Below, piece by piece: positions 1 through 64,000 of a stretch of 64,000 nucleotides of DNA. The stretch's first letter is position 1; the number at the start of each line of letters is the position of its first letter. Source of the stretch: Rubritalea squalenifaciens DSM 18772 (GTDB lineage Bacteria; Verrucomicrobiota; Verrucomicrobiia; Verrucomicrobiales; Akkermansiaceae). The DNA is taken from positions 1-64,000 of the forward strand of contig NZ_FQYR01000005.1 in assembly GCF_900141815.1 (NCBI RefSeq), in the 5' to 3' direction. The position numbers and the translations under genes are program-made. The notes below the pieces were generated by a model. That model ran no database searches and was not told the origin of the DNA. It worked only from the letters and a program-made list of their open reading frames with translations.

Positions 1-110
1 TGGCATGACTTGCAGAAAGGAAAAAATTTGAAGATAGGCTCTGTGCAGCTGTCAACGTGCAGACGACATGTTGAAGATCCAAAGATCTAATAGAAATAAC
101 CGAAGACTAA
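1..110 (+). rRNA. rrl: 23S rRNA, 3' end (partial)
   Basis: The stretch around GATAGGC and ATGTTGAAGATC...CTAATAG lines up with the conserved 3'-terminal helix region of bacterial 23S rRNA (E. coli GATAGGC...GCGTTGAGC...ACTAATGA). It lies about 60 bases upstream of a clear 5S gene, which is the usual rrn order. The gene enters from before the window. The exact 3' end is not visible, so the right boundary is approximate. Confidence 0.6.
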
Positions 111-170
111 CCAGACGAGCCAGCTCTGGCCAATGGAAGCCGCAACTGAATGGAAACATCAGTCCCGGCT

Positions 171-287
171 TCTGGTGACCATAGCAGAGTGGAACCACCC
201 GGTCCCGTTCCGAACCCGGAAGTGAAACGCTTTAGCGCCGATGGTAGTTGGACGATAGGTCCTGTGAGAGTAGGTCGTCGCCAGGTT
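171..287 (+). rRNA. rrf: 5S ribosomal RNA
   Basis: The sequence starts TCTGGTGACCATAGCAGAG and contains the conserved block GGAACCACCCGGTCCC...TTCCGAACCCGGAAGTGAAAC, then ...GTAGGTCGTCGCCAGG. The first and last bases (TCTGGTG / CGCCAGG) pair as helix I. The length of about 117 nt is normal. It follows the 23S tail and is followed at once by a strong intrinsic terminator, so it closes the rRNA operon. A short open frame over this region is spurious. Confidence 0.95.
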
Positions 288-291
288 ATAT

Positions 292-328
292 GCCCGCACT
301 TAGTGAAAGCTGAGTGCGGGCTTTTTTT
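292..328 (+). terminator. Intrinsic terminator of the rRNA operon
   Basis: A perfect 9-bp stem (GCCCGCACT / AGTGCGGGC) with a 12-nt loop is followed by seven T. It starts 5 nt after the 5S gene and ends the rRNA transcript. Confidence 0.93.
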
Positions 329-411
329 GTGTCCAGTTTTAAGGGTGGGGACGATACGGGTTTCACTGTGTAGGCAGAGAATCTGCGTAGGTGTGGGTAT
401 TGATAGTTGAT

Positions 412-425
412 TTTCATTAATGAAA
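412..425. promoter_or_regulatory. 14-bp perfect palindrome upstream of the glutamylation operon
   Basis: TTTCATTAATGAAA is self-complementary and lies about 145 nt before the first gene of the next operon. It could be an operator, but there is no adjacent regulator gene and AT-rich palindromes of this size can arise by chance. Nothing else is recognisable in the roughly 240-base gap between the rRNA terminator and the operon; no convincing sigma-70 promoter was found. Confidence 0.2.
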
Positions 426-569
426 GGGAGGATGTCTCGATAGTTCTATGAGTCTGGCTATGTGTAGGCGTGACGCCAATCATATTGACGAAACAGCAAA
501 TTATTGTCGTGATCGCCAAAGCGCTTTACAGTTAGGTCTATAGGTAAAACCCCACACATTGAATAATAC

Positions 570-1946
570 ATGGATCCCAGAGAGGTTAGAACAGTCCAGG
601 ATGCAAAACGCATCATTGAAGAGCGCGATATCAAACACGTAAAAGTCGGACTGTTTGATATAGATGGTGTCATGCGTGGCAAGTACATGAGCCGAAAAAA
701 GTTTTTCTCTTCCTTGGAAGATGGCTTTGCTTTTTGTGATGTCGTCTTGGGTTGGGACTCTAACGACCAGCTTTACGAGAATGTAGATATCAAGTTCACA
801 GGCTGGCACACTGGCTACCCGGACGCTCCTGTACGCATTATCCCAGAAAGCTGCCGTGAGATTCCCTTCGAGCCGGACACCTTGTTGTTTCTCTGTGAGT
901 TTGAACAAGAGGCAGCTAAATTGTGTCCACGTAATCTGCTAGGGCGTATTTTGGAGCGCGCCTCTGGCCTGGGCTTCGAGGTTTCAGCTGCGTTTGAATA
1001 TGAATTTTTCATGTTCAACGAGACGCCGGACAGTGTTAGAGAAAAAGGCTACCAGAATCTGACACCGATCACTCCCGGATTCTTTGGTTATTCCATGTTG
1101 AGAAACTCCGTGCATGCTGAGCTTTATCACGACCTGCTTAATTTCTGTGAGGAAATGGACATGCCCATTGAGGGCTTACACACCGAGACAGGTCCAGGTG
1201 TGTTAGAGGCTGCGTTGTACGTGGACGCCGCACGTGAAGCTGCGGATAAAGCGGCCCTGTTCAAAACTTTTGTGAAAGCCTGGGCGCAGCGCCGTGAAAT
1301 GATGGCTACCTTCATGGCAAAATGGTCTAATGACTATCCTGGCCAGTCCGGCCATATTCACATGTCTCTGAATTACCAGGATGGTTCAGGCTCTGCATTC
1401 CACGACCCGACCCAGCCGATGAATATGAGCAAGATCCAGCGCCATTTTGTGGCTGGGCAGCAGCAGCTCATGCCCGAACTCACCGCCATGATTGCACAAA
1501 CAGTGAATTCTTACTCGCGTATGATTCCTGGATTTTGGGCGCCTACTGATGCCACTTGGGCGTGTGAAAATAGGACCACCGCATTGCGTGTGATACCCGG
1601 CTCAGCAAAATCGCAGCGGGTGGAATTCCGCCTCGGCTCAGCAGATGCCAACCCTTACATCGCCTTGGCTGCATCACTGGCTGCAGGGCTCTATGGGATA
1701 GAAAATGAGTTGGAACCGGGAGATAGGGTAGAGGGTAATGCCTATGCCCTGAAGCATCCAGAGTATCTTGCTCTGCCGCTTAATTTGAACGAGGCGGCTG
1801 AGGTTCTTCGAGGCTCAGAGGCTGCCCGCCAGTTATTTGGCGATGCCTTTGTTGAGCACTACGCCTCAACCCGTGAGTGGGAGTTCAATGAATTCCGCAA
1901 GCATATCACGGACTGGGAAATGCAACGCTACTTTGAAATCATCTAA
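570..1946 (+). CDS. Glutamine synthetase family gamma-glutamyl-amine ligase
   Basis: 458 aa, the full length of the short GS-like ligases (PuuA/GlnA-like). Visible GS landmarks are the metal-binding EYEF (about residue 143), GPGVLEAAL (about 209) and GHIHMSL (about 261), followed by the usual conserved C-terminal half. Family members join glutamate to ammonia or to an amine using ATP. The gene is followed at 6 nt by an aldehyde dehydrogenase, then an iron alcohol dehydrogenase and a class I amidotransferase. That neighbourhood points to gamma-glutamylation of an amine (as in putrescine, isopropylamine or ethanolamine use), not to nitrogen assimilation. The substrate is inferred. No clear ribosome binding site precedes the start. 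Confidence 0.88.
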   Translation: MDPREVRTVQDAKRIIEERDIKHVKVGLFDIDGVMRGKYMSRKKFFSSLEDGFAFCDVVLGWDSNDQLYENVDIKFTGWHTGYPDAPVRIIPESCREIPFEPDTLLFLCEFEQEAAKLCPRNLLGRILERASGLGFEVSAAFEYEFFMFNETPDSVREKGYQNLTPITPGFFGYSMLRNSVHAELYHDLLNFCEEMDMPIEGLHTETGPGVLEAALYVDAAREAADKAALFKTFVKAWAQRREMMATFMAKWSNDYPGQSGHIHMSLNYQDGSGSAFHDPTQPMNMSKIQRHFVAGQQQLMPELTAMIAQTVNSYSRMIPGFWAPTDATWACENRTTALRVIPGSAKSQRVEFRLGSADANPYIALAASLAAGLYGIENELEPGDRVEGNAYALKHPEYLALPLNLNEAAEVLRGSEAARQLFGDAFVEHYASTREWEFNEFRKHITDWEMQRYFEII

Positions 1947-1952
1947 CAAATC

Positions 1953-3344
1953 ATGAGTAATCGATTGGAAACGGTATCACCGATAGACGGCAGCACTTAC
2001 GTCACACGGGATTACGCCACGCTTGAAGAGATCAGCAAGGCTCTTGCCCTCGCCGCCTCAGCCCAGAAAAGCTGGAAACAAACATCCATTGCGGAGCGTG
2101 TGGACGTTTGTAATAGAATGGTGGATGCCTTTATCGCAAAAAAGGACAGTATTGCAGAGGAAATCTCCTGGATGATGGGGCGACCCATTCGCTATGCCGC
2201 TGGGGAGGTTGCTGGCTTCGAGGAGCGCGCTCGCTACATGAGTGGAATCGCGGAAGCTTCTTTGGCCCCAGTTACCGTACCTGACAAGGAAGGCTTTAGC
2301 CGATACATCACGAAGGAGGCGCTCGGCGTGGTTTTTGTGATCGCGCCTTGGAACTATCCTTATCTGACTTCGGTGAATGCTATTGTTCCTGCGATCCTTG
2401 CGGGTAATACGGTGCTTCTTAAGCATTCAGCTCAGACGCCTCTGTGCGCTGAACGTATTCAGGAAGCCTTTGCAGAAGCGGGTCTTCCAGAGGGTGTATT
2501 CCAGTACTTGCATCTCTCGCATGCTGATACCGAGGAAGTGATCAAGGCTCCTGAAGTGCGTCACGTTTGTTTCACAGGTTCGGTTCCGGGTGGGGCCATG
2601 GTACAACGCGCTGCCGCGGGCAGATTTATTGGCACGGGTCTGGAGCTTGGCGGTAAAGATCCAGCCTACGTGAGGGCGGATGCTGATCTTAACCAGGCTG
2701 TGGAAACCACTGTCGACGGCGCATTTTTTAATTCCGGTCAGTCCTGTTGTGGCATCGAGCGCATCTATGTACATGAGGACATCCATGATGCTTTTGTCGA
2801 AAAAGCGGTGGCTTTGGCTAAGCAATACAAGCTCGGTAGATCTGATGATCCTGAGACGACACTAGGTCCTATGGTTCGTGCTAGTGCTGCAGACTTTGTT
2901 AGAGAACAAATCGCCGAAGCTGTGCAGCAAGGAGCAACTGCTCACATTGATCGAGCTGATTTTTCAATGGATGAAAAAGGCAGTGCATACATGGCTCCCC
3001 AGATTCTAACAGGAGTTAATCACGGCATGCGTGTGATGACAGAGGAATCTTTCGGCCCGGTCGTAGGTATTCAGAAAGTCAGTAGTGATGTAGAAGCGAT
3101 CACTCTGATGAACGATTCTGAGTTTGGCCTAACAGCTTCGGTATTTTCAACGGACATAGATACTGCGGTAAAGATCGGTGAGCAAATCGATACCGGCACC
3201 TTCTTTGTGAATCGTTGTGATTATCTCGATCCTGCGCTTGCCTGGACTGGAGTGAAGAATTCCGGGTGTGGCTGTACTCTCTCATCCATAGGCTTCGATC
3301 ACCTTACGAGGCCAAAATCATTTCATATCAAACAAACTATCTAA
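1953..3344 (+). CDS. NAD(P)-dependent aldehyde dehydrogenase
   Basis: 463 aa, ALDH superfamily. It has APWNYPY (about 131), the catalytic-Glu loop ELGGKDP (about 231), the catalytic Cys in GQSCCG (264/265) and ESFGPVVG near the C-terminus. The enzyme would oxidise an aldehyde to the acid in the cytoplasm. It starts 6 nt after the GS-like gene and ends 6 nt before an alcohol dehydrogenase, so the three are surely cotranscribed. In this context the likely substrate is a gamma-glutamylated aldehyde, as for PuuC. This is inference from the neighbours. Confidence 0.92.
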   Translation: MSNRLETVSPIDGSTYVTRDYATLEEISKALALAASAQKSWKQTSIAERVDVCNRMVDAFIAKKDSIAEEISWMMGRPIRYAAGEVAGFEERARYMSGIAEASLAPVTVPDKEGFSRYITKEALGVVFVIAPWNYPYLTSVNAIVPAILAGNTVLLKHSAQTPLCAERIQEAFAEAGLPEGVFQYLHLSHADTEEVIKAPEVRHVCFTGSVPGGAMVQRAAAGRFIGTGLELGGKDPAYVRADADLNQAVETTVDGAFFNSGQSCCGIERIYVHEDIHDAFVEKAVALAKQYKLGRSDDPETTLGPMVRASAADFVREQIAEAVQQGATAHIDRADFSMDEKGSAYMAPQILTGVNHGMRVMTEESFGPVVGIQKVSSDVEAITLMNDSEFGLTASVFSTDIDTAVKIGEQIDTGTFFVNRCDYLDPALAWTGVKNSGCGCTLSSIGFDHLTRPKSFHIKQTI

Positions 3345-3350
3345 AACAAC

Positions 3351-4526
3351 ATGTCATCTGAATACTCCAATCTCGCAGGAAACTGGAACTATCCTAATGC
3401 CATCAAAGCAGGCGCGGGAACCATCGCGGATTTACCGGAGCACTGTAAAGCTCTGGGCATGAAAGCTCCTCTACTGATCACTGATCCGGGGCTTGCTGCC
3501 TTGCCTATGGTCAAGGACTGCGTGGAAAGTTGCCGTGCAGCAGGACTGAACTGCGGTCTGTTTAGTGAGATGAAGCTCAACCCTAACGGTGAGAATGTCG
3601 AAGCCGGCGTGAAGGCTTATCGCCAAGGCGGGCACGATGGTGTCATCGCTTTTGGTGGTGGCTCTGGGCTAGATGTAGCTAAGGCAGTAGCTCTCATGGT
3701 GGGGCAGGATCGCCCAATCTGGGACTTCGAGGACGTGGGTGACAACTGGACGCGAGTGGATACCCGTAATGTGGCTCCAGTTGTTGCTGTTCCCACTACC
3801 GCCGGCACAGGCTCAGAGGTGGGGCGTGCATCGATCATCACTGATGAAGAAGAGCATGTTAAGAAAATCATTTTCCATCCATGCATGCTCCCGGCGATTG
3901 TGATTCTGGATCCTGAGCTAAGCGTGGGCCTTCCAGCGCATGTCACGGCTGCTACGGGTATGGATGCACTTTCCCATAATCTGGAGGCCCTCTGTTCACC
4001 GTTCTACCATCCTATGGCGGAAGGTATCGCCGTTGAGGGAATCCGTCTGGTGAAGGAATACCTGCCCAGAGCAGTGGCGAACGGTGCTGATCTAGAAGCA
4101 CGTATGCAGATGTTAGTTGCTTCCTCCATGGGGGCGACAGCTTTCCAGAAGGGGCTTGGTGCTATGCATGCCCTCGCTCACCCTCTTGGTGCACTGTATG
4201 ATGCGCACCATGGATTGCTGAACGCGATTCTCATGCCCTATGTTCTTAAAGTGAACCGTGAGGCGATCGAAGAGCGGCTTACCCGGGTGGCACGTTATTT
4301 AGGTCTGGAAAACCCGAGTTTTGATTCCTTTCTGCAGTGGGTGCTGGATATTCGCGCAGAGCTGGATATTCCCCATGACCTCTCAGGTATTGGCATCAAG
4401 GATAAGGATTTGGAGCTGATCGGAATAATGGCCTCGCAAGACCCCAGCGCTGGTGGTAATCCCATTGCACTGACGCCTGCTGAGTACACCAAACTCTGTA
4501 GTGACGCGCTCAATGGAAACTTGTAA
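3351..4526 (+). CDS. Iron-containing alcohol dehydrogenase
   Basis: 391 aa, group III Fe-ADH family. The N-terminal dinucleotide-binding half has FGGGSGLDVAK and PTTAGTGSEV. The metal ligands are visible in GMDALSHNLEA (Asp about 205, His about 209), MHALAHPLG and DAHHG. It lies between the aldehyde dehydrogenase (6 nt) and an amidotransferase (2 nt). An alcohol dehydrogenase is not part of the putrescine Puu route, so its presence suggests that the amine handled by this operon carries a hydroxyl group, for example ethanolamine or another amino alcohol. The cofactor and substrate are not shown by the sequence. Confidence 0.92.
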   Translation: MSSEYSNLAGNWNYPNAIKAGAGTIADLPEHCKALGMKAPLLITDPGLAALPMVKDCVESCRAAGLNCGLFSEMKLNPNGENVEAGVKAYRQGGHDGVIAFGGGSGLDVAKAVALMVGQDRPIWDFEDVGDNWTRVDTRNVAPVVAVPTTAGTGSEVGRASIITDEEEHVKKIIFHPCMLPAIVILDPELSVGLPAHVTAATGMDALSHNLEALCSPFYHPMAEGIAVEGIRLVKEYLPRAVANGADLEARMQMLVASSMGATAFQKGLGAMHALAHPLGALYDAHHGLLNAILMPYVLKVNREAIEERLTRVARYLGLENPSFDSFLQWVLDIRAELDIPHDLSGIGIKDKDLELIGIMASQDPSAGGNPIALTPAEYTKLCSDALNGNL

Positions 4527-4528
4527 TC

Positions 4529-5233
4529 ATGATCACTCTCGGCCTTCTCCAGTGCGACGACATCGCGGATCCCTTGCAGCCTGAGCACGGGAACTATCCC
4601 GCGATGTTTGCTGAGCTGTTCAAGAAAGTCGATCCGGACATCAGACTGCGGATCTACGATGTCCGCCAAGGTGAGTATCCGCAGGATCTCTCCGAATGCT
4701 GCGGCTACCTATCCACTGGCAGTCAGCACGGTATGGGTGACGGGCTGGCGTGGGTAGACAAGTTACTGGAATTTATCCGCGAACTGAATCGTGCGGGGAC
4801 ACCTTACTTTGGCATTTGTTTCGGTCACCAGGCGCTCGCTTGCGCCTTGGGTGGAGCAGTAGAGCTATCCACCAAAGGGTGGGGGGTAGGCGTGAGCTTT
4901 AATAACGTCATTGCCAGGAAAGAGTGGATGTCCCCCGTATCCGATCAGCTTGATATCATCGTCAGTCACCAAGATCAGATTACCCGTCTTCCCGAGGGGG
5001 CTGAGGTGCTTGCAGAGAGCCTTTTCTGTCCTTATTACATGATTCAAGTCGGCAAACACATGGCTAGTGTGCAGGGGCACCCTGAGTTTACCCCGGCTTA
5101 TTCCCGAGCCCTGATGGATAGACGCAGAGACAGGATACCACCGAACCGGATACGTGAGGCTGAAGCCTCCCTGTCAGCTCATGTAGATAGCCTGGTTCTC
5201 GCGCAGTGGATTGTTAATTTTCTAACAAAGTGA
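4529..5233 (+). CDS. Class I glutamine amidotransferase-like hydrolase
   Basis: 234 aa, GMP-synthase-type GATase1 fold standing alone. The nucleophile elbow GICFGHQ puts the Cys at residue 97, and the His/Glu pair is in GHPEF (H184, E186). There is no fused synthetase domain. The gene starts 2 nt after the alcohol dehydrogenase. In gamma-glutamylation pathways a GATase-like hydrolase (PuuD, IpuF) removes glutamate at the end, and this is the natural candidate for that step. PuuD itself belongs to the related C26 peptidases, so the role is assigned by analogy. Confidence 0.85.
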   Translation: MITLGLLQCDDIADPLQPEHGNYPAMFAELFKKVDPDIRLRIYDVRQGEYPQDLSECCGYLSTGSQHGMGDGLAWVDKLLEFIRELNRAGTPYFGICFGHQALACALGGAVELSTKGWGVGVSFNNVIARKEWMSPVSDQLDIIVSHQDQITRLPEGAEVLAESLFCPYYMIQVGKHMASVQGHPEFTPAYSRALMDRRRDRIPPNRIREAEASLSAHVDSLVLAQWIVNFLTK

Positions 5234-5347
5234 TGAGTCCTTCAGCTGATGTCGGTCCTAGGTTTGTATCTTGTGCGGATTGTTCAGTTTTAGGACAAAT
5301 TCCAGTCTGATACAGCTTTAAGGCTTTAGGGATGATGGGGCTTTGTC

Positions 5348-6334
5348 ATGCTGGGAGGCATGAATGTGAAGCTTATTGATCAGAAGCTGGTGGCTGAATG
5401 CCTGAAGATGCCTCGTGCCATCGAACTGATGAAAAGTGCTTATGCCGACCTGACTGAAGGCAATGTGGACAGCCCCTTGCGTACGGCTTTGGTGAATGAG
5501 GGGGGAACAGTTTTGTACAAACCGGCCTATGGGGAAGGTGCTGGTATCTTCTGTGTGAAGGTGGTTTCAGTTTTTGCTGATAACGTGAATAAGGGCTTGC
5601 CGGTGACTCCAGGGATCATTGTCGTGAACAGCGCGGAGACTGGAATGCCGCTGGCGATTCTGGAAGCTGGCTACCTAACAGCTTTGAGGACTGGAGCTGC
5701 CACAGGGATTGCGACCAAGGTGATGGCTCCAGAGGATAGCAAGGTTGGGGCTCTGTTTGGTACGGGCGGTCAGTCACGCCATCAGTTGGAAGCCATGCTG
5801 TGTGCAAGAAGCTTTGAGCGAATCTATGTCTTCTCGAGGCAGGAAGCGAACGCGATTCGTTTCTGTCAGGATAACAGGGATATAGCTGGTGACTGCGAAC
5901 TGATTGCCAATCCTGATAGAAAAGTGCTGAAGGAATGCGATGTGATCACCACCTCGACCACGAGCCCTACAGCTGTTTTCTCTGATGAAGAAATTTCGGA
6001 TCGTGTTCACATCAATGCGATTGGATCTTTAGGGGCTCAGCGTACTGAGATCTCAGCGGAAACTTTGCTACGTAGTGACGTGGTTGTGGATCAACGCGCT
6101 GCCTGTCTGGCAGAAGCCGGGGAAATTTGTTTGATGCGTGATGCCGGTTTGATTGATGATGACTACTGCCCGGTAGAGATCGGCGAGTTGATCCTAGGCA
6201 AGCAGTGTCTCGGAGAAAGAAATAAACCTACGGTCTTCAAGTCAGTGGGGAACGCTGCTCAAGACCTGGTTTGTTCTGCTGAAATCTACCGCTATGCCCT
6301 GGATCAAGGGCTCGGTGTGGATGCCGTGCTCTAA
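5348..6334 (+). CDS. Ornithine cyclodeaminase / mu-crystallin family protein
   Basis: 328 aa, full length for the OCD/mu-crystallin family. It has the conserved Lys-containing segment near the N-terminus (VLYKPAY), LTALRTGAATGIATK, and the Rossmann loop ALFGTGGQSRHQ (about residue 136). Members catalyse NAD-dependent cyclodeamination of ornithine or reduction of ketimines and imino acids, and may also act as alanine dehydrogenases. It follows the glutamylation operon after 114 nt on the same strand and may be cotranscribed with it. Starts at 5348 and 5360 are both possible; the first has a G-rich stretch at suitable spacing. Confidence 0.88.
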   Translation: MLGGMNVKLIDQKLVAECLKMPRAIELMKSAYADLTEGNVDSPLRTALVNEGGTVLYKPAYGEGAGIFCVKVVSVFADNVNKGLPVTPGIIVVNSAETGMPLAILEAGYLTALRTGAATGIATKVMAPEDSKVGALFGTGGQSRHQLEAMLCARSFERIYVFSRQEANAIRFCQDNRDIAGDCELIANPDRKVLKECDVITTSTTSPTAVFSDEEISDRVHINAIGSLGAQRTEISAETLLRSDVVVDQRAACLAEAGEICLMRDAGLIDDDYCPVEIGELILGKQCLGERNKPTVFKSVGNAAQDLVCSAEIYRYALDQGLGVDAVL

Positions 6335-6375
6335 ACAGTAGATTGTCATTGGCGGATTCCATCTCTTGCCATTAG

Positions 6376-7761
6376 ATGCAAGGGATGAATCTAACTTTGC
6401 GTCTTATCCTGGTAGTTGCCAGTGCCTTGCTGGCAAGTACGGTCTTTGCTCCGCTAAGTTGGTGGTTTCTAGCTGTAGTGGCTTGGATTCCTCTGTTTGT
6501 AGGTATTCACGGGACGTCCGCCAAGGTGGGGGGACGCCTTTGTTTACTGCATGGTGTGATCTATTTCGGCATTACGATGGCCTGGATCACAAAGGTGTTT
6601 GTGGGGATGTCCTGGGCGATTGTCCCCTTGGCCTTCATCATGGCTTTCTTCTCGATGTTTTTTGGGGCTGGCTATGCTGCGCTTTCTACGCGCTATCAGA
6701 AAGGTTGGCTCGTCGCACTGGGTGGTGCGTGCTGGTGGTTGGCCGTGGAGATGGTGCGTGCAGAGATTTTCGTCCTGAAATTCCCCTGGATGACACCTGG
6801 TGTCGGTTTGGGGCCTGGTTGGATTTCTCCCGTGTTCGGCGTGTACGGGATCAGTTTTTTTATCGTACTTGGGGGGATGTTAGTGGCGCAGCAAGGAAAG
6901 GCGCGTATCGCGGGAGGCGTCCTGCTGTTGGCAATGCTCTTGTCTACTATCTTGCGCCCAAGCCCCTATAAGGTGGGTGAGGATGGCCTGCGGGTAGTTG
7001 CCGTGCAGGCGGAGGGTGTCTATGGGGATAATCTGATCCAGATGGCTGATCCCTTGGCTGGAGAAGCGGATATCGTGCTTTACCCGGAGTATGGGTTTAC
7101 CATGGACGTGCGTCAGACCAAGCATCTCTATGATTCTTTTGCCGAGTTTAGCAGGAAACATGATGCGCTGATGGTCTTCGGTACCGTGACCAAGCTGGAT
7201 CAAGAGAGCTTTTATAATACTGCCCTGACGATGGACGGGGACCAGGTGCTGGGTGAGCATTACAAGAACCACACGGTGCACTTCTTTAATGACGGTATTG
7301 CAGGTACTGAGGCCAAGCCGGTGGAAACCCGTAAGGGGACCTTTGGTACGCCGATCTGTTTTGACTGTGACTATGAGGATACGGTGCGGCAGATGACGGG
7401 TAAGGGCGCGGAGTACTTTATTGTACCCAGTCTGGACGCCAAGCACTGGGGGCTGCAGGAGCACGAGCAGCATGCTGAGCTGTTCAGACATCGGGCGGCT
7501 GAAAATGGCCGCTGGATGATGGTGGCATCGGGTTCAGGAATGACCCAGTTGATCGACCCCTACGGGAACCGGGTGCTCAGCCTTCCTTTGATGGAAGAAG
7601 GGATCTTGTCCGGGATGTTAGAAAAACGCAAAGGGCTGACCTTCTTTACGCGAGCTGGATGGTTGTTTCCATGGATTGTTCTGGTGGTCGGGAGTGCTTG
7701 GATGCTCTGGTTGATGGGCAGTTACTATGGGCAAAAAAAGGCCCAAAAGATCGGCTCTTGA
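6376..7761 (+). CDS. lnt: Apolipoprotein N-acyltransferase-like protein (Lnt family)
   Basis: 461 aa. About five or six hydrophobic segments fill the first 210 residues, followed by a carbon-nitrogen-hydrolase domain and a last membrane helix near residue 430. The triad is visible: Glu in LYPEYGF (about 238), Lys in HYKNHTV (about 297) and Cys in GTPICFDCDY (328). The C-terminal EHEQHAELFRHRAAENGRW segment is typical of Lnt. Lnt adds the third acyl chain to lipoproteins at the outer face of the inner membrane. The protein is shorter than E. coli Lnt and lacks the usual LVPFGE motif, so it may be a divergent Lnt or a relative with another substrate. Confidence 0.72.
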   Translation: MQGMNLTLRLILVVASALLASTVFAPLSWWFLAVVAWIPLFVGIHGTSAKVGGRLCLLHGVIYFGITMAWITKVFVGMSWAIVPLAFIMAFFSMFFGAGYAALSTRYQKGWLVALGGACWWLAVEMVRAEIFVLKFPWMTPGVGLGPGWISPVFGVYGISFFIVLGGMLVAQQGKARIAGGVLLLAMLLSTILRPSPYKVGEDGLRVVAVQAEGVYGDNLIQMADPLAGEADIVLYPEYGFTMDVRQTKHLYDSFAEFSRKHDALMVFGTVTKLDQESFYNTALTMDGDQVLGEHYKNHTVHFFNDGIAGTEAKPVETRKGTFGTPICFDCDYEDTVRQMTGKGAEYFIVPSLDAKHWGLQEHEQHAELFRHRAAENGRWMMVASGSGMTQLIDPYGNRVLSLPLMEEGILSGMLEKRKGLTFFTRAGWLFPWIVLVVGSAWMLWLMGSYYGQKKAQKIGS

Positions 7762-7795
7762 TTTGTGAAATCTCACAAGTGCGTTACTCTCGATC

Positions 7796-8551
7796 ATGGC
7801 TGAATCTAGTGAGATTAATCTATCAGGAAAGAAAGCATTGGTAACGGGAGCATCCGGAGGAATCGGCAAGCATATTGCAATCGCGTTAGCAAAACGTGGA
7901 GCCCAGGTCGTGGTGCACTATGGTGGTAATGCTGAGGCTGCAGAGGAAGTTCAGCAGGAGATTGAAAAGCAAGGTGGAGAGGCGATCTGTGTGCAGGCGG
8001 ATCTCACCCAGGCGGATCAGATTGAGAAGCTCTATGATGATGCGGAGGACGCGGTCGGGACCTTGGACATCGTGATCAATAATGCCGGTGTCCCGGGTGG
8101 CTCCTTACTGACTGACTTAGATCTAGAGACGGTAGATAATCTGATCAATGTGAATTTCAGAGCCGTGGCCTTGTCACTTCAGCAAGCTGGCAAGCGGCTT
8201 AATGACGGAGGGGCCATCGTGAATATTTCATCGATGCTTGGGACTCGCCCTCTGCCTGGGACTTCCGTCTACTCCGCCACCAAGGCAGCTGTGGATGTGC
8301 TCTCCAAAATGGCAGCCAGGGAATTTGGCGAGCGCCAGATCTCCGTGAATAGCCTCAGTCCCGGAGCGACGCTGCCGGGGATGTTTGGCAGAGGCACTGC
8401 TGAAAAGCAGCAGGCCTTTGCGGATGCTACTCCACTCAAGCGACTGGGTAAGGCTGAGGATATCGCCGAGATGGCAGTCTTCCTCGTTTCTGAACCTGGC
8501 CGCTGGATCAATGGCTCCGTGGTGACGGCAGATGGGGGTTATTCCGTGTAG
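7796..8551 (+). CDS. Short-chain dehydrogenase/reductase (FabG-like)
   Basis: 251 aa, classical SDR. It has the cofactor loop TGASGGIGK (17-25), NNAG (about 99), the catalytic YSATK with Tyr 159 and Lys 163, and the SPGATLPG loop after it. It is NAD(P)-dependent and cytoplasmic. The end VTADGGYSV is typical of FabG-like members, but many SDRs of other function look the same and there are no other fatty acid genes here. It follows the Lnt-like gene by 34 nt on the same strand. Confidence 0.9.
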   Translation: MAESSEINLSGKKALVTGASGGIGKHIAIALAKRGAQVVVHYGGNAEAAEEVQQEIEKQGGEAICVQADLTQADQIEKLYDDAEDAVGTLDIVINNAGVPGGSLLTDLDLETVDNLINVNFRAVALSLQQAGKRLNDGGAIVNISSMLGTRPLPGTSVYSATKAAVDVLSKMAAREFGERQISVNSLSPGATLPGMFGRGTAEKQQAFADATPLKRLGKAEDIAEMAVFLVSEPGRWINGSVVTADGGYSV

Positions 8552-8599
8552 AATGTAATATGCTCGCTCTGGAGAACTCAGACCTTTATATAGGTCACC

Positions 8600-9169
8600 A
8601 TGTTAGAAGGTGAGAATGTTGGAGCTGGTAAAGTTTTTTCTTTTACCGGGCTTCAGGCAGTAGCTTGGATCGTAGTCATAGGCAGTTTGTTAAGCTGCCT
8701 GTGTATCGCGGTCGTCAAAAGCAAGGGGTTGACCTCTATTAGTGTTAAGGCTCATGAGCAGACTGTTGAGCCTTTGGATCATCGACTGATGATTATTAAA
8801 AAGGAAGAAGCGCTGCCTGACTATGAGCTGATCCTTATTAAGAATGATGGAGATAAGGTCAGGCTCGGCGCAAAACCGAACACCTCCGCCAAGGAGGGCT
8901 TGGTGTGGAACTTGAGCGAGGCTATTCCTGTGCATGAGATATCCAGCATTCGCTTACAGGATCAAGATAAGCTGGTCTCCGATGCGATCGTTGAAGTTGA
9001 AATTAAGGACGCGGGAGTTGTTGGTGCTGGCTACGAATTTCAATTTGCTACTGAGAGATCCTTTGATGTTGCGGTCACAGCGTTCTTTTCGACTCCGATA
9101 GGTATTGCGATATCGGTGGCCTTTGGGCTGGCTGTGTTAATGATTATCTTTGGCTCCTTTAGTATTTGA
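8600..9169 (+). CDS. Hypothetical membrane protein with two end helices
   Basis: 189 aa, not recognised. A hydrophobic segment at about 20-42 and another at about 165-186 enclose a polar domain of about 120 residues (KKEEALPDYELILIK..., later EVEIKDAGVVGAGYEF). With both ends in the membrane, the middle would lie on one side, probably the periplasm. It ends 2 nt before the stop of the convergent scpA. No catalytic motif is visible. Confidence 0.65.
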   Translation: MLEGENVGAGKVFSFTGLQAVAWIVVIGSLLSCLCIAVVKSKGLTSISVKAHEQTVEPLDHRLMIIKKEEALPDYELILIKNDGDKVRLGAKPNTSAKEGLVWNLSEAIPVHEISSIRLQDQDKLVSDAIVEVEIKDAGVVGAGYEFQFATERSFDVAVTAFFSTPIGIAISVAFGLAVLMIIFGSFSI

Positions 9170-9171
9170 TG

Positions 9172-9966
9172 CTATTCCTCGTGACCCGAGCCGTCTGAAG
9201 TGATTTTCACCGTGGACGATTGATAGAGAGACGAGGTGGCGTGGTTCCGCTCCACCTCGATATCTCCGAGAATGTGATTCTGTATCACGCAGAACTGGTT
9301 CATCTTCATCAGCTCCAGAATGGCGAGAAAGGTGACGATGACTTCCGCCTTAGTGGAAGCTGAGGAGAAGAGCTCCGTAAACTTGGTGCGAGCTCCTGGC
9401 TTCATGGTATCCAGCAGCATTTCGATTTTGTCGGATACCGTGTAGCGGTCATCCACGATGTCACCGAGGTCATTCGATTCCTCGAAGCGTTTTAGGACGT
9501 TTTGGAAGGCACGGATGAGATCGAAGATGTTGGCATCGGCCAATGGCTGGGGATCTTGCTCCGGTAGTTCTGGCTTTTCAGCCACGTGGGCAAAGTAGTC
9601 TTCCTGCTCGATTTCCTTGCGGGTCAGGAAGCCGGCGGCATCCTTGAACTTCTTGTATTCGATCAACTGGCGGATCAGCTCCCAGCGTGGATCTTCCTCT
9701 TCCGCATCTTCTTCAGGCGGTTGTTCCTGCTTGGGAAGGAGAGTACGAGACTTGATGTACATCAGGTTGGCGGCCATCACGATGAATTCGGAGGCCAGGT
9801 CGATGTTGAGCATCTTGAAGGTATTGATGTAGTCGAGGTACTGCTTGGTGATACGCTCGATGGAGATGTCATAGATGTCCACCTCATCGCGCTTGATCAA
9901 GTAGAGCAGCAGATCGAGCGGGCCTTCGAAAATGTCTAATTTGACCTTGTAGTTGATGTCTTCCAC
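9172..9966 (-). CDS. scpA: Segregation and condensation protein A
   Basis: 264 aa, ScpA/kleisin family. The N-terminus has YKVKLDIFEGPLDLLLYLI and DIYDISIERIT, the most conserved part of ScpA, then ANLMYIKSRTLLP and an acidic linker. The C-terminal winged helix carries FLAILELMKMNQ. ScpA bridges the SMC dimer heads with ScpB and helps chromosome segregation. ScpB and Smc are not in the window. The gene is convergent with the preceding hypothetical gene. Confidence 0.95.
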   Translation of the reverse strand: MEDINYKVKLDIFEGPLDLLLYLIKRDEVDIYDISIERITKQYLDYINTFKMLNIDLASEFIVMAANLMYIKSRTLLPKQEQPPEEDAEEEDPRWELIRQLIEYKKFKDAAGFLTRKEIEQEDYFAHVAEKPELPEQDPQPLADANIFDLIRAFQNVLKRFEESNDLGDIVDDRYTVSDKIEMLLDTMKPGARTKFTELFSSASTKAEVIVTFLAILELMKMNQFCVIQNHILGDIEVERNHATSSLYQSSTVKITSDGSGHEE

Positions 9967-10199
9967 CGCGGCAGTGTCGAGTTTTCACTGGAAACTTGCA
10001 AGCGATAAGCACGCCTGCCCGGTAGATGGCGGTGGCGGTCAGCTTGGCTGCCTGCTTGAGTTTTCTTGGGTTGTGGCTAAGTCTCTAAGCTTTCGTATGT
10101 AGTGAGTGCAGGATGTGGGCCGCATATTTTGGCTTATTTCCTGCCTGAGAGGAAAAAACGGTGTTGCGCGCGGGTGGGCAATGGTTTACCGAAACGCCT

Positions 10200-11123
10200 A
10201 TGAATGAGGCACCTTACCAGGTTCTATTGTACTATTTCTACACCACTATCGAGAATCCAGAGGCTTATCGAGACGAGCACCGTGCTCTCTGTGAGCGACT
10301 GGAGCTGAAAGGCCGTATCATCGTTGGTAATGAAGGGATCAATGGAACCGTGTCCGGTACGGTAGAGAACTGTGCCGAGTACATGAAGGCGCTTGAGACT
10401 GACCCGCTGACCGCTGGAATCGAGTTCAAGATCGATCCGGAGGAGGGCCATGTCTTTCCAAAGCTTTCCATCAAGGCCCGTACGGAGATCGTGACTCTCG
10501 GTCTCGGGGAAGAGGATTTTTCACCAAATGAGGTGACTGGAAATTACCTGGAGCCTTCCGAGTGGCGCGAAGCGATGCTGGACCCGAATGCGGTACTTCT
10601 GGACGTGCGCAATGCCTACGAGGCAGAGCTAGGCAAGTTCAAGAATGCCATCGTTCCTCCAGTGGAGGCTTTCCGTGATACGCCACAGTGGGTGAGAGAG
10701 AATCGCCACCTCTTTGAGGGCAAGAAGATCCTGACCTACTGTACTGGCGGGATTCGCTGTGAGAAATTCAGCGGCTTCATGGTGAAGGAAGGTTTTGGGG
10801 ATGTGAACCAGCTGCACGGCGGAATCGTGAAGTACGGCAAGGATCCGGCAACTAAGGGTGAGGATTTCGAGGGCCAGCTTTATGTGTTTGATCAGCGCAT
10901 CGCTGTGCCGGTGAACAGCAAGAACCCATCCGTGATCGCGCATTGTATTCATTGTGATGAGCCATGTGAACGCTACGTAAACTGCGCCAACAAAGACTGC
11001 AACGCTCAGCATTTCTGCTGTGAAAGCTGTGAGGAGAAATCTGAGCGCTACTGCTGCGGTGAGTGCAAGGAGCACATGACCGCTCGCCTAGAGCGTGAGG
11101 CTGCTGCCCAGGCCGCCCAGTAA
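10200..11123 (+). CDS. trhO: tRNA uridine(34) hydroxylase, rhodanese family
   Basis: About 307 aa from the ATG at 10200. The reading frame could begin at a GTG at 10161, but the family's N-terminus (QVLLYYFYTTIENPEAY) fits the later ATG. The order is an acylphosphatase-like N-domain (GNEGINGTVSG), a rhodanese domain with active Cys in TYCTGGIRCEKF, and a Cys-rich C-terminal zinc region (CIHCDEPC...CESCEEK...CCGECKEH). TrhO (YceA) makes ho5U at tRNA position 34, the precursor of cmo5U/mo5U. The region from 9967 to 10199 upstream holds no other feature I can support. Confidence 0.92.
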   Translation: MNEAPYQVLLYYFYTTIENPEAYRDEHRALCERLELKGRIIVGNEGINGTVSGTVENCAEYMKALETDPLTAGIEFKIDPEEGHVFPKLSIKARTEIVTLGLGEEDFSPNEVTGNYLEPSEWREAMLDPNAVLLDVRNAYEAELGKFKNAIVPPVEAFRDTPQWVRENRHLFEGKKILTYCTGGIRCEKFSGFMVKEGFGDVNQLHGGIVKYGKDPATKGEDFEGQLYVFDQRIAVPVNSKNPSVIAHCIHCDEPCERYVNCANKDCNAQHFCCESCEEKSERYCCGECKEHMTARLEREAAAQAAQ

Positions 11124-11168
11124 TGTGGACTCAGGGGGAGGTAAACTGCTTTACCTTTCCAGATTGCC

Positions 11169-11810
11169 GTGCACATTAGCGCCATGCCTCGTTTGCTATC
11201 ACTGGTATTCAAGATTTCCCTGCCACTGATCATTCTCGATCAGATTACAAAGTGGTATATCGTGCTGAACTACGCCCAACCCTTTGTGGTGCATAACGGG
11301 GTGAAGTATCCCAAGCCAGCAAACATGCTGGACCAGACTGTGGTCATCGAGGGCTTTTTCAATATTATCAGGGTGCATAACCAAGGTGTCGCCTTCGGCT
11401 TTGGCAATGGTTCCAGCTGGGCGCCGATCGTTTTCCTGATCGTGCCTTTTGTCGCACTCACGGTGGTGAGCGTGCTCTGGAAAAAGGGAGTCTTTGTAGG
11501 GATGGCCAAGTGGTCGGCTCCGCTGCTGATCGCAGGTGTGGTTGGCAACCTGATCGACCGCCTTACCCAGGGGTTTTTCCTCAAAGGCTATGAAGGAGAG
11601 GGTTTCTGGACCAGACTCAGTGAAGGCTACGTGGTCGATTTCCTAGATTTCACCATCCCCTTCATCAACTACCGCTGGCCTTCCTTCAATGTGGCCGACA
11701 GCTGCATTTGTATCGCGGCGAGCTTGCTCTTCCTGAGTGCCTTCTTCCAGCCTGACGAGCTGGCTTCCCAATCTAAGACCAGTGATGATGCAAACCCAGC
11801 CGATGCCTGA
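11169..11810 (+). CDS. lspA: Lipoprotein signal peptidase (signal peptidase II)
   Basis: Up to 213 aa; a GTG at 11169 or the ATG at 11184 may be the start. There are four membrane helices. The aspartyl-protease signatures are visible: GVVGNLIDRL with the first catalytic Asp, and FNVADSCI with the second, after VVDFLDF. It cleaves lipoprotein signal peptides ahead of the lipid-modified Cys. It is longer than the usual 160-170 aa because of insertions near residues 40-60 and 140-160 (KGYEGEGFWTRLSEGY). With Lnt at 6.4 kb, two of the three lipoprotein maturation enzymes are in this window. Confidence 0.92.
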   Translation: MHISAMPRLLSLVFKISLPLIILDQITKWYIVLNYAQPFVVHNGVKYPKPANMLDQTVVIEGFFNIIRVHNQGVAFGFGNGSSWAPIVFLIVPFVALTVVSVLWKKGVFVGMAKWSAPLLIAGVVGNLIDRLTQGFFLKGYEGEGFWTRLSEGYVVDFLDFTIPFINYRWPSFNVADSCICIAASLLFLSAFFQPDELASQSKTSDDANPADA

Positions 11811-12228
11811 ATTGCCGACGGACCGGGAACATCTTCGAGTTCTCGTGATCGTGCACTATATCTATGCGGGGCTGGCTGGGGTCGGCCTGCTCTTTCTGGT
11901 GGGGCATTACTTGATGATGCGCTTCGTCTTCAGTATGGCTCAGTCCGAGGCGGCAGCTCAGGGGAATCTTAGGGCTCCTGACTTATCGGCAGTCACGTCC
12001 TTGTTTGCCGTCTTTTACCTGATCTTTGGACTGATCATCTGTGGCAAGATGGTGCTTAACATCCTGTCCGCAAGAGCCATGAGCCAGCGCAAATCAAGGG
12101 TGCTGTCCCTGGTGACGGCTGGAATGAACTGCCTGGCAATGCCGCTGGGAACCATCCTTGGCGTCTTCACCTTCGTAGTCCTGTGCCGCGACTCCGTGAA
12201 GACCAATAGCTACAGGGAGATCCGGTAA
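11785..12228 (+). CDS. Hypothetical three-helix membrane protein
   Basis: About 147 aa. It overlaps the 3' end of lspA in another frame, so the two are probably translationally coupled. Starts at 11785, 11788 and 11803 are all possible. Hydrophobic segments lie near residues 21-45, 70-95 and 115-140 (numbered from 11785). The overall pattern is like small membrane proteins of unknown function in which the C-terminal helices carry FxFVVLCRDSVK. No function can be assigned. Confidence 0.7.
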   Translation: MMQTQPMPELPTDREHLRVLVIVHYIYAGLAGVGLLFLVGHYLMMRFVFSMAQSEAAAQGNLRAPDLSAVTSLFAVFYLIFGLIICGKMVLNILSARAMSQRKSRVLSLVTAGMNCLAMPLGTILGVFTFVVLCRDSVKTNSYREIR

Positions 12229-12263
12229 GTCTGGCTTTTGGCCCACTCCGGGCTGAAGTGTGG

Positions 12264-13295
12264 CTACTCAATGAAGGAGCCGCTGATGAGAGCGATCACA
12301 CGCTCACCGACTGAGGTGAGGGACGCCTGGGAGCCTGTACCAGTCAGAATGCCTTTGGTGTGGTAACTGTGGCTGGACTTGGTGGGCTTCACGTAGGTGA
12401 CCGTCGGGCGGATGACGGCGCGGTTGCTTGGCGTGACTGCCAGAGGGAAGCCTGAGCTGGAGAAGCTGATTTCCCAGGCGGCACTGATGCCGTGGTGATT
12501 ACCAATGCGGATCCATGGGTAGCGCTTGGCGATGTCCAGCGCCCCGCGGCGTGGAACAGTAACCTTGAAATAGACGGGCACCTTCTGGATGAAGGAGATC
12601 AGAGAGAGGTTGGGATTGCGCTGGTGGCGGATGTAGAGCTCGGCGATGTTCAGCCCGTTCATATTCAGTCCGTTGAATTTGTCGTGGTAGTTCTTGGACT
12701 TGAAGTACTGGGCGTGCCACTTGGGGTACTCAGTATGGGTCATCACGTTGAGTTCCAGATGCAGGTGGGCGCGTTCGCGGTTGATGCCGGCTCCTGTGTA
12801 ACCCATTTTGCCGATAGGCATGCCGGAGTGTACTTTCTGACCTACCTTGCAGGTGATGTCATTGAGGTGGGCGTAGAGGCTGTAGAATGGGCCTGAGCCC
12901 CAGTCATGCTCGACCACGATGTATTTGCCGTAGTTGGAATGTCCTGAAACCTTGCTGGTGTGGACGACCTTGCCATCGGCGATGGCATTCACCAGATCGA
13001 GTGGGCGGCCGGCCTTGTCTCGTTTGACCGGACGGATATCGATGCCTTCATGGAAGCGGGTGGCGATCACGCCTTCGTCCGTGCGCTTCAGGTTTCTTAC
13101 GTAGCCGTACTGGCCTGCCGTCCAAGGTTTGGAGGAGACCCCTTCGAAGTTCCGCGTGGTATACATGTAGAACTGTTCAGGGTTAGCGCTGAAGATCTTG
13201 TCGTTGGCCGTCGGGAGCTTCAGACCAAGTGGCTGTTCTGCTTTCAATGGGACGATCAGGGCTAAAAGGAGTAATACTTTGGTGAGGTAGCGCAT
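12264..13295 (-). CDS. M23 family metallopeptidase
   Basis: 343 aa with an N-terminal signal peptide (VLLLLALIVPLKA). The LytM/M23 zinc site is seen in RFHEGIDI (His and Asp ligands at about 81-85) and AHLHLELN (HLH motif). M23 enzymes cut peptidoglycan cross-bridges in the periplasm. A C-terminal extension of about 120 residues follows the peptidase and contains no motif I recognise. It is the downstream gene of a pair with the SecD-head-like gene, although a terminator lies between them. Confidence 0.9.
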   Translation of the reverse strand: MRYLTKVLLLLALIVPLKAEQPLGLKLPTANDKIFSANPEQFYMYTTRNFEGVSSKPWTAGQYGYVRNLKRTDEGVIATRFHEGIDIRPVKRDKAGRPLDLVNAIADGKVVHTSKVSGHSNYGKYIVVEHDWGSGPFYSLYAHLNDITCKVGQKVHSGMPIGKMGYTGAGINRERAHLHLELNVMTHTEYPKWHAQYFKSKNYHDKFNGLNMNGLNIAELYIRHQRNPNLSLISFIQKVPVYFKVTVPRRGALDIAKRYPWIRIGNHHGISAAWEISFSSSGFPLAVTPSNRAVIRPTVTYVKPTKSSHSYHTKGILTGTGSQASLTSVGERVIALISGSFIE

Positions 13296-13324
13296 GTCTG
13301 GAATAGATACTAAGGGCTGGATAC

Positions 13325-13352
13325 AAAAAAGCGAAGGGTGTTAGGCCTTCGC
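13325..13352 (-). terminator. Intrinsic terminator
   Basis: A GCGAAGG/CCTTCGC stem is followed on the minus strand by six T. It ends the SecD-head-like transcript from 13375. Confidence 0.85.
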
Positions 13353-13374
13353 TTCGTCATGGTCTGGTGGAAAA

Positions 13375-13893
13375 TTATTGTTTCTTGCGTTTTTCGATGA
13401 TCTTGCGGCGTTTTTCCCAAGCTTCTTTGGATTCTCCGATGCGTGGCACCAGTGAGTCACAGATGCCTAGTGTGGCTGCATCAATTCCCCGCCAGATGGT
13501 GATGACTCGGCCGTCGACCTGCTTGTCGATCTTGAGCATATCGACCACATTGCCATTGATAGAGGCTACGACCCAGGTGCCTAGATTCTCACCAGTGACG
13601 GCGCGCAGGCGTCTGGAGCCGAGCTTGCTGAGCTGCAGAGTCACGCCGTACATGTCTGGATTGTGAGGAGATTCAAAGGGATGGTAGGCGATGATATCTG
13701 CAGTGCTAACGAAGGGTGAGCGCTGGATGAAGCGTCTGCCTTGTGGGGTGTCCACAGGGATACTGAGTTTCTTGCTCTCCTGATTGGTGCTTACCAGGTG
13801 AAAGGTGATCGACAGTGGTGGCTGCTTTTTGCCGTTGGCTTGAGCAGGGATCACGGAAAGCAATGCTAGGGCGACAAATAGGAAAACTCGCAT
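13375..13893 (-). CDS. Secreted protein with SecD P1-head-like domain
   Basis: About 172 aa from the ATG at 13893, which begins a clean signal peptide (MRVFLFVALALLSVIPAQA); an ATG at 13944 would add an unlikely extension. The region VTLQLSKLGSRRL...ENLGTWVVASINGNVV resembles the head of the SecD periplasmic P1 domain (x-F-x-L-x-x-x-G-...-N-I-G-...-I-x-x-D/N-G-x-V). Here it stands alone, without the SecD membrane part. The C-terminus is a charged tail (EKRRKIIEKRKKQ). The role is unknown. The similarity is from reading, not from a profile search. Confidence 0.7.
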   Translation of the reverse strand: MRVFLFVALALLSVIPAQANGKKQPPLSITFHLVSTNQESKKLSIPVDTPQGRRFIQRSPFVSTADIIAYHPFESPHNPDMYGVTLQLSKLGSRRLRAVTGENLGTWVVASINGNVVDMLKIDKQVDGRVITIWRGIDAATLGICDSLVPRIGESKEAWEKRRKIIEKRKKQ

Positions 13894-14053
13894 GGTGGGT
13901 ATAAAGTGGCGTAGCAATTGCTGCCTGTGAAGGAAAATGTTCACCCACTGTCCAGCAATTGGCTCTGATAGAGATTTTTCTTGAGGGGGGTGGGGGCTGG
14001 CTGTCAGGGTGAGCCCAGTCTTGTGTAAACAGATTTAAAACGAGTGATTTTCT

Positions 14054-16000
14054 ATGATTAAGAAGAATAAACGAATACTCAATTGGCTGAGCATCCTGCT
14101 CATGACATTTCTTGGGATGACAGGCATAGCCAGTGCGAAGGGCGACATAAGCGATGCCATTGATGAGCGGATGGAGCCAGTGGCTGAAGTACTGGAGAAA
14201 GTCGTATTCGTCGAAATCCCGGTCACTGAGGACATTAAAGTGCCAGTCGTGCTGATCGTTCTAGCAGGCACAGCACTCTTCCTGACACTCTACTTCAAGT
14301 TTCTGAATATCCGCGGCATTGGCATGGCGATCAGAACCGTGAAAGGAAAGTACACGCGGGATGATGCGCCTGGTCAGATCACTCACTTCCAGGCTCTCTC
14401 CGCAGCACTCTCCGCAACGGTAGGTCTGGGTAACATCGCGGGTGTCGGCGTGGCGATTGGTCTTGGTGGACCGGGGGCGATGGTCTGGATGATTTTCCTA
14501 GGGCTCTGCGGTATGACCACCAAGTTCTGTGAATGTACGCTTGGTGTGAAATATCGTGAATTCGACGAGCATGGTCAGACCCACGGTGGTGCCATGTACT
14601 ATCTCAGCAAAGGTTTTGGTGAACGAGGATTAGGCGGCCTAGGTAAAGTGCTAGCCGTCTTTTTTGCCTTCATGTGTATCGGTGGCGCGATCGGTGCTGG
14701 TAACATGTTCCAGGTCAATCAGGCTCACTCCCAGTTCTCGGGAGCCTTTGGTCTGTTTACAGAGGATTCAGGCCACAGCATTTGGTTCGGCGTGATATTG
14801 GCCATTTTGGTCGGTTTGGTTATCATCGGCGGTATCAAGTCGATTGCACGTGTGACCTCCTTGCTCGTGCCATTCATGTGCGTGATTTACATCATCGCGG
14901 CACTCACCATCATCCTGACTCACCTCGGTGATGTCATCCCGGCCTTCAAGTTGATCTTCACCTCAGCGTTTACAGGTGAAGCCGTGGCAGGTGGTTTTGT
15001 CGGTGTTCTCATCCAAGGTGTGAAGCGTGCTGCCTTCTCTAACGAAGCTGGTATCGGTTCCGCACCGATTGCTCACTCTGCGGTAAAGACTGACAAGCCT
15101 GCGAGTGAAGGCCTTGTCGCATTGCTTGAGCCATTCACGGATACGGTGGTTGTTTGTACCATGACTGCTCTGGTTCTTGTCATCACGGGAGCATGGAAAG
15201 TGGATGCGATTGCTGAAAAGGATGGTGTCCAGCTCTATGAGACGCCGAACGCCATCGTGCGTACCGTATCTGCCAATGAATCTCTGGAATTGGTCAAGAA
15301 GAGCGAAGACGAAAAATTCTATCAGGCGAAGTTCACTGATGAGGAAAACGGGAAGACCAAAGAAGTTCTTGCTTGGGTGAATGCAGATATCGTGTCTGTG
15401 AGCGGAGCTGAAGGTGAAGGCGATGCTTGGCATGCCAAGGGTAAAGTCTCCGTCTCCAGTGCTGATGTCTACGCCAAAGCGAGTGCCGAGGTGAAGCCTG
15501 TCGAAGTGCTTGCCGAGGGGGCGACCATGCGCTTGATGGATAAGTCCAAGGATGGCCAGTTCCTCAAGGTCTACCGTGAAGACGGGGACAATCTCTGGAT
15601 GAAAGAGGGGAGCGTGGAGCTGATCGAGGGGATCGATAAGACATCCATGGCCTTTGGAGAAAAATTCGAGTGGTTCCCGAAAGTCTTGGCTGTAGCAGTT
15701 CTTCTCTTTGCCTTCTCCACGATGATTTCCTGGTCCTTCTATGGTGAGCAGGCAGTGGGTTATATCTTCGGTAAGAACAACTTTGCTGCGGTGATTGTTT
15801 ACAAGGTGATGTTCTGTGTCTTCGTCGTAGTCGGGGTGACAGCGTCCCTGTCGAACGTCATTCGAGTTTCTGATGCCATGCTCTTTGCCATGGTACTTCC
15901 AAACATGATCGGCCTCTACTTCTTGCTGCCGATTGTCAGAAAAGAGCTGACCATCTACCGCGAGCACATGCGTAAGATTGATGCAGGAGGAGAGAAGTAA
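14054..16000 (+). CDS. AGCS-family sodium:alanine symporter with inserted SH3-like region
   Basis: 648 aa; most AGCS symporters are 440-550. After an N-terminal signal-like helix, the AGCS signature GQITHFQALSAALSATVGLG and AGVGVAIGLGGPGAM identify the family, which imports alanine or glycine with Na+. The transmembrane core runs to about residue 385 (ALVLVITGAW) and resumes at about 530 (FPKVLAVAVLLFAFSTMISWSFYGE). Between them lies a soluble insert of about 140 residues. It has two weakly similar halves (LYETPNAIVRTVSANESLEL / VYAKASAEVKPVEVLAEGAT), each ending in an aromatic-rich WV or LWMKEGSVE, which is reminiscent of bacterial SH3 (SH3b) repeats. The insert would lie in a loop between membrane helices. 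Confidence 0.88.
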   Translation: MIKKNKRILNWLSILLMTFLGMTGIASAKGDISDAIDERMEPVAEVLEKVVFVEIPVTEDIKVPVVLIVLAGTALFLTLYFKFLNIRGIGMAIRTVKGKYTRDDAPGQITHFQALSAALSATVGLGNIAGVGVAIGLGGPGAMVWMIFLGLCGMTTKFCECTLGVKYREFDEHGQTHGGAMYYLSKGFGERGLGGLGKVLAVFFAFMCIGGAIGAGNMFQVNQAHSQFSGAFGLFTEDSGHSIWFGVILAILVGLVIIGGIKSIARVTSLLVPFMCVIYIIAALTIILTHLGDVIPAFKLIFTSAFTGEAVAGGFVGVLIQGVKRAAFSNEAGIGSAPIAHSAVKTDKPASEGLVALLEPFTDTVVVCTMTALVLVITGAWKVDAIAEKDGVQLYETPNAIVRTVSANESLELVKKSEDEKFYQAKFTDEENGKTKEVLAWVNADIVSVSGAEGEGDAWHAKGKVSVSSADVYAKASAEVKPVEVLAEGATMRLMDKSKDGQFLKVYREDGDNLWMKEGSVELIEGIDKTSMAFGEKFEWFPKVLAVAVLLFAFSTMISWSFYGEQAVGYIFGKNNFAAVIVYKVMFCVFVVVGVTASLSNVIRVSDAMLFAMVLPNMIGLYFLLPIVRKELTIYREHMRKIDAGGEK

Positions 16001-16015
16001 GAAATAGATTTTACC

Positions 16016-16040
16016 AGGCGTCCTTCGGGACGCCTTTTTT
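16016..16040 (+). terminator. Intrinsic terminator after the AGCS symporter
   Basis: A perfect 8-bp stem AGGCGTCC/GGACGCCT with a UUCG tetraloop and six T follows the symporter stop by 15 nt. Confidence 0.95.
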
Positions 16041-16048
16041 ATGTCCAG

Positions 16049-16348
16049 ATGACTAAGGTGCGTCCAATGAAGGAAATGGGAAGGCTATCGAAGCTCTGGT
16101 TCACTCTGGGGGACCGCCTTTCTCCACGCGGTTTGCCTACAGTGTATCTCCGCTACCATGAGGGGGAGTGTATCCGAGTCAGTGGTAAACTGACTGGCTG
16201 GGTGGAGCGGCAAGTAGCCGAGTACTTGGGGGAATTAGGCGTCAGGATGGCATTTGTGAAGCAGTATCAGGACAAGTCCTATGCTTTTTCTAACAATGTT
16301 CCGGATGCTGTACGGCAGAGGATTCGCAATGTGCTTAATTCACACTAG
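16049..16348 (+). CDS. Small hypothetical protein, possibly DUF3634-like
   Basis: 99 aa. The pattern VYLRYHEGECIRVSGK, then YAFSNNVPDAVRQRIRNV near the C-terminus, recalls the small DUF3634 proteins (R...G...G...FS..IP...QR.RN). The start is 8 nt beyond a strong terminator; the ATG at 16067 is an alternative. It overlaps the convergent EamA gene by 14 nt. Function unknown. Confidence 0.6.
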   Translation: MTKVRPMKEMGRLSKLWFTLGDRLSPRGLPTVYLRYHEGECIRVSGKLTGWVERQVAEYLGELGVRMAFVKQYQDKSYAFSNNVPDAVRQRIRNVLNSH

Positions 16349-17258
16349 GGCGATTCTTTCTGAGTGTGCCTATCGTGCGGAGCCTGCGGATGATTGGCTT
16401 GGCGAAGTTGGCCAGAACAATGAGGAGTGTGCCTACAAAGAAAAGCGGGTGGAGATCCTTGTGCTCCTGGAAGAGAACGGCTGCCAGCAAGATGCCATAG
16501 ACGGGTTCGAAGTTGATAGCGAGGTTGGCTTCGAATGCCGAGAAGTGGCCGAGCAACTTCACGTTCAGCGAAAAGGCGTAGACGGTGCATACGGTGGCTA
16601 GCAGCCCCAGCCAGAGCCAATCACCCTGGCTTGGGAGATAGGACTCAATAGGTAATCCCATGGCCAGGCTGGTGACGAGGCAGGTCAGGCAGGCACCAAG
16701 CATTTCGTACTGGGTGATGGCCGCTGGTGGCGTCCCTTGGCGGACGAGGTGCTTGTTGATGACGGTGAAGATGGCTGCTAGCAGGGCAGACGCCAAAGCG
16801 GTAAGGATGCCGGCAAGTTCTCCTTTTTCTACGCCCACAATAAGGGCCATGCTGGGAATCACCACGGCACCGAGGAGGATTTCAGAGAAGTAGGGTTTCC
16901 GTCTTTCCTGAATCGCTTCGGTGATCGAGGTGAACAGGGAGAGTGTAGCCAGTCCGGTCAGGCAGATGGATATGTTAGAGAGCTTGATTGCGCCAAAAAA
17001 GGTCATCCAGTGTGCTCCAAGAATGATGCCAGTCAGTGTGGCCTTGAGCTTGAACGGATGCGCATCTCGGGCGACCTTCGGCCGAATCAGGATAAAGAGA
17101 ATGATCGCGGCAATCGCCGTGCGCCAGACGACCAAAGTGCTGGCTGGTAGACTGATGAGGTGACCCAGGATAGCCGTGAAGGCGACGATTACCACCAGCC
17201 AATGAAGCTGGAGCATGGGCGCCTTGCTAGAAGTCGAATGGCTGGATGCGCTTGTCAT
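16335..17258 (-). CDS. DMT superfamily transporter (EamA)
   Basis: About 307 aa from the ATG at 17258 (a start at 17285 is also open). Ten hydrophobic segments are arranged as two EamA repeats (VVWRTAIAAIILFILI in the first; LWLGLLATVCTVYAF and EANLAINFEPVYGILLAAVLF in the second). The family exports amino acids or metabolites, or their relatives, and the substrate cannot be told from sequence. Its 3' end overlaps the convergent small gene. Confidence 0.88.
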   Translation of the reverse strand: MTSASSHSTSSKAPMLQLHWLVVIVAFTAILGHLISLPASTLVVWRTAIAAIILFILIRPKVARDAHPFKLKATLTGIILGAHWMTFFGAIKLSNISICLTGLATLSLFTSITEAIQERRKPYFSEILLGAVVIPSMALIVGVEKGELAGILTALASALLAAIFTVINKHLVRQGTPPAAITQYEMLGACLTCLVTSLAMGLPIESYLPSQGDWLWLGLLATVCTVYAFSLNVKLLGHFSAFEANLAINFEPVYGILLAAVLFQEHKDLHPLFFVGTLLIVLANFAKPIIRRLRTIGTLRKNRPSVN

Positions 17259-17337
17259 GAGCGTGTGAGATCTGCGGAGTGTCATTCTCCGTGCACGAGA
17301 GATGCTCCAAACGGTCTGCTATTCCCAGCTTTTTTAG

Positions 17338-18267
17338 TTATAATTGATTATACGGGAGTGTGTAGAGAGCCTCTCCTACGCGCAAATCGCCGCTCTGGAA
17401 TCCTTTATTGAACCAGCGGGCTCGTTGGGCGGAGGTGCCATGGGTGAATGAATCCGGCTGTACATAGCCGCTGCCGAAGTCCCGCTGCAGGCGGTCATCA
17501 CCGATCGCCTCTGCACAGCGCATGGCTTCCTCGATGTCTCCGGACTCCAGGAACTCTTTGAACTGATTCTGGGCATGGTGGGCAAACACCCCGGCTAGGA
17601 AGTCCGCGTGGAGTTCCACCCTGACTGAGGCGTGGTTGTATTCCACTTTGGAGACTTTGCCTTGTTTGGAATGGAGTTCGTGCAGGCGGCCAAGGATATT
17701 CTGGATGTGGTGCCCGTATTCGTGCGCCACCACGTAGGCTTCGGCAAAATCTCCACGCGCGCCAAACTGTTGTTTCATTTCGGTGAAGAAGCTGGGGTCG
17801 AGATAGATTTTTTCATTAGCTGGCAGGTAGAAGGGCCCCATCTTAGCATCCGCTATTCCACCGGGCGTGCGGGTGCGCTCCGTGTAGATGACCATACCGC
17901 ACGGTCGGTAGCGGATGTCATGTTTCCTCAGCACATTGGTCCAGACGTCCTCGTTGTCCGCCATCATGGTCCTCAGGTAGGCCTGCATCTCATCGTCAGG
18001 AGCTGGTCCTACTTGCTCGGTAGGAGTCTGCTCCATCGGTCCTGAGAGGCCCAGCTCTTCCAGTAGAGAACCTCGGAACATGAAGAAGGCAAGCACGAGA
18101 CCTATGATGATCAATAGCTTGGTTTTGCCGCTACTGCGGGCAAAAGCCACAAAAAGCATCCGGCCGAGCCCCAGACCTCCCGCTACTCCCGCTGCGCTTC
18201 CCCCAGATACACGTTCACCGCGGCGGTCCTCTACATTCGTACTTTGGCGTCTTCCTTTCCAGCGCAT
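17338..18267 (-). CDS. Neutral zinc metallopeptidase (YpfJ-like)
   Basis: 309 aa. It begins MRWKGRRQSTNVEDRRG, the standard start of the YpfJ/neutral zinc peptidase family. A Gly-rich linker and one membrane helix (about 55-72) follow. The zinc site is HEYGHHIQ (about 186-193), with the downstream ADFLAGVFAHHA acidic ligand region. The domain probably faces the periplasm. Its substrate is unknown. It is divergent from the WYL regulator, with 216 bases between them in which I see no clear site. Confidence 0.92.
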   Translation of the reverse strand: MRWKGRRQSTNVEDRRGERVSGGSAAGVAGGLGLGRMLFVAFARSSGKTKLLIIIGLVLAFFMFRGSLLEELGLSGPMEQTPTEQVGPAPDDEMQAYLRTMMADNEDVWTNVLRKHDIRYRPCGMVIYTERTRTPGGIADAKMGPFYLPANEKIYLDPSFFTEMKQQFGARGDFAEAYVVAHEYGHHIQNILGRLHELHSKQGKVSKVEYNHASVRVELHADFLAGVFAHHAQNQFKEFLESGDIEEAMRCAEAIGDDRLQRDFGSGYVQPDSFTHGTSAQRARWFNKGFQSGDLRVGEALYTLPYNQL

Positions 18268-18483
18268 GATGGTATTCTAACAGTATGTTGAGCCTCAGAC
18301 GAAGCTAAGATGAAGTTTATGGGATTCTTGGGTGGAGGGAAAGCGTGCTTTTGTGAAAAAGGTGAGAAGGTCGTACGAAATCTCGATCAGTCTTGCCGGA
18401 TAAGTGCGGGAAGTTGAGGTGTTGCTGTATCTCGCGATGAGTGATTCCTTGCATCAGGGCGGCTCTTTGGTGAGATTCAGCTC

Positions 18484-19428
18484 ATGAACCGAGTAGACCG
18501 CCTGATGGCTATGATTCTTTTGCTGCAAAGTCGCCGTTGCATTACTGCGGAAGAAATCGCCCAGCATTTTGAGATTAGTGTGAGGACGGTGTATCGGGAT
18601 GTTTCGGCACTTGGTGAAGCTGGGGTGCCTGTGATTGCGGAGGCGGGTGTGGGCTATTCACTGATGAAGGGCTACCTTCTCCCTCCTGTGATGTTCTCGT
18701 ACGAGGAGGCAAACGCCCTCGTGACTGGCGGCCTGCTCGTGGAGAAGTTGACGGACTCTAGGATGAGAGAAGATATGGAGGCTGCCTTGCTGAAGATCCG
18801 AGCTTTGCTGCCCAGAGATCAGCAGGATTCTCTCAGCCGCCTGGCCAAACGTACGGGATATCTCCAGCATGCTAGTGTCGAAGGGCATTCTGTGAACATT
18901 CCTCAGGTGCAGAGAGTCTTGCTTGATTTGTGCGTTGTTAGAATTACTTACAAGGCGGGAAGTTCGGGAGTCGTGACCTGCCGTGAGATTGAGCCAGTGG
19001 GCTTGATGCATTATGCAGGGCGCTGGCATTTGTTTGCCTGGTGCCGTTTACGAAATGATTATAGAGATTTCCGACTAGATAGAATTTCGTCTTTGGAAAT
19101 GACCCTCGAGCACTTCGTGCCACGTGATGATAGGGCGCTGGATGAGCTTATTGACCAATGGGTAGATAGTGAAAATCTCTGCTATGTACGTGTTCGTTTC
19201 TCAGGCTGGGCTGCTGACAAGGTAGATCGCGAGTGGTCCATAGGGATTACGGACAAGGTGAAGACTCTCGACGGCACCGAGCTCACCATGGCTACCGATG
19301 ATCTACGTTGTCTAGCAAGTAGCCTTTTGGGGTTTGGGGATGATGTGGAGGTGTTAGATTCGCCAGAGCTCAGAGAGTTGATTGCTGAGAGGGCGGAGAT
19401 GGTGGCAAGTCACCACCGTGTAAAATAA
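18484..19428 (+). CDS. YafY/DeoR-type HTH regulator with WYL domain
   Basis: 314 aa. An N-terminal winged helix (LMAMILLLQSRRCITAEEIA, then ISVRTVYRDVSALGEAGVPV) is followed by a WYL domain (GLMHYAGRWHLFAWCRLRND, FRLDRIS) and a WCX C-terminal extension. WYL regulators sense a nucleic acid or nucleotide ligand and often control stress or accessory genes. The next gene, a VOC protein, lies 85 nt downstream on the same strand and may be a target. Confidence 0.92.
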   Translation: MNRVDRLMAMILLLQSRRCITAEEIAQHFEISVRTVYRDVSALGEAGVPVIAEAGVGYSLMKGYLLPPVMFSYEEANALVTGGLLVEKLTDSRMREDMEAALLKIRALLPRDQQDSLSRLAKRTGYLQHASVEGHSVNIPQVQRVLLDLCVVRITYKAGSSGVVTCREIEPVGLMHYAGRWHLFAWCRLRNDYRDFRLDRISSLEMTLEHFVPRDDRALDELIDQWVDSENLCYVRVRFSGWAADKVDREWSIGITDKVKTLDGTELTMATDDLRCLASSLLGFGDDVEVLDSPELRELIAERAEMVASHHRVK

Positions 19429-19513
19429 TTTTCCCTCCTGACATAGGGTTGTCAGTGGAGTGTGTTTTCATGATGTCGTCTGCCAGTTAGGCCAGATCAA
19501 TGACTACAAAATC

Positions 19514-19912
19514 ATGAAAACAATGAATCAAGATATCAGAAAGCAACACGGTGCTGTTTGTTGGGGTGAACTGTCTACGACAGATCCTAAAGCTGCTGCG
19601 GAATTCTACGGTAAGGTCTTTGGATGGACTTCAAAAGTCACCACCTTGGAAAACGGTAGTGGAGATTATACCTGTTTCGCGACACGTGATGGTGCTGAGG
19701 TTGCAGGTGCGATGGAACCTCAGTGCGAGGAAGCGCCAAACTACTGGGGCATCTACATGAACGTGGATAATGTGGACGCTATTGTGGCGAAAACAGTGGA
19801 GTTAGGTGGAAAAGTATTGGTGGAGGCCTTTGACTGCCCTGAGGCGGGGCGCATAGCCTACTTGGCAGATCCGCAAGGGGCTGTTTTTGCTGTGATCCAG
19901 AGTCTCGACTAA
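19514..19912 (+). CDS. VOC family (glyoxalase-like) protein
   Basis: About 132 aa from the ATG at 19514; a GTG at 19460 is open but would add a non-conserved extension. GAVCWGELSTTDPKAAAEFY and VFGWT, and later YWGIYMNVDNVDA and FDCPEAGRIAYLADPQGAVF, are typical of VOC-fold glyoxalase/bleomycin-resistance relatives of this size. Two beta-alpha-beta-beta-beta modules can be traced. Its substrate is unknown. It follows the WYL regulator. Confidence 0.88.
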   Translation: MKTMNQDIRKQHGAVCWGELSTTDPKAAAEFYGKVFGWTSKVTTLENGSGDYTCFATRDGAEVAGAMEPQCEEAPNYWGIYMNVDNVDAIVAKTVELGGKVLVEAFDCPEAGRIAYLADPQGAVFAVIQSLD

Positions 19913-19939
19913 TGAGCTGATGGCTCATGAATCTGAGTT

Positions 19940-19972
19940 GCACTCATGCTGACAGTTTAACGGCATGAGTGC
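19940..19972. terminator. Shared terminator hairpin
   Basis: A 10-bp perfect stem GCACTCATGC/GCATGAGTGC with a 13-nt loop lies between the convergent VOC and LysM genes. The T-tails are weak on both sides. Confidence 0.6.
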
Positions 19973-19988
19973 TTTGCTATGAAGGGAT

Positions 19989-20585
19989 CTAGCGCTTGTT
20001 CTTGAGTGCGAGGCGAATCACGGCCTCTGGGGATGCCTCACCGAGCATGGTGGTCTCTTTACCTTTGTTGTCGATGTAGGTGATGGATTTTACCTCACGG
20101 CCGCTGGCGTCCGGCTCAGAGCCATAGACAATGGTGCCAGAATAAACGTATTTGCCGTCTTTGTTCTTCAGGTAGACTTGGTTTTTAGCGTCAATGTCGA
20201 TGGCGATGCTAGAGCTTTCCATCTGGACGCTTTTAGGGAGCTCTTTCTTGCTAACGACTTTCTTTTTGGGTGTGGTTTGCTCCGGTGGAGCGACAGGCTG
20301 AGCTTTGGAGATAAAGGGTGTAGCGGTCTCAGGGGCGCTGGTGGTGTCTCCAGGAAAGATGGTGAGCTTCTGCCCTACGACGATGGTCGTGTCTTGGAGC
20401 TCGTTGAGCTTCTGGATGCTGAAGACGGTCGTGTTGTATTTCTTGGAGAGGGAATGCAGGGTGTCTCCCTTGATGACTACGTGAATGACCGTGGCGTCCG
20501 ATGGGTCTTTGTCCTGTTGATTCTGGTAAGCCCAGAAACCAAAACCGATCGCCAGCATAGTGAGTAGCAAAAAGAATGTTTTCAT
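19989..20585 (-). CDS. Membrane-anchored LysM domain protein
   Basis: 198 aa. A single N-terminal hydrophobic helix (TFFLLLTMLAIGFGFWAY) is a signal anchor. A LysM domain follows at about 33-78 (VVIKGDTLHSLSKKYN...IQKLNEL...IVVGQKLTI), then a low-complexity linker (PVAPPEQTTPKKKVV). A C-terminal region of about 70 residues (IDAKNQVYLKNKDGKYVY) matches no family I know. LysM binds the glycan of peptidoglycan, so the protein is probably tied to the cell wall. Confidence 0.88.
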   Translation of the reverse strand: MKTFFLLLTMLAIGFGFWAYQNQQDKDPSDATVIHVVIKGDTLHSLSKKYNTTVFSIQKLNELQDTTIVVGQKLTIFPGDTTSAPETATPFISKAQPVAPPEQTTPKKKVVSKKELPKSVQMESSSIAIDIDAKNQVYLKNKDGKYVYSGTIVYGSEPDASGREVKSITYIDNKGKETTMLGEASPEAVIRLALKNKR

Positions 20586-20642
20586 GTCGCCCTGACAAGG
20601 TAAGGGGTAGGCGACTCCAGTGCCAGCCAGATTTTTACAAGC

Positions 20643-20675
20643 AAAACGGCCCGGTGGGAATATCCCGCCGAGCCG
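20643..20675 (-). terminator. Intrinsic terminator of the PEP-CTERM gene
   Basis: A long G+C-rich stem (CGGCtCGGcGGGA / TCCCaCCGggCCG) is followed by TTTT on the minus strand, 30 nt past the PEP-CTERM stop. Confidence 0.8.
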
Positions 20676-20704
20676 ATTCGTAACACATTAATGATGAAGA
20701 AGGA

Positions 20705-21421
20705 TTAGGCCTTGCGGTTTCTTCTGAAGATGAATCCGATGCCTACTAAGCCTATGAGAGCGGTGGAGGAAGGTTCTGGTACGGCTGCTACATCAATAGA
20801 CAAATTGTCAATGGCCATCTGTCCTGCGCTCATGTTGTCCTCTATGGTAAGTTGGACAAAAATGTCGGTGCTATTATTGAAGACAGGTGTAAAGCTTGCG
20901 GAGTGCCAAGTGTCTTGCACATCGTCAGTAGAAGTTACGGAGCCGCTAAAGATGGATGAGCCACTGGAGTCCGAACCCTGAAAAATATCGAGTGTGATAG
21001 ATGCTGTGCCGGAATTGCCATTGGCGATTAGTGCAGCCCAATCAAATGAGACGGTGAGGTTGCCTGTTCCTACCCCTGAGATGCTTTGAGTCAAGATAGA
21101 GGTTCCATCGCCGGATGTGCCGAGGTAAGTATCTCCGTCTGTCGGGTATGTGAATGGAACGCTTGAGCCGTTGCCCGAGAAATGCGGTCCAGATGCGCCC
21201 CCGTTTGAAAGTCCGAGTGTATTGTTTTGTGTTATGGTCCAGTCTGTGAGGTCAGCAGCAGCGGCTGTATCACCCCAGGCGGCACCCACAGTGTCTGGGG
21301 TGATAGCTGTTCCGGTATTCTCAAATGAGCCGTTTAAAATAATATTTGCGGCTTGTGAAGTGCCTGCTGTAAGGCCAATTGCGGTAATAATTAGTGCTTT
21401 ATTAAGAGTTGTTGTGCTCAT
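20705..21421 (-). CDS. PEP-CTERM sorting domain protein
   Basis: 238 aa. It has a signal peptide (ALIITAIGLTAGTSQA), a body starting NIILNGSFENTG like DUF642/galactose-binding-like beta-sandwich proteins, and a C-terminal sorting tail: VPEPSSTAL, a hydrophobic helix, then RRNRKA. Exosortase would cleave this tail and place the protein outside the cell. No exosortase is in the window. It is next to a FecR/LamG gene and its sigma factor on the same strand (25 nt to the FecR stop), so it may be the product that system controls. Confidence 0.93.
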   Translation of the reverse strand: MSTTTLNKALIITAIGLTAGTSQAANIILNGSFENTGTAITPDTVGAAWGDTAAAADLTDWTITQNNTLGLSNGGASGPHFSGNGSSVPFTYPTDGDTYLGTSGDGTSILTQSISGVGTGNLTVSFDWAALIANGNSGTASITLDIFQGSDSSGSSIFSGSVTSTDDVQDTWHSASFTPVFNNSTDIFVQLTIEDNMSAGQMAIDNLSIDVAAVPEPSSTALIGLVGIGFIFRRNRKA

Positions 21422-21446
21422 TCGTTTTTTGTTGTTGGGTGTTTCT

Positions 21447-22994
21447 TTATTTTGTCTTCTCTGGGGTATAGGAAAGCCCGTTTGCTAACTGCTTGATGGT
21501 GGTTTCATCAATGACCCCTTTGAAAATATAGATTTCATCCAGTGACCCTTTAATGGGGTTTGTGTTTTTAATGTTAGATCCGAATAAGACCTCTTGAATG
21601 ATACGGTTTGATTGAGGTGTTCTGTGAATAGAAGGGGTGTTTTCGCTGGCGAGAATTGCCCTGTCACAGCTGACCTTTCTTCCATCCAGATAGAGGTTTA
21701 CCTCGGGTTGGCCTTGGTTTGCTTTGTAGGTCGCTGCTATATGGTGCCAATGGCCGTCAGCGACATGAATATTACTTCTGAATGAGCTGTTGAACCCGAG
21801 TAGTGATACGGTGCCTTCCGGAGACAGGGCGAGTTTGATGTTTCCTGACCATCCATCAAAACTCTGTTTGGAGACCCCCCAGGCGACCAAGCCCGTGCCG
21901 TGTTCTTTGAGGGAAGTCTGGTCGACTTTGACCCAGCAACAGAGGCTACCGGCTTGATCACTTGGGAGGTTATACCACTGAGATACTAGAGTGTTTGTAG
22001 GTTTGGCATCGAAACGGACTCCTTTCCCAACTTTTCCATCAGTCTGCATGGAATGGGCGTCTGTGCTGACCGGGCGGGCTGATCCAGAGAGGAGCTCGGG
22101 CATGCTGCCGTCCGCGGTGAATGCTCCATCTTTTACCTGGTCAAAAGACCAGTGAGCGTAGGCGAGACCTTTGGGTAGTTCTGTTAGGAAAAGGTCGCTC
22201 CTGAAATCCGTCTCGGCGATGTGGCCGGAATGTTCGATGCTGAATCCCTGTTGCGCGGTGGCTTCTAGTTCTTCTTTATGGCCTGTTAGGGAGGTGATCT
22301 TTACTTTGCCTCGAAGTACGTGAACCTCATCTGGGTATTGTGGTGAACTGAGAACGCCAAACTCAGTGCCTAAGTCAACCACATCCATCTGTTTGGTTTT
22401 TACAGTGAATCCCTCTGCTCCTTTGGGAACTTTGAACCACGCATTCCCCTCTTTTAGAGAGACTGTTTTGTCGTTGTACAGGGTCAGGTCAGCAGGTGCA
22501 AGAATGATGGCTTTCACGCCTGACTCAAAGGTAAATTCAACGACTCCTTGAGAGACTTGCAGGCGTGAGCCGTGATGCATGGTCTTGGCTGATGTGTCAG
22601 CGCCTGCTTCACTAGAATGAGTCAAGGTGTACTGGGTGCCTGCTGAAGTCCGGAATGCCAGTGGAGGAGTTTTTTTATCCGTGGCCAGTAGTCCAAGAAT
22701 GATACCGGTGAGAATGAGGACGGCTACCGCTGAGAGGGTGGCAATCCGTACGGACCTTTTCCTCTGCATACGGACCACGTTATCGATATTGATCACTTTG
22801 GGGGCGTCCTTGAGGATGTGATCTTTCTTCTCCATTTCCAGCAGCAGGAGATTCTGCATATCCATGTACTCCAGGTATTGTGCACGGGCGTCTGGAGCGT
22901 TGAGCAAGTGCAGCTCAAGTTGTGCGTGCTCTTCCTTGGTGAGTTGATTGTCTACCAGGCGTGAGAGCAGATCTTCGAAGGTCTGTTGGTTCAC
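21447..22994 (-). CDS. FecR-like transmembrane regulator with C-terminal LamG domain
   Basis: 515 aa from the GTG at 22994, which overlaps the sigma factor stop (GTGA) and has a near-perfect AAGGAGGT 5 nt upstream; an ATG at 23060 is less likely. Cytoplasmic anti-sigma-like N-terminus (FEDLLSRLVDNQLTKEEHAQLE), one membrane helix at about 82-102, then a FecR domain (GVVEFTFESGVKAIILAPA...VVDLGTEFGV...VHVLRGKV) and a LamG/concanavalin-like domain at about 280-505 (AHWSFDQVKDG, WHHIAATYKAN, SLDEIYIFKGV). It probably senses an outside ligand and controls the coupled sigma factor. Confidence 0.9.
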   Translation of the reverse strand: MNQQTFEDLLSRLVDNQLTKEEHAQLELHLLNAPDARAQYLEYMDMQNLLLLEMEKKDHILKDAPKVINIDNVVRMQRKRSVRIATLSAVAVLILTGIILGLLATDKKTPPLAFRTSAGTQYTLTHSSEAGADTSAKTMHHGSRLQVSQGVVEFTFESGVKAIILAPADLTLYNDKTVSLKEGNAWFKVPKGAEGFTVKTKQMDVVDLGTEFGVLSSPQYPDEVHVLRGKVKITSLTGHKEELEATAQQGFSIEHSGHIAETDFRSDLFLTELPKGLAYAHWSFDQVKDGAFTADGSMPELLSGSARPVSTDAHSMQTDGKVGKGVRFDAKPTNTLVSQWYNLPSDQAGSLCCWVKVDQTSLKEHGTGLVAWGVSKQSFDGWSGNIKLALSPEGTVSLLGFNSSFRSNIHVADGHWHHIAATYKANQGQPEVNLYLDGRKVSCDRAILASENTPSIHRTPQSNRIIQEVLFGSNIKNTNPIKGSLDEIYIFKGVIDETTIKQLANGLSYTPEKTK

Positions 22995-23533
22995 GAGGCA
23001 CCTCCTTCCAAAATGAGGCGTTTGGTGATGCAGTCTTTCAAGCGGGCGCGGATGCGGCAAAGACTCACTCTCAGTGAGGCAACCGGCCTTCCGGTTTCTT
23101 GCGCAATGCTTTCGATGTCCTGCTCTTCGCCTCGGTAATGAGTTTCGATAAGCTCTCTCGAATGTGCCGGGAGATTATTGATGCAGTGTGTCAGAGCTGC
23201 GCGCCGGGCGTCCAGTTGTGCGGGTTGACGCTTGCTGGATTCGGTCGCCAGGAGGTCCGAGAGTTCATTGTTGAAGACGAGGAAACCGTCTTTTTTGAGA
23301 TGCTTCCGGTAGTCGAGAATCTTGTAGTAGGCGATGGTGCATGCCCAGGCGCCGAAGTTGGTGCCTAGCTCGAAGTCTTCCATGCGCTTCCAGAGCAGGA
23401 TGTTGACCTCCTGCTGCAGGTCCCGTACATCCGGGCAATTGGGGGCCTGGGAAAGAATGTACGAACGGATAACCTCCTGATGATTCGTCAGGAGGGTCAC
23501 AAATTCCTGCATTGCATGTGGATTCATGGCCAT
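22991..23533 (-). CDS. ECF-type RNA polymerase sigma factor (Verrucomicrobia/Planctomycete family)
   Basis: 180 aa. Region 2 is seen in DVRDLQQEVNILLWKRMEDF and FGAWACTIAYYKILDYRKH, and region 4 in LIETHYRGEEQDIESIAQET and VASLRVSLCRIRARLKDCI. It resembles the short sigma family that is expanded in Planctomycetes and Verrucomicrobia. A GAGGGG sequence precedes the ATG at 23533. Its stop overlaps the GTG of the FecR/LamG gene, so the pair is translationally coupled and forms a sigma/anti-sigma unit. Confidence 0.93.
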   Translation of the reverse strand: MAMNPHAMQEFVTLLTNHQEVIRSYILSQAPNCPDVRDLQQEVNILLWKRMEDFELGTNFGAWACTIAYYKILDYRKHLKKDGFLVFNNELSDLLATESSKRQPAQLDARRAALTHCINNLPAHSRELIETHYRGEEQDIESIAQETGRPVASLRVSLCRIRARLKDCITKRLILEGGAS

Positions 23534-23582
23534 TCACCCCTCATAAGCCAATATCCACCATCTCATTAACAAAAACTTGAAA

Positions 23583-23617
23583 AAAATAATCGGCCTCCAG
23601 AAAAACTCCGGAGGCCG
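23583..23617 (-). terminator. Intrinsic terminator of the fumarase gene
   Basis: An 8-bp stem CGGCCTCC/GGAGGCCG is followed on the minus strand by ATTATTTTTTTC. It lies between the fumarase stop and the sigma factor gene. Confidence 0.85.
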
Positions 23618-23649
23618 ATGCGAGATTTACGGTGATTTTAAGGCTGTCT

Positions 23650-25281
23650 TTAGCAGGCTGGGCAGGAATTCAGCTGCTGGAAGAAGTCGTTCCCTTTGTC
23701 ATCGACAAGGATGAAGGCCGGGAAGTCTTCCACTTTGATTTTCCAGACGGCTTCCATGCCGAGTTCCGGGAAGTCGAGGACCTCCACGGACTTAATGTGG
23801 TTCTTGGCGAGGATGGCAGCCGGGCCGCCCATGGAGCCGAGGTAGAAGCCTCCGTGATCCTTACATGAGTCTGTGACGATCTGGGAGCGGTTGCCTTTGG
23901 CTAGCATGACCATAGATGCGCCTTCTTTCTGGAAGATTGGTACGTAGGGGTCCATGCGGCCGGCTGTAGTCGGGCCGAAGGAACCTGATGGTAGACCCTC
24001 TGGCTTCTTGGCGGGGCCGGCGTAGTAGATCGGGTAATCCTTCACGTAGGTTGGGAGCTCTTTTCCTTCATCGATCATTTCTTTGAGCTTCGCATGGGCG
24101 ATGTCTCGCGCTACGATGATGGTTCCTGTTAGAGAGAGCGCCGTGGTGACAGGGTACTTGGAAAGGGTGGCGAGTGTCTTGTCCATGCCTTCATCCAGAT
24201 CGATGGCGACGCCGTTGAATTTCCAGTCACGCCACTCTTCAGGGATGTACTGGCCTGGGTTGGTTTCCAGCTTCTCCAGGAAGATGCCGTCCTTGGTGAT
24301 CTTGGCTTTGGCCTGACGGTCTGCGGAGCAGGATACGCCGATGCCGACCGGGCAGGAGGCGCCGTGGCGAGGGAGACGGATCACGCGTACATCGAGTGCG
24401 AAGTGTTTGCCGCCGAACTGAGCGCCGATGCCGATGTCTCGAGAGGCTTCGAGCAACTCCTGCTCTAGCTCGATATCACGGAATGCCTGGCCGTGTTCAT
24501 TGCCTTCGGTTGGAAGCTCGTCGTAGTAGCGGGTGGAGGCCATCTTGACTGTCTTGAGACAGGTCTCTGCGGAGGTGCCACCGATGACGATGGCGAGGTG
24601 ATATGGCGGGCAAGCCGAGGTGCCAAGGGTGACCATCTTGGCGAGGCAGAAGGATTTCAGGGTCTTCGGGTTAAGAAGTGCCTTGGTCTGCTGGTAGAGG
24701 AAAGTCTTGTTGGCGGAGCCGCCCCCCTTGGTGATGAAGAGGAAGTCGTAGCTGTTGCCAGGCTTGGTGTAGAGGTCGATCTGCGCAGGAAGGTTAGTCT
24801 TGGAGTTGGTCTCCTCGTACATGTTGAGTGGTACGGTCTGGGAGTAGCGCAGGTTCTCCTGGGTGTAGGTGTTGTAAATGCCTTGGGAGAGCGCTTCAGC
24901 ATCGTTGATGCCTGTGTAGACGTCTTCACCTTTCTTACCCATGACGATCGCTGTACCTGTGTCCTGGCAGTTTGGTAGGATGCCATTGGCGGCGATCTCC
25001 GCATTGCGCAGGAGAGTGAGCGCCATCATGCGGTCGTTGTCAGTCGCCTCCGGATCATCCAGAATGGCGGCTACCTGCTTGAGGTGGGACGGGCGGAGCT
25101 TGAAGGAGACTGCCTTAGTGGCTTCGTTTGCCAGGAAAGTAAGGGCTTCCGGAGTCACGCGCAGGATTTCCCTGTCGCCGTGCTGCTCGACGGATACTCC
25201 ATCGGTAGAGAGGAGTTCATACTCGGTCTTGTCCGGGCCGAGCGGAAATGGGTTCTGGTAATGGAAAGGTGGTGTCGACAT
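23650..25281 (-). CDS. Fumarate hydratase, class I (Fe-S)
   Basis: 543 aa, the length of FumA/FumB-type single-chain class I fumarases. Cluster-binding Cys are in [11 protein letters not shown] and in the [13 protein letters not shown] segment, and a further Cys in [10 protein letters not shown]. The C-terminal beta domain has [11 protein letters not shown] and [16 protein letters not shown]. It converts fumarate to malate in the TCA cycle and carries an oxygen-sensitive 4Fe-4S cluster. It ends in SCPAC. A single-gene unit. Confidence 0.95.
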
Positions 25282-25335
25282 GAGCCTGTTTCTAGAGCCT
25301 AAATTGCAAATGTTAAGCTCTAAAAATCGCTGCCG

Positions 25336-25698
25336 CTAATCCTCCAGCTTTGCATGTGGTTTGAAGACTAGAATCAGGCCGCAAATGGCGAGTAGGAGAG
25401 CATAGGCTCCGGGATCTCTGCGGCCCAAATGGACGTGCTCATAGACAGTCATGCGTATCACTAGATAAGCTGAGCCACCCAGGAATGCGATCAGGCCGAA
25501 GATGCGGGCGCAGCCGCCGCCTTCCGGCTTCTGCATGTAGTGGGCTGCCGCTCGGTATTCATTGAGTACTTCGAACACCATGTGAGGCATAATGTGTTCA
25601 TCGATTCCCTTTTTGTCCTGCAGCTTCTGGTATATCTCTGCTTCGCAGAGACCTTTCTTGTGGAGTTTGATGATAAGATCTTTGAGTTGAGGAGACAT
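25336..25698 (-). CDS. Hypothetical membrane protein
   Basis: About 120 aa from the ATG at 25698. A start at 25803 is open but would run through the neighbour's terminator hairpin. The N-terminal half is helical and charged (LKDLIIKLHKKGLCEAEIYQKL), and two hydrophobic segments lie in the C-terminal half (FGLIAFLGGSAYLVIRM and AYALLLAICGLILVF). Not recognised. Confidence 0.7.
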   Translation of the reverse strand: MSPQLKDLIIKLHKKGLCEAEIYQKLQDKKGIDEHIMPHMVFEVLNEYRAAAHYMQKPEGGGCARIFGLIAFLGGSAYLVIRMTVYEHVHLGRRDPGAYALLLAICGLILVFKPHAKLED

Positions 25699-25724
25699 GG
25701 CAAAACGACGTGTTAGAAATAGAA

Positions 25725-25761
25725 AAAGGCACAGGTGCTGAGATAGCAAGCCTGTGCCTTT
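25725..25761 (-). terminator. Intrinsic terminator of the double-thioredoxin gene
   Basis: An 11-bp perfect stem AAAGGCACAGG/CCTGTGCCTTT is followed by a T-rich tail on the minus strand, 23 nt beyond the stop at 25784. Confidence 0.9.
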
Positions 25762-25783
25762 GGAAAAGTATGACGATTGGAAA

Positions 25784-26947
25784 TTATTCCTCTGGGGACT
25801 CAAGAGCCTTTACGATCTGGCGACGAAGCTCGATGACATCGATCTGGCCTGTGTGGCGGTAGAGGATCTTGCCTCCCGGTGCTACGAGGAGGGTGTGTGG
25901 GATTGGCCCTTGCCACTCGGTGTCCAGGGCGTCAGCGAGAGCGTCGAGGTCGTCAGATTGGTAGTGAAAGTTGTTGGTCTCACGGCCTTCTTTTTTGACG
26001 GACTCTACGGTGCGTGGAGCGAGAGGAAGGTGCTGCTTCGCGATGAATTTCTTCACCTTCTCGGCGTCCTTGGCTGGGTCGATGGAAATAGTGACAATGT
26101 CAAAGGGGCGCATCTGGAAGCGCTCATAGGTATCGATCAATTCCGGAAATTCAGCGATGCAGGGGCCGCAAGTGGTGGACCAGACATTGATCAGGCGGAT
26201 CTTGCCGGTGTCGTTCTTGGCGATGGTTTTGGCGAGCTTGGCATCCAGTGGATCCACGCTGACAGGAAGAGCTTTCCATTCCTCGCGTTTTTTGGCGGCC
26301 CAGTCGCGTTTCCAGGACCACTTGGTGGAGCAGCCGTAGATGCGTGTGGTGGCCTGAGGGACTTCCTTGCCTGCGAGCAGGGCATCGATGGTGTCCTTGA
26401 CGGTGTTCTTGGAGGCCGGGCCGGGGTCGCGTCGGCCGTTGTCGAACTGGCCGTGGTAAAGGAGTGTGCGCTCAGGTCCTAGGATGAAGGTATGTGGCGT
26501 GGCGAGTGCGCCGTAGGCGGTGGAGGCTTCCTGCTTATCGCCGTCATAGAGATAGGGGAATACGTAGCCGTGCTCTTTGGCGACCAGTTTCATTTCGTCG
26601 AAGGAATCGCCATAGACTGAGTAGCCCAGCTCCAGCTTCATCAGGGCTTGTGGGTCGTTGCCGGAAATGGCGACTACCTGCACGCCTTTCTCGGCGTAGT
26701 CCTTGGCGAACTGGTTGATGCGGTCACGGGAGGCACGGGCATCCGGGCAGTGGTTACAGGTGAAAATGAGGACGAGATATTTAGCATCTCTAAAGGAGTT
26801 TAGGCTGTAGGTCTTGCCGTCGGTGCCTGGCAAGCTGAAGTCCGGACCTTTGGCTCCGATGGCTAGTGGGGTAATTTTAGGAGCCTTCTGCTGGGCCGAG
26901 AGGCCCAAAGTGAGAGCTAGCAGGGATGTGGCTATAATCTTGAACAT
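25784..26947 (-). CDS. Secreted protein with two fused thioredoxin-fold domains
   Basis: 387 aa with a signal peptide (IIATSLLALTLGLSAQ). Domain 1 (about 30-200) is a redoxin/AhpC-TSA-like fold with CNHCP (Cys 64 and 67) and GALATPHTFILGP. Domain 2 (about 240-385) is TlpA-like with TTCGPCIAEF (Cys 260 and 263) and IPHTLLVAPGG. Between them a Trp/Lys-rich linker includes a lone Cys (IYGCSTKW). Both CxxC pairs are complete, so the protein may relay electrons between its two domains in the periplasm. The partner is unknown. Confidence 0.88.
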   Translation of the reverse strand: MFKIIATSLLALTLGLSAQQKAPKITPLAIGAKGPDFSLPGTDGKTYSLNSFRDAKYLVLIFTCNHCPDARASRDRINQFAKDYAEKGVQVVAISGNDPQALMKLELGYSVYGDSFDEMKLVAKEHGYVFPYLYDGDKQEASTAYGALATPHTFILGPERTLLYHGQFDNGRRDPGPASKNTVKDTIDALLAGKEVPQATTRIYGCSTKWSWKRDWAAKKREEWKALPVSVDPLDAKLAKTIAKNDTGKIRLINVWSTTCGPCIAEFPELIDTYERFQMRPFDIVTISIDPAKDAEKVKKFIAKQHLPLAPRTVESVKKEGRETNNFHYQSDDLDALADALDTEWQGPIPHTLLVAPGGKILYRHTGQIDVIELRRQIVKALESPEE

Positions 26948-27130
26948 ACGTCGATTTTCTAAGTTTTGCGTGGTATTGTGAAGGGGGAAGTATGGCTTAC
27001 TCTAATTCTAGCAAGAGTCACTTGCAGAACGGGAGGATTGAGTGAATCTTTCAGATCCTTGGTCTGGAAGACAAGTTTTTAAGAAAAATGGCTTGCTTCC
27101 GGGTCGATTTGGTATAAACCCGCCCCTCCT

Positions 27131-27400
27131 ATGGCAAAGAAGAGCTGGATCGCGCGTAACGAGCGCAAGAAAAAGACTGTAGCTAAGTATGCAAAGCTTC
27201 GCGAGCAACTTAAGCAAGAGAAAGATTATGTAGGCCTTAGCATGCTTCCACGTGATGCTTCCCCTACACGTGTAGTAAACCGCTGCGAGTACACCGGACG
27301 TCGTCACGGTTTCCTCCGCCGTTTCAAGCTTTCTCGTATTGCTTTCCGTGAACTTGCATCACACGGGATGATTCCTGGTGTGACCAAGTCCTCTTGGTAA
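27131..27400 (+). CDS. rpsN: 30S ribosomal protein S14
   Basis: 89 aa. [15 protein letters not shown], then [38 protein letters not shown] and [11 protein letters not shown] are characteristic. It lacks the two CxxC pairs of zinc-binding S14, so it is the zinc-free form of the short bacterial S14. It stands alone and not in the spc operon, and is followed by its own terminator. The 180 bases upstream show no clear regulatory element. Confidence 0.97.
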
Positions 27401-27435
27401 TTCGAGCTACAGTGCTATAGACAAATTTTTAAAAG

Positions 27436-27468
27436 ACGTGAGGCGACGTATAGTCGTCTCGCGTTTTT
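27436..27468 (+). terminator. Intrinsic terminator of rpsN
   Basis: A 12-bp stem (ACGTGAGGCGAC / GTCGTCTCGCGT, two GU pairs) with a 5-nt loop, followed by five T. Confidence 0.93.
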
Positions 27469-27486
27469 ATGCGTATATTATCTCGT

Positions 27487-27747
27487 ATGCCACTGTATGA
27501 ATATATCTCCAAGGCCCCCGGTGAAGCTGGGAAGAGCTGCCGTGTTTGTTCAAAGGGCTTCGAGCTGAGACGTCCTGTAGATCGTGAGGCCCTTGAGGCG
27601 TGCCCGCTCTGCAAGAATCCGGTGAAGAAGGTGATTAGCCGGATCAATACCCCGAAAATTACCAAGCCACTGTCCGTGACTGATGCTAAGAAAGCTGGAT
27701 TCAGCGTTCTGGAGCGCCGTGAGGACGGAAATTTTGAGAGGCTCTAA
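27487..27747 (+). CDS. FmdB-like zinc ribbon protein
   Basis: 86 aa from the ATG at 27487. The family's start MPxYEY appears as MPLYEYIS, followed by two zinc knuckles, CRVC and CPLC, and a basic region (NPVKKVISRINTP). Putative regulatory or nucleic-acid-binding protein; no function is established for most members. An ATG at 27469 is open but lies at the end of the preceding terminator. Compared with typical members there is a short insertion (KAPGEAGKS) before the first CxxC. Confidence 0.85.
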   Translation: MPLYEYISKAPGEAGKSCRVCSKGFELRRPVDREALEACPLCKNPVKKVISRINTPKITKPLSVTDAKKAGFSVLERREDGNFERL

Positions 27748-27880
27748 GTGCCTGTGGCGGTAGTTCCCTTATTTTTTTCTAGAAATACGAAGTTTTTCAG
27801 GAACGATACCCTCTTTATAGAAAAATTGATCGGCCTCTCCAGCATGCAACGGGTGTTGAACAGGAGAGCCGAGAACAGCG

Positions 27881-29332
27881 ATGAGTGCGACAGATATTGA
27901 GCCTTCGAGTATGATGCTGCAGAGTTTTCTGCAGCTAGCCGTTAATGCAGAAGTGCCAACGAGTTGGCCAACCATAGAAGAGACCCTGCTATTTTTGGTG
28001 ATTTGTGTCTTCTTCCTTTTGTTAAATGCCTTTTTCGTGGCTTCCGAATTCGCCATCGTCAAAGTGCGGGGAAGTCAGATCGACATGGAGAGCGGGAAAA
28101 CCCGCAACGCGGAGCAGGCGAAGTCGATCGTGGGGAATCTGGATGGCTACCTCTCCGCAAACCAGCTGGGGATTACCATTGCCTCCTTGGCTTTGGCGAT
28201 TTTTGCAGAGCCATACATTGATAAGGTGCTGCGATATCTCTTTCTGAATCGTTTCGATACGTGGTTCGGGTGGGATCTGAGTGTCTGGGAGGATATCGTG
28301 ACCAGTGCCTCACATGCTATGACTTTGATGTTCTTCACGGTCTTTCACGTGGTGATCGGTGAACTCATTCCTAAAACAATCGCTATCCGTAAGCCGCTTC
28401 CTGTGACTTTGGCCGTCGCGAAGCCGCTCCATCTCTTCTATGTGATCTTTAAACCCTTGATCTGGGTGCTCAATGGGATGGCCAACCTGATTCTCAAGCA
28501 TGTGCTGAGGGTGGCTCCAGTGAGCGAGGGTGAGCACGTGCACTCCGCAGAGGAGCTGGCTCTCTTGGTGGCCGAGAGTGGAGCCCAGCAGGAGGTGACT
28601 GACACCGAGCGTGAGATTCTAATCAATGCTCTGGCCCTGAATGATCTTTATGTGCGTGATGTCATGACACCTCGTAGTGACGTGGTCGCGCTGGATGTAG
28701 ATGATCCTTTCGCCAAGAATCTAGATATCGCCGCACGCACGATGCATACCCGTTTTCCGCTGGTTAAAGGGCATCTGGATAATGCGCTGGGCTTGGTGCA
28801 CATCAAGGACTTGCTGAGATTTAACAGCACGGATAATCCAGATCTGATGTCTATCAAGAGGGACTTGAAGGTGGTTCCGGAGACGATGCCGCTGGATGTC
28901 TTGCTGAAATTCTTCCTCAAAGAGCACGCTCACCTCGCCATGGTGGTGGATGAGTTTGGTGATCCCTCAGGTCTGGTCTTCCTTGATAACGTGATGGAAG
29001 AGCTCGTGGGTGATATCCATGATGAGTTCGACTCCGAGGAGAGTCAGTTTACCCGCGTCAATGAACAGGAGTTCGTGGTGGAAGGATCTATTACGCTCAA
29101 TGAGCTTTCTGACCACGAGCCGGAAGTGGATATTGAGAGTGGTGAAGTGACCACGGTAGGCGGATACATTACCCAGCAGATGGGGCGTATTCCTGAGCCA
29201 GGGGAGACGCTGGATATCCTGGGCTACGAAGCCAAGGTGACGAGTACCGATGGCCGTCGTGTTGGTCAGGTGCACTTCCGCAAGTTTGCTGAGGCCGAGT
29301 CTTCGGAAGGAGCTGAAGAGGAAGTCGCTTAA
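27881..29332 (+). CDS. CNNM/CorC-type hemolysin family membrane protein
   Basis: 483 aa. DUF21/CNNM membrane domain at about 25-205 (FFVASEFAIVKVR, GYLSANQLGITIASLALA, HVVIGELIPKTIAIRKP), a CBS pair at about 235-365 (DVMTPRSDVVALDVDDPF, VHIKDLLRF, LAMVVDEFGDPSGLVFLDN), and a CorC_HlyC C-terminal domain at about 385-470 (EFVVEGSITLNELS, VTTVGGYI). The family is linked to Mg2+ or cobalt efflux and resistance. The N-terminus is slightly longer than usual. Confidence 0.93.
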   Translation: MSATDIEPSSMMLQSFLQLAVNAEVPTSWPTIEETLLFLVICVFFLLLNAFFVASEFAIVKVRGSQIDMESGKTRNAEQAKSIVGNLDGYLSANQLGITIASLALAIFAEPYIDKVLRYLFLNRFDTWFGWDLSVWEDIVTSASHAMTLMFFTVFHVVIGELIPKTIAIRKPLPVTLAVAKPLHLFYVIFKPLIWVLNGMANLILKHVLRVAPVSEGEHVHSAEELALLVAESGAQQEVTDTEREILINALALNDLYVRDVMTPRSDVVALDVDDPFAKNLDIAARTMHTRFPLVKGHLDNALGLVHIKDLLRFNSTDNPDLMSIKRDLKVVPETMPLDVLLKFFLKEHAHLAMVVDEFGDPSGLVFLDNVMEELVGDIHDEFDSEESQFTRVNEQEFVVEGSITLNELSDHEPEVDIESGEVTTVGGYITQQMGRIPEPGETLDILGYEAKVTSTDGRRVGQVHFRKFAEAESSEGAEEEVA

Positions 29333-29343
29333 GAAGATAAAGT

Positions 29344-29376
29344 AAACGGCCGCGAGATGATCTCGCGACCGTTTTG
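29344..29376. terminator. Terminator hairpin between convergent genes
   Basis: A stem AAACGG-CGCGAGA / TCTCGCG-CCGTTT, with one A-C mismatch and T's on both sides, serves the CNNM gene and possibly the convergent PEP-CTERM gene. Confidence 0.85.
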
Positions 29377-29406
29377 GATACACACATGTACTATTCGTGA
29401 AGTCTG

Positions 29407-30255
29407 TTAAGCTCGGCGCTTTCTGAGAAGGAATACCGCAGCGCCCAGTCCAAGCATGGCTACTCCAGATGGCTCGGGTACTGAAGTGACTGAGATGTTA
29501 TCGATACCCCACTGCGCTTTGGAATCTACGGCTCTGAACTCAAGCGAGGCTAGATCGTTTGTATTGAAGTAGGAGCCGGTGATGGATGAGACCCCATTGC
29601 CTGCGGTGTAGTCGGCCCCATCTAGATTGATAGTAACCTGGGAGCTCGTGCCGTTTGTTGGCCATAGAGAAGCGAGGTTGTTCTCAATGCCGAGACTGGT
29701 GATGTTGCTGGTTCCTGTAACGTCGACATTGACAGTGGATAGGTCGTTGCGCTGGTAGAAGCCGCCATTACCGAAGGCTATGGTGAAGATGGCGTTGCCT
29801 GATAGGTCGCGCCCGGTCACGAGCATGCCGCCTGGTTGACCGCCAGTGTTGAAGCAGGTCGCGTCAAAGTTGATTGAGGTGCCAGTCAGGCTGGTGCTGC
29901 TGGTCAGGTTAAGTTCAGCAAAAGAGTTGTGCTCGCCGGTGGCTCCAAAGGTGGCTGTATTGTTTGAGGCGCCGATGAGGAGGAAGTTGCCGCTCATGCC
30001 TGTGGCAGAGCCGTTTGAGATAAGAACCTGGGAGTCTTGAGTGGCGCTCGTAGTGGGTGTTTCCCAGGAGCCGATACTCGTACCGCTGTTGAGGTTTGCG
30101 CTAGTCGTAGCTGTATTGCCAGATGGAGTAGCGTTGGTTGCGGAGGTTTCCGTGGTGGAGCCGGAGAAATCCGCGCTAAAGACAGTGGCTGCCTGAGTAC
30201 TGCTGATCGAGCTTAAGCTGGCCAGGATTACGGCTACAGAGATAGGTGTTTTCAT
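29407..30255 (-). CDS. PEP-CTERM sorting domain protein
   Basis: 282 aa. Signal peptide (VAVILASLSSISSTQA), Ser/Thr/Asn-rich beta-sandwich body with LEFRAVDSKAQWGIDNISV near the end, then the sorting tail VPEPSGVAML, a hydrophobic helix and RKRRA. It would be secreted and processed by an exosortase. The sequence of the body is unlike the other PEP-CTERM protein in this window. It is followed on the upstream side by a regulator gene on the same strand, 119 nt away. Confidence 0.92.
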   Translation of the reverse strand: MKTPISVAVILASLSSISSTQAATVFSADFSGSTTETSATNATPSGNTATTSANLNSGTSIGSWETPTTSATQDSQVLISNGSATGMSGNFLLIGASNNTATFGATGEHNSFAELNLTSSTSLTGTSINFDATCFNTGGQPGGMLVTGRDLSGNAIFTIAFGNGGFYQRNDLSTVNVDVTGTSNITSLGIENNLASLWPTNGTSSQVTINLDGADYTAGNGVSSITGSYFNTNDLASLEFRAVDSKAQWGIDNISVTSVPEPSGVAMLGLGAAVFLLRKRRA

Positions 30256-30282
30256 TGTTTCAAGTGTTGAGTGTTAAGTGGT

Positions 30283-30305
30283 GGTGCACTTCTGTAAGGT
30301 GCACC
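30283..30305. promoter_or_regulatory. Inverted repeat in the upstream region of the PEP-CTERM gene
   Basis: GGTGCAC-N9-GTGCACC, a perfect 7-bp inverted repeat starting 28 nt ahead of the ATG of the PEP-CTERM gene. It has the symmetry of a dimer operator and lies next to a wHTH regulator gene, which makes it a candidate binding site. It could equally form an RNA hairpin in the leader. Confidence 0.35.
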
Positions 30306-30374
30306 GCTCTTCCTTTATCTGCTCAAAACTTGTGGGGACAATGATTGATGATTATTTAGCTGTGTATGAAAAGT

Positions 30375-31448
30375 TCATAGTTTGCGGTGGGGAGACAGAC
30401 TCATGCCGGGGTGCCAAGTAGGCGCGATCTCAATATCCTGAGAGGGAAGAAGCTGCCCTTTGGAATCGAGAAGCAACTGCATGCTGATTTCACAGGCTCT
30501 TTGCTCGCCGATATCGAAATGGGCAATGCTTGGGTAGAAGAATTGGAGGTCTGGATGGTGTGAAAGGCAGATGATTGAGATATCTTCTGTGATCTTGATC
30601 TGTCTCTGATTCAGGAATGAAAGTGTCATGAGCAGTTGCTCATGATTGCCTAAGATGAGGCAAGTAGGGGGAGTGTATTGAAATATCTTACTTAACTCCT
30701 CATGGTATTCGTGGGCGGACTTGGCGCTGAACGCGGGGAGGTGGTAATTGGGGCTCAGCGTTGGTAAGTGGGGTGGTTGTGAGGCAATAAGCTGCGTTAG
30801 CAGAGTTTGATGAAGCTTGTCTCTCTTGTTTAGTAAAGGGGAGACCACCCGGGTGTGGCCTGCATTCCAGGCCTTCTTGAAACCTTGTTCAAGCAAGGTG
30901 ATGTGCCTTGTGTAGGTGTTTGGGATGTCAGTTTTTGTCATGCCAATCCCTGCCGTAGGTATTTCAAGGCTGAGGGCGACCTCTGCACAGAAGACCGGGC
31001 AAATGTAGGTGATGATGCCTTGTGGTTTGATGACTCTGAGGGACCGGCGTAGAGTTGCCGGCGAGTCTGGGGCGTTGAGGTATTCGACCTCTATGTTAGA
31101 TTTGGCTCCCAAGTTTTTGGCTGTTGCGATGACGTTCGCCAGTGTGTGAGGGAGTTGGTATGATGGCTCGGGGCCGATAATGAGAAACTTGGGCCTCTCG
31201 GGGTTGCTGCTTGAGTTGCGCAGTTTTTCAAGCTGGTCTATGTTGACCTTCCTTCGTTTCCCAGGGCTTGACGGCTCAAGTACCTTGAGAAACTCCAGGT
31301 GTTCCAGGCATTGCTCGATTGTCGGGCGGCTGGCGCTGTATTGTTTACATAATGGACCGATACCTGGTAGCTGGGGAGCAGGGTTTCTGCAGAGCTCATC
31401 TAACATGGCCTCTGCTACCTGCTCCCAGCGTTTGAGATACTTGCCCAT
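30375..31448 (-). CDS. wHTH (GntR-like) regulator with LacI-type sensor domain
   Basis: 357 aa. N-terminal winged helix at about 5-70 (VAEAMLDELCRNPAPQLPGI, SASRPTIEQCLEHLEFL), then a periplasmic-binding-protein-like domain (PKFLIIGPEPSYQLPHT, CLILGNHEQLLMTLSFL, IKITEDISIICLSHHPDL). This two-part layout is frequent in Verrucomicrobia and fits a ligand-controlled repressor for sugar or peptide use. It overlaps the preceding transporter by one base (31448), which suggests that the transporter and regulator form one unit. The N-terminal HTH is divergent from standard GntR. Confidence 0.85.
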   Translation of the reverse strand: MGKYLKRWEQVAEAMLDELCRNPAPQLPGIGPLCKQYSASRPTIEQCLEHLEFLKVLEPSSPGKRRKVNIDQLEKLRNSSSNPERPKFLIIGPEPSYQLPHTLANVIATAKNLGAKSNIEVEYLNAPDSPATLRRSLRVIKPQGIITYICPVFCAEVALSLEIPTAGIGMTKTDIPNTYTRHITLLEQGFKKAWNAGHTRVVSPLLNKRDKLHQTLLTQLIASQPPHLPTLSPNYHLPAFSAKSAHEYHEELSKIFQYTPPTCLILGNHEQLLMTLSFLNQRQIKITEDISIICLSHHPDLQFFYPSIAHFDIGEQRACEISMQLLLDSKGQLLPSQDIEIAPTWHPGMSLSPHRKL

Positions 31449-33319
31449 TACGCGGCTTCCTTGAACTTCATCGAGACGGGGATGAAGATGAGGGAGGTGA
31501 CGAACATTAGGCCAGTGAAGAACCAGAAGTAGGAGGCTCCCTGAAGCTTGGTCTGACCGCCGGCGATGAACTCGCGCTTGAAGGGGGACTTTGGATCTGA
31601 TGAGGCTTCAGCTTCCTCGATGCCGAGTTCCTTTTTGCGACTTTCTAGCCAGGTTTCTTCTGGTTGGATGGCGGCGAGTATGGACTCTTTCTTTTCCTCG
31701 GTAGATGGGGCTTCGTATTCCAAGTTTACGCCAGTGTCCCACTGAGTCAGTGGTGTCTTGTCCGGGCCGTCGGAAAGGATGCGGCACATGGTGGAGTTGA
31801 TCAGTAGATAGCGTAGTGGGTTGCCCCACGGATCTTTGATTTCAGCGACAAGCGCGTTGCCTTTCTCAGTGAGGGGGAATTTAAATTCGTTCTCTGAGGC
31901 GTATTGCTGGATAAGATCCGCCGCTTGTTTCAGGGATTCCTGACCGGGGACTTGGCGGGAGTCGACAGCGCCTTTTTGGTTGTAGGTGATGATGATGTCA
32001 TCCTCAGTAGATTGTTTGCCATCAAGGCCGGCATAGGTATAGGTCTTGGCCTCATTGTTGCCACTTTCCTTTTGCTTCTGATAGTCGGCAAGTTCGTTCT
32101 TTGTCGGAGATTCGACTTGGATGAAGCTATTGACCGCAGCGGTGAGCAGGTTACCGGAGGCTACGGCTGCCAGATTGATCGCCATGATCCAGGACTTCAT
32201 GGATTTCGGGGAATTCCTGTAGGCGAATTCAAGGCCGACGATGGATACCATGATCTCACCTGAGGTGAGGAGGAGGTAGGCAAGGAGCTGCCACCAGATG
32301 GTAGGTTTTTCTCCGGCGCCGATCCATTCTTGAATCAAGGCGCTGAGGGCAAAGGAGGCTGCGGTAAGGAAGAGGCCGATGCCCATCTTGCGCAGTGGGG
32401 TGAGTTTCCAGAACTTGTCGACGTTTGGGTAGATGATGTAGGTGAAGACGGGAATGAGGACGAGAATCAGGAAGGGGTTGGCTGCCTGGATCTGGGAAGG
32501 CAGCACGTTAATGCCAAAGATGTTTCTATCCATATCCTGGGACTGGAAGACCCAGGTGGTGGCCGTCTGATCGAAGAGGGACCAGAAGACCGAGATGAAG
32601 GCGAAGACGCCTGCCAGCTTGAGAATGGTCTTGAGGCCTGTTTTGGAGAAAATTTCGTTGGTGAATGTCTGTCCTGCGGGGGGGATGTGAACAAACTCGT
32701 TTCTGCCCATCCAGAAAGCCAGGGTAGCCACTGCCATCAAGGCGCCGGGAATGCCGAAGGCCCAATGTGGTCCGTACCACTCCAGTGTCCAGGGAATGAT
32801 GAGGGTGGAAATGACGGAGCCAAGGTTGATAGAGAAGTAGAACCAGTTGAAGACGCGGGTAAGCAGGTGCTGGTTGTTCGGGCCGAACTGGTCGCCTACG
32901 TGGGCGGATACACAGGGCTTGATCCCGCCTGCGCCGATGGTGATGAGGCCCAGGCCTAAGATGAGGAACCATTTGGCGGGGCCGGCAATTCCCATGAGGG
33001 CCAGTGAGAAGTGGCCCAAGCAGTAGACAATGGAGAGAGCGATGATGGTTTTGTACTTCCCGAAGAATCGATCGGAGATGATCGCCCCGGCGAGTGGGGT
33101 GATGTAGACCCAGAAGACGAAAGTGTGTACCCACTCGGCTGATGTGGCCTCGCTGACCGCATCCGTGGCCGTGCTCCCCATCAAGTGGAGGTATTGAACG
33201 ATGAAGACGGCCAGTGCGGCCTTCATTCCGTAAAAGGAGAATCGCTCGGCCGCTTCGTTGCCGATGATGTAGGGAATGCCCGTAGGCATTTTTTCAGAAT
33301 CAGAAGGTGTGGTGCGCAT
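31448..33319 (-). CDS. POT-family peptide transporter with a large internal insertion
   Basis: 623 aa, against about 480-520 for most POT/PTR proteins. The membrane core is typical: YIIGNEAAERFSFYGMKAAL (the ExxER region), ITPLAGAIISDRFFGKYKTI, GAGGIKPCVSAHVGDQFG and FYFSINLGSV. It would import di- and tripeptides with protons. A soluble insert of about 190 residues (400-590) precedes the last membrane helix. It contains GLDGKQSTEDDI and DPWGNPLRY...SDGPDKTPLT, which resemble the C-terminal core of type II secretion pseudopilins (DPWGxPY...GxDGxxGTxDDI). The gene overlaps the wHTH regulator by one base. Confidence 0.9.
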   Translation of the reverse strand: MRTTPSDSEKMPTGIPYIIGNEAAERFSFYGMKAALAVFIVQYLHLMGSTATDAVSEATSAEWVHTFVFWVYITPLAGAIISDRFFGKYKTIIALSIVYCLGHFSLALMGIAGPAKWFLILGLGLITIGAGGIKPCVSAHVGDQFGPNNQHLLTRVFNWFYFSINLGSVISTLIIPWTLEWYGPHWAFGIPGALMAVATLAFWMGRNEFVHIPPAGQTFTNEIFSKTGLKTILKLAGVFAFISVFWSLFDQTATTWVFQSQDMDRNIFGINVLPSQIQAANPFLILVLIPVFTYIIYPNVDKFWKLTPLRKMGIGLFLTAASFALSALIQEWIGAGEKPTIWWQLLAYLLLTSGEIMVSIVGLEFAYRNSPKSMKSWIMAINLAAVASGNLLTAAVNSFIQVESPTKNELADYQKQKESGNNEAKTYTYAGLDGKQSTEDDIIITYNQKGAVDSRQVPGQESLKQAADLIQQYASENEFKFPLTEKGNALVAEIKDPWGNPLRYLLINSTMCRILSDGPDKTPLTQWDTGVNLEYEAPSTEEKKESILAAIQPEETWLESRKKELGIEEAEASSDPKSPFKREFIAGGQTKLQGASYFWFFTGLMFVTSLIFIPVSMKFKEAA

Positions 33320-33346
33320 GAGAGCTGGTAAGGTAGGTTCTTTTGC

Positions 33347-34009
33347 TTAGGAAAGGGATGATGTTAGTTCTGAGGTGAGGATGCTGTGTAGCATGGATAC
33401 AGAGTCAGCGGTGTGGGAAGGAGATTCTGCCTGAAGCTGGTCCAGGTCATGGTATCCCCAAGTGACGGCCAGTGAGCTGATTCCCGCATTTCGGGCAGTG
33501 ATCAGGTCCACGGTGGAGTCTCCCACAAGGATGGCATCCGCCGGGGAGCATCCGATGCTCTGTAGGATCTCATGTACGCCGGATGGGTCCGGTTTTTTCT
33601 CAATATGCTCACGTTGACCCAAAATGAGGTCGAAAATCTCTCCCGGGAAGAAGTGTTCGACGATCTCCGTGGTGAAATGATGGGGCTTGTTGGAAAGGAT
33701 GCTGAGGCTGTGGCCCAGAGTCTTGAGCTCGGTGAGGAGTGGCTCAATGCCCTGGAAGACCAGAGTGCCAGTTTTCCATTCACGGGAATAGTGGGCGGCA
33801 AAGGAGGCTTGTAGTTTGTCGATGGTGTCCTCGCTCTGGTCCGGGGCGGAGCGCTTGCAGAGCATGCGGGCTCCATCACCTATGAAGCTGCGGACGGCGG
33901 CATCGCTGTGCGTGGGGAGACCTGTCTCTGCCGAAGCCGCATTGAGGGCGGCTGCGATACCGGGCAGGGATTCCACGAGGGTGCCATCGAGGTCGAAAAT
34001 AATATGCAT
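33347..34009 (-). CDS. gph: HAD hydrolase, phosphoglycolate phosphatase-like
   Basis: 220 aa. HAD motifs: FDLDGTLVES (Asp nucleophile at 6), a cap helix region, SILSNKPHHF (motif II), the Lys in EKKPDPSGV (motif III), and VGDSTVDLITARNAG (motif IV). This matches Gph/PGP-type phosphatases that remove 2-phosphoglycolate, although HAD substrate specificity cannot be read with certainty. It lies 27 nt after the peptide transporter's start on the other side and is on the same strand. Confidence 0.88.
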   Translation of the reverse strand: MHIIFDLDGTLVESLPGIAAALNAASAETGLPTHSDAAVRSFIGDGARMLCKRSAPDQSEDTIDKLQASFAAHYSREWKTGTLVFQGIEPLLTELKTLGHSLSILSNKPHHFTTEIVEHFFPGEIFDLILGQREHIEKKPDPSGVHEILQSIGCSPADAILVGDSTVDLITARNAGISSLAVTWGYHDLDQLQAESPSHTADSVSMLHSILTSELTSSLS

Positions 34010-34104
34010 GAATGGGAATGAGTTACGGGCTGGTGGGGAGTCTTGAGCTTATGGCGGTAGTTTCAAGTTTGAAGTTTTCTTCTGGTGGGCTAGAGCTGGG
34101 GCAG

Positions 34105-35406
34105 ATGTTACCCGAGATCATTACCGAGATACCTGGCCCAAAGTCCCGTGAACTGGCGCAAGAGCTGCGCAAGTACGAGAGTCATAACGTGACTTATGTA
34201 GCAGAAGATTGGCCAATTTTCTGGGAACGTGCCGAGGGTAGCTGGGTGTGGGATGCTGATGGAAACCGATACATCGATATGACCAGCGCCTTCGGGGTGG
34301 CTGGCCTGGGGCATACTCAGCCGGATTTACGCAATGCCATGGTGGAGCAGAGCGGTAAGCTGATGCATGCCATGGGGGATGTGCACCCGACCCAGCTCAA
34401 GGTCGAGGTCTGCAAGCGCCTTTCCCAGATGACTTTCGAGCGCTGGGGGCTGGGGACTGGTAAGACACTTCTGGCGAACAGCGGCTTTGAGGCGGTGGAG
34501 AGTGCTCTCAAAACAGCCTACATCGCTACCGGGAAGCCGGGAGTGATCCATTTCCAGAATGGCTATCATGGTCTCGGCTATGGAGCCTTGCTCGGTGGTG
34601 GTTTTGACAAGTTCCGCTCCCCCTTTGATGCTCAGCTGGCCGATGTGCGTACGGTGCTGCAGTACCCTCGCACGGAGACGGATCTGGAAGATCTGGAGGA
34701 TCAGCTGGATATGATCAAGGCGAGTGAAGTGGGGGCTTTGATTGTGGAGCCGGTGCAAGGGCGTGGTGGCAAGGTAGTGCCTCCGGCAGGATTTTTGAAG
34801 CAGCTTCGTAGGTGGTGCGATGCTCACGGCGTGGTGCTGATCTTTGATGAAATTTACTCAGGCTTTAACCGTTCAGGCAGACTCTTTGCCTGTGAATGGG
34901 GGGAAGTCTATCCGGATGTCATCTGTGTGGGCAAGGCACTCAGTGGTGGGTACCCGATTTCGGCCTGCGTGGGTAGAGCGGAGATCATGGACAAATGGCC
35001 GGTGAGTCCCGGTGAAGCGCTTCATACCAGTACCTTCCTGGGGAATCCGGTAGGCTGTGCGATGGCGATTACTGCGCTGGACAAGCATGCCGATCCTGCT
35101 GTGGCGCGTGATGTAGAGCGTCAGGGAGATGAGTTGATGGCCATGCTGCGTGAGATTGAATCTCCGCTGATCAAGGAGGTGAGGGGGCGCGGTATGATGA
35201 TCGGGGTCGAGCTCTGCCATGCGGATGGATCACCTGCCGGAGATGTGGCCGGGCCGATGCTCGGAGAGATGCTCAAGAGGGGCGTGGTAATGCTGGCGGA
35301 CGGGCCGGACGGCAATGTGCTGGCCTTTACCCCACCATTCTATGTGACACTTGGTGAGTTAGTCTACGTAGTGGAAAATGTGAGAGAGCTGCTAGGGAAG
35401 TACTAA
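34105..35406 (+). CDS. Class III PLP-dependent aminotransferase
   Basis: About 433 aa from the ATG at 34105; earlier ATGs at 34012 and 34051 would add a stretch that looks unlike the family. It has DADGNRYIDMTSAFGVAGLG at the N-terminus, NSGFEAVESALKTA, the PLP-stacking region, IFDEIYSGFNRSG and the Schiff-base Lys in GKALSGGYPIS, then TFLGNPVGCA. The family includes acetylornithine and 4-aminobutyrate transaminases; the exact substrate is not clear. It stands alone and diverges from the HAD gene. Confidence 0.9.
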   Translation: MLPEIITEIPGPKSRELAQELRKYESHNVTYVAEDWPIFWERAEGSWVWDADGNRYIDMTSAFGVAGLGHTQPDLRNAMVEQSGKLMHAMGDVHPTQLKVEVCKRLSQMTFERWGLGTGKTLLANSGFEAVESALKTAYIATGKPGVIHFQNGYHGLGYGALLGGGFDKFRSPFDAQLADVRTVLQYPRTETDLEDLEDQLDMIKASEVGALIVEPVQGRGGKVVPPAGFLKQLRRWCDAHGVVLIFDEIYSGFNRSGRLFACEWGEVYPDVICVGKALSGGYPISACVGRAEIMDKWPVSPGEALHTSTFLGNPVGCAMAITALDKHADPAVARDVERQGDELMAMLREIESPLIKEVRGRGMMIGVELCHADGSPAGDVAGPMLGEMLKRGVVMLADGPDGNVLAFTPPFYVTLGELVYVVENVRELLGKY

Positions 35407-35432
35407 GACCTCCCCAGCCAGCCTCTGGAGAA

Positions 35433-36374
35433 TTAGTCCTCGATAGATTCGAGGGCGAGTGTGGCGCAGCCGATGATGCCAGCCTCGTTGCCGAACTTGG
35501 CAGGAAGGATCTTGAGGTGATCCTTGAATGGTCCGCTGAGCTGCTCCAGGACGTGCTTACGCAGTGGGACGAAGAGTGTGTCTCCCGCCTTGCTGATGCC
35601 GCCGCCGATGACAATAGCTTCCGGGTTCAGGATCCAGCAGCAGTTTGCGATGGCGCAGGCGAGCTTCTTGGCAAAGTCATCCCAGCAGGCGATGGCGATC
35701 TCGTCTCCGTGAGAGGCCAGAGCATCCATGGCGGCAGGGGTGCAGTCCTCGATGTCTTTCTCGATACCGGCCTCTTTATAGGCGGCCTGGCTGTCTGCTG
35801 CGAACTCGTTGTTGCCGATGTAGTCTTCCAGTGCACCAGCATTGTTGTAGGCGCCCAGGCGACCTGCATAATGGATGGAGGTCTGGCCGAGTTCTCCGGC
35901 CACGTAGTGGGCTCCGCGGATGATCTGGTTGTTGACGATGACCGCGCCTCCTACGCCTGTGCCCAGGGTGAGGCAGATGAGGTGTTTGAAATGCTGACCG
36001 GCGCCAAGTTTCCACTCGGCGATGCCCATGGCGTTGGCGTCGTTTTCTACCACGCAGGGAAGGCCGGTGGCCTCGGAAAGAAGTGCCTGGAGGGGGATGT
36101 CTGTCCAGCCCGGTACATTGGTGAGGTTGTGGATGGTTCCAGTAGGGGTGTGGACAAAGCCTGGTACGCCGCAACCGATCGCGCGGATGTCATCGTGGTC
36201 TTCGCGGGCCACCTTCACTTGGTCGGCAATGGCGCGGATGAGATCCTTGGGCTCCGGGTGGTGTTTCGGGTTGATGGATGGAAGTTCAGCTACGATTTGT
36301 TTGCCGAGGACGATGCCCATTTTGATGGAGGTGCCTCCGAAATCGATGCCGATAGCTTTGTCAGTATATTCCAT
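35433..36374 (-). CDS. ROK family sugar kinase lacking the usual zinc motif
   Basis: 313 aa. The phosphate-binding GIDFGGTSIKMGIV at the N-terminus, GVPGFVHTPTG, VENDANAMGIAEWKLGAG and LTLGTGVGGAVIV are standard ROK motifs; the family includes glucokinases and related sugar kinases. The zinc-binding CxCGxxGC(L)E segment that most ROK proteins have is replaced by GRLGAYNNAGALEDY, which keeps only the final LE. The catalytic Asp in VENDAN is kept. Activity is likely but stability or substrate choice may differ. Confidence 0.88.
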   Translation of the reverse strand: MEYTDKAIGIDFGGTSIKMGIVLGKQIVAELPSINPKHHPEPKDLIRAIADQVKVAREDHDDIRAIGCGVPGFVHTPTGTIHNLTNVPGWTDIPLQALLSEATGLPCVVENDANAMGIAEWKLGAGQHFKHLICLTLGTGVGGAVIVNNQIIRGAHYVAGELGQTSIHYAGRLGAYNNAGALEDYIGNNEFAADSQAAYKEAGIEKDIEDCTPAAMDALASHGDEIAIACWDDFAKKLACAIANCCWILNPEAIVIGGGISKAGDTLFVPLRKHVLEQLSGPFKDHLKILPAKFGNEAGIIGCATLALESIED

Positions 36375-36418
36375 GGTAGATGAAAGATGAATTAGGGTAT
36401 GAAGGGGTGTTTGCAGGG

Positions 36419-37156
36419 TTATGATTGAAAATGTCGGGTAGCAGCAATTCGTATGCCTTCTAAGGTGAGAATGGGAGAAACGTGCTGGATTTCTTCCACA
36501 CCTTGGGCGATGAGCTCGGCATCACCCCCAGTGGCTACAATAACCGGATCGCCGGGCATTTCATCCCTGAGTTTGTGAATTATTTCTCTCACAAGACCAC
36601 GATATCCGTATACGGCACCCACATGCATGGCATCGACGGTGGACTTTCCAATAGCCGAGGTGGGTTCGGAAAGCTCAATCTTTGGCAGTAATGCGGTTCG
36701 GTTGGCCAAATAGTCGGTCATTGAGGGGAGTCCAGGGGCGATCACCCCGCCAAGATAGGTGGCATCGGCTCCCACTACGTCAAAGGTGACGGCGGTGCCG
36801 AAGTCGATCACGATGGCCGGCGAGCGGAATAGGTGGTGGACGCCGATCGCGTTGGCGAGGCGGTCTGCACCGATCTGCTCAGGCTTCGGATAATCAATCT
36901 GGATCCCTAGATCGCTCTGGTAGCTCAGTTTGTGAAACGGGCAGTTTTGAAAAAACTCTGCCATGAGCGCAGCTTTCTCCGGCACAACGGAGCAGAGATA
37001 GACGCAGTCGTAGCTCTCACCCTGCAGGGCCTCCGTGAGTGTGGTGGGGGACAGGTCTCTAGTGGGGATGCGTGCAGCCAAGGGCTTGAGTTCGTTTTCT
37101 GTTCCGATAGCGAACTTGGTGCGGGTATTGGAGTTGTCGATGAGTAGGCAACGCAT
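36419..37156 (-). CDS. coaX: Type III pantothenate kinase
   Basis: About 245 aa from the ATG at 37156. The N-terminus CLLIDNSNTRTKFA matches the family's phosphate loop, followed by QIGADRLANAIGVHHLF and IDFGTAVTFDVV. It phosphorylates pantothenate as the first step of CoA synthesis and depends on a monovalent cation. A start at 37255 is open but would run through the amt terminator, so it is rejected. Confidence 0.93.
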   Translation of the reverse strand: MRCLLIDNSNTRTKFAIGTENELKPLAARIPTRDLSPTTLTEALQGESYDCVYLCSVVPEKAALMAEFFQNCPFHKLSYQSDLGIQIDYPKPEQIGADRLANAIGVHHLFRSPAIVIDFGTAVTFDVVGADATYLGGVIAPGLPSMTDYLANRTALLPKIELSEPTSAIGKSTVDAMHVGAVYGYRGLVREIIHKLRDEMPGDPVIVATGGDAELIAQGVEEIQHVSPILTLEGIRIAATRHFQS

Positions 37157-37212
37157 GATTTCCAGTAGATTGTGGCAACGAACTGCCATGAACAGAGGGT
37201 GTGAACAAGCAA

Positions 37213-37246
37213 TAAAAAAGAGGGGAGCCTTTCGGCCCCCCCCTTG
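37213..37246 (-). terminator. Intrinsic terminator of the ammonium transporter gene
   Basis: A G+C-rich stem, (A)AGGGGGGGGCC-GAAA-GGCTCCCCTCT, is followed by six T on the minus strand, 44 nt past the amt stop. Confidence 0.9.
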
Positions 37247-37290
37247 CTCTATCACAATATGGACAACAGAGTTTATCCAAAGATTTTTAC

Positions 37291-38622
37291 TTATGGTGTG
37301 GAGTCGTTGTAAGCAGGGGAACCGTGCTCGGCGACGTCCAGACCTTCGTGCTCTTCCTGCTCGTCTACGCGAACACCCATGATGAGCTTGATGGCGTAGA
37401 AGACAGCGAATGAAGTAATGAAAGCGAAAGCGGAGATGGAGAGGGTGCCGAGAAGCTGTACACCGAAGGTTACGCCCTCAGTGGTGCCGAAGATGGCAAC
37501 ACAGAGTGTACCCCAGATACCGCAAACACCGTGTACGGAGATGGCACCTACTGGATCGTCGATCTTAATCTTGTCGAAGAAGGTGACGGAGAGAACTACG
37601 ATCACGCCAGCGATGGAGCCAACAGCCAGTGCTGCATATGGTGGGATGGTGTCAGCACCAGCGGTGATGCCTACGAGACCGGCGAGCATGCCGTTGAGTG
37701 CCATGGAAAGGTCAGGCTTTTTGAGGACGATCCATGAGGTGGCGATGGCGCCAAGACCTCCGGTGAAGCCAGCCATAGCTGTGGTGACGAAGACGAAGGA
37801 TACGCCAGCAGCGTCAGCGCTGAGTACTGAACCGCCGTTGAAGCCGAACCAGCCGAGGAAGAGGAGGAAGACACCAATGTTCGCCAGTGGAAGGTTGGAA
37901 GGAAGAATAGGCTTGATGCCATCTTTGGTGAACTTGCCCTTACGTGGGCCAAGTACGATTACTGCAGCGAGGGCTGCGAAACCACCAAAGGCGTGTACGA
38001 GGGAAGAACCAGCAAAGTCAGCAAAGTCTTTTTTATCGAGCCAGCCTGTACCCCACTCCCAAGAACCTGTGACAGGGTAGAGGAAGGTAACTAAGATAGT
38101 GGCGTAGATCATGAAGGAGGTGAGCTTCACGCGCTCGGCGACAGCGCCGGAAACGATGGTGGCTGCAGTAGCGGCGAACATCGCCTGGAAGATGAAGTCT
38201 GACCAAATAGTGTAGGCGGCCTCACCTGATTCTGAGAGGTAAAAGCGGGATGCTTCAGCGTCTGTTGCTGCACCAGTGAGTCCTGAGCCTACAGCAAAAA
38301 CATCGCTGATAGCCCAGTCTGATGGGTACATCGCATTGAAGCCCCAGAGCATGTATCCAACTGCGCCGATGCAGACGATGAATACGTTTTTGAACATGAT
38401 GTTCACGGTATTCTTTCGCTGGCACATGCCGGCTTCAACGGAGGCGAAGCCGAGGTGCATGATGAAGACGAGAGCCGCGGATACCAGAATCCACAGGTTG
38501 TCGATCATGAATTTTACGTCTAGTACCGCGTCTGTAGTGGCCGCGCCGGCAGTTTCAGCCTGAGCATAAGCCGATGTAAGGCCGAGGGCGCTCAGAGCAG
38601 TGAATAGTAGTAGTTTTCTCAT
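37291..38622 (-). CDS. amt: Ammonium transporter
   Basis: 443 aa with an N-terminal signal peptide (LLLFTALSALGLTSAYAQ) and eleven membrane helices. Family landmarks include HLGFASVEAGMC, GFNAMYPSDWA, GSSLVHAFGGFAALAA and WFGFNGGSVL. The conserved channel His pair is visible in LVHAFGG and AISVHGVCGIWGTL. It imports ammonium. No glnK follows it, unlike in many bacteria. It is read from a strong sigma-54 promoter candidate 38-53 nt upstream of its start. Confidence 0.95.
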   Translation of the reverse strand: MRKLLLFTALSALGLTSAYAQAETAGAATTDAVLDVKFMIDNLWILVSAALVFIMHLGFASVEAGMCQRKNTVNIMFKNVFIVCIGAVGYMLWGFNAMYPSDWAISDVFAVGSGLTGAATDAEASRFYLSESGEAAYTIWSDFIFQAMFAATAATIVSGAVAERVKLTSFMIYATILVTFLYPVTGSWEWGTGWLDKKDFADFAGSSLVHAFGGFAALAAVIVLGPRKGKFTKDGIKPILPSNLPLANIGVFLLFLGWFGFNGGSVLSADAAGVSFVFVTTAMAGFTGGLGAIATSWIVLKKPDLSMALNGMLAGLVGITAGADTIPPYAALAVGSIAGVIVVLSVTFFDKIKIDDPVGAISVHGVCGIWGTLCVAIFGTTEGVTFGVQLLGTLSISAFAFITSFAVFYAIKLIMGVRVDEQEEHEGLDVAEHGSPAYNDSTP

Positions 38623-38659
38623 AGTTGATGTGGATAGATGCTTATCGAGATCGGTTCAG

Positions 38660-38675
38660 AGCATCTGCCGTGCCA
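38660..38675 (-). promoter_or_regulatory. Sigma-54 promoter candidate for amt
   Basis: The minus-strand sequence TGGCACGGCAGATGCT matches the -24/-12 consensus TGGCACGNNNNTTGCW at all but one fixed position. Counting 12 nt from the -12 C puts the start near 38649, giving a leader of about 27 nt before the amt ATG at 38622. Sigma-54 control of amt is common in nitrogen regulation. No clear NtrC-type palindrome was found between here and 38905. Confidence 0.75.
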
Positions 38676-38905
38676 ACATTTGAGGTCGCTGTTTGAAATC
38701 TTGGCATGAATCGCAAGATCCTATGCCGGGTATGGGAATTTTTCTGTGGGTCAGATTATTCGGCTGTGTGATCCATTCTCAGTCTGGTGCAAAATTTTGT
38801 TTCGAGAGGAGGTGTGTGAAAGGGTTGATAGTTCAATGGGTTGTGGTCCGGAGTGCGTTTTTAAACAGAAATCTATGACACAAATCCAAGCTGAAACTGA
38901 GAAGT

Positions 38906-38921
38906 TGGCACACCCTGTGCT
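38906..38921 (+). promoter_or_regulatory. Sigma-54 promoter candidate for the outer-membrane protein gene
   Basis: TGGCACACCCTGTGCT keeps the -24 TGGCAC and the -12 TGC with correct spacing, with two mismatches to consensus. The predicted start near 38932 leaves only about 5 nt before the ATG at 38937, so the mRNA would be almost leaderless, which is odd. The rest of the 314-base region between the divergent genes shows no further clear site, although CAAAATTTTG at 38790-38799 is a perfect 10-bp palindrome. Confidence 0.5.
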
Positions 38922-38936
38922 GAAATTGCCTCCGTT

Positions 38937-39650
38937 ATGAGTAAAACAACTACTACCTCACTACTTGGTGGTGTGCTTCTCGCAGGTTCCGTACTTGCTG
39001 GTGAAGTTGCTCCAATCACAACTCCGGCTCCAGAAAGCAAGTTCAGCTCCGACATTGCAGTTGGTTACCACAGTCAGTACAACTGGCGTGGTTTCGACCT
39101 TGGTAACGACATGGTCGACGCTACTGTAAACACAGCCTTCACATGCCCTTACACAGGTCTCGATATCAGCGCAGGTGCCTGGTACGCCAGTGTTAAAGAC
39201 GGTGGGTTCGACGAGCTTGACCTCTACACAGCTGCTTCCAAAGACCTCGGTTTCGCTACTGCTAGCGTTGGCTATATCTTCTATCACTTCTTCGATTCTG
39301 CAGACGACGCACAGGAAGTTACCTTCGGTCTTAGCAAGGAATTCTACGGTGTAGAAACAGGTGTTACTTACTTCTGGGATGTTGAGACAGACAACGGTGG
39401 TTACCTTGAAGGTTCCATCTCCAAGTCTTTCGGCCCTGTTAGCACAGGTGTTGCAGTAGGTTACTCCCTGGAGGAAGATGGTTTCACCCATGTTACTTCC
39501 AAGGTGTCCTATGATTATGCCCTTACAGACACAGCTACACTTTCCCCATACGTAGCCTACGCTGTTGAGCTCGACGAGCTCGAGGGTGTTTACGGTACTG
39601 ACGAAGAAAACGAGTTCTTCGCAGGTGCTGTTCTTACCGTGACTTTCTAA
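38937..39650 (+). CDS. Outer-membrane beta-barrel porin-like protein
   Basis: 237 aa with a signal peptide (SLLGGVLLAGSVLAG). The body has alternating hydrophobic/polar strands with aromatic pairs (GYHSQYNWRGF, GLDISAGAWYASVK, ASVGYIFYHFF, TGVTYFWDVE, TLSPYVAYAVEL) and ends in VTF, the usual barrel signature. It resembles TorF-like putative porins found next to ammonium transporters. It is divergent from amt and about 57% of the way to a second, related gene. Possibly induced under nitrogen limitation. Confidence 0.8.
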   Translation: MSKTTTTSLLGGVLLAGSVLAGEVAPITTPAPESKFSSDIAVGYHSQYNWRGFDLGNDMVDATVNTAFTCPYTGLDISAGAWYASVKDGGFDELDLYTAASKDLGFATASVGYIFYHFFDSADDAQEVTFGLSKEFYGVETGVTYFWDVETDNGGYLEGSISKSFGPVSTGVAVGYSLEEDGFTHVTSKVSYDYALTDTATLSPYVAYAVELDELEGVYGTDEENEFFAGAVLTVTF

Positions 39651-39686
39651 TCGTTCCGGTTAGTACATTTATCCATCAGTCATAAA

Positions 39687-39717
39687 GAAGGGGCGGGTCT
39701 CGTTGGCTCGCTCCTTC
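39687..39717 (+). terminator. Terminator-like hairpin without T-tail
   Basis: GAAGGGGCGGGTC and GGCTCGCTCCTTC pair over 13 positions (three G-U) around a 5-nt loop, 36 nt beyond the first porin-like gene. It is followed by CAGACTGGGG and not by T's, so it may be an mRNA-end stabiliser or a weak terminator. Confidence 0.5.
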
Positions 39718-39812
39718 CAGACTGGGGAATCTAATTTTCCACCTGTTGGCCGCCTATCAAATATTCGGCTTAAATGCCGAGTTATGTACTAACAGTGGGG
39801 AGTTAGAGTTTG

Positions 39813-39841
39813 TTGACAAAAAAATCTTATATTTTCATAAG
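39813..39841 (+). promoter_or_regulatory. Possible sigma-70-type promoter of the second porin-like gene
   Basis: A TTGACA at 39813 is followed at 16 nt by TCATAA, a weak -10. It lies about 140 nt before the ATG at 39978. The region 39718-39977 has no other clear signal, and no good sigma-54 match. Low confidence. Confidence 0.3.
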
Positions 39842-39977
39842 TGAGGGGCTTATTTTGTAGCTTTCTCACTATGAATGAATTGTGTTGTCCGGGTGGGTTT
39901 CCTGGGGGTGCCATTGTGTCGGGATCGTCACAATCTTGCTTGATAAGAGGGTTATTTGTAGTTCACTAGGACTCGGT

Positions 39978-40748
39978 ATGAATAAAATTACTACTCTATC
40001 ACTCTTCGGAGGTGTCGTTCTCGCCGGTACAGCAATGGCAGGTGAGGTTGTGCAACCAGCACCAGTTGAGAGCAAGTTCGAAAGCCTTCTCTCTGTAGGT
40101 TACCATGACAACTATGTTGACCGCGGTTTCCAGATTGGTGATGACACCATTTCTGCTGACGTTGCTACAAGCTTTGCATGCCCATACACAGGCATGGAAA
40201 TCAGCGCAGGTATCACTTACCTCAGCCAGCACGACTTCCTCGACACAGGTCTCAACGTAGACGAGCTTCGTTACCAAATCGCAGGTGCTTATGACCTCGG
40301 TTTCGCGACTGGTCACGTTGGTTACATCCACTATCACTACAACGATCCATTTGGTTTCGACGTAAACGACGACCAGGAAGTTTACTTCGGTCTTAGCAAG
40401 AACCTCTACGGTTACGACACAAGCCTCACATACTTCTGGGGTATCCACGGTCCATTCCGCGGTAACAACGAAGGTTACCTTGAAGGCCGCGTAAACAAGA
40501 GCTTCGACGTGCTTGGTCACAGCATCAACGCTGACGTAACTGCAGGTTACCTCATCGAAGAAGGTGAGCTCTCCCACGTAACAGCTAAGCTTACTTACGA
40601 CTACAAGCTCACTGAGACAGCAACTCTTAGCCCATATGTGGCTTACGCAGTTGAGCTCGATGACCTTGACCAAACTTTCGGCGCATTCCAGCCAATCCCA
40701 CAGGAGAACACATTCTTCGCAGGTGCGTCTCTCACTGTGACCTTCTAA
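39978..40748 (+). CDS. Outer-membrane beta-barrel porin-like protein (paralogue)
   Basis: 256 aa from the ATG at 39978; a start at 39882 would place a non-conserved extension before the signal peptide (LSLFGGVVLAGTAMAG). It is clearly related to the preceding gene: ESKF, GYHDNYVDRGFQ, TSFACPYTGMEISAGITYLS, DLGFATGHVGYIHYH, EVYFGLSKNLYG, YEYDYKLTETATLSPYVAYAVELD-type strands and an end in VTF. The two probably arose by duplication. Both look like the same small porin family, of unknown substrate. Confidence 0.82.
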   Translation: MNKITTLSLFGGVVLAGTAMAGEVVQPAPVESKFESLLSVGYHDNYVDRGFQIGDDTISADVATSFACPYTGMEISAGITYLSQHDFLDTGLNVDELRYQIAGAYDLGFATGHVGYIHYHYNDPFGFDVNDDQEVYFGLSKNLYGYDTSLTYFWGIHGPFRGNNEGYLEGRVNKSFDVLGHSINADVTAGYLIEEGELSHVTAKLTYDYKLTETATLSPYVAYAVELDDLDQTFGAFQPIPQENTFFAGASLTVTF

Positions 40749-40775
40749 TTCATTTTTTGATTTAGTTTGTTATCG

Positions 40776-40808
40776 AAAAAAGGCGAGGGCAGCAATGCTC
40801 TCGCCTTT
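40776..40808. terminator. Bidirectional terminator
   Basis: A 12-bp stem (AAAGGCGAGGGC / GCTCTCGCCTTT, one G-U pair) has T-runs on the minus strand and TTT on the plus strand. It lies between the second porin-like gene and the convergent lpxA-like gene. Confidence 0.9.
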
Positions 40809-40866
40809 ATGGTTTCTATGAGGATCGCTCTGATCGTCATAGGAGGGCTTCGTTAGAAGAAAAAGC

Positions 40867-41640
40867 TTACCGCACGAGGACGCCTTTGCGGGATGGAGAT
40901 TCACACGCGTCGATGAGTTTGAGGGCCGCCTCAGTCCATTCGCCAAGTTCTTTGCATTGCTTGATCGCCTCATTGATGGAGAGTCCTCGGCGGAAGAGGA
41001 TGTCGTAGGCTTTCTTGATGTTCTCCCGTTGTTTGGCATCAAAGCCTGAGCGGCGTAGGCCGATGATGTTGAGGCCTGCTAGTTTATTCTGGCCGTGGCA
41101 CATGCAGTAAGGGGGGATGTCTTTGCTGATCGCTGCATTGCCTTGGGAGATGGCATAATCTCCGATATTGATGAACTGGTGGAAGCCAGCGCCCCCGCCA
41201 AGGAAGGTGCGATTGCCTACGGTGATGTGGCCAGCAAGCATGCAGTTGTTAGCGATCACGTTGTGGTCGCCGAGGGTGACATCGTGGGCAAGGTGAGTGC
41301 CCACCATGAGGAAGTTGTGGTTACCGATGACGGTGTTCTCTCCAGCCTTGGTGCTGCGGTGAATAGTCACATTTTCCCTGATGCTATTGTTGTCGCCGAT
41401 GATAGTGCCGCTGTCCGTTGAGGGGTCAAAGGAATGATCCTGCGGCAGGCCGCCGATATGTGAGCCGAAGCCAATGAGGTTTTCTTTGCCGATGATGGTC
41501 TTGCCAGTGACCCACACGTGGGGATCGATGGTAGTGTTGTCGCCGATAGTAACGCCAGCTTCGATGATGGAGAAGGCTCCGATGGAAACATTTTCCCCGA
41601 TAGTGGCTTCCGGGCTGATGATCGCTGATGGGTGATGCAT
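40867..41640 (-). CDS. LpxA-like acyltransferase (divergent paralogue)
   Basis: 257 aa, left-handed beta-helix hexapeptide repeats (ISPEATIGENVSIGAFS...) and a C-terminal helical domain ending KGVLVR. It keeps the LpxA catalytic region HLAHDVTLG and the later LAGHITVG and HQFINIG. It differs from the second, canonical copy at 56533 in the acyl-groove region and the C-terminus (CMCHGQNKLAGLNIIGLRR). LpxA adds a 3-hydroxyacyl group to UDP-GlcNAc in lipid A synthesis. This copy may have another acyl or sugar specificity. It ends a run of genes on the minus strand. Confidence 0.85.
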   Translation of the reverse strand: MHHPSAIISPEATIGENVSIGAFSIIEAGVTIGDNTTIDPHVWVTGKTIIGKENLIGFGSHIGGLPQDHSFDPSTDSGTIIGDNNSIRENVTIHRSTKAGENTVIGNHNFLMVGTHLAHDVTLGDHNVIANNCMLAGHITVGNRTFLGGGAGFHQFINIGDYAISQGNAAISKDIPPYCMCHGQNKLAGLNIIGLRRSGFDAKQRENIKKAYDILFRRGLSINEAIKQCKELGEWTEAALKLIDACESPSRKGVLVR

Positions 41641-41655
41641 GTTGATAGATGAAAA

Positions 41656-42351
41656 TTAGAGCATACCGGCTTCGCGGTATGAAAAGTAGGGGTCGTGGGC
41701 GTGGTTGTTACTGCCCACGATGATGTGATCGATGAAGCGCACTTGCAGCAGATTAGCTGCTTCCTTGATAGCTTCGGTCATCCGGTTGTCTGCGCTGCTC
41801 GGGTTCGGGTTTCCGGACGGATGGTTGTGCACCAGAATGAAGCCGTAGGCTTCGTGCAGCACTACGGGGTGGAGGACGTCACGCGGGTGGCAGAGTGTCT
41901 CATTCACCGAACCTCGGGAGACTTCGATCGTTTTGACGTGCTGGATCCGTGTATCCACGAGAATCACGAAGAGCGATTCCTTGCTGAGCAGGGAGAGCTG
42001 AGGCCGCATGAACTCATAGATGAGCTCTGGGGAATTGAGTGGCTCGGCTGAGAATTTCTCTCTGGCGAGCCTGATACCAATTTCAAAAGCCGCAGCTATC
42101 TGAGCCGCTTTTGCGGGTCCTAGGCCATGTTCTTTGGAGAGTTCTTTGACATCCAGCCGTGAGAGGCTGTGTAAACTGCCGTGGGTATGGATGAGCTGCT
42201 GGGCAATCTGGATGGCGGACTGCCCTTTGACGCCGACTCGCAAGAAAATGGCAATCAGCTCGGGCGTACTCAGCGATGCCGCGCCCCACTTGGCGAGTTT
42301 CTCGCGGGGGCGCTCGTCCTCTGGTAGGTCGCTGATACGATTAGAATGCAC
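41656..42351 (-). CDS. radC: RadC family JAB/MPN protein
   Basis: 231 aa. The N-terminus has DLPEDERPREKLAKWGAASL and STPELIAIFLRVG, then a helix-hairpin-helix region (HGLGPAKAAQIAAAFEIG). The JAB metal site is VHNHPSGNPNPSSADNRMT, with the Glu in EVSRGSVNETL. It was once named as a DNA repair factor, but its role is uncertain; RadC proteins often travel with plasmids and other mobile DNA, though here it is in a housekeeping context. It lies 15 nt from the lpxA paralogue. Confidence 0.93.
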   Translation of the reverse strand: MHSNRISDLPEDERPREKLAKWGAASLSTPELIAIFLRVGVKGQSAIQIAQQLIHTHGSLHSLSRLDVKELSKEHGLGPAKAAQIAAAFEIGIRLAREKFSAEPLNSPELIYEFMRPQLSLLSKESLFVILVDTRIQHVKTIEVSRGSVNETLCHPRDVLHPVVLHEAYGFILVHNHPSGNPNPSSADNRMTEAIKEAANLLQVRFIDHIIVGSNNHAHDPYFSYREAGML

Positions 42352-42357
42352 GGGGGA

Positions 42358-42837
42358 TTACTGGATGATGAGACAGCAGGTGGCCATGGCGGCGATGCCT
42401 TCCTTGCGGCCAACAAAGCCCATGGTTTCGTTGGTGGTGGCCTTGATGCCGATGTCTTCTGGTTCTAGGCCGAGGGCCTCAGAGATGTTGGCTTTCATAG
42501 CCTCGAGATGAGGGAGTACCTTGGGGGCCTCGGCGATCAGGCTGGAGTCGATGTTCTGGAGGTCGGCACCCTTTTCATCTGCTAGCGCGCGGCATTTCTT
42601 GAGAATGTCCAAAGAGGAAATTCCCTCAATGGTCTCATCCTGCGGCGGGAAGTAGTAGCCGATGTCTGGCAGGCCGAGTGCTCCCAGCACCGCGTCAGCG
42701 ATGGCGTGGCAAAGCACGTCTGCATCCGAGTGACCTAACAGGCCTACTGAGTGAGGGATATCGACTCCGCCAAGGATGCATTTCCTGCCCTCGGCAAATT
42801 GGTGAACGTCGTAACCGATTCCTGTGCGGATCTTCAT
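42358..42837 (-). CDS. ispF: 2-C-methyl-D-erythritol 2,4-cyclodiphosphate synthase
   Basis: 159 aa, full length. RTGIGYDVHQF gives the metal ligands Asp and His, then LLGHSDADVLCHAIADA, SSLDILKKC and KATTNETMGFVGRKEGIAA. It performs the fifth step of the MEP isoprenoid pathway. It lies 6 nt from radC and 20 nt from the UPF0173 gene, all on the minus strand. Confidence 0.97.
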   Translation of the reverse strand: MKIRTGIGYDVHQFAEGRKCILGGVDIPHSVGLLGHSDADVLCHAIADAVLGALGLPDIGYYFPPQDETIEGISSLDILKKCRALADEKGADLQNIDSSLIAEAPKVLPHLEAMKANISEALGLEPEDIGIKATTNETMGFVGRKEGIAAMATCCLIIQ

Positions 42838-42857
42838 AGTCTATTGTCCTCTCAGAA

Positions 42858-43538
42858 TTAGATTTCGATGCTTTCTCCAACAGCTGGAAGGAAAAGGGAA
42901 AGTCCCTTGGATTCGAAGTGTTCACGGGCTGTCGCGTGGTCGATGGCGATCGGTGGGAAAGTATCGTAGTGCAGTCCGAGGATGTTCTTTGCACCTGCCC
43001 AGTCGGCCGCGATAGCTGCATCTTCATAACCCATCGTGAAGTTGTCCCCGATGCAGAGAGCTGCCCAGTCGATCTTGTGGAACTCGCCGATGAGTTTCAT
43101 GTCGTAGGTCAGAGCGGTATCACCTGAATAGTAGAAAGAACCTTCTTCGGATTCGATGACGAAGCCGCCCGGATTGCCGCCATAGCTGCCATCAGGAAGC
43201 ACGGAGGAGTGCACTGCATTGACGTACTTGATGGTGCAGAAAGGGAGCTGGATCTTGCCGCCGTGATTCATGGGGTGGGCATTCTCGATTCCCTTTTGTT
43301 GGAACCAGGAAACGATCTCGAAGTTGGAAATGAGAGTAGCGCCTGACTGCTTGAGGATTTGCTCAGCGTCTGCCACATGGTCTTCGTGTCCATGAGACAG
43401 GAGAACGAAATCTGGATTAAGTTGTTCGATGTCAATGGATGCAGCGGCTGGGTTCGGGGTAATGAAAGGATCAAAAAGAATGGTCTTACCAGCGATGCTG
43501 ACTGAAAAACAAGCGTGTCCGTAGAAGGTGACGTTCAT
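42858..43538 (-). CDS. UPF0173 metal-dependent hydrolase (MBL fold)
   Basis: 226 aa. VTFYGHACFSVSIAGKTILF and DPFITPNP are the family's N-terminus. The metallo-beta-lactamase HxHxDH site is SHGHEDHVADA, then MNHGGK and YYSGDTALTYDM. Function in the cell is unknown. It precedes ispF and is probably cotranscribed with it, radC and the lpxA paralogue. Confidence 0.92.
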   Translation of the reverse strand: MNVTFYGHACFSVSIAGKTILFDPFITPNPAAASIDIEQLNPDFVLLSHGHEDHVADAEQILKQSGATLISNFEIVSWFQQKGIENAHPMNHGGKIQLPFCTIKYVNAVHSSVLPDGSYGGNPGGFVIESEEGSFYYSGDTALTYDMKLIGEFHKIDWAALCIGDNFTMGYEDAAIAADWAGAKNILGLHYDTFPPIAIDHATAREHFESKGLSLFLPAVGESIEI

Positions 43539-43574
43539 GGGTTTACTATGTGGTTGCGGGTCAGAGATTAGAAG

Positions 43575-43604
43575 TAAAAAAGCCGCTGGATGACCAGCGG
43601 CTTT
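43575..43604 (-). terminator. Intrinsic terminator of the FKBP gene
   Basis: An 11-bp perfect stem AAAGCCGCTGG/CCAGCGGCTTT, 31 nt beyond the FKBP stop, ends in T's on the minus strand. Confidence 0.93.
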
Positions 43605-43635
43605 GTAGCAAATGAGTTAGATAGGCAGGGGCTGA

Positions 43636-44505
43636 TTAGCGTCCGCCTGCTGGTGGGTGACCTTGTGGAAGGCCGCCTGGGAATCCACCCGGGAGTCCTT
43701 TCGGAAGTTCACGCTTGGAGATGTCCTTCAGTTCCACTTCAAAGATGAGTGTGCTGTTTGGTGCAAGGACTGGTCCGTTGCGGCGTTCACCGTAGCCGAG
43801 CTTGGATGGGATGTAGAGCTTCCACTTGGCGCCTACAGGCATCATCTTGAGGGCTTCTGCAAAGCCTGGTACCACCTGCAGTGAGAATGGAATGGCTTCG
43901 CCTTCTGGAGATTTGTCGAACTCAGTACCGTCGATGAGAGTGCCGCGGTAGGACACGTGGAACTGAGTCTGCATGTCCATGCCGTTAGGGAGGTCTGCAG
44001 GTGCTTCGTATTTCTTGTCACCACCTTTTTCGAGAATCTCGTACTGGAGGCCAGAGTCTGTGGTGACTACGCCTTCCTTCTTGCCGTTTTCCTCGAGGAA
44101 TTTCTTTTCCTTCTCAAGGTTGTCTGAGGCGATCTTTTCTTCACGCTTCATGATGGACTCCTGGAGTCCACGCATAGCAGCTTGGAATTGTTCAGGAGTG
44201 TATTCAGCGTCATCACCACTCAGGGCTGCGAGAAATCCTTTGAGGAAAGCTTCCTTGTCGACGTCGGTAGGGTTGATGCCTGCACCAGCAAGCTGCATGG
44301 CGTTCTGGTAGCCGAGGCCGTAGGAGGAGATGCCAGTGACTTCTTCAGGCTTGAGTGCTGGAGCTTCTTCTTCAGCAGGCGCTTCCGCTTTTGTAGGAGC
44401 CTTTTCAGCAGGGGCTGCTTTGTCTGCTGCCTTCGCTTCATCTTGGGCGAATGCTGTGGAAGTAATGGCCAAGCCGAGGGCGGCGATACTGATGTGTTTT
44501 TTCAT
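43636..44505 (-). CDS. FKBP-type peptidyl-prolyl isomerase
   Basis: About 289 aa from the ATG at 44505, which begins a clean signal peptide (KKHISIAALGLAITSTAFAQ); the ATG at 44604 is not supported. An Ala/Glu/Lys-rich linker, an FKBP N-terminal dimerisation domain (SYGLGYQNAMQLAGAGI, FLKGFLAALSGDD) and an FKBP catalytic domain (VSYRGTLIDGTEFDKS, VVPGFAEALKMMPVGAKWKL, IPSKLGYGERRNG) follow. It ends in a Gly/Pro-rich tail. A periplasmic folding factor of the FkpA/Mip type. Confidence 0.93.
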   Translation of the reverse strand: MKKHISIAALGLAITSTAFAQDEAKAADKAAPAEKAPTKAEAPAEEEAPALKPEEVTGISSYGLGYQNAMQLAGAGINPTDVDKEAFLKGFLAALSGDDAEYTPEQFQAAMRGLQESIMKREEKIASDNLEKEKKFLEENGKKEGVVTTDSGLQYEILEKGGDKKYEAPADLPNGMDMQTQFHVSYRGTLIDGTEFDKSPEGEAIPFSLQVVPGFAEALKMMPVGAKWKLYIPSKLGYGERRNGPVLAPNSTLIFEVELKDISKRELPKGLPGGFPGGLPQGHPPAGGR

Positions 44506-44604
44506 GATTGTTCTTATGGTTGACGAAAAGTTAGGAGTCTTGTGGCGTGCTGTCGAGGGATAGTCCTGACTTATGGCACAGATTTCTATGATTACGAGCG
44601 GCAC

Positions 44605-45957
44605 CTAGAGGGTATATTGTTTCTTTGGTTTTGGGATGATGCACTCGGTCTGCGGCAGCCGGGCTGCGATTTGCTGCTGGAACCACTCGCTGGCGGGCTT
44701 GTCGCCGTGTACGAGAAAGACCTGTTTCGGGTTCACCCGGATGATGTAGTCGAGAATCGAATCGCGGGTGGCGTGGCCTGAGAAATCAAAAACTTCTACC
44801 GGGCAGTCCAGTACGACAGGGTCGTTTTCGGGGTTCAGGCGGACGATGTCCCCACGGCGTGTCTGGCGGATCTTACCGGCAGGGGATTCCGGGTCTGCGT
44901 AGCCCACGAAGAGGAGGGAGTTCTTTGGGTTGTTGATAAAGAACTGGGCGAAATTGTTGGAGATGGTCTTTTCCGTCATCATGCCGCTGGAGAGTGCGAA
45001 GATGGCGCCCGGGCGGTAGGAGATCGGTGTCTTCTTGCCTTTGCTGCCGGTCTGGACTTCCATGTCCTCCAGGATCTTGAAGTCGGGGATCTTACGGGCA
45101 GTGGTGGAGGCAAACTCGTCAAAGACCACGGTCATCTTGGTGCTGAGGCCGCCAATGTAGATCGGGGTTTGCTCAGGGATGCGACCATCCAGCTTGAACT
45201 TGTAAAGCATGGTGAGCACCTCCTGGGTTTTGCCCATGGCAAATACCGGGATGAGTGCGGAGCCTCCACGCTCAAGAGTGTCCAGAATGGCCTCACAGAG
45301 TTTGTCCTCTTCAGACTCACGAGTGTAGGACTCGCAGCGTGGGCTGGCGCCACGTGTGGTTTCAATGATCAGAGTGTCGATGTTGTCCTCCGGGAACTTG
45401 GCGCCGGTGATGAGAGTCTGGTCCTCAAACTGGATGTCTCCAGTATAGAAGATGCGCTTGCCCTGAGATTCGATCATCACTCCGGCTGAGCCAAGAATGT
45501 GTCCGGCATCATAGAGGGTAGCGGAGGTGTGCAGCGTTAGATCATGAGTTTGCTCGACTTCCAGATGCTTCCAGCGTCCTACCAGGCGGTCGAGTTCGCG
45601 GTGGCCGTAGAGTGGGTAGTCGGTGATCCCCAGTTCGGTGCGTTTGATTTGCATCACATTGACCGAGTTGTGCAGCAGGGCGCTGGCTAGGCCTGCCGTG
45701 GCAGCCGTCATATATACTGGCGCTTCGGGTTGATCACGCATCAGCACGGGGATGGTGCCAGCGTGGTCGAGGTGGGAATGTGTCAGGAAAATGGCATCTA
45801 CGCTGTTGTAGGGAACCTCATTCAGGCAGGGTATGGCCTCCTGGCCCTCTTCCTTGGGGTGCATTCCGCTATCGAGCACGATGCGGCAGTCCCCGGTATC
45901 TAGTAGATAGGAGTTGGCGCCGATTTCATTGTCTCGTGCTAGATTTTGAAAAAACAT
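44605..45957 (-). CDS. Beta-CASP metallo-beta-lactamase ribonuclease-like protein
   Basis: 450 aa. LTHSHLDHAGTIPVL is the MBL metal site, with later GSAGVMIESQGKRIFYTGDI and SGHATRD. The beta-CASP cap and the C-terminal RMMBL region (VFLVHGDKPASEWFQQQI) are present. It resembles RNA 3'-end processing and degrading enzymes of this class. It begins 99 nt upstream of the FKBP gene's start on the same strand. Confidence 0.9.
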   Translation of the reverse strand: MFFQNLARDNEIGANSYLLDTGDCRIVLDSGMHPKEEGQEAIPCLNEVPYNSVDAIFLTHSHLDHAGTIPVLMRDQPEAPVYMTAATAGLASALLHNSVNVMQIKRTELGITDYPLYGHRELDRLVGRWKHLEVEQTHDLTLHTSATLYDAGHILGSAGVMIESQGKRIFYTGDIQFEDQTLITGAKFPEDNIDTLIIETTRGASPRCESYTRESEEDKLCEAILDTLERGGSALIPVFAMGKTQEVLTMLYKFKLDGRIPEQTPIYIGGLSTKMTVVFDEFASTTARKIPDFKILEDMEVQTGSKGKKTPISYRPGAIFALSSGMMTEKTISNNFAQFFINNPKNSLLFVGYADPESPAGKIRQTRRGDIVRLNPENDPVVLDCPVEVFDFSGHATRDSILDYIIRVNPKQVFLVHGDKPASEWFQQQIAARLPQTECIIPKPKKQYTL

Positions 45958-46149
45958 GGTATTCAGTCTTGGGATGCTAGATTCCGTTATCCAAGGGGGG
46001 CATTTGCCTTAGCTAAGGCCTTGGGACGCCCGCGGAGTCTCTCTGAGATTCGGGGCAAAGGCGAGGTGATTTTCTGCCAGAAGGTGACAGGGGGGCCATA
46101 AAGACTCTTCTTATGTTGTCAAATTGTAAATTTTTGATAGAAATAATGA

Positions 46150-46371
46150 ATGGCTAAAATTAAAATTATACTCGGTGCTGTCGGTATGGCGGCGTTGTTC
46201 GGGATGAGCTCATGCTCACACCCGTGCCATCCATGTCATCAGTCTGCAAAAGGTTGCGATGTATGGCCTAAAATCCAGAGCCACGCACAGTGGGGTCACG
46301 TACAGAAGTATTGCTGCCCTCCACCAAAGCCTTGTACCTGCAGCCATGTGCCAGTCGAAGCGACCAAATAA
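46150..46371 (+). CDS. Small Cys/His-rich lipoprotein
   Basis: 73 aa. The signal peptide ends in a lipobox (FGMSSC), so the mature protein has about 53 residues and starts with the lipidated Cys. It contains nine Cys and six His (SHPCHPCHQ, KYCCPPPKPCTCSH), an unusual density that suggests metal binding or disulfides. The HPCHPCH segment looks like metal ligands. No family is recognised. A terminator follows. Confidence 0.75.
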   Translation: MAKIKIILGAVGMAALFGMSSCSHPCHPCHQSAKGCDVWPKIQSHAQWGHVQKYCCPPPKPCTCSHVPVEATK

Positions 46372-46438
46372 ATACATACAAATACGTATTCTATAGAACC
46401 AAATACCCCTGGTTTGACCAGCACGGTCTAAATGGTGG

Positions 46439-46477
46439 AACCCCTTTATCTGTTAAGATTAGGGGTTTCTTTCTTTT
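46439..46477 (+). terminator. Terminator of the small lipoprotein gene
   Basis: A 7-bp stem AACCCCT/AGGGGTT with a 15-nt loop is followed by TTTCTTTCTTTTT, 67 nt past the stop. Confidence 0.75.
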
Positions 46478-46542
46478 TGGGTAAAAAGTTCGGGAGCAGA
46501 CCGTGCCCGGACTGCCCCCGCTGAAGCAAGGTGGAGCTATGG

Positions 46543-48957
46543 CTAGTTCTGCAGCAAGCGCTTGAGCGCTTCCTCGACACTTTTGCGGGTGAGTGCATAG
46601 CTGGCGGTACGGTCGTAGCGGGCGATGTTGATACCGACCATTTTGCCCTCTCGGTTGTAGAGTGGACCACCGCAATCTGTGGCCCAGATCAGGGCGTCGT
46701 GGGTCAGGCACTCTGGGAAGTTCATGCGGCGTGTGCTTAGTTTGCCGCCCTTGGCGGAGATTTTCTGAGCGGTGGAGCTTGTGGCATTCATGGCGAAAAG
46801 TTCGCTGCCGCTGGCGTCTTCCAGAGTAGCAGAAATGATGAGAGTTTTCTCCTCCCTAAGGACGATCAGCTCGACTTTGTCTCCGGGAATGAATTTGCCA
46901 ACCTGTTCGGACAAGGCTTCGATATTGGCTACGGCAACCCCCTGGATGTGGGTGATGATGTCACCTTTTTTGATGCCAGCAGCTCCGGCGGGCAGGTGTT
47001 CGTCAGCTTCCTCGATGAGAACTCCCTTGTCGCTTTCATTGGTGGGGTGGGCCTTGATGCCAAGAACAGCCTTGTTTCCATTGCCGGCTCCGATGAGTTT
47101 CTCTGGAATGAGGCGAGGACGGTTGCCAATCACGCCAAGGGTGGATTTGTCTGCTCCCGGGCTAACAACCAGCTGCCCCAGATTAGAGGTGTTCTCAGTC
47201 CAAGTCGGAAGAGTGAGTTCTTGGTCTATTTTGAGTAGTGCCAAGTCGCTGGTTTCATCCTTGCCCATGACTTTAGCGGCAATCTTTTGGCCTTTTACGA
47301 GCAAGTGCACTTCTGCCTTGTCGCCGAGTTCACTGGCTTTGGTAAGTAGGAGACCTTCTTTACGAATGGGGGTCGCCAGGCAGACCTGAGCATCATCCAG
47401 ATAAACGGGAATGGCTTCCGGGGTCTTGGGGAAACTCTCGGAGATATCAGCAGCGCTGTCACCGAATTGGCCGGCAAGCTTGTCATAGTCGACCTTGTTG
47501 CTTTTCACCTGTTCGTCTTTGAGGAAGCCGAGTTCCTGGAGTTTGGCCAGGCCTTCGGGGCTGAGTTCTATTTTGAGCTCTCCCGTCTTTGGGTTGTAGT
47601 GGGAGTGATCCATCATGATGGCCAGAGCTTCATCGGTGAGCTTGCCATCGTATTTTTTCTGCAGGGCTTGCTTGATCACCTCATCCTGCTTGGCTTTCTT
47701 TTGTTTGGCCAAGGGGTCGAAACCAAGTTTCTTGAGACGTTCGAGATGTTCTTTCGTGAGGGGGAGATTGAGTTGCTTCTTCTCTGGGTTGTACTTGGCC
47801 ACGGAGATCATCAGGTCCAGGGCTTCAGCCGGGATGTCCTGTCCCTTGTATTGCTGTTTGAGCAGCTTTTCGATGGTCTGTTCCTCCTCGGTTCTCGGAG
47901 TTGCCGGCTGCTCGTTTGCCTGCTCCTTGTTTTTTTGATTCAGTTCTTCCAGTTGCTTGTTTTGCTCTTCGGTGATCAGGCCGAGTTTGACGAGGTCATG
48001 ACCGGCTGCGGTGATCTCCTTGAGGACTGAAGGCGTGATCTGAATGTTCATCGCTCCTGTTTTGGCATTGAGAGCGGAGTTCTTCAGGATGATGTCGATG
48101 ACCTCTTGAGGGAAATCTTCTCCGTATTGCTTGCGTAGGAGTTCGGAGGTCTGTTCTTTCTGTTCCTCGCTGAGTGTGCTTTTCTTCGCTTTCTTTTGGG
48201 CTTCCAGGGCATTCTTTTTGCCCAGTTCTCTAAGGGCATCGACCTCGGGGAGGGCTTTCTCTCCGCGGATGGTGTCACCCCACATGTCCATGATGATACT
48301 CAGGCGGGCGTGGTGATTAGCTAGAGCGCTTTTCGGGGAAACATTGCTAGTAATGCCTGCTACTCTGCCTTCGATGTCGAAGAGTGGGCCTCCGGAGTCC
48401 CCGGAGACCACGGTATTGTCCGTGATGAACTGTTTCACCCCTTGCCATTCGTGTAGGCCGAGTACCCTGCCCAGACGCATCGGGGCCGGGCGGTTGAGCT
48501 GCAGCCCGCCGCCATTGCCGTAGGCGACACACCAGTCGCCATCTTTCAGGTCACCCAGAGAATCTACCGGGCGGAGCGGGCGGTGTGGCCAGCCCCCTTC
48601 GGGTGCTGGGTCGAGAATGAGTGCCAGAGCTGTGTCGGACGCTTTGTCCGAGTAGACTGCGATAGCCTTGGCTCGATTTCCATCGGAGAGAATGACTTCA
48701 AACTCCCTGCCTTCGTAATCCACGCAGTGGTGGGCAGTCAGGATGAGGCCTTTCGGGTCGATGATGACGCCGGTTCCTTGGGCATTGCCAATGGACATGC
48801 CTACGGTGGCTTCACGGCAGGGATCGGCTATGGAGGCGGTGGCCGCCTCCAAGGATTTCAGATCGAAATGCTGTGTTGCGTCTTTGGTGAATGCGGAGAA
48901 ATTGCCCAGAGTGAGGGCACAGATCGTGAGGTAGTGCGGAGAGAGCAGAGTTTTCAT
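46543..48957 (-). CDS. HtrA-like protease fused to repeats, a pseudoprotease and PDZ
   Basis: 804 aa with a signal peptide. (1) Trypsin-like domain, about 45-210, with the complete triad: His 77 (LTAHHC), Asp 108 (ASDTAL), Ser 188 (GDSGGPL). (2) A charged, helical linker, about 255-485, with three tandem modules of about 50 residues (LLRKQYGEDFPQEVI..., LLKQQYKGQDIPAEAL..., ALQKKYDGKLTDEAL...). (3) A second HtrA-like barrel, about 505-620, which keeps an Asp (ETSDLALL) but has no His (LLLTKASEL). (4) A PDZ domain, about 631-712 (AHPTNESDKGVL, AGIKKGDIITHIQG). (5) The last part of the second barrel, with ATDCGGPL, where Cys 762 replaces Ser. It is probably a periplasmic quality-control protein whose second half is a pseudoprotease. 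Confidence 0.85.
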   Translation of the reverse strand: MKTLLSPHYLTICALTLGNFSAFTKDATQHFDLKSLEAATASIADPCREATVGMSIGNAQGTGVIIDPKGLILTAHHCVDYEGREFEVILSDGNRAKAIAVYSDKASDTALALILDPAPEGGWPHRPLRPVDSLGDLKDGDWCVAYGNGGGLQLNRPAPMRLGRVLGLHEWQGVKQFITDNTVVSGDSGGPLFDIEGRVAGITSNVSPKSALANHHARLSIIMDMWGDTIRGEKALPEVDALRELGKKNALEAQKKAKKSTLSEEQKEQTSELLRKQYGEDFPQEVIDIILKNSALNAKTGAMNIQITPSVLKEITAAGHDLVKLGLITEEQNKQLEELNQKNKEQANEQPATPRTEEEQTIEKLLKQQYKGQDIPAEALDLMISVAKYNPEKKQLNLPLTKEHLERLKKLGFDPLAKQKKAKQDEVIKQALQKKYDGKLTDEALAIMMDHSHYNPKTGELKIELSPEGLAKLQELGFLKDEQVKSNKVDYDKLAGQFGDSAADISESFPKTPEAIPVYLDDAQVCLATPIRKEGLLLTKASELGDKAEVHLLVKGQKIAAKVMGKDETSDLALLKIDQELTLPTWTENTSNLGQLVVSPGADKSTLGVIGNRPRLIPEKLIGAGNGNKAVLGIKAHPTNESDKGVLIEEADEHLPAGAAGIKKGDIITHIQGVAVANIEALSEQVGKFIPGDKVELIVLREEKTLIISATLEDASGSELFAMNATSSTAQKISAKGGKLSTRRMNFPECLTHDALIWATDCGGPLYNREGKMVGINIARYDRTASYALTRKSVEEALKRLLQN

Positions 48958-49070
48958 GTGATACTTGGATAGCGCTCTGAAATGCAGGTTTGTTTAAAGT
49001 CGTCAGATAATTGGTGATATTGGCCAAGAATTGAGGAGAGATTGATGTTGTAGTGGGCGTAACTATCAAG

Positions 49071-49925
49071 ATGTTCAGAGTCCTACCCGTTCTATTGCTA
49101 TTCTTGGTTCCCTCTTTCTTGCCAGCTTTGGCGAAGCAGAAGCCAGACGAGAATATTACCTACAAAGAGGTGGAAGGTAAGGATCTCCAGCTGCACGTAT
49201 TCTATCCAGAGGGTCATCAGAAAAATGATGCGCGCCCGGCCATCGTTTTTTTCTTTGGTGGCGGGTGGAAGTCTGGAGCGGCGCAGCAGTTCTACCCGCA
49301 CTGCGAGTACTTGGCATCCCGCGGGATGGTGGCGATCTCTGCCGACTACCGTACTGCGAAAAGCCACAAGACCCGTCCTCAGGAGTGTGTGATGGACGGG
49401 AAGTCAGCTATTCGTTACGTGCGCAGTCATGCCAGGGAGCTTGGGGTTGACCCTAATAAGGTGCTGGCTGGTGGAGGATCGGCAGGGGGTCACGTAGCTG
49501 CGGCTACTGCCACGCTGAAGAAGTATGATGATCCAGCTGATGATCTGAAAGTGAGTTGCAGGCCGGCTGCTCTGGTTCTCTTCAACCCTGTCTATGATAA
49601 TAGCGAGGCAGGCTACGGTTATGACCGGGTGAGGGACTACTGGAAAGATTTCTCACCGATGCACAATCTTAGCAAGGAAGTGCCGCCGACAATCGTTTTC
49701 CTAGGCGATAAGGACAAGCTGATCCCTGTATCTACCGCCGAGTTTTTCCAGGAGCAGATGAAGGAGCTGGGTGTAAAGAGTGAGCTGCATGTCTATCCTG
49801 GCCAGGAGCACGGCTTTTTCAATGCCAACAAGAGCGGGGGAAAGTATTTCAAGTTAAACTGTGTCGAGATGGATCGCTTCTTGGTCGAGCTTGGCTACTT
49901 GAAGGAGAAGCCGTCCAAAAAGTAA
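49071..49925 (+). CDS. Secreted alpha/beta-hydrolase esterase
   Basis: About 284 aa from the ATG at 49071 (a GTG at 49053 is open). Signal peptide VLPVLLLFLVPSFLPALA. BD-FAE/esterase type: oxyanion loop FFFGGGWKSG, nucleophile GGGSAGGH, Asp in GDKDKLIP and His in GQEHGFF. Such enzymes hydrolyse acetyl or feruloyl esters on polysaccharides or xenobiotics. Acting outside the cytoplasm, it could serve polysaccharide use. It is divergent from the protease gene. Confidence 0.88.
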   Translation: MFRVLPVLLLFLVPSFLPALAKQKPDENITYKEVEGKDLQLHVFYPEGHQKNDARPAIVFFFGGGWKSGAAQQFYPHCEYLASRGMVAISADYRTAKSHKTRPQECVMDGKSAIRYVRSHARELGVDPNKVLAGGGSAGGHVAAATATLKKYDDPADDLKVSCRPAALVLFNPVYDNSEAGYGYDRVRDYWKDFSPMHNLSKEVPPTIVFLGDKDKLIPVSTAEFFQEQMKELGVKSELHVYPGQEHGFFNANKSGGKYFKLNCVEMDRFLVELGYLKEKPSKK

Positions 49926-49940
49926 GCAGGGACTAGACAC

Positions 49941-49974
49941 AAAGAAGCCTTTCAGTGAACTGAAAGGCTTCTTT
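49941..49974. terminator. Bidirectional terminator
   Basis: A 14-bp perfect stem AAAGAAGCCTTTCA/TGAAAGGCTTCTTT with a 6-nt loop lies between the esterase (plus) and tRNA-Leu (minus), with T's on each side. Confidence 0.93.
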
Positions 49975-49982
49975 GAAAAGAA

Positions 49983-50070
49983 TGGTGCTCGAGGGGGGAG
50001 TCGAACCCCCACGCCCTTAACGGGCACTAGATCCTTAGTCTAGCGCGTCTACCAATTCCGCCACCCGAGC
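49983..50070 (-). tRNA. tRNA-Leu, anticodon AAG
   Basis: 88 nt with the 3' CCA encoded. Acceptor GCTCGGG/CTCGAGC pairs with one G-T. The anticodon arm CTAGA-CTAAGGA-TCTAG has T33 and G37, giving anticodon AAG. The long variable arm TGCCCGTTAAGGGCG is class II, as expected for Leu, and GGTTCGACTCC is the T-loop. The D-loop has GGTAGAC. A34 would be expected to be changed to inosine; a bacterial Leu(AAG) is uncommon. Confidence 0.93.
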
Positions 50071-50186
50071 GAGGTGTGATTTGGTGAGGCGGGTTGTAAT
50101 CGAAATTTGACCCATGGCAAGAAAATCTTTGCATAAAATGGCATTTTTTTTCGAGCCCCTGCCATCACCAAGTCAGGCAGAGTGGA

Positions 50187-50693
50187 TTAGCCTAATTTGG
50201 CGTTCCAGTCCTCGATGCGGTCTTTCTGAGCTTCGAAGAGTTCGTCAGTGCTGTCGTGGACTTCAATCGTCGTGATTGTGTCGCCTTGGGCGATGGAATC
50301 GACGACATCCTGGCCTTTGGAGACCTTGCCGAAGACGGTGTGGTGGCCGTCGAGGTGAGGTGTAGGGCCGTGGGTGATGAAGAACTGGGAGCCGTTGGTG
50401 TTCGGGCCAGCATTCGCCATAGAAAGAATGCCTGCGGAGTCGTGCTTGAGCCATGGCTTGCATTCACACTCGAACTTGTAGCCTGGGCCGCCCATGCCGG
50501 AACCGGTAGGGTCACCACCCTGGATCATGAAGTTGGCGATCACACGGTGGAATTTGATGCCGTCGTAGAAACCTTTCTTGGCAAGGTTGAGGAAAGAAGC
50601 GCAAGTCACTGGTGTGTCGTTGGCGAACATAGTGATGTCGATGTCGCCCTTGCTGGTCTTCATAGTGATTTTGATATCTGAAAGTTCACTCAT
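50187..50693 (-). CDS. Cyclophilin-type peptidyl-prolyl isomerase
   Basis: 168 aa. The catalytic stretch [19 protein letters not shown], then [37 protein letters not shown] and [12 protein letters not shown] are the cyclophilin signatures. No signal peptide, so it is cytoplasmic. A single gene between tRNA-Leu and the large orphan gene on the other strand. Confidence 0.95.
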
Positions 50694-50780
50694 GGTGCCG
50701 GAGTCTCAAGCCTGAGCCTGCAAGATTCAAGCAGCAAGTTGCCTGAGCTTCGGGATTGCCTGTGTCTGAGCATTAGGATA

Positions 50781-53183
50781 ATGCTGTGTCTTATGCGTTT
50801 GCTCTCCGTATCTATCCTTGCGCTACTAGGTATCTCGGTAATGGCCCTCATGGCGGTGCCCATGGATTATTCGAATTACCGAAAGAAATTGTTCGAAAAA
50901 GAGGTCTACCCTCAGCCTGATTTCTCATCAATGAGTTGGGAGGAGCTGCTGGAGTATTTTGGTGAAGGCAAAGTGGCGAGGGTGAAGAAAGGTGTCTTTG
51001 CTCCTGGGGTACCCACTGTATTTCCTGATAAAATGGAGGATCTGTCATCTAAAGAGGCTGCGATGCAATACGCTCTCGCGAATCAGTCCGCCTACCACAA
51101 AGAGCATTATAGGCTGAAATGGGCGCAGTCCGAGAATCAGAAGCTCCCTAAGGAGGGATGGCTGGTTTATAAAGAGAGTACTCCTAATTGCTATTACTAT
51201 AGGGAAACGTATTGGGCTTTTTCGTTAGATAAAAATTTGTTGGTGTATTGTAGTAATACGTCGAATGGGGTGGTCTTTGCTAACTCCTTGATTGATGAGG
51301 TGGGCTATGATATCCGGGTCATTCAACTAAAGCCTGAGGAGTGTAAGCGTGTTGCTGAGCTGATGTGCTATCTGACCTTATTGAGGTCGGAACGTGTGGT
51401 GGATGACAAAGATGGTAGACGAGGGCGGGGAGTCAGTATTGTTACCTCTGATGGGCGATGTGGCTTGCAGTATATTAGCCCGAGTGTTGTAGATGATCTT
51501 TACTCGGACAGGAGAACGTGGAGTGGAGTGTCGACTCGCTGGGATGACGAATACGCTATACAGGTCTGCGGAGATCTAACTGGTGAATATTTATCAAAGC
51601 GCCTACCTGAGCTGCTAGGGGAGCGTTGGAAGCGATATGAACGCATGACTCAGCGCAACGACCTGACTCGGCACAGGAACAAACTGGCACCAAAGCATAA
51701 CCGTGACCAATTGCGAGAGATCAGCAGTGGCATGAACGAGATCTATCTGTTACGGGAAAAATGCTTTGTGCCTGCTTTTATGTTGGCGTGGGTAGTGAAG
51801 GCTACTGGTGAATTGGGGAGAATTGAGTTTAAGCAAGACTTGGCAGCCATAAAGAAGGAGGTTCAGGAGTGGCAAGCTCTGGAAAAAGCCCTGGAAGGTG
51901 AAAAGGATCCTATGGCGCACGATGGCGGCCCTTTGGAAGAATTGAATGAGGAGGAAAAGCTGAAATCTAAATTTGTGCGTCTTGAGGAGTTAAGACTGAA
52001 GTACAAGCGTGGAGTTAGTGATGGATTTTCAGATTTGTTAGAGGATGTGATGCTGAAGGTTTCTACATCTGAGTATCCTGAGGAACTCGTAAAGATGGCA
52101 GAGCAGGATGGTGTGTTAAAAGAATGGGCGCTCAAGAAGCTCTGGAGAGATTATCCTGAAGAGTATGCCGAAGTGCTGCTTTCACATGTGAGGGTAGTCG
52201 CTGGGCGTGCGAAGAAGGAGAAAGCGATTGAGCACCTATTAGCAGTGGCGCCGCACCTTGGAGAGGAGTTGGTGAATGGAATGAGTCCTGAGGATAGGGA
52301 GTTCTATTGCTTGAGCCTACTAGAAACCTACAGGAAATTTTTCCCTGAGGAGATGAGTCAGATGTTGAAGTGGGTGATTGCTAAGGCGCAGGGGAGCAAT
52401 GTGTCATGGAGGCACAGGAGTAGAGCGCTAGGTGTACTCAGGCCAGAGTGGTTTCCTGACCAGCAGGGTGTCGTTTATCCCGTACTCAAAAAGATTGGCT
52501 TTGGGTTTGTGGTGGGTGTGTGTGACCCAAAGTCTAAGATGAAAGCCTTGGGGTCTATGGTGTATTGGTCAAAATCCGCGAGTGAGTGGCGGGAGATATC
52601 TAAGAAGATTGTCTCCGAAGGAGGGAGGTACTACTTTGCAAATAGTGAGGTTCTAAATGCGCTAAGTGTCTTAGCGTCCTGTGTTGGAGATGAGGCTAAA
52701 AAGGAGATCAAGCTCTATGCCGAGAATGCCTTGCTCTATGGCGATGGAGCGGGAGACAGAGTGATCTTCTTTCTATGGGCAAACGATTACCGAGAGAGCA
52801 GGGAGTTTTTAAGGCGTCTGGCCACCAGGGATCCCCAACAAGTCTCCAGCAAGTGGGGAGCAGAAAGTCAGAATGAGCGAAGAGTGCTTTGGAAAGAGCG
52901 TTTCCACATGGCACGTAAGGTCACAGCTTTTTGGGCGGTAGAGAATGAAGAGGTGGAAGCCAAGATGCTGGCGGCTTTCGTTATCTCCGAGCCATATGAC
53001 TTCTTGCACTTGGATGATCCAGAGCTCGGTTATGAAGTCTGGGCATGGAAACGCTTTATCAAACTCATGTCGCGCTATCCAGAGGTGAAGAGCATCTTCA
53101 TCAAAGAAGCGAAAGCCAGACCGAATTATGAGGGTGGCTACTTGAAGCTGATTGTTGAGAAACTGGAGAAAGGGAAACCTTAG
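50781..53183 (+). CDS. Large hypothetical secreted protein
   Basis: About 800 aa from the ATG at 50781 (ATG 50793 is also good; both give a signal-like helix, [20 protein letters not shown]). A TTG at 50739 is unlikely. Not recognised. The first third is mixed and rich in Trp/Tyr/Cys ([29 protein letters not shown]). From about 280 it is mostly helical, with a charged stretch at about 370-440. There is no catalytic motif or repeat that I can name. It begins a block of unfamiliar genes at 50.8-56.5 kb. Confidence 0.75.
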
Positions 53184-53419
53184 TCCTTTTTATCGAACTC
53201 CAAATAGTAGAGGTAGAGTTCTTCCACTTTTTTGCGGGCCCAGCCGGTGCGGCGCAGGAACTTGAGCGAGGATTTGACGGAGGGGTCTTTGGCGAAGCAG
53301 TTGATGCGGATGCGGAAGGAAAGGTCGTCCCAGCCATAGGCCTCCACTAGCTCTGTAAGCATGCGCTCCAAGGTGATTCCATGCAGGGGATTGTTCGCTT
53401 GCTTGCGCGGTTCGCTCAT
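53180..53419 (-). CDS. VF530/DUF2132-type DNA-binding protein
   Basis: 79 aa from the ATG at 53419; a start at 53458 is open. [33 protein letters not shown] and [20 protein letters not shown] match the small VF530 family, for which a DNA-binding helical fold is known. It overlaps the preceding orphan gene's end by 4 nt in a convergent arrangement, and its own upstream end overlaps no other gene. Confidence 0.88.
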
Positions 53420-53504
53420 AAGTGGGAATCTACAGACCTCTGAACCCACGGAAAGCACAGAAATGCTCGTGAAGGCGATTTTAGGTGTTCTTTGTAGGGG
53501 ATTT

Positions 53505-54617
53505 ATGAAAAATCAGCGCATGCGTACTTTGCTTTGTTTACTGCTGCTCTTCTCCACCGTCTTTGCGGAGGGAGTGATTGAGCTGAGCTACGATGGGCAG
53601 CAGTGGCTCAAAGATGGAAAGATTACGAATGTGGAAGAGCTTGGGCTGATTAAGCGGGAGGCAAAAGATCTTCGGATCATGGCTCCTGCGAATACGGAGA
53701 TGGAGGTGTTTCATAAAATTTTTCCATTGGTGCAGGATCTGGAGGGCAGGTCGCTCATGCTGGCGCTCGGTGATGAAACTATTGTGCTACAAGGATTGAG
53801 TAGTAAGGAGATTGAATTGGTCAGGAGAAAGCCAGTGCCTTCTTGTGCTGGCTCCGAGCCCTACTCGGCTCGTTTGTATGGACTCTATGGTAAAGTTTCT
53901 TGCTGCTTCGGAGGCTGGTTGAAAAATGAGGAGCTTCGATGGGAATCTGATGTGATGATATCGAAAGCTTGGATGCATGCTGACGGTCGGGGTAAGGCGT
54001 ATTACGAGTCCAAGCTTAAAGAGCTTATTGCGCATCCGAACGAGATTGGCGCGGTATTTGTGACCTCCAAGAGTAGTGTGTACGCTGATTATTTTGAGGC
54101 ATCTAAGAAATGGAATGCCATGGGGGTAAAAAAGGCATTTTTACTGGTAGATGATTCCAAGTATTTGTTTCTAGCGCCTATCTTTAGGAAGGGCTGGGCG
54201 GGGTCAAAAGATCAGAATGCAGCTGAGAGTCAGCAAGGGCGAGGGGACGAGACACAAGTATGGTTCCCTGATAAAGAGGATTTTGGCGAGATTGATCCAC
54301 AGTTCGCCGTGAAGCCTTTGGATGAGGAGGTGTCTATGGTTGCGCCTGCTGATAAAAAAGCAGGTGAAGGTAAGGTGAGGGTAACAATCATGGTCGAAGC
54401 CAAAGTGGTGTCTATCAACGGAGAGCAGTTTGGTGTCCTCAAGGGGGGCGATAAAGCGGCAGCGAACAAAAAGCTCAAAGAGTTGAAGGCTCAGGGCGAC
54501 GTGCATGTTTCCATCCAAGTAAGCGGTGACGCGCCGCAATCATTAGTGCTCGATGCTATTAATCTGTTAGTTGCTCAGCAAATAGATAAGGTGACGTTCG
54601 AAGTTTTCAGTGAGTAA
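53505..54617 (+). CDS. Secreted protein with two ExbD-like domains
   Basis: About 370 aa from the ATG at 53505, preceded by AGGGG; the frame is open from 53361 but a signal peptide ([15 protein letters not shown]) begins here. Two segments look like the periplasmic part of ExbD/TolR: one at about 150-220 ([40 protein letters not shown]) and one at about 290-370 ([50 protein letters not shown]). ExbD normally has one such domain after a membrane helix; here there is no helix. The next gene, 5 nt away, has the same build. Function unknown. Confidence 0.72.
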
Positions 54618-54622
54618 ATGAG

Positions 54623-55957
54623 ATGAAGGTGTTGTTGTGTTTGTTGTTTTCAACTCTGCTCGTCCTTGGGCAAGAGTCAGTAGAGTTCTCATTTCAAAAT
54701 GGAGAGTGGAAGCTAGTGGCTGGGAACATGCCGATGAAAGGGAAAAGTGTACGCTTGCTGGCAGATGGCGGGACAAAAATGAAGAATGTCTACCTACCAG
54801 CTGAGGCGCCATTTGTGCACGGGAACGGTGAGTTAATATTGGATTCAATAAGTGATGATGAAGGGCCTGTTAAGTTTACTGGAGCTAATATCACTGTGAA
54901 GGAATTTCAAAAAGAGGTGGCGGATCTCAAGGGGAGGCAGCCGTTTGTGCTGGGTGTTTGTGGGGATTTGTTGTTCGCGCTCGGGCCTGGGGATAATCCT
55001 GCCTTCATGATGCAGGCAGATGGTAAAGGTAAAATAAGTTTTGCTGCTGAGGTGAGGCGAAGGATGCTGCTAAGAGGTGAAATGGAAGGTGTCACAGATT
55101 ATCCTTTGTCTTTTCAGGCTACTGGTGAGACGTCTCTGGATCAGGCGATTAGAGCTGCATCACTACTGCAAAAAATGATGGGAGATAAAATGATCTCTGA
55201 GGCGCCTATGAGGCTGGATGCGGCAAAACAGTTTATCCCTCTAGAGTATGAGTTGCCTGGAATGAGTGCTTATATAGCTGGTAAAGTAGAGACCAAGATT
55301 CAGGTGGGGCTGGGCTTTAAAGGTGTGGTCTATGATGAGGGTGGTAAGATACTCAAGACGGACTTGGAGGTAAGCTCTCATCTCCGAGAGAAGGTGAAGG
55401 CTATTCAGGAGGGAGAGCCTTGGCTGGCAGTGGTCGGGGAGCCGGAGCATTTATTTAAGTATTCGCAGATCCTTCTTAAGCAAGCTGAGGATGCAGGGAT
55501 AAAGTATGTATTGTTCTTTACGACCAATGATCTGGCTGAAGGGGCTTTGACTCCTCCTGAAGGAGCTTATCAGTTTGATAAAAAAGATCTGGCCGTGAAG
55601 GTGAACGACCCGATTAAGCACATGATCGGTTCAGTGCAAGATATTCCCATTGGCGAGGGTGATAGGCAGCCAATGTTTATGCAGTTGAGGGGGAAGGGGA
55701 TGCTACTAAATAGTGAGGAAAGCTACGATTATGATCTAGGGGGGAGGGCTAAATTGAGCAGTAGGCTCGAGCTTTATACGGAACTCGCCGGAGGAGCAGG
55801 GGTCGAGCCTAGTATGGTGATTGTTGTCGATAAGGGTGTGCCCCTCCATCGTGTGAAGGCATTCATAATGCTGCTGGATAATAATGGTATTGATGACTAT
55901 CTCATCATCCATAATACGAGTAAACGGCAAAAGGTGTATCCGATGTTAGATTGGTAG
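54623..55957 (+). CDS. Secreted protein with three ExbD-like domains
   Basis: 444 aa with a signal peptide (VLLCLLFSTLLVLGQ). Three segments resemble ExbD/TolR periplasmic domains: about 127-192 (AFMMQADGKGKISFAAEV, YPLSFQATGE, QAIRAASLLQKM), about 225-300 (IQVGLGFKGVVYDEGG, WLAVVGEPEHLFKYSQIL, AGIKYVLFFT) and about 351-430 (MFMQLRGKGMLLN, SMVIVVDKGVPLHRVKAF, NGIDDYLII). The last is the clearest, with the charged V-x-x-D-K-G-V-P-x-x-x-V pattern. It follows its partner gene by 5 nt, so both are made together. It has no membrane anchor, so how it works without ExbB is unknown. Confidence 0.78.
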   Translation: MKVLLCLLFSTLLVLGQESVEFSFQNGEWKLVAGNMPMKGKSVRLLADGGTKMKNVYLPAEAPFVHGNGELILDSISDDEGPVKFTGANITVKEFQKEVADLKGRQPFVLGVCGDLLFALGPGDNPAFMMQADGKGKISFAAEVRRRMLLRGEMEGVTDYPLSFQATGETSLDQAIRAASLLQKMMGDKMISEAPMRLDAAKQFIPLEYELPGMSAYIAGKVETKIQVGLGFKGVVYDEGGKILKTDLEVSSHLREKVKAIQEGEPWLAVVGEPEHLFKYSQILLKQAEDAGIKYVLFFTTNDLAEGALTPPEGAYQFDKKDLAVKVNDPIKHMIGSVQDIPIGEGDRQPMFMQLRGKGMLLNSEESYDYDLGGRAKLSSRLELYTELAGGAGVEPSMVIVVDKGVPLHRVKAFIMLLDNNGIDDYLIIHNTSKRQKVYPMLDW

Positions 55958-56005
55958 CTTTTCTTCTTGGCCGAATAAAAATACCACTCGTGGTGACTTA
56001 AAATC

Positions 56006-56518
56006 ATGCAGTCAAATTCAGTGAAATTTCAGGAACAAATCACTCGCGCTTACTACAGGCAGTTTTTCACCCTCCATGAGCGGATGGTCTATGTCTTTGC
56101 TTTAATCGGGCAAAAGGTTCTCAATTTTCGGCCTTTGCCGTTTACGCCTGAAGTGCGGATTGTTGAGAAACTGGGTTATCAAGTTAAAGAGGCATGTGTG
56201 GATTTCAGATTCCTGTTAGGTTCTGATTTTGATCAAGCGTGGCTTGAGCTGTTTCGGGAAGAGGTGGTGGAGCGGGGTGTCCAAGTGGCCTTTGGTGAGG
56301 GGAATGAACTGATCATTAAGTCCAGCGCTGAATTAATCACGGCAGACCTGTTGGCGGCTAAAATAGGCTTACAGGCGGCGAATGCCCGTTATCGGGAGTT
56401 TGAAAGGGAAGTCGGGCAACTGGCCGAAGAGCAAGATCGTGGTCGTGATGCCGTGATTGCTGCCGAACTGAAGCGCGAGATGCTCGTCAAGCAAGCCTAC
56501 GATAGGCTGGAGGTCTAG
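56006..56518 (+). CDS. Hypothetical protein
   Basis: 170 aa. No signal peptide. The N-terminus is aromatic (ITRAYYRQFFTLHERMVYVF), the middle is mixed, and the last 50 residues form a likely coiled coil (YREFEREVGQLAEEQDRGRD, ELKREMLVKQAYDRLEV). Not recognised. It is the last of the unfamiliar genes before the conserved lpxA-sufS region; it ends 14 nt from the convergent lpxA stop. Confidence 0.75.
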   Translation: MQSNSVKFQEQITRAYYRQFFTLHERMVYVFALIGQKVLNFRPLPFTPEVRIVEKLGYQVKEACVDFRFLLGSDFDQAWLELFREEVVERGVQVAFGEGNELIIKSSAELITADLLAAKIGLQAANARYREFEREVGQLAEEQDRGRDAVIAAELKREMLVKQAYDRLEV

Positions 56519-56532
56519 CTGAACTAGGCAGT

Positions 56533-57306
56533 CTATCTGATCACTCCGCGCTCCGTGGTTTCTAGGAACTTGATGAGGGTCTTGACGTGCTCGTTCTTGG
56601 CTGAGTCGGCAGCCTTGAGATCGGCTAGCGAGAGGGTGAGGTTTGTGGCCTTCTTGAGGAAGACGCGCTTGTAGGCGCGGCGGAGGAAGGAGATGTCTTG
56701 ATCCGTGAATCCACGGCGCTGCAGGCCGACCTGATTGATTGAGCGTACGGCAGCCGGCGTGCCATCGACGATCGTGAATGGCGGGACGTCTTGTACGACT
56801 TTGGTACAGCCTCCGATGAGCGAGTGCTCACCGACACGGCAAAACTGGTGTACTGCGGCAAAGCCGGAAATAATGGCGTGGTCTCCCACCACAACGTGGC
56901 CAGCAATGGTTCCGTTGTTAGAGAAGATGCAGTGGTTGCCTACCACGCAGTCATGGGCGACGTGGGAGTAGGCGAGGAAGTTGTTGTCATTGCCGATGGT
57001 GGTCGGCGTGTCTGGCGAGGTGGAGCGGTGGATAGTGCAGTTCTCGCGGAAGGTATTGCGGTCACCAATGACGAGGTAGGTGGGCTCACCCACATACTTG
57101 AGGTCCTGGGTGCGCTGGCCGATCGCCGAGAAGGGGAAGAAAATGTTCTCCTGGCCGATAGTGCAGGGGCCTTCGATGACGACGTGTGATTTCAGGGTGC
57201 AGCCGTCACCGATAGTAACGTTTTCTCCGACCACGCAGTAGGGGCCGATGGAGACGTTCTCGCCGATGGTGGCTTCTGGTGAAATAATGGCTGTTTCGTG
57301 AATCAC
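56533..57306 (-). CDS. lpxA: UDP-N-acetylglucosamine acyltransferase LpxA
   Basis: 257 aa, the normal length. Hexapeptide repeats from ISPEATIGENVSIGPY, catalytic His in YSHVAHDCVVG, AGHVVVGDHAIISGFAAVHQFCRVG, GGCTKVVQDVPPFTIVDG, and the usual end TERGVIR. It matches E. coli LpxA far better than the paralogue at 40867. It starts lipid A synthesis by adding a hydroxyacyl chain to UDP-GlcNAc. LpxB, LpxD and FabZ are not beside it. Confidence 0.93.
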   Translation of the reverse strand: MIHETAIISPEATIGENVSIGPYCVVGENVTIGDGCTLKSHVVIEGPCTIGQENIFFPFSAIGQRTQDLKYVGEPTYLVIGDRNTFRENCTIHRSTSPDTPTTIGNDNNFLAYSHVAHDCVVGNHCIFSNNGTIAGHVVVGDHAIISGFAAVHQFCRVGEHSLIGGCTKVVQDVPPFTIVDGTPAAVRSINQVGLQRRGFTDQDISFLRRAYKRVFLKKATNLTLSLADLKAADSAKNEHVKTLIKFLETTERGVIR

Positions 57307-57369
57307 GGGATCAATCGTAGATAGAAGATGGTGTCGGGTAGAAGGGAATAATGCACTAAGTTGCGCTTA

Positions 57370-58584
57370 TTAACGCAGCATCATGGCGGCTTTCTTGAGC
57401 GCAGCGATGAAGGTGTCTACTTCCTCGGCCGTGTTGTAGATGGCAAAGGAGGCGCGGGTGGTGCCGGTAATGCCGAAGCGTGCCATCAGAGGCTGGCAGC
57501 AGTGATGGCCCGTGCGGACAGCGATACCCATGTTGTCGATAAGGGTGCCGAGGTCGTAGTGGTGGATGCCTTCGATGCCGAAGGAGAGCACGCCTGCTTT
57601 GTGTTCGGAGGTGCCGTAGATCTTTACGCCTTCGATTTCCTGGATGGCTGCAGTGGCTTGTACCAGGAGCTCATGCTCGTGATTGGCAATGGTGTCGAGC
57701 CCGACCTGCTGCATCCACTGGAGGGCGGCAGCCAGGGAGATGGCTCCCTCGATATTCGGGGTGCCGGCCTCGTATTTGAAGGGCAGGTCGTTATAGGTGG
57801 TTTTCTCGAAGGTGACTTCCTTGATCATTTCACCGCCTCCGCGCCATGGTGGCAGGGAGTTGAGGATTTCCTCTTTGCCCCAGAGAGCGCCAATGCCAGT
57901 AGGGGCATAGGTCTTGTGGCCGGAGAAAACGTAGAAATCGCAGCCTAGTGCCTGCACATCCACCTTCATGTGAGGAGCGGATTGGGCGCCGTCCAGCAGG
58001 ACGAGAGCACCGGCAGCCTTGGCTTTAGGGATAACCGTCTCTACTGGGTTGATGGTGCCTAGGGCGTTGGAGACGTGATTAAGGGCAACGACCTTGGTTC
58101 TCTCGGTGATGAGGGAGTCGATGTTAGAAAGATCCCACTCGCCTGAGTCAGTCACCGGGATGACGTCCAGTTCCGCGCCTGTCTGCTGGCAGAGCATCTG
58201 CCAGGGGACGATGTTTGAGTGGTGCTCGAGTCCGGAGATGAGGACGCGGTCTCCTGACTTGATGCGGCCGGATAGTGCCAAGGTGTCTGCTGCCAGATTG
58301 ATGCCGTCCGTGGTGCCTGAGGTGAAGATGAGCTCGTGTGTGTGCGGTGCATTGAAATGCGCGGCGACGACTTCCCTGGCGTGCTCGTGGGCATCGGTAG
58401 CTTTGCGGGAGAGGTAGTGTACCCCGCGGTGGACGTTTGAGTTCAGCTCCGTGTAGTAGGCGCGGGAGGCATCCAGTACAGCCAGTGGCTTCTGGGCGGT
58501 CGCTGCATTGTCAAAGTACACCAGCGGCTTGCCGTTGATGGTCTGCTCTAGGATGGGGAACTGTGATCTGATTTCCGGAGACAT
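57370..58584 (-). CDS. sufS: Cysteine desulfurase, SufS type
   Basis: 404 aa. NAATAQKP, HYLSRKATDAHEHARE, FTSGTTDGINLAAD, GLEHHSNIVPWQ, the PLP-binding Lys in FSGHKTYAPTG, and the group II active-site Cys in RTGHHCCQPLM. It removes sulfur from cysteine for Fe-S cluster assembly. SufBCD, SufE and SufU are not adjacent, so it stands apart from the rest of a suf operon here. Confidence 0.95.
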   Translation of the reverse strand: MSPEIRSQFPILEQTINGKPLVYFDNAATAQKPLAVLDASRAYYTELNSNVHRGVHYLSRKATDAHEHAREVVAAHFNAPHTHELIFTSGTTDGINLAADTLALSGRIKSGDRVLISGLEHHSNIVPWQMLCQQTGAELDVIPVTDSGEWDLSNIDSLITERTKVVALNHVSNALGTINPVETVIPKAKAAGALVLLDGAQSAPHMKVDVQALGCDFYVFSGHKTYAPTGIGALWGKEEILNSLPPWRGGGEMIKEVTFEKTTYNDLPFKYEAGTPNIEGAISLAAALQWMQQVGLDTIANHEHELLVQATAAIQEIEGVKIYGTSEHKAGVLSFGIEGIHHYDLGTLIDNMGIAVRTGHHCCQPLMARFGITGTTRASFAIYNTAEEVDTFIAALKKAAMMLR

Positions 58585-58606
58585 GATGCTATAGTCGTGG
58601 ACTGGA

Positions 58607-60511
58607 TTAGTCTTCGTCGAAGATATCGGTGGCCAGCTTCTTCACGGTGTCGAGATCGAGCCGCAGGTAGTCGGGATCGTTAGAAGCTTTGCCGTAGTAG
58701 AATAGGTTCGAGCCGTTCTCTGAAATACGAGCGATGTCTAGCTGGTAGGTGCTCGTGTCTGAGGGCATGGCTTGGTTGTCGTAGTTTTGGACGGTGATGG
58801 TGACCGTGAAGATCGGGTTCTTGAGAGCTTCTGCAGCCTGCTTGTGGTTAGGGCCGAGTCGCTTGCTGGCGGTGAGCAAGTGGTTTTGGTTGAGGAAGTA
58901 CTTTGCCCGGTTTGGGTTGATGGTGTGAGAAATGTCTTCTTCGCCTCTCTTGGCGGTGAAGGTGTCTCCCAGGTAGTCGTACTCGACGCTTACCAAAGGC
59001 TTGTCGCGCTGTTGGGTGGTGAACCCGATGATGTCTATAACGGGAAGGTTCCAAATTACCTTGGGTTTCCAGTCCCAATAGAAGCGGGATATTTTATTGA
59101 GGGTGCTCGTATCGAGTTCCCAGACGATTGGGGAGCCTTTGAGATTGGCGTAGATCGTGTCTACGCTGGCTGGAGTGCCCAGCTGCAGGCGCGTTGGCTG
59201 GGCTTCGAAATACAGGAGGTCGACCGTCAGGAACGGGTTGTCCAGACCGTAGGCGCTGAGATCCGTGGCGGCGTCGCTTACGAAGTTTTTGACTGGATCG
59301 AGGCTGACTGCCTGGAACAGCTCTGCCAGGACGACTTCATCGATCGGCTGAGGGGCGTTGTTGAGATCGAGCATTTTGTAGGGCTCGCCCGGGATGCGTG
59401 AAATGATGACTGGCGTGGTCTGCGGTGTCCTCACGATCACGCCGCGCAGGTCTTTACGATCCAGTTTGACCATATTGCGAGAACGCAGCTGGTTTACGTC
59501 TGCTGGGATCTGGCCGAGGTAGGCCGGGATGCTCGGGGTGGAAATGAGTGGTAGCTCAAAGACGATATCCCTATCGCTCACCGTAGCGTAGGTGGAGGCA
59601 GCGCCGGGCTGGGCTGGGTAAATTTGAAGGGTGATTTCCTCGTCTTGGCTGAATGTGGTGACACCAATCTCGGTGATGTTAGTCAGGTTGTCCGGGAGGG
59701 TGACGGATGCGCGAGGGTGAAGCTTGACGGCAGTCAGCTTGGAAAGAGTGGCTAGGAAACCTTGAGTAGCTTTGCGGTCAGTTTCCAGCTCGAGTGGTTT
59801 GGTGATTTTCCAGGCTGCTTTGTCGGCTTCGTGTTGGAGAATGATTTCTGAGCTGCCGCGTTTGAGGCGAACCTGTTTGAGATCGTGCACATTCAGGGCA
59901 AAGGGGCGATGGTCACGGAAGCGCTCCAGATTATTCTCCAGCAGTTTGTGGATGTCGCCAGTGGAGTCCGTGCAGAGATAGATGGCTTCCTTTTCCGGCT
60001 TGTGGCGCTTGCGGATGAATACCGTGGGGACAAGAATTTCCTCCTCACCTTCAATGAGTTTTTTCCATGGGGAGGTACGGCCAATCGCGAAGTTGGCTAG
60101 CTCATCTCCCTGTGTGTTGTGGAGGATGATCCGTGGGCTATCTTTGGTGATGCCGAAAGTCTTGCGGTCCACTTCGTCGATGTCGATGACTTCCTGGATC
60201 TCTGCGGTCTGCGCCATCAGGATCAGTGGGGCAATGTGGAGTGGGCCGTCCGCGCGGTCTTGCCACGGTTCCGTGCAGTTCCAGAGCCCCTTGGAGTGAT
60301 CGTACTCGAAGACGAAGCGTTGCTCTTTGCCGGTGAGTATGGTGATCTTTGCTGTGGTGAGCAGGTTGTCGTCGTAGAGGTTGTCACCCGGCTCACGGAC
60401 TTTCTCTTTGTTGAAAAGAGTGATGAAATCCGCTTGGTCTGTCTGCACGAGAGTGAGCACTGCGAGAGCGGCAGTGCTAAGCATCAGAATGATGGTGAAA
60501 AATAATCTCAC
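58607..60511 (-). CDS. DUF4340 domain-containing membrane-anchored protein
   Basis: 634 aa. A single N-terminal helix (LFFTIILMLSTAALAVLTLV) anchors a long extracytoplasmic body with repeated DUF4340-like segments (KEQRFVFEYDHSKGLWNCTE, LKRGSSEIILQHEADKAAWK, ATDLSAYGLDNPFLTVDLLY). DUF4340 proteins are usually encoded beside a Gldg-type protein and an ABC-2 permease, exactly as here; the order on the minus strand is permease, Gldg, DUF4340. It may assist an export or gliding-like complex. Confidence 0.9.
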   Translation of the reverse strand: MRLFFTIILMLSTAALAVLTLVQTDQADFITLFNKEKVREPGDNLYDDNLLTTAKITILTGKEQRFVFEYDHSKGLWNCTEPWQDRADGPLHIAPLILMAQTAEIQEVIDIDEVDRKTFGITKDSPRIILHNTQGDELANFAIGRTSPWKKLIEGEEEILVPTVFIRKRHKPEKEAIYLCTDSTGDIHKLLENNLERFRDHRPFALNVHDLKQVRLKRGSSEIILQHEADKAAWKITKPLELETDRKATQGFLATLSKLTAVKLHPRASVTLPDNLTNITEIGVTTFSQDEEITLQIYPAQPGAASTYATVSDRDIVFELPLISTPSIPAYLGQIPADVNQLRSRNMVKLDRKDLRGVIVRTPQTTPVIISRIPGEPYKMLDLNNAPQPIDEVVLAELFQAVSLDPVKNFVSDAATDLSAYGLDNPFLTVDLLYFEAQPTRLQLGTPASVDTIYANLKGSPIVWELDTSTLNKISRFYWDWKPKVIWNLPVIDIIGFTTQQRDKPLVSVEYDYLGDTFTAKRGEEDISHTINPNRAKYFLNQNHLLTASKRLGPNHKQAAEALKNPIFTVTITVQNYDNQAMPSDTSTYQLDIARISENGSNLFYYGKASNDPDYLRLDLDTVKKLATDIFDED

Positions 60512-60530
60512 GTGCTAGAGGCGTGTTTGG

Positions 60531-62150
60531 TTATGAGCGTCTGCTGTTCCAGAGAACGAGGGCGATCATGAGGGCGAACAGAGGCATGAACACCAGCACC
60601 AATTGGTCGATGAAGGATTTGTGGGCGGATTGGACGGTGACTTTCTGATTGGTGACCGGCTTTGGACCGATACCGATGAGATTCTCGCGGCCCACGAGCC
60701 AGTTGAGCGAGGAATTCGTAAAGTGGGTGAGTTCTTCGCGCATGTTGTTCGGTTTCAGGTAATCGGTGTTGCCGATCACGACCATGCGGGAGGTCAGGTT
60801 GATGGTGCGGTCATTATTCTCCAGGCCTCTGAGGACTGCTGCCGCCACTGGGACTGGAGTCTCGCTAGGGGCGCCTTTGGGTGTGCCGAGGTCTTCTCTC
60901 GGGTCGAAAGTCGGGTTGGGCTCCGTATAGCGGGTTTCGCCCCACCAGCCTTCAGCCGCTTGGATGAGGGGGAATGGAGTAATGTTGCGGATATTGAGTC
61001 GGTCGTCGTTCGAAGCAACTTCGAGGCTGCTTGTGGAGCCGTCAAACTGGGTGGCTTGGAAGGCGAGGTCTTTGTTGACGGTTGGGCCTTGGTTGAAGAT
61101 GGCGCGTGTGGCGGTGAGTGTCTGGTTGCCGCTGACGCTGATTACGCGGTTGTCTTGCGGGGTGATACCATACTCGCGTAAGAAGCGCTTGAGGTTGTTT
61201 AGCTTGGCCTCTGGGTCCAGAGTGATGAAGATGGCGGAGGACTCGCGGTCCCAGTACTCGGACAGTGTCTTGATTTCACGTTCATCTAAGTCAAAGCTTG
61301 GCCCGATGATGGCGAGTCCCTCGGCGTCTTGAGGGATGCTCTGAGTGGTGGAGATCTGCAGCGGTGCAAGCTGGATGTTCTGCATCAGTAGCAGCTGCTG
61401 AAATGTCTTCCAGGCAGGTGTGCCTTCCGCCTTGTCGTCGATCTGAGACTTGTCTACGACGAAGTAGAACTTGCGAGGCTTGCCTTCGATCGCGCTAACC
61501 AGATAGGTGGTCAGGAGGTCTTCATCTCTCCAGGTGGATATATAGGAGTGGTTGTAGCGGTCCATTTCCTCGATGAAGAGGGATTTGACGGGCACGGTTC
61601 GCACGTGGGTGGCCAGATCGATTCTGGACTCCTCCTCGGACCGTTCCTCGAGCTGGGTTTCGGTGCGAGCATCAATGATGATCATCTCCTCCGTGAGGTT
61701 GCGCTGGTAGGTGGTGGAGACTTCCTGGGCGCGCTGAGGGTCACGAATCGGATCCACAAACTCCAAGTCCAGATGGTCATTGGCGAAGCGTTTGTAATTC
61801 TCCAGTTGGGCGCGAAGGCGCAGGTAGTAGGGAGACTGCTGCTTAATGAGCGCCACCATCTTCACGGGAGTGGAGCGTGCGGAGACTTCCTCGCTGGCGA
61901 GATAGGTCTGGCTTCGGTTGGAAAGGCTGTAGTCCTTGTGCTGGCTCAGGTCGTAGCGCTGATGTTTGGTGCACGAGAGGTAGTTTAGCAGGATGACCGA
62001 GGAGAAGGTGAAGATGATCTGCAGTACGGCCATGGTGCCAATACCAAGGCGGTTGATAGAGCGTACTTTGTCATTGCTGGGTGTTTCTTCCACCAAGCTT
62101 GTATCTTCGTCCGGTGCGTTGTCGGCAGGTTTGGAAGTGTCTTCAGCCAT
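60531..62150 (-). CDS. Gldg family protein (ABC transporter auxiliary component)
   Basis: 539 aa. A helix near 33-58 (GIGTMAVLQIIFTFSSVILL) and a C-terminal helix (VFMPLFALMIALVLW) flank a large extracytoplasmic domain (VKMVALIKQQSPYYLRLRAQ, LTTYLVSAIEGKPRKFYFVV, GLAIIGPSFDLDEREIKTLS). This is the layout of the GldG/ABC-auxiliary family. It lies 6 nt after the permease and 19 nt before the DUF4340 gene. Confidence 0.9.
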   Translation of the reverse strand: MAEDTSKPADNAPDEDTSLVEETPSNDKVRSINRLGIGTMAVLQIIFTFSSVILLNYLSCTKHQRYDLSQHKDYSLSNRSQTYLASEEVSARSTPVKMVALIKQQSPYYLRLRAQLENYKRFANDHLDLEFVDPIRDPQRAQEVSTTYQRNLTEEMIIIDARTETQLEERSEEESRIDLATHVRTVPVKSLFIEEMDRYNHSYISTWRDEDLLTTYLVSAIEGKPRKFYFVVDKSQIDDKAEGTPAWKTFQQLLLMQNIQLAPLQISTTQSIPQDAEGLAIIGPSFDLDEREIKTLSEYWDRESSAIFITLDPEAKLNNLKRFLREYGITPQDNRVISVSGNQTLTATRAIFNQGPTVNKDLAFQATQFDGSTSSLEVASNDDRLNIRNITPFPLIQAAEGWWGETRYTEPNPTFDPREDLGTPKGAPSETPVPVAAAVLRGLENNDRTINLTSRMVVIGNTDYLKPNNMREELTHFTNSSLNWLVGRENLIGIGPKPVTNQKVTVQSAHKSFIDQLVLVFMPLFALMIALVLWNSRRS

Positions 62151-62156
62151 ATGGGA

Positions 62157-62909
62157 TCAGTGTTTCCAGCGTCTGTAGTCGACGATGTGGTGGGTAAGAA
62201 TCAGTGTGAAAACGGCCATGGAAAGGTGGTAGGCCACCGGGCGTAGATCTACGAGGCCACGAGAGAAGTAGGCGATGTGCTCCTGGACAGCCATGTAGTG
62301 GAAGATCACTGCTCCCTGGAAGGAGTCACCGGCGATCATGGGGATGTAGCCCAGGAAGAGGTGGAAGGCGAGGGCGCCAAAGGTGATGATGGCGGCGATG
62401 ATCTGGCTGGAGGTCAGGGCGGAGGCCAAGATGCCTACTGCGGTGAAAAAGCTGCCAATCAGGGAGAGGATCAGGAAAGTACCGATGATGTCTCCGTTCG
62501 TGACTGGTGGCGCGGTGCCAGTGACCCATTCGAAAATATGCAGCTGCAGGTAGACTGGGATCCAGAGGCAGAGGTAGAAGGTGTAGGAGGAAAGGTACTT
62601 GGAGAGGACCACCTGCCAGGTGGTGACAGGGGCGGTGAGGAGGTTCTCTAGGGTGCCGCTTTTCTCTTCCTCGGCCAGCTGTTTCATCGTGATCAGCGGA
62701 AACAGGAACAGGAAGTAGATCCAGAAAATGAAAGTCGTGAAAATGGAGGAGAGGATGTTCGCCTGTACCGGGGCCTTCTCGTATTGCTCGAGCACGGAGG
62801 AAAGCGAAAGTCCCTGAAGCAGTATGACGAACGCAAACACTACCCAACCAAATGGTGTCAGGAAGAAGTGTTTGAGCTCTTTTTTGTAGAGAATGATGAG
62901 GGTGCGCAT
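62157..62909 (-). CDS. ABC-2 type permease (GldF-like)
   Basis: 250 aa, six membrane helices. The N-terminus ILYKKELKHFFLTPFGWVVF, then FPLITMKQLAEEEKSGTLEN with LLTAPVTTWQVVLSKYLSS, is the ABC-2/GldF pattern. It would form the channel part of a transporter that needs an ATPase. No ATPase gene lies immediately upstream (the next gene is rpsU) or in the window. Confidence 0.92.
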   Translation of the reverse strand: MRTLIILYKKELKHFFLTPFGWVVFAFVILLQGLSLSSVLEQYEKAPVQANILSSIFTTFIFWIYFLFLFPLITMKQLAEEEKSGTLENLLTAPVTTWQVVLSKYLSSYTFYLCLWIPVYLQLHIFEWVTGTAPPVTNGDIIGTFLILSLIGSFFTAVGILASALTSSQIIAAIITFGALAFHLFLGYIPMIAGDSFQGAVIFHYMAVQEHIAYFSRGLVDLRPVAYHLSMAVFTLILTHHIVDYRRWKH

Positions 62910-63040
62910 GATAGAAGACTGCTGGGCAAAGTGGTAGGACGTAACGACGGGGATTCCAAGGATTTAGTTACAGTCTGGACAGATTCCGTGAAAGAAACGT
63001 CCGTGAGGCGCGTGAATGTCTGAAATTAGGGTAAAAAAAT

Positions 63041-63066
63041 GAGGCATCCTCTTGGGAGGATGCCTC
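63041..63066 (-). terminator. Intrinsic terminator of rpsU
   Basis: An 11-bp perfect stem GAGGCATCCTC/GAGGATGCCTC with a 4-nt loop is followed by seven T on the minus strand, 33 nt past the rpsU stop. Confidence 0.97.
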
Positions 63067-63098
63067 GGGAAAGCTTAGACCTGAACGCTTAAAGTGAT

Positions 63099-63347
63099 TT
63101 ATGCTTCGTTTTGCTTAGCTTCTTTAGCTGCAGCAGCGGCTGCGTCCTGGGATGGGCTAGTGTAGCGGAAGCGCTGACGATTGCGCTTGGAAGCGGTGCG
63201 CGCCTTACGCTGGGAGCGCTGGGTAGGAGTTTCGAAAGAACGACGACGGCGCATTTCTTCGAGAATGCCTTCGTTGTCGAGCATTGATTTGAGGCGCTTG
63301 AGGGCGCGATCTACTGGTTCTCCTTTGCTAAGTGTTACTCCACGCAT
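63099..63347 (-). CDS. rpsU: 30S ribosomal protein S21
   Basis: 82 aa. VTLSKGEPVDRALKRLKSML and EEMRRRRSFETPTQRSQRK, with basic KRNRQRFRY, are the family's conserved part. A short Ala/Lys-rich tail (AAAAAAKEAKQNEA) is added. It aids the start of translation at Shine-Dalgarno sites. Single gene with its own terminator. Confidence 0.95.
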   Translation of the reverse strand: MRGVTLSKGEPVDRALKRLKSMLDNEGILEEMRRRRSFETPTQRSQRKARTASKRNRQRFRYTSPSQDAAAAAAKEAKQNEA

Positions 63348-63483
63348 AATTTTAAACGTTGTAATGGTTGTTCAGGTCGGGGCGCGGAAGCTAGTGTTAA
63401 GACGGGGATATGTCAAGTATGGGGATGGAAAATTTTAAAGCGTGTCTAAAATTTTATGCGCTGCATTTGTGGAGTTTTGAGGG

Positions 63484-63936
63484 TCAGTCGCTTGCGGTGG
63501 CTCGGTCAAGGGGCTCTGCGGGGCGGCGCTTGTAGGGCTGCAGGAGTGAAATGGTGCCCAGGGCGCCACAAAGGGAGCCGCTGATGTCCGCCAGCCAGTC
63601 GTAGGGGTCATTGCCGCTGCGTCCTGGGGTGAAGGTCTGATGGTATTCGTCGATCGCGCCGACAGTGGCGCCGAGTGCCGTGACGATGAGGATGACTGCG
63701 GCCTTCGAGAGGGCGGGGTGTTTCAGTCTGATCCAGGAGCTGACGAAGATGGCTCCGAGTCCAAAATAGCCAAAGTGGGCGATTTTGTCGAAGTGGGGGA
63801 TTTCCGGCCCGTGAGGAGTATTCGTATTTCTGGAGGATAGAAACCAGAGAGTGACAAACCAGACGCCCCAGAGGATGATCCAGAATCTGGGGCGTTTGGG
63901 TAGAAGTGTCTGGATGCGCTCCAGCAATCCTCTCAT
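63484..63936 (-). CDS. VanZ-like membrane protein
   Basis: 150 aa, four hydrophobic segments. IPHFDKIAHFGYFGLGAIFV and AIDEYHQTFTPGRSGNDPYDW are the VanZ/YwnJ hallmarks (HxxxxYxxLG and DExxQ...R...D). VanZ-like proteins are linked to teicoplanin resistance in enterococci, but most members in other phyla have no known role. It starts 4 nt after the end of the gene upstream, on the same strand. Confidence 0.88.
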   Translation of the reverse strand: MRGLLERIQTLLPKRPRFWIILWGVWFVTLWFLSSRNTNTPHGPEIPHFDKIAHFGYFGLGAIFVSSWIRLKHPALSKAAVILIVTALGATVGAIDEYHQTFTPGRSGNDPYDWLADISGSLCGALGTISLLQPYKRRPAEPLDRATASD

Positions 63937-63940
63937 GGGT

Positions 63941-64000
63941 TTATTGTTCGGTTTTGCGAATTTCTTCCTCCAGTCTTTCAGAGAGCCATTGCTTCATCAT
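63941..64000 (-). CDS. C-terminal end of an unidentified gene (partial)
   Basis: On the minus strand the frame is open from the right edge of the window to a TAA at 63941, giving a charged tail MMKQWLSERLEEEIRKTEQ at most. It ends 4 nt before the VanZ-like start, consistent with an upstream operon partner that enters from outside the window. The product cannot be identified from 19 residues. Confidence 0.5.
   Translation of the reverse strand: MMKQWLSERLEEEIRKTEQ

Follow-up and report, generated by a model that had tools for sequence, protein, structure and literature searches.

Two adjacent genes of Rubritalea squalenifaciens DSM 18772, here called P1 and P2, encode exported, anchorless proteins made up in part of ExbD-type periplasmic domains, and they represent a variant of the ExbD/TolR superfamily. 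ExbD and TolR are stator proteins anchored in the membrane; their periplasmic domains form dimers that grip TonB or TolA. The domains of P1 and P2 belong to this superfamily, and three segments (P1 285-370, or P1C; P2 222-305, or P2M; and P2 345-433, or P2C) are, with near certainty, homologous to ExbD/TolR periplasmic domains. P1 and P2 do not count as ExbD proteins by a working definition, because the aspartate-bearing anchor and the linkage to ExbB were both sought and neither is present.

The genes were analysed within a window that comprises a whole stretch of 64,000 nucleotides. They lie on the same strand with 5 nt between the stop of P1 and the start of P2, as the earlier note on this DNA had placed them, and their frames are open across 371 and 445 codons (Table 1). 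The signal peptides proposed in that note are borne out: read by eye, each product has a short basic n-region followed by a hydrophobic stretch and then a plausible signal peptidase I site, with cleavage placed between STVFA and EG in P1 and between LLVLG and QE in P2. The absence of an N-terminal membrane anchor, also claimed there, holds as well. The motif [SP]-[LM]-I-D-x(3)-LLL, present in ExbD1 and ExbD2 of this genome, is missing from P1 and P2, whose hydrophobic N-terminal run is signal-peptide-like and lacks the aspartate; the single transmembrane helix of the ExbD/TolR family is not found.

Table 1. Features of P1 and P2 (positions in the window) and operons of related genomes that hold parallel anchorless ExbD proteins
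Feature	Position	Strand	Description
P1, exported protein, 370 aa	53505..54617	+	Signal peptide, P2-shared N-terminal region, C-terminal ExbD2-type periplasmic domain
P1 signal peptide, residues 1-21	53505..53567	+	By eye; without motor Asp
P1 ~150-225, possible unconfirmed ExbD-like copy	53952..54179	+	Alpha-beta-alpha-beta arrangement at pLDDT ~50 in single-sequence model; weak pairwise similarity
P1 285-370 (P1C), ExbD2-type periplasmic domain	54357..54614	+	Pfam, profile, own-genome ExbD2, model
P2, exported protein, 444 aa	54623..55957	+	Signal peptide, P1-shared N-terminal region, ExbD1-type domain, ExbD2-type domain
P2 signal peptide, residues 1-16	54623..54670	+	By eye; without motor Asp
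P2 ~60-200, possible unconfirmed diverged ExbD-like region	54800..55222	+	Related to P1 N-terminal half; pLDDT mostly <50
P2 222-305 (P2M), ExbD1-type periplasmic domain	55286..55537	+	Profile, own-genome ExbD1, model pLDDT ~93
P2 345-433 (P2C), ExbD2-type periplasmic domain	55655..55921	+	Profile, own-genome ExbD2, model pLDDT ~88
Operon in Rubritalea MAG	L141:2144-6608		ExbB, ExbD, secreted two-domain ExbD protein (3538-4203, ~221-223 aa; PF02472 E 1.6e-20), TPR
Operon in second genus	L190:303-5142		ExbB, ExbD, secreted single-domain ExbD protein (3279-3656; PF02472 E 1.7e-14), TPR
Operon in third genus	L191:5375-9822		ExbB, ExbD, secreted two-domain ExbD protein (6608-7285; PF02472 E 8.7e-23), TPR

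The pair is flanked by a VF530-family gene, which is encoded on the other strand, and a 170-aa frame of no known family. A tblastn search with three ExbB proteins found no ExbB-like gene in the window (its best match, over 27 aa, had an E value of 0.049), nor was a TPR or Mul1B gene found there, and a promoter and terminator scan gave no signal above chance. The 170-aa frame (56006-56518) lies 3' of P2 on the same strand, is low in GC3 and may share the P2 transcript. On the 5' side of P1, an 814-aa exported protein of low GC3 and no Pfam family (50739-53183) has one distant homologue (24%), which adjoins a BamA-like gene in another Rubritalea genome (L140). The window also carries two lpxA-like acyltransferase genes (40867-41640 and 56533-57306), 15 kb apart and 39% identical, and the same arrangement is seen in R. 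profundi.

Domain content of P1 and P2

Standard family searches see little of either protein. PF02472 matches P1 287-367 with an E value of 0.0012 and 19.3 bits, below the Pfam cut-off of 25.4, and is silent for P2, so that the Pfam check proposed in the earlier note returned a sub-cut-off match for one protein and no match for the other. NCBIfam and PHROGs gave no match in P1 or P2, PADLOC gave a single weak and meaningless one, and sequence searches of the PDB with both proteins returned nothing meaningful. Profiles made from the periplasmic domains of 30 ExbD1/ExbD2 pairs, taken from this genome and its relatives, are more informative. The ExbD2-type profile matches P1 334-369 (20.5 bits) and P2 349-423 (21.9 bits) and the ExbD1-type profile matches P2 236-300 (17.2 bits), while among 2,000 shuffles of P1 and P2 the highest scores were 8.0 bits (ExbD1 profile) and 6.7 bits (ExbD2 profile). 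Pairwise comparison to ExbD1 and ExbD2 of the same genome gave Z scores of 17.7 for P1C, 12.8 for P2M and 19.6 for P2C, and residues 335-369 of P1 are identical to the genome's own ExbD2 at 24 of 35 positions.

Structure models agree with this assignment. P2 was modelled with AlphaFold using an alignment of relatives' ExbD1-ExbD2 gene pairs in which the intervening stop was read through, an alignment aid that keeps the domain order and implies no real fusion. Its pLDDT is ~93 at 222-302 and ~88 at 346-432, and mostly below 50 in the remainder. The P2M model superimposes on TolR (5by4) with Z 10.5 over 80 residues at an rmsd of 2.3, and on ExbD (8p9r) with Z 9.2. For P2C, the match to ExbD (2pfu) has a Z of 6.4 and several unrelated folds score as high; the sequence evidence therefore carries the P2C claim. 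Residues 136-370 of P1 were modelled from the single sequence, without an alignment. The last 80 residues have a pLDDT of ~78, and modelled P1C matches ExbD (8p9r) with Z 10.7 and an rmsd of 1.7 over 72 of 74 residues, well above unrelated folds, and matches TolR (5by4) as well. As a prediction, this fold match is independent of any alignment. In the structure check suggested in the earlier note, the models of all three firm segments thus find matches among solved ExbD/TolR structures. Their models share the fold of E. coli ExbD and TolR (8p9r, 8vgd, 8vgc, 8pek and 2pfu; 5by4) at Z 6.4-10.7, although sequence identity is 7-16% and the E. coli proteins have a single domain and a membrane anchor.

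Profiles, own-genome paralogues and modelled folds together support the central proposal of the earlier note, that these proteins are secreted, lack an anchor and contain periplasmic domains of the ExbD type. The copy it singled out as clearest, P2 351-430, is the part of P2 closest to the genome's own ExbD2. Its count of two copies in P1 and three in P2 survives in part: the firm copies number one in P1 and two in P2, and the other two are weakly suggested. Three of the five segments match a profile; P1 ~150-225 and P2 ~120-200 do not.

What occupies the rest of each protein? P1 22-240 and P2 17-205 are related (Z 5.3, p <0.001). The kinship of the two genes thus extends beyond the ExbD domains, and they are probably tandem paralogues. 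P2 120-200 has weak pairwise links to P1C and P2C (p 0.003-0.005, with many pairs tested), and the ExbD1 profile scores Z 5.9 on P2 18-120. From the sequence, a degenerate ExbD1-ExbD2 pair in the N-terminal region of P2 is possible; for its partial ExbD1 copy at 18-120, that one positive profile test stands beside null pairwise tests of P2 60-126 and a model that is not confident. Neither pairwise nor profile tests support P1 ~150-225 as an ExbD1 copy.

Origin, selection and distribution

Searching the genome with P1 and P2 led to an ExbB-ExbD1-ExbD2-TPR-Mul1B operon on another contig (L005:3577-9676), in which the TPR protein has 1011 aa and the last gene is of the Mul1B family (NF052542, E 4e-69). 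P1C and P2C are homologous to the ExbD2 of this operon and P2M to its ExbD1. The operon proteins possess the aspartate-bearing membrane helix and adjoin ExbB, whereas P1 and P2 are exported, have several domains and are not linked to ExbB. P1 and P2 are not Mul1 proteins, and their link to the Akkermansia Mul1 mucin-utilization proteins (NF052542, Mul1B) runs only through this parent operon. A second ExbB-ExbD1-ExbD2-TPR operon (L006:1449-7710) ends in a gene that is a Mul1B look-alike by position and sequence, and no TonB gene was seen in the ExbB-ExbD1-ExbD2-TPR operons examined. A 2026 paper reported MUL1 synteny to be absent from aquatic Akkermansiaceae (PMC13174399); despite that negative, these two operons of marine Rubritalea end in a Mul1B-family gene or its look-alike.

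The ExbD2 nearest to the genome's own, 70% identical, is that of R. profundi (SAORIC-165). The ExbD2 of the same genome scores 110 with P1C and 113 with P2C, and that of any other species at most 83 and 82; the two domains therefore probably branched within this lineage. Compared to ExbD1/ExbD2, P1C keeps 24 of 35 residues with four-fold sites agreeing at 3 of 10, P2C keeps 23 of 48 with agreement at 1 of 12, and P2M keeps 12 of 29 with agreement at 0 of 7. Agreement at four-fold sites is about that expected by chance, i.e., saturated. Because residues are retained where silent sites are saturated, P1 and P2 look selected rather than decayed. The region of P1C that is kept best, 335-369, spans strand 3, helix 2 and the last strand. 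P2C has diverged in its last strand and, judged by its sequence, may have lost the partner-binding surface. GC3 is 0.50-0.53 in P1 and P2 (0.50-0.54 with the 814-aa and 170-aa neighbours included) and 0.55-0.75 in other nearby genes.

The same two-gene layout, which the earlier note expected in related genomes, did not turn up: searches of 260 genomes of the family with P1 or P2 found no relative of the pair, only ordinary ExbD genes. A two-row profile of the N-terminal halves found no relative in 387 genomes of the order, and no relative of the pair was detected in viral contigs or in the genome contigs searched with P2. The equivalent site in R. profundi, from the peptidyl-prolyl isomerase gene to lpxA, lacks the pair and holds 2.6 kb of other content versus 5.8 kb here.

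Anchorless ExbD proteins in related genomes

A scan of the genus with PF02472 uncovered one further secreted ExbD protein, in a Rubritalea MAG, and a wider search added two from other genera (Table 1). Like P1 and P2, these proteins combine a signal peptide with ExbD domains, one or two in number, and have no motor helix. Unlike P1 and P2, which lie apart from any motor operon and derive from ExbD1/ExbD2, they are encoded between ExbD and TPR within such an operon and resemble the ordinary TolR-like ExbD; there is no whole-protein homology between the two groups. In all three cases the top score of the secreted domain is with the adjoining ExbD, by a clear margin in two and a slight one in the Rubritalea MAG, a pattern suggestive of local duplication on several occasions. 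The protein from the third genus is 72% identical to its adjacent ExbD over 87 residues, and it may carry a lipoprotein-type signal sequence. These proteins come from a different ExbD type; what they demonstrate is only that anchorless ExbD recurs. Our literature search found no description of natural anchorless ExbD proteins, which is not proof of absence.

Other departures from the standard architecture were observed among relatives. Two Ser/Thr-kinase proteins (L185:5-3073 and L186:1751-4801) contain an ExbD domain as well as a DUF4019 at the C-terminus, perhaps an employment of the ExbD fold in sensing. Secreted 340-aa proteins of one genus (L192:6570-7592 and L193:5957-6985) combine a coiled-coil-like segment, one ExbD domain and an uncharacterised C-terminal part. 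An orphan ExbD2-like protein (L143:2689-3168), whose N-terminal helix lacks the motor aspartate motif, adjoins a metallo-beta-lactamase-fold gene.

Possible roles

How might an ExbD protein act without its anchor? P1 and P2 are unable to carry protons or to be driven by ExbB, and therefore should act as binding modules. Our tentative preference, held at a little under an even chance, is that they are periplasmic binding modules for the partners of the ExbB-ExbD1-ExbD2 motor, with which they would pair or for which they would compete. The suggestion in the earlier note that such proteins could bind the ends of Ton or Tol partners is plausible. In the E. coli ExbD dimer, contact is made via the loop that joins strand 3 to helix 2, and the D-box strand of TonB is added to the last ExbD strands at residues 130-134 (PMC10907165; reviewed in PMC12905483). 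P1C is best kept at strand 3, helix 2 and the last strand, and therefore soluble copies could pair with membrane ExbD or hold a partner strand. Upon cleavage of their signal peptides, P1 and P2 would become soluble ExbD modules, presumably in the periplasm, and might pair with membrane ExbD1 or ExbD2, since ExbD domains work as dimers. Alternatively, they might hold the partner strand normally captured by the ExbD dimer. The outcome would be that coupling of the motor to its putative periplasmic partners is modulated or extended, whichever way the effect runs. We lean slightly to modulation or competition because the interaction surfaces persist in domains from which the force-generating part is gone. 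Parentage in the genome's own ExbD1/ExbD2, fold, sequence constraint, the well-kept strand 3 to last strand of P1C and the parallel cases in ExbB-ExbD operons speak for a partner of the motor; the lack of an adjoining ExbB, TPR or Mul1B gene, the unexplained half or so of each protein, the diverged last strand of P2C and the failure to find a homologue of the pair in the genomes searched speak against it.

A second possibility is that P1 and P2 descend from ExbD but now serve as binding or scaffold proteins for a separate ligand (peptidoglycan, a glycan or another envelope protein) and have no link left to the motor; the shared N-terminal region and linkers would then carry the new function. 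Opening of the dimer allows the periplasmic domains of ExbD and TolR to bind peptidoglycan (PMC12905483), neither gene is linked to an ExbB operon, the shared N-terminal region has no known relatives, and the fusions to Ser/Thr kinases and other secreted proteins in relatives indicate that the fold is re-usable. We nevertheless consider this rather unlikely, as no ligand is known and P1C best retains the dimer and partner-strand region of ExbD2, which fits ExbD-type contacts. Could the genes instead be lineage-specific duplicates of no important function that are heading to loss? Their occurrence in a single species, their GC3 below that of most nearby genes and the strong divergence outside three patches speak for this, but both frames are open and have export signals, and residues match ExbD1/ExbD2 despite saturated synonymous sites, making this improbable.

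That the resemblance to ExbD reflects chance or a common alpha/beta topology is scarcely credible. Pfam matches are sub-cut-off or absent and ribosomal S11-like and kinase folds reach Z 6-7 against the models, yet P2M and P1C clearly favour ExbD/TolR over other folds, P1C without an alignment. For the three firm segments, the shuffles, which the profile scores far exceed, and the pairwise Z of 12.8-19.6 with the genome's own ExbD1/ExbD2 contradict chance resemblance.

Returning to the preferred role as partners of the motor, the anchor-free ExbD proteins beside ExbB-ExbD motors in several relatives hint at an undescribed soluble motor partner. A broader proposal, which we regard as speculative and as having appreciably less than an even chance, is that soluble exported ExbD is a recurring, undescribed third component of Akkermansiaceae ExbB-ExbD motors. 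It would arise by repeated copying of the local ExbD periplasmic domain behind a signal peptide and act as a co-subunit or governor, with P1 and P2 as an elaborated two-gene version made from ExbD1 and ExbD2.

In a natural anchorless ExbD, partner binding is separated from force generation, and such proteins would serve as ready-made tools. With anchorless genes present inside ExbB-ExbD operons, the idea of a co-subunit or brake in the periplasm can be tested directly. The answer would bear on how the grip of ExbD and TolR is regulated and on what the ExbB-ExbD1-ExbD2-TPR operons drive in the periplasm. Since the parents belong to a Mul1-type operon, a kind associated with mucin use in Akkermansia, the result would also bear on glycan uptake in this family.
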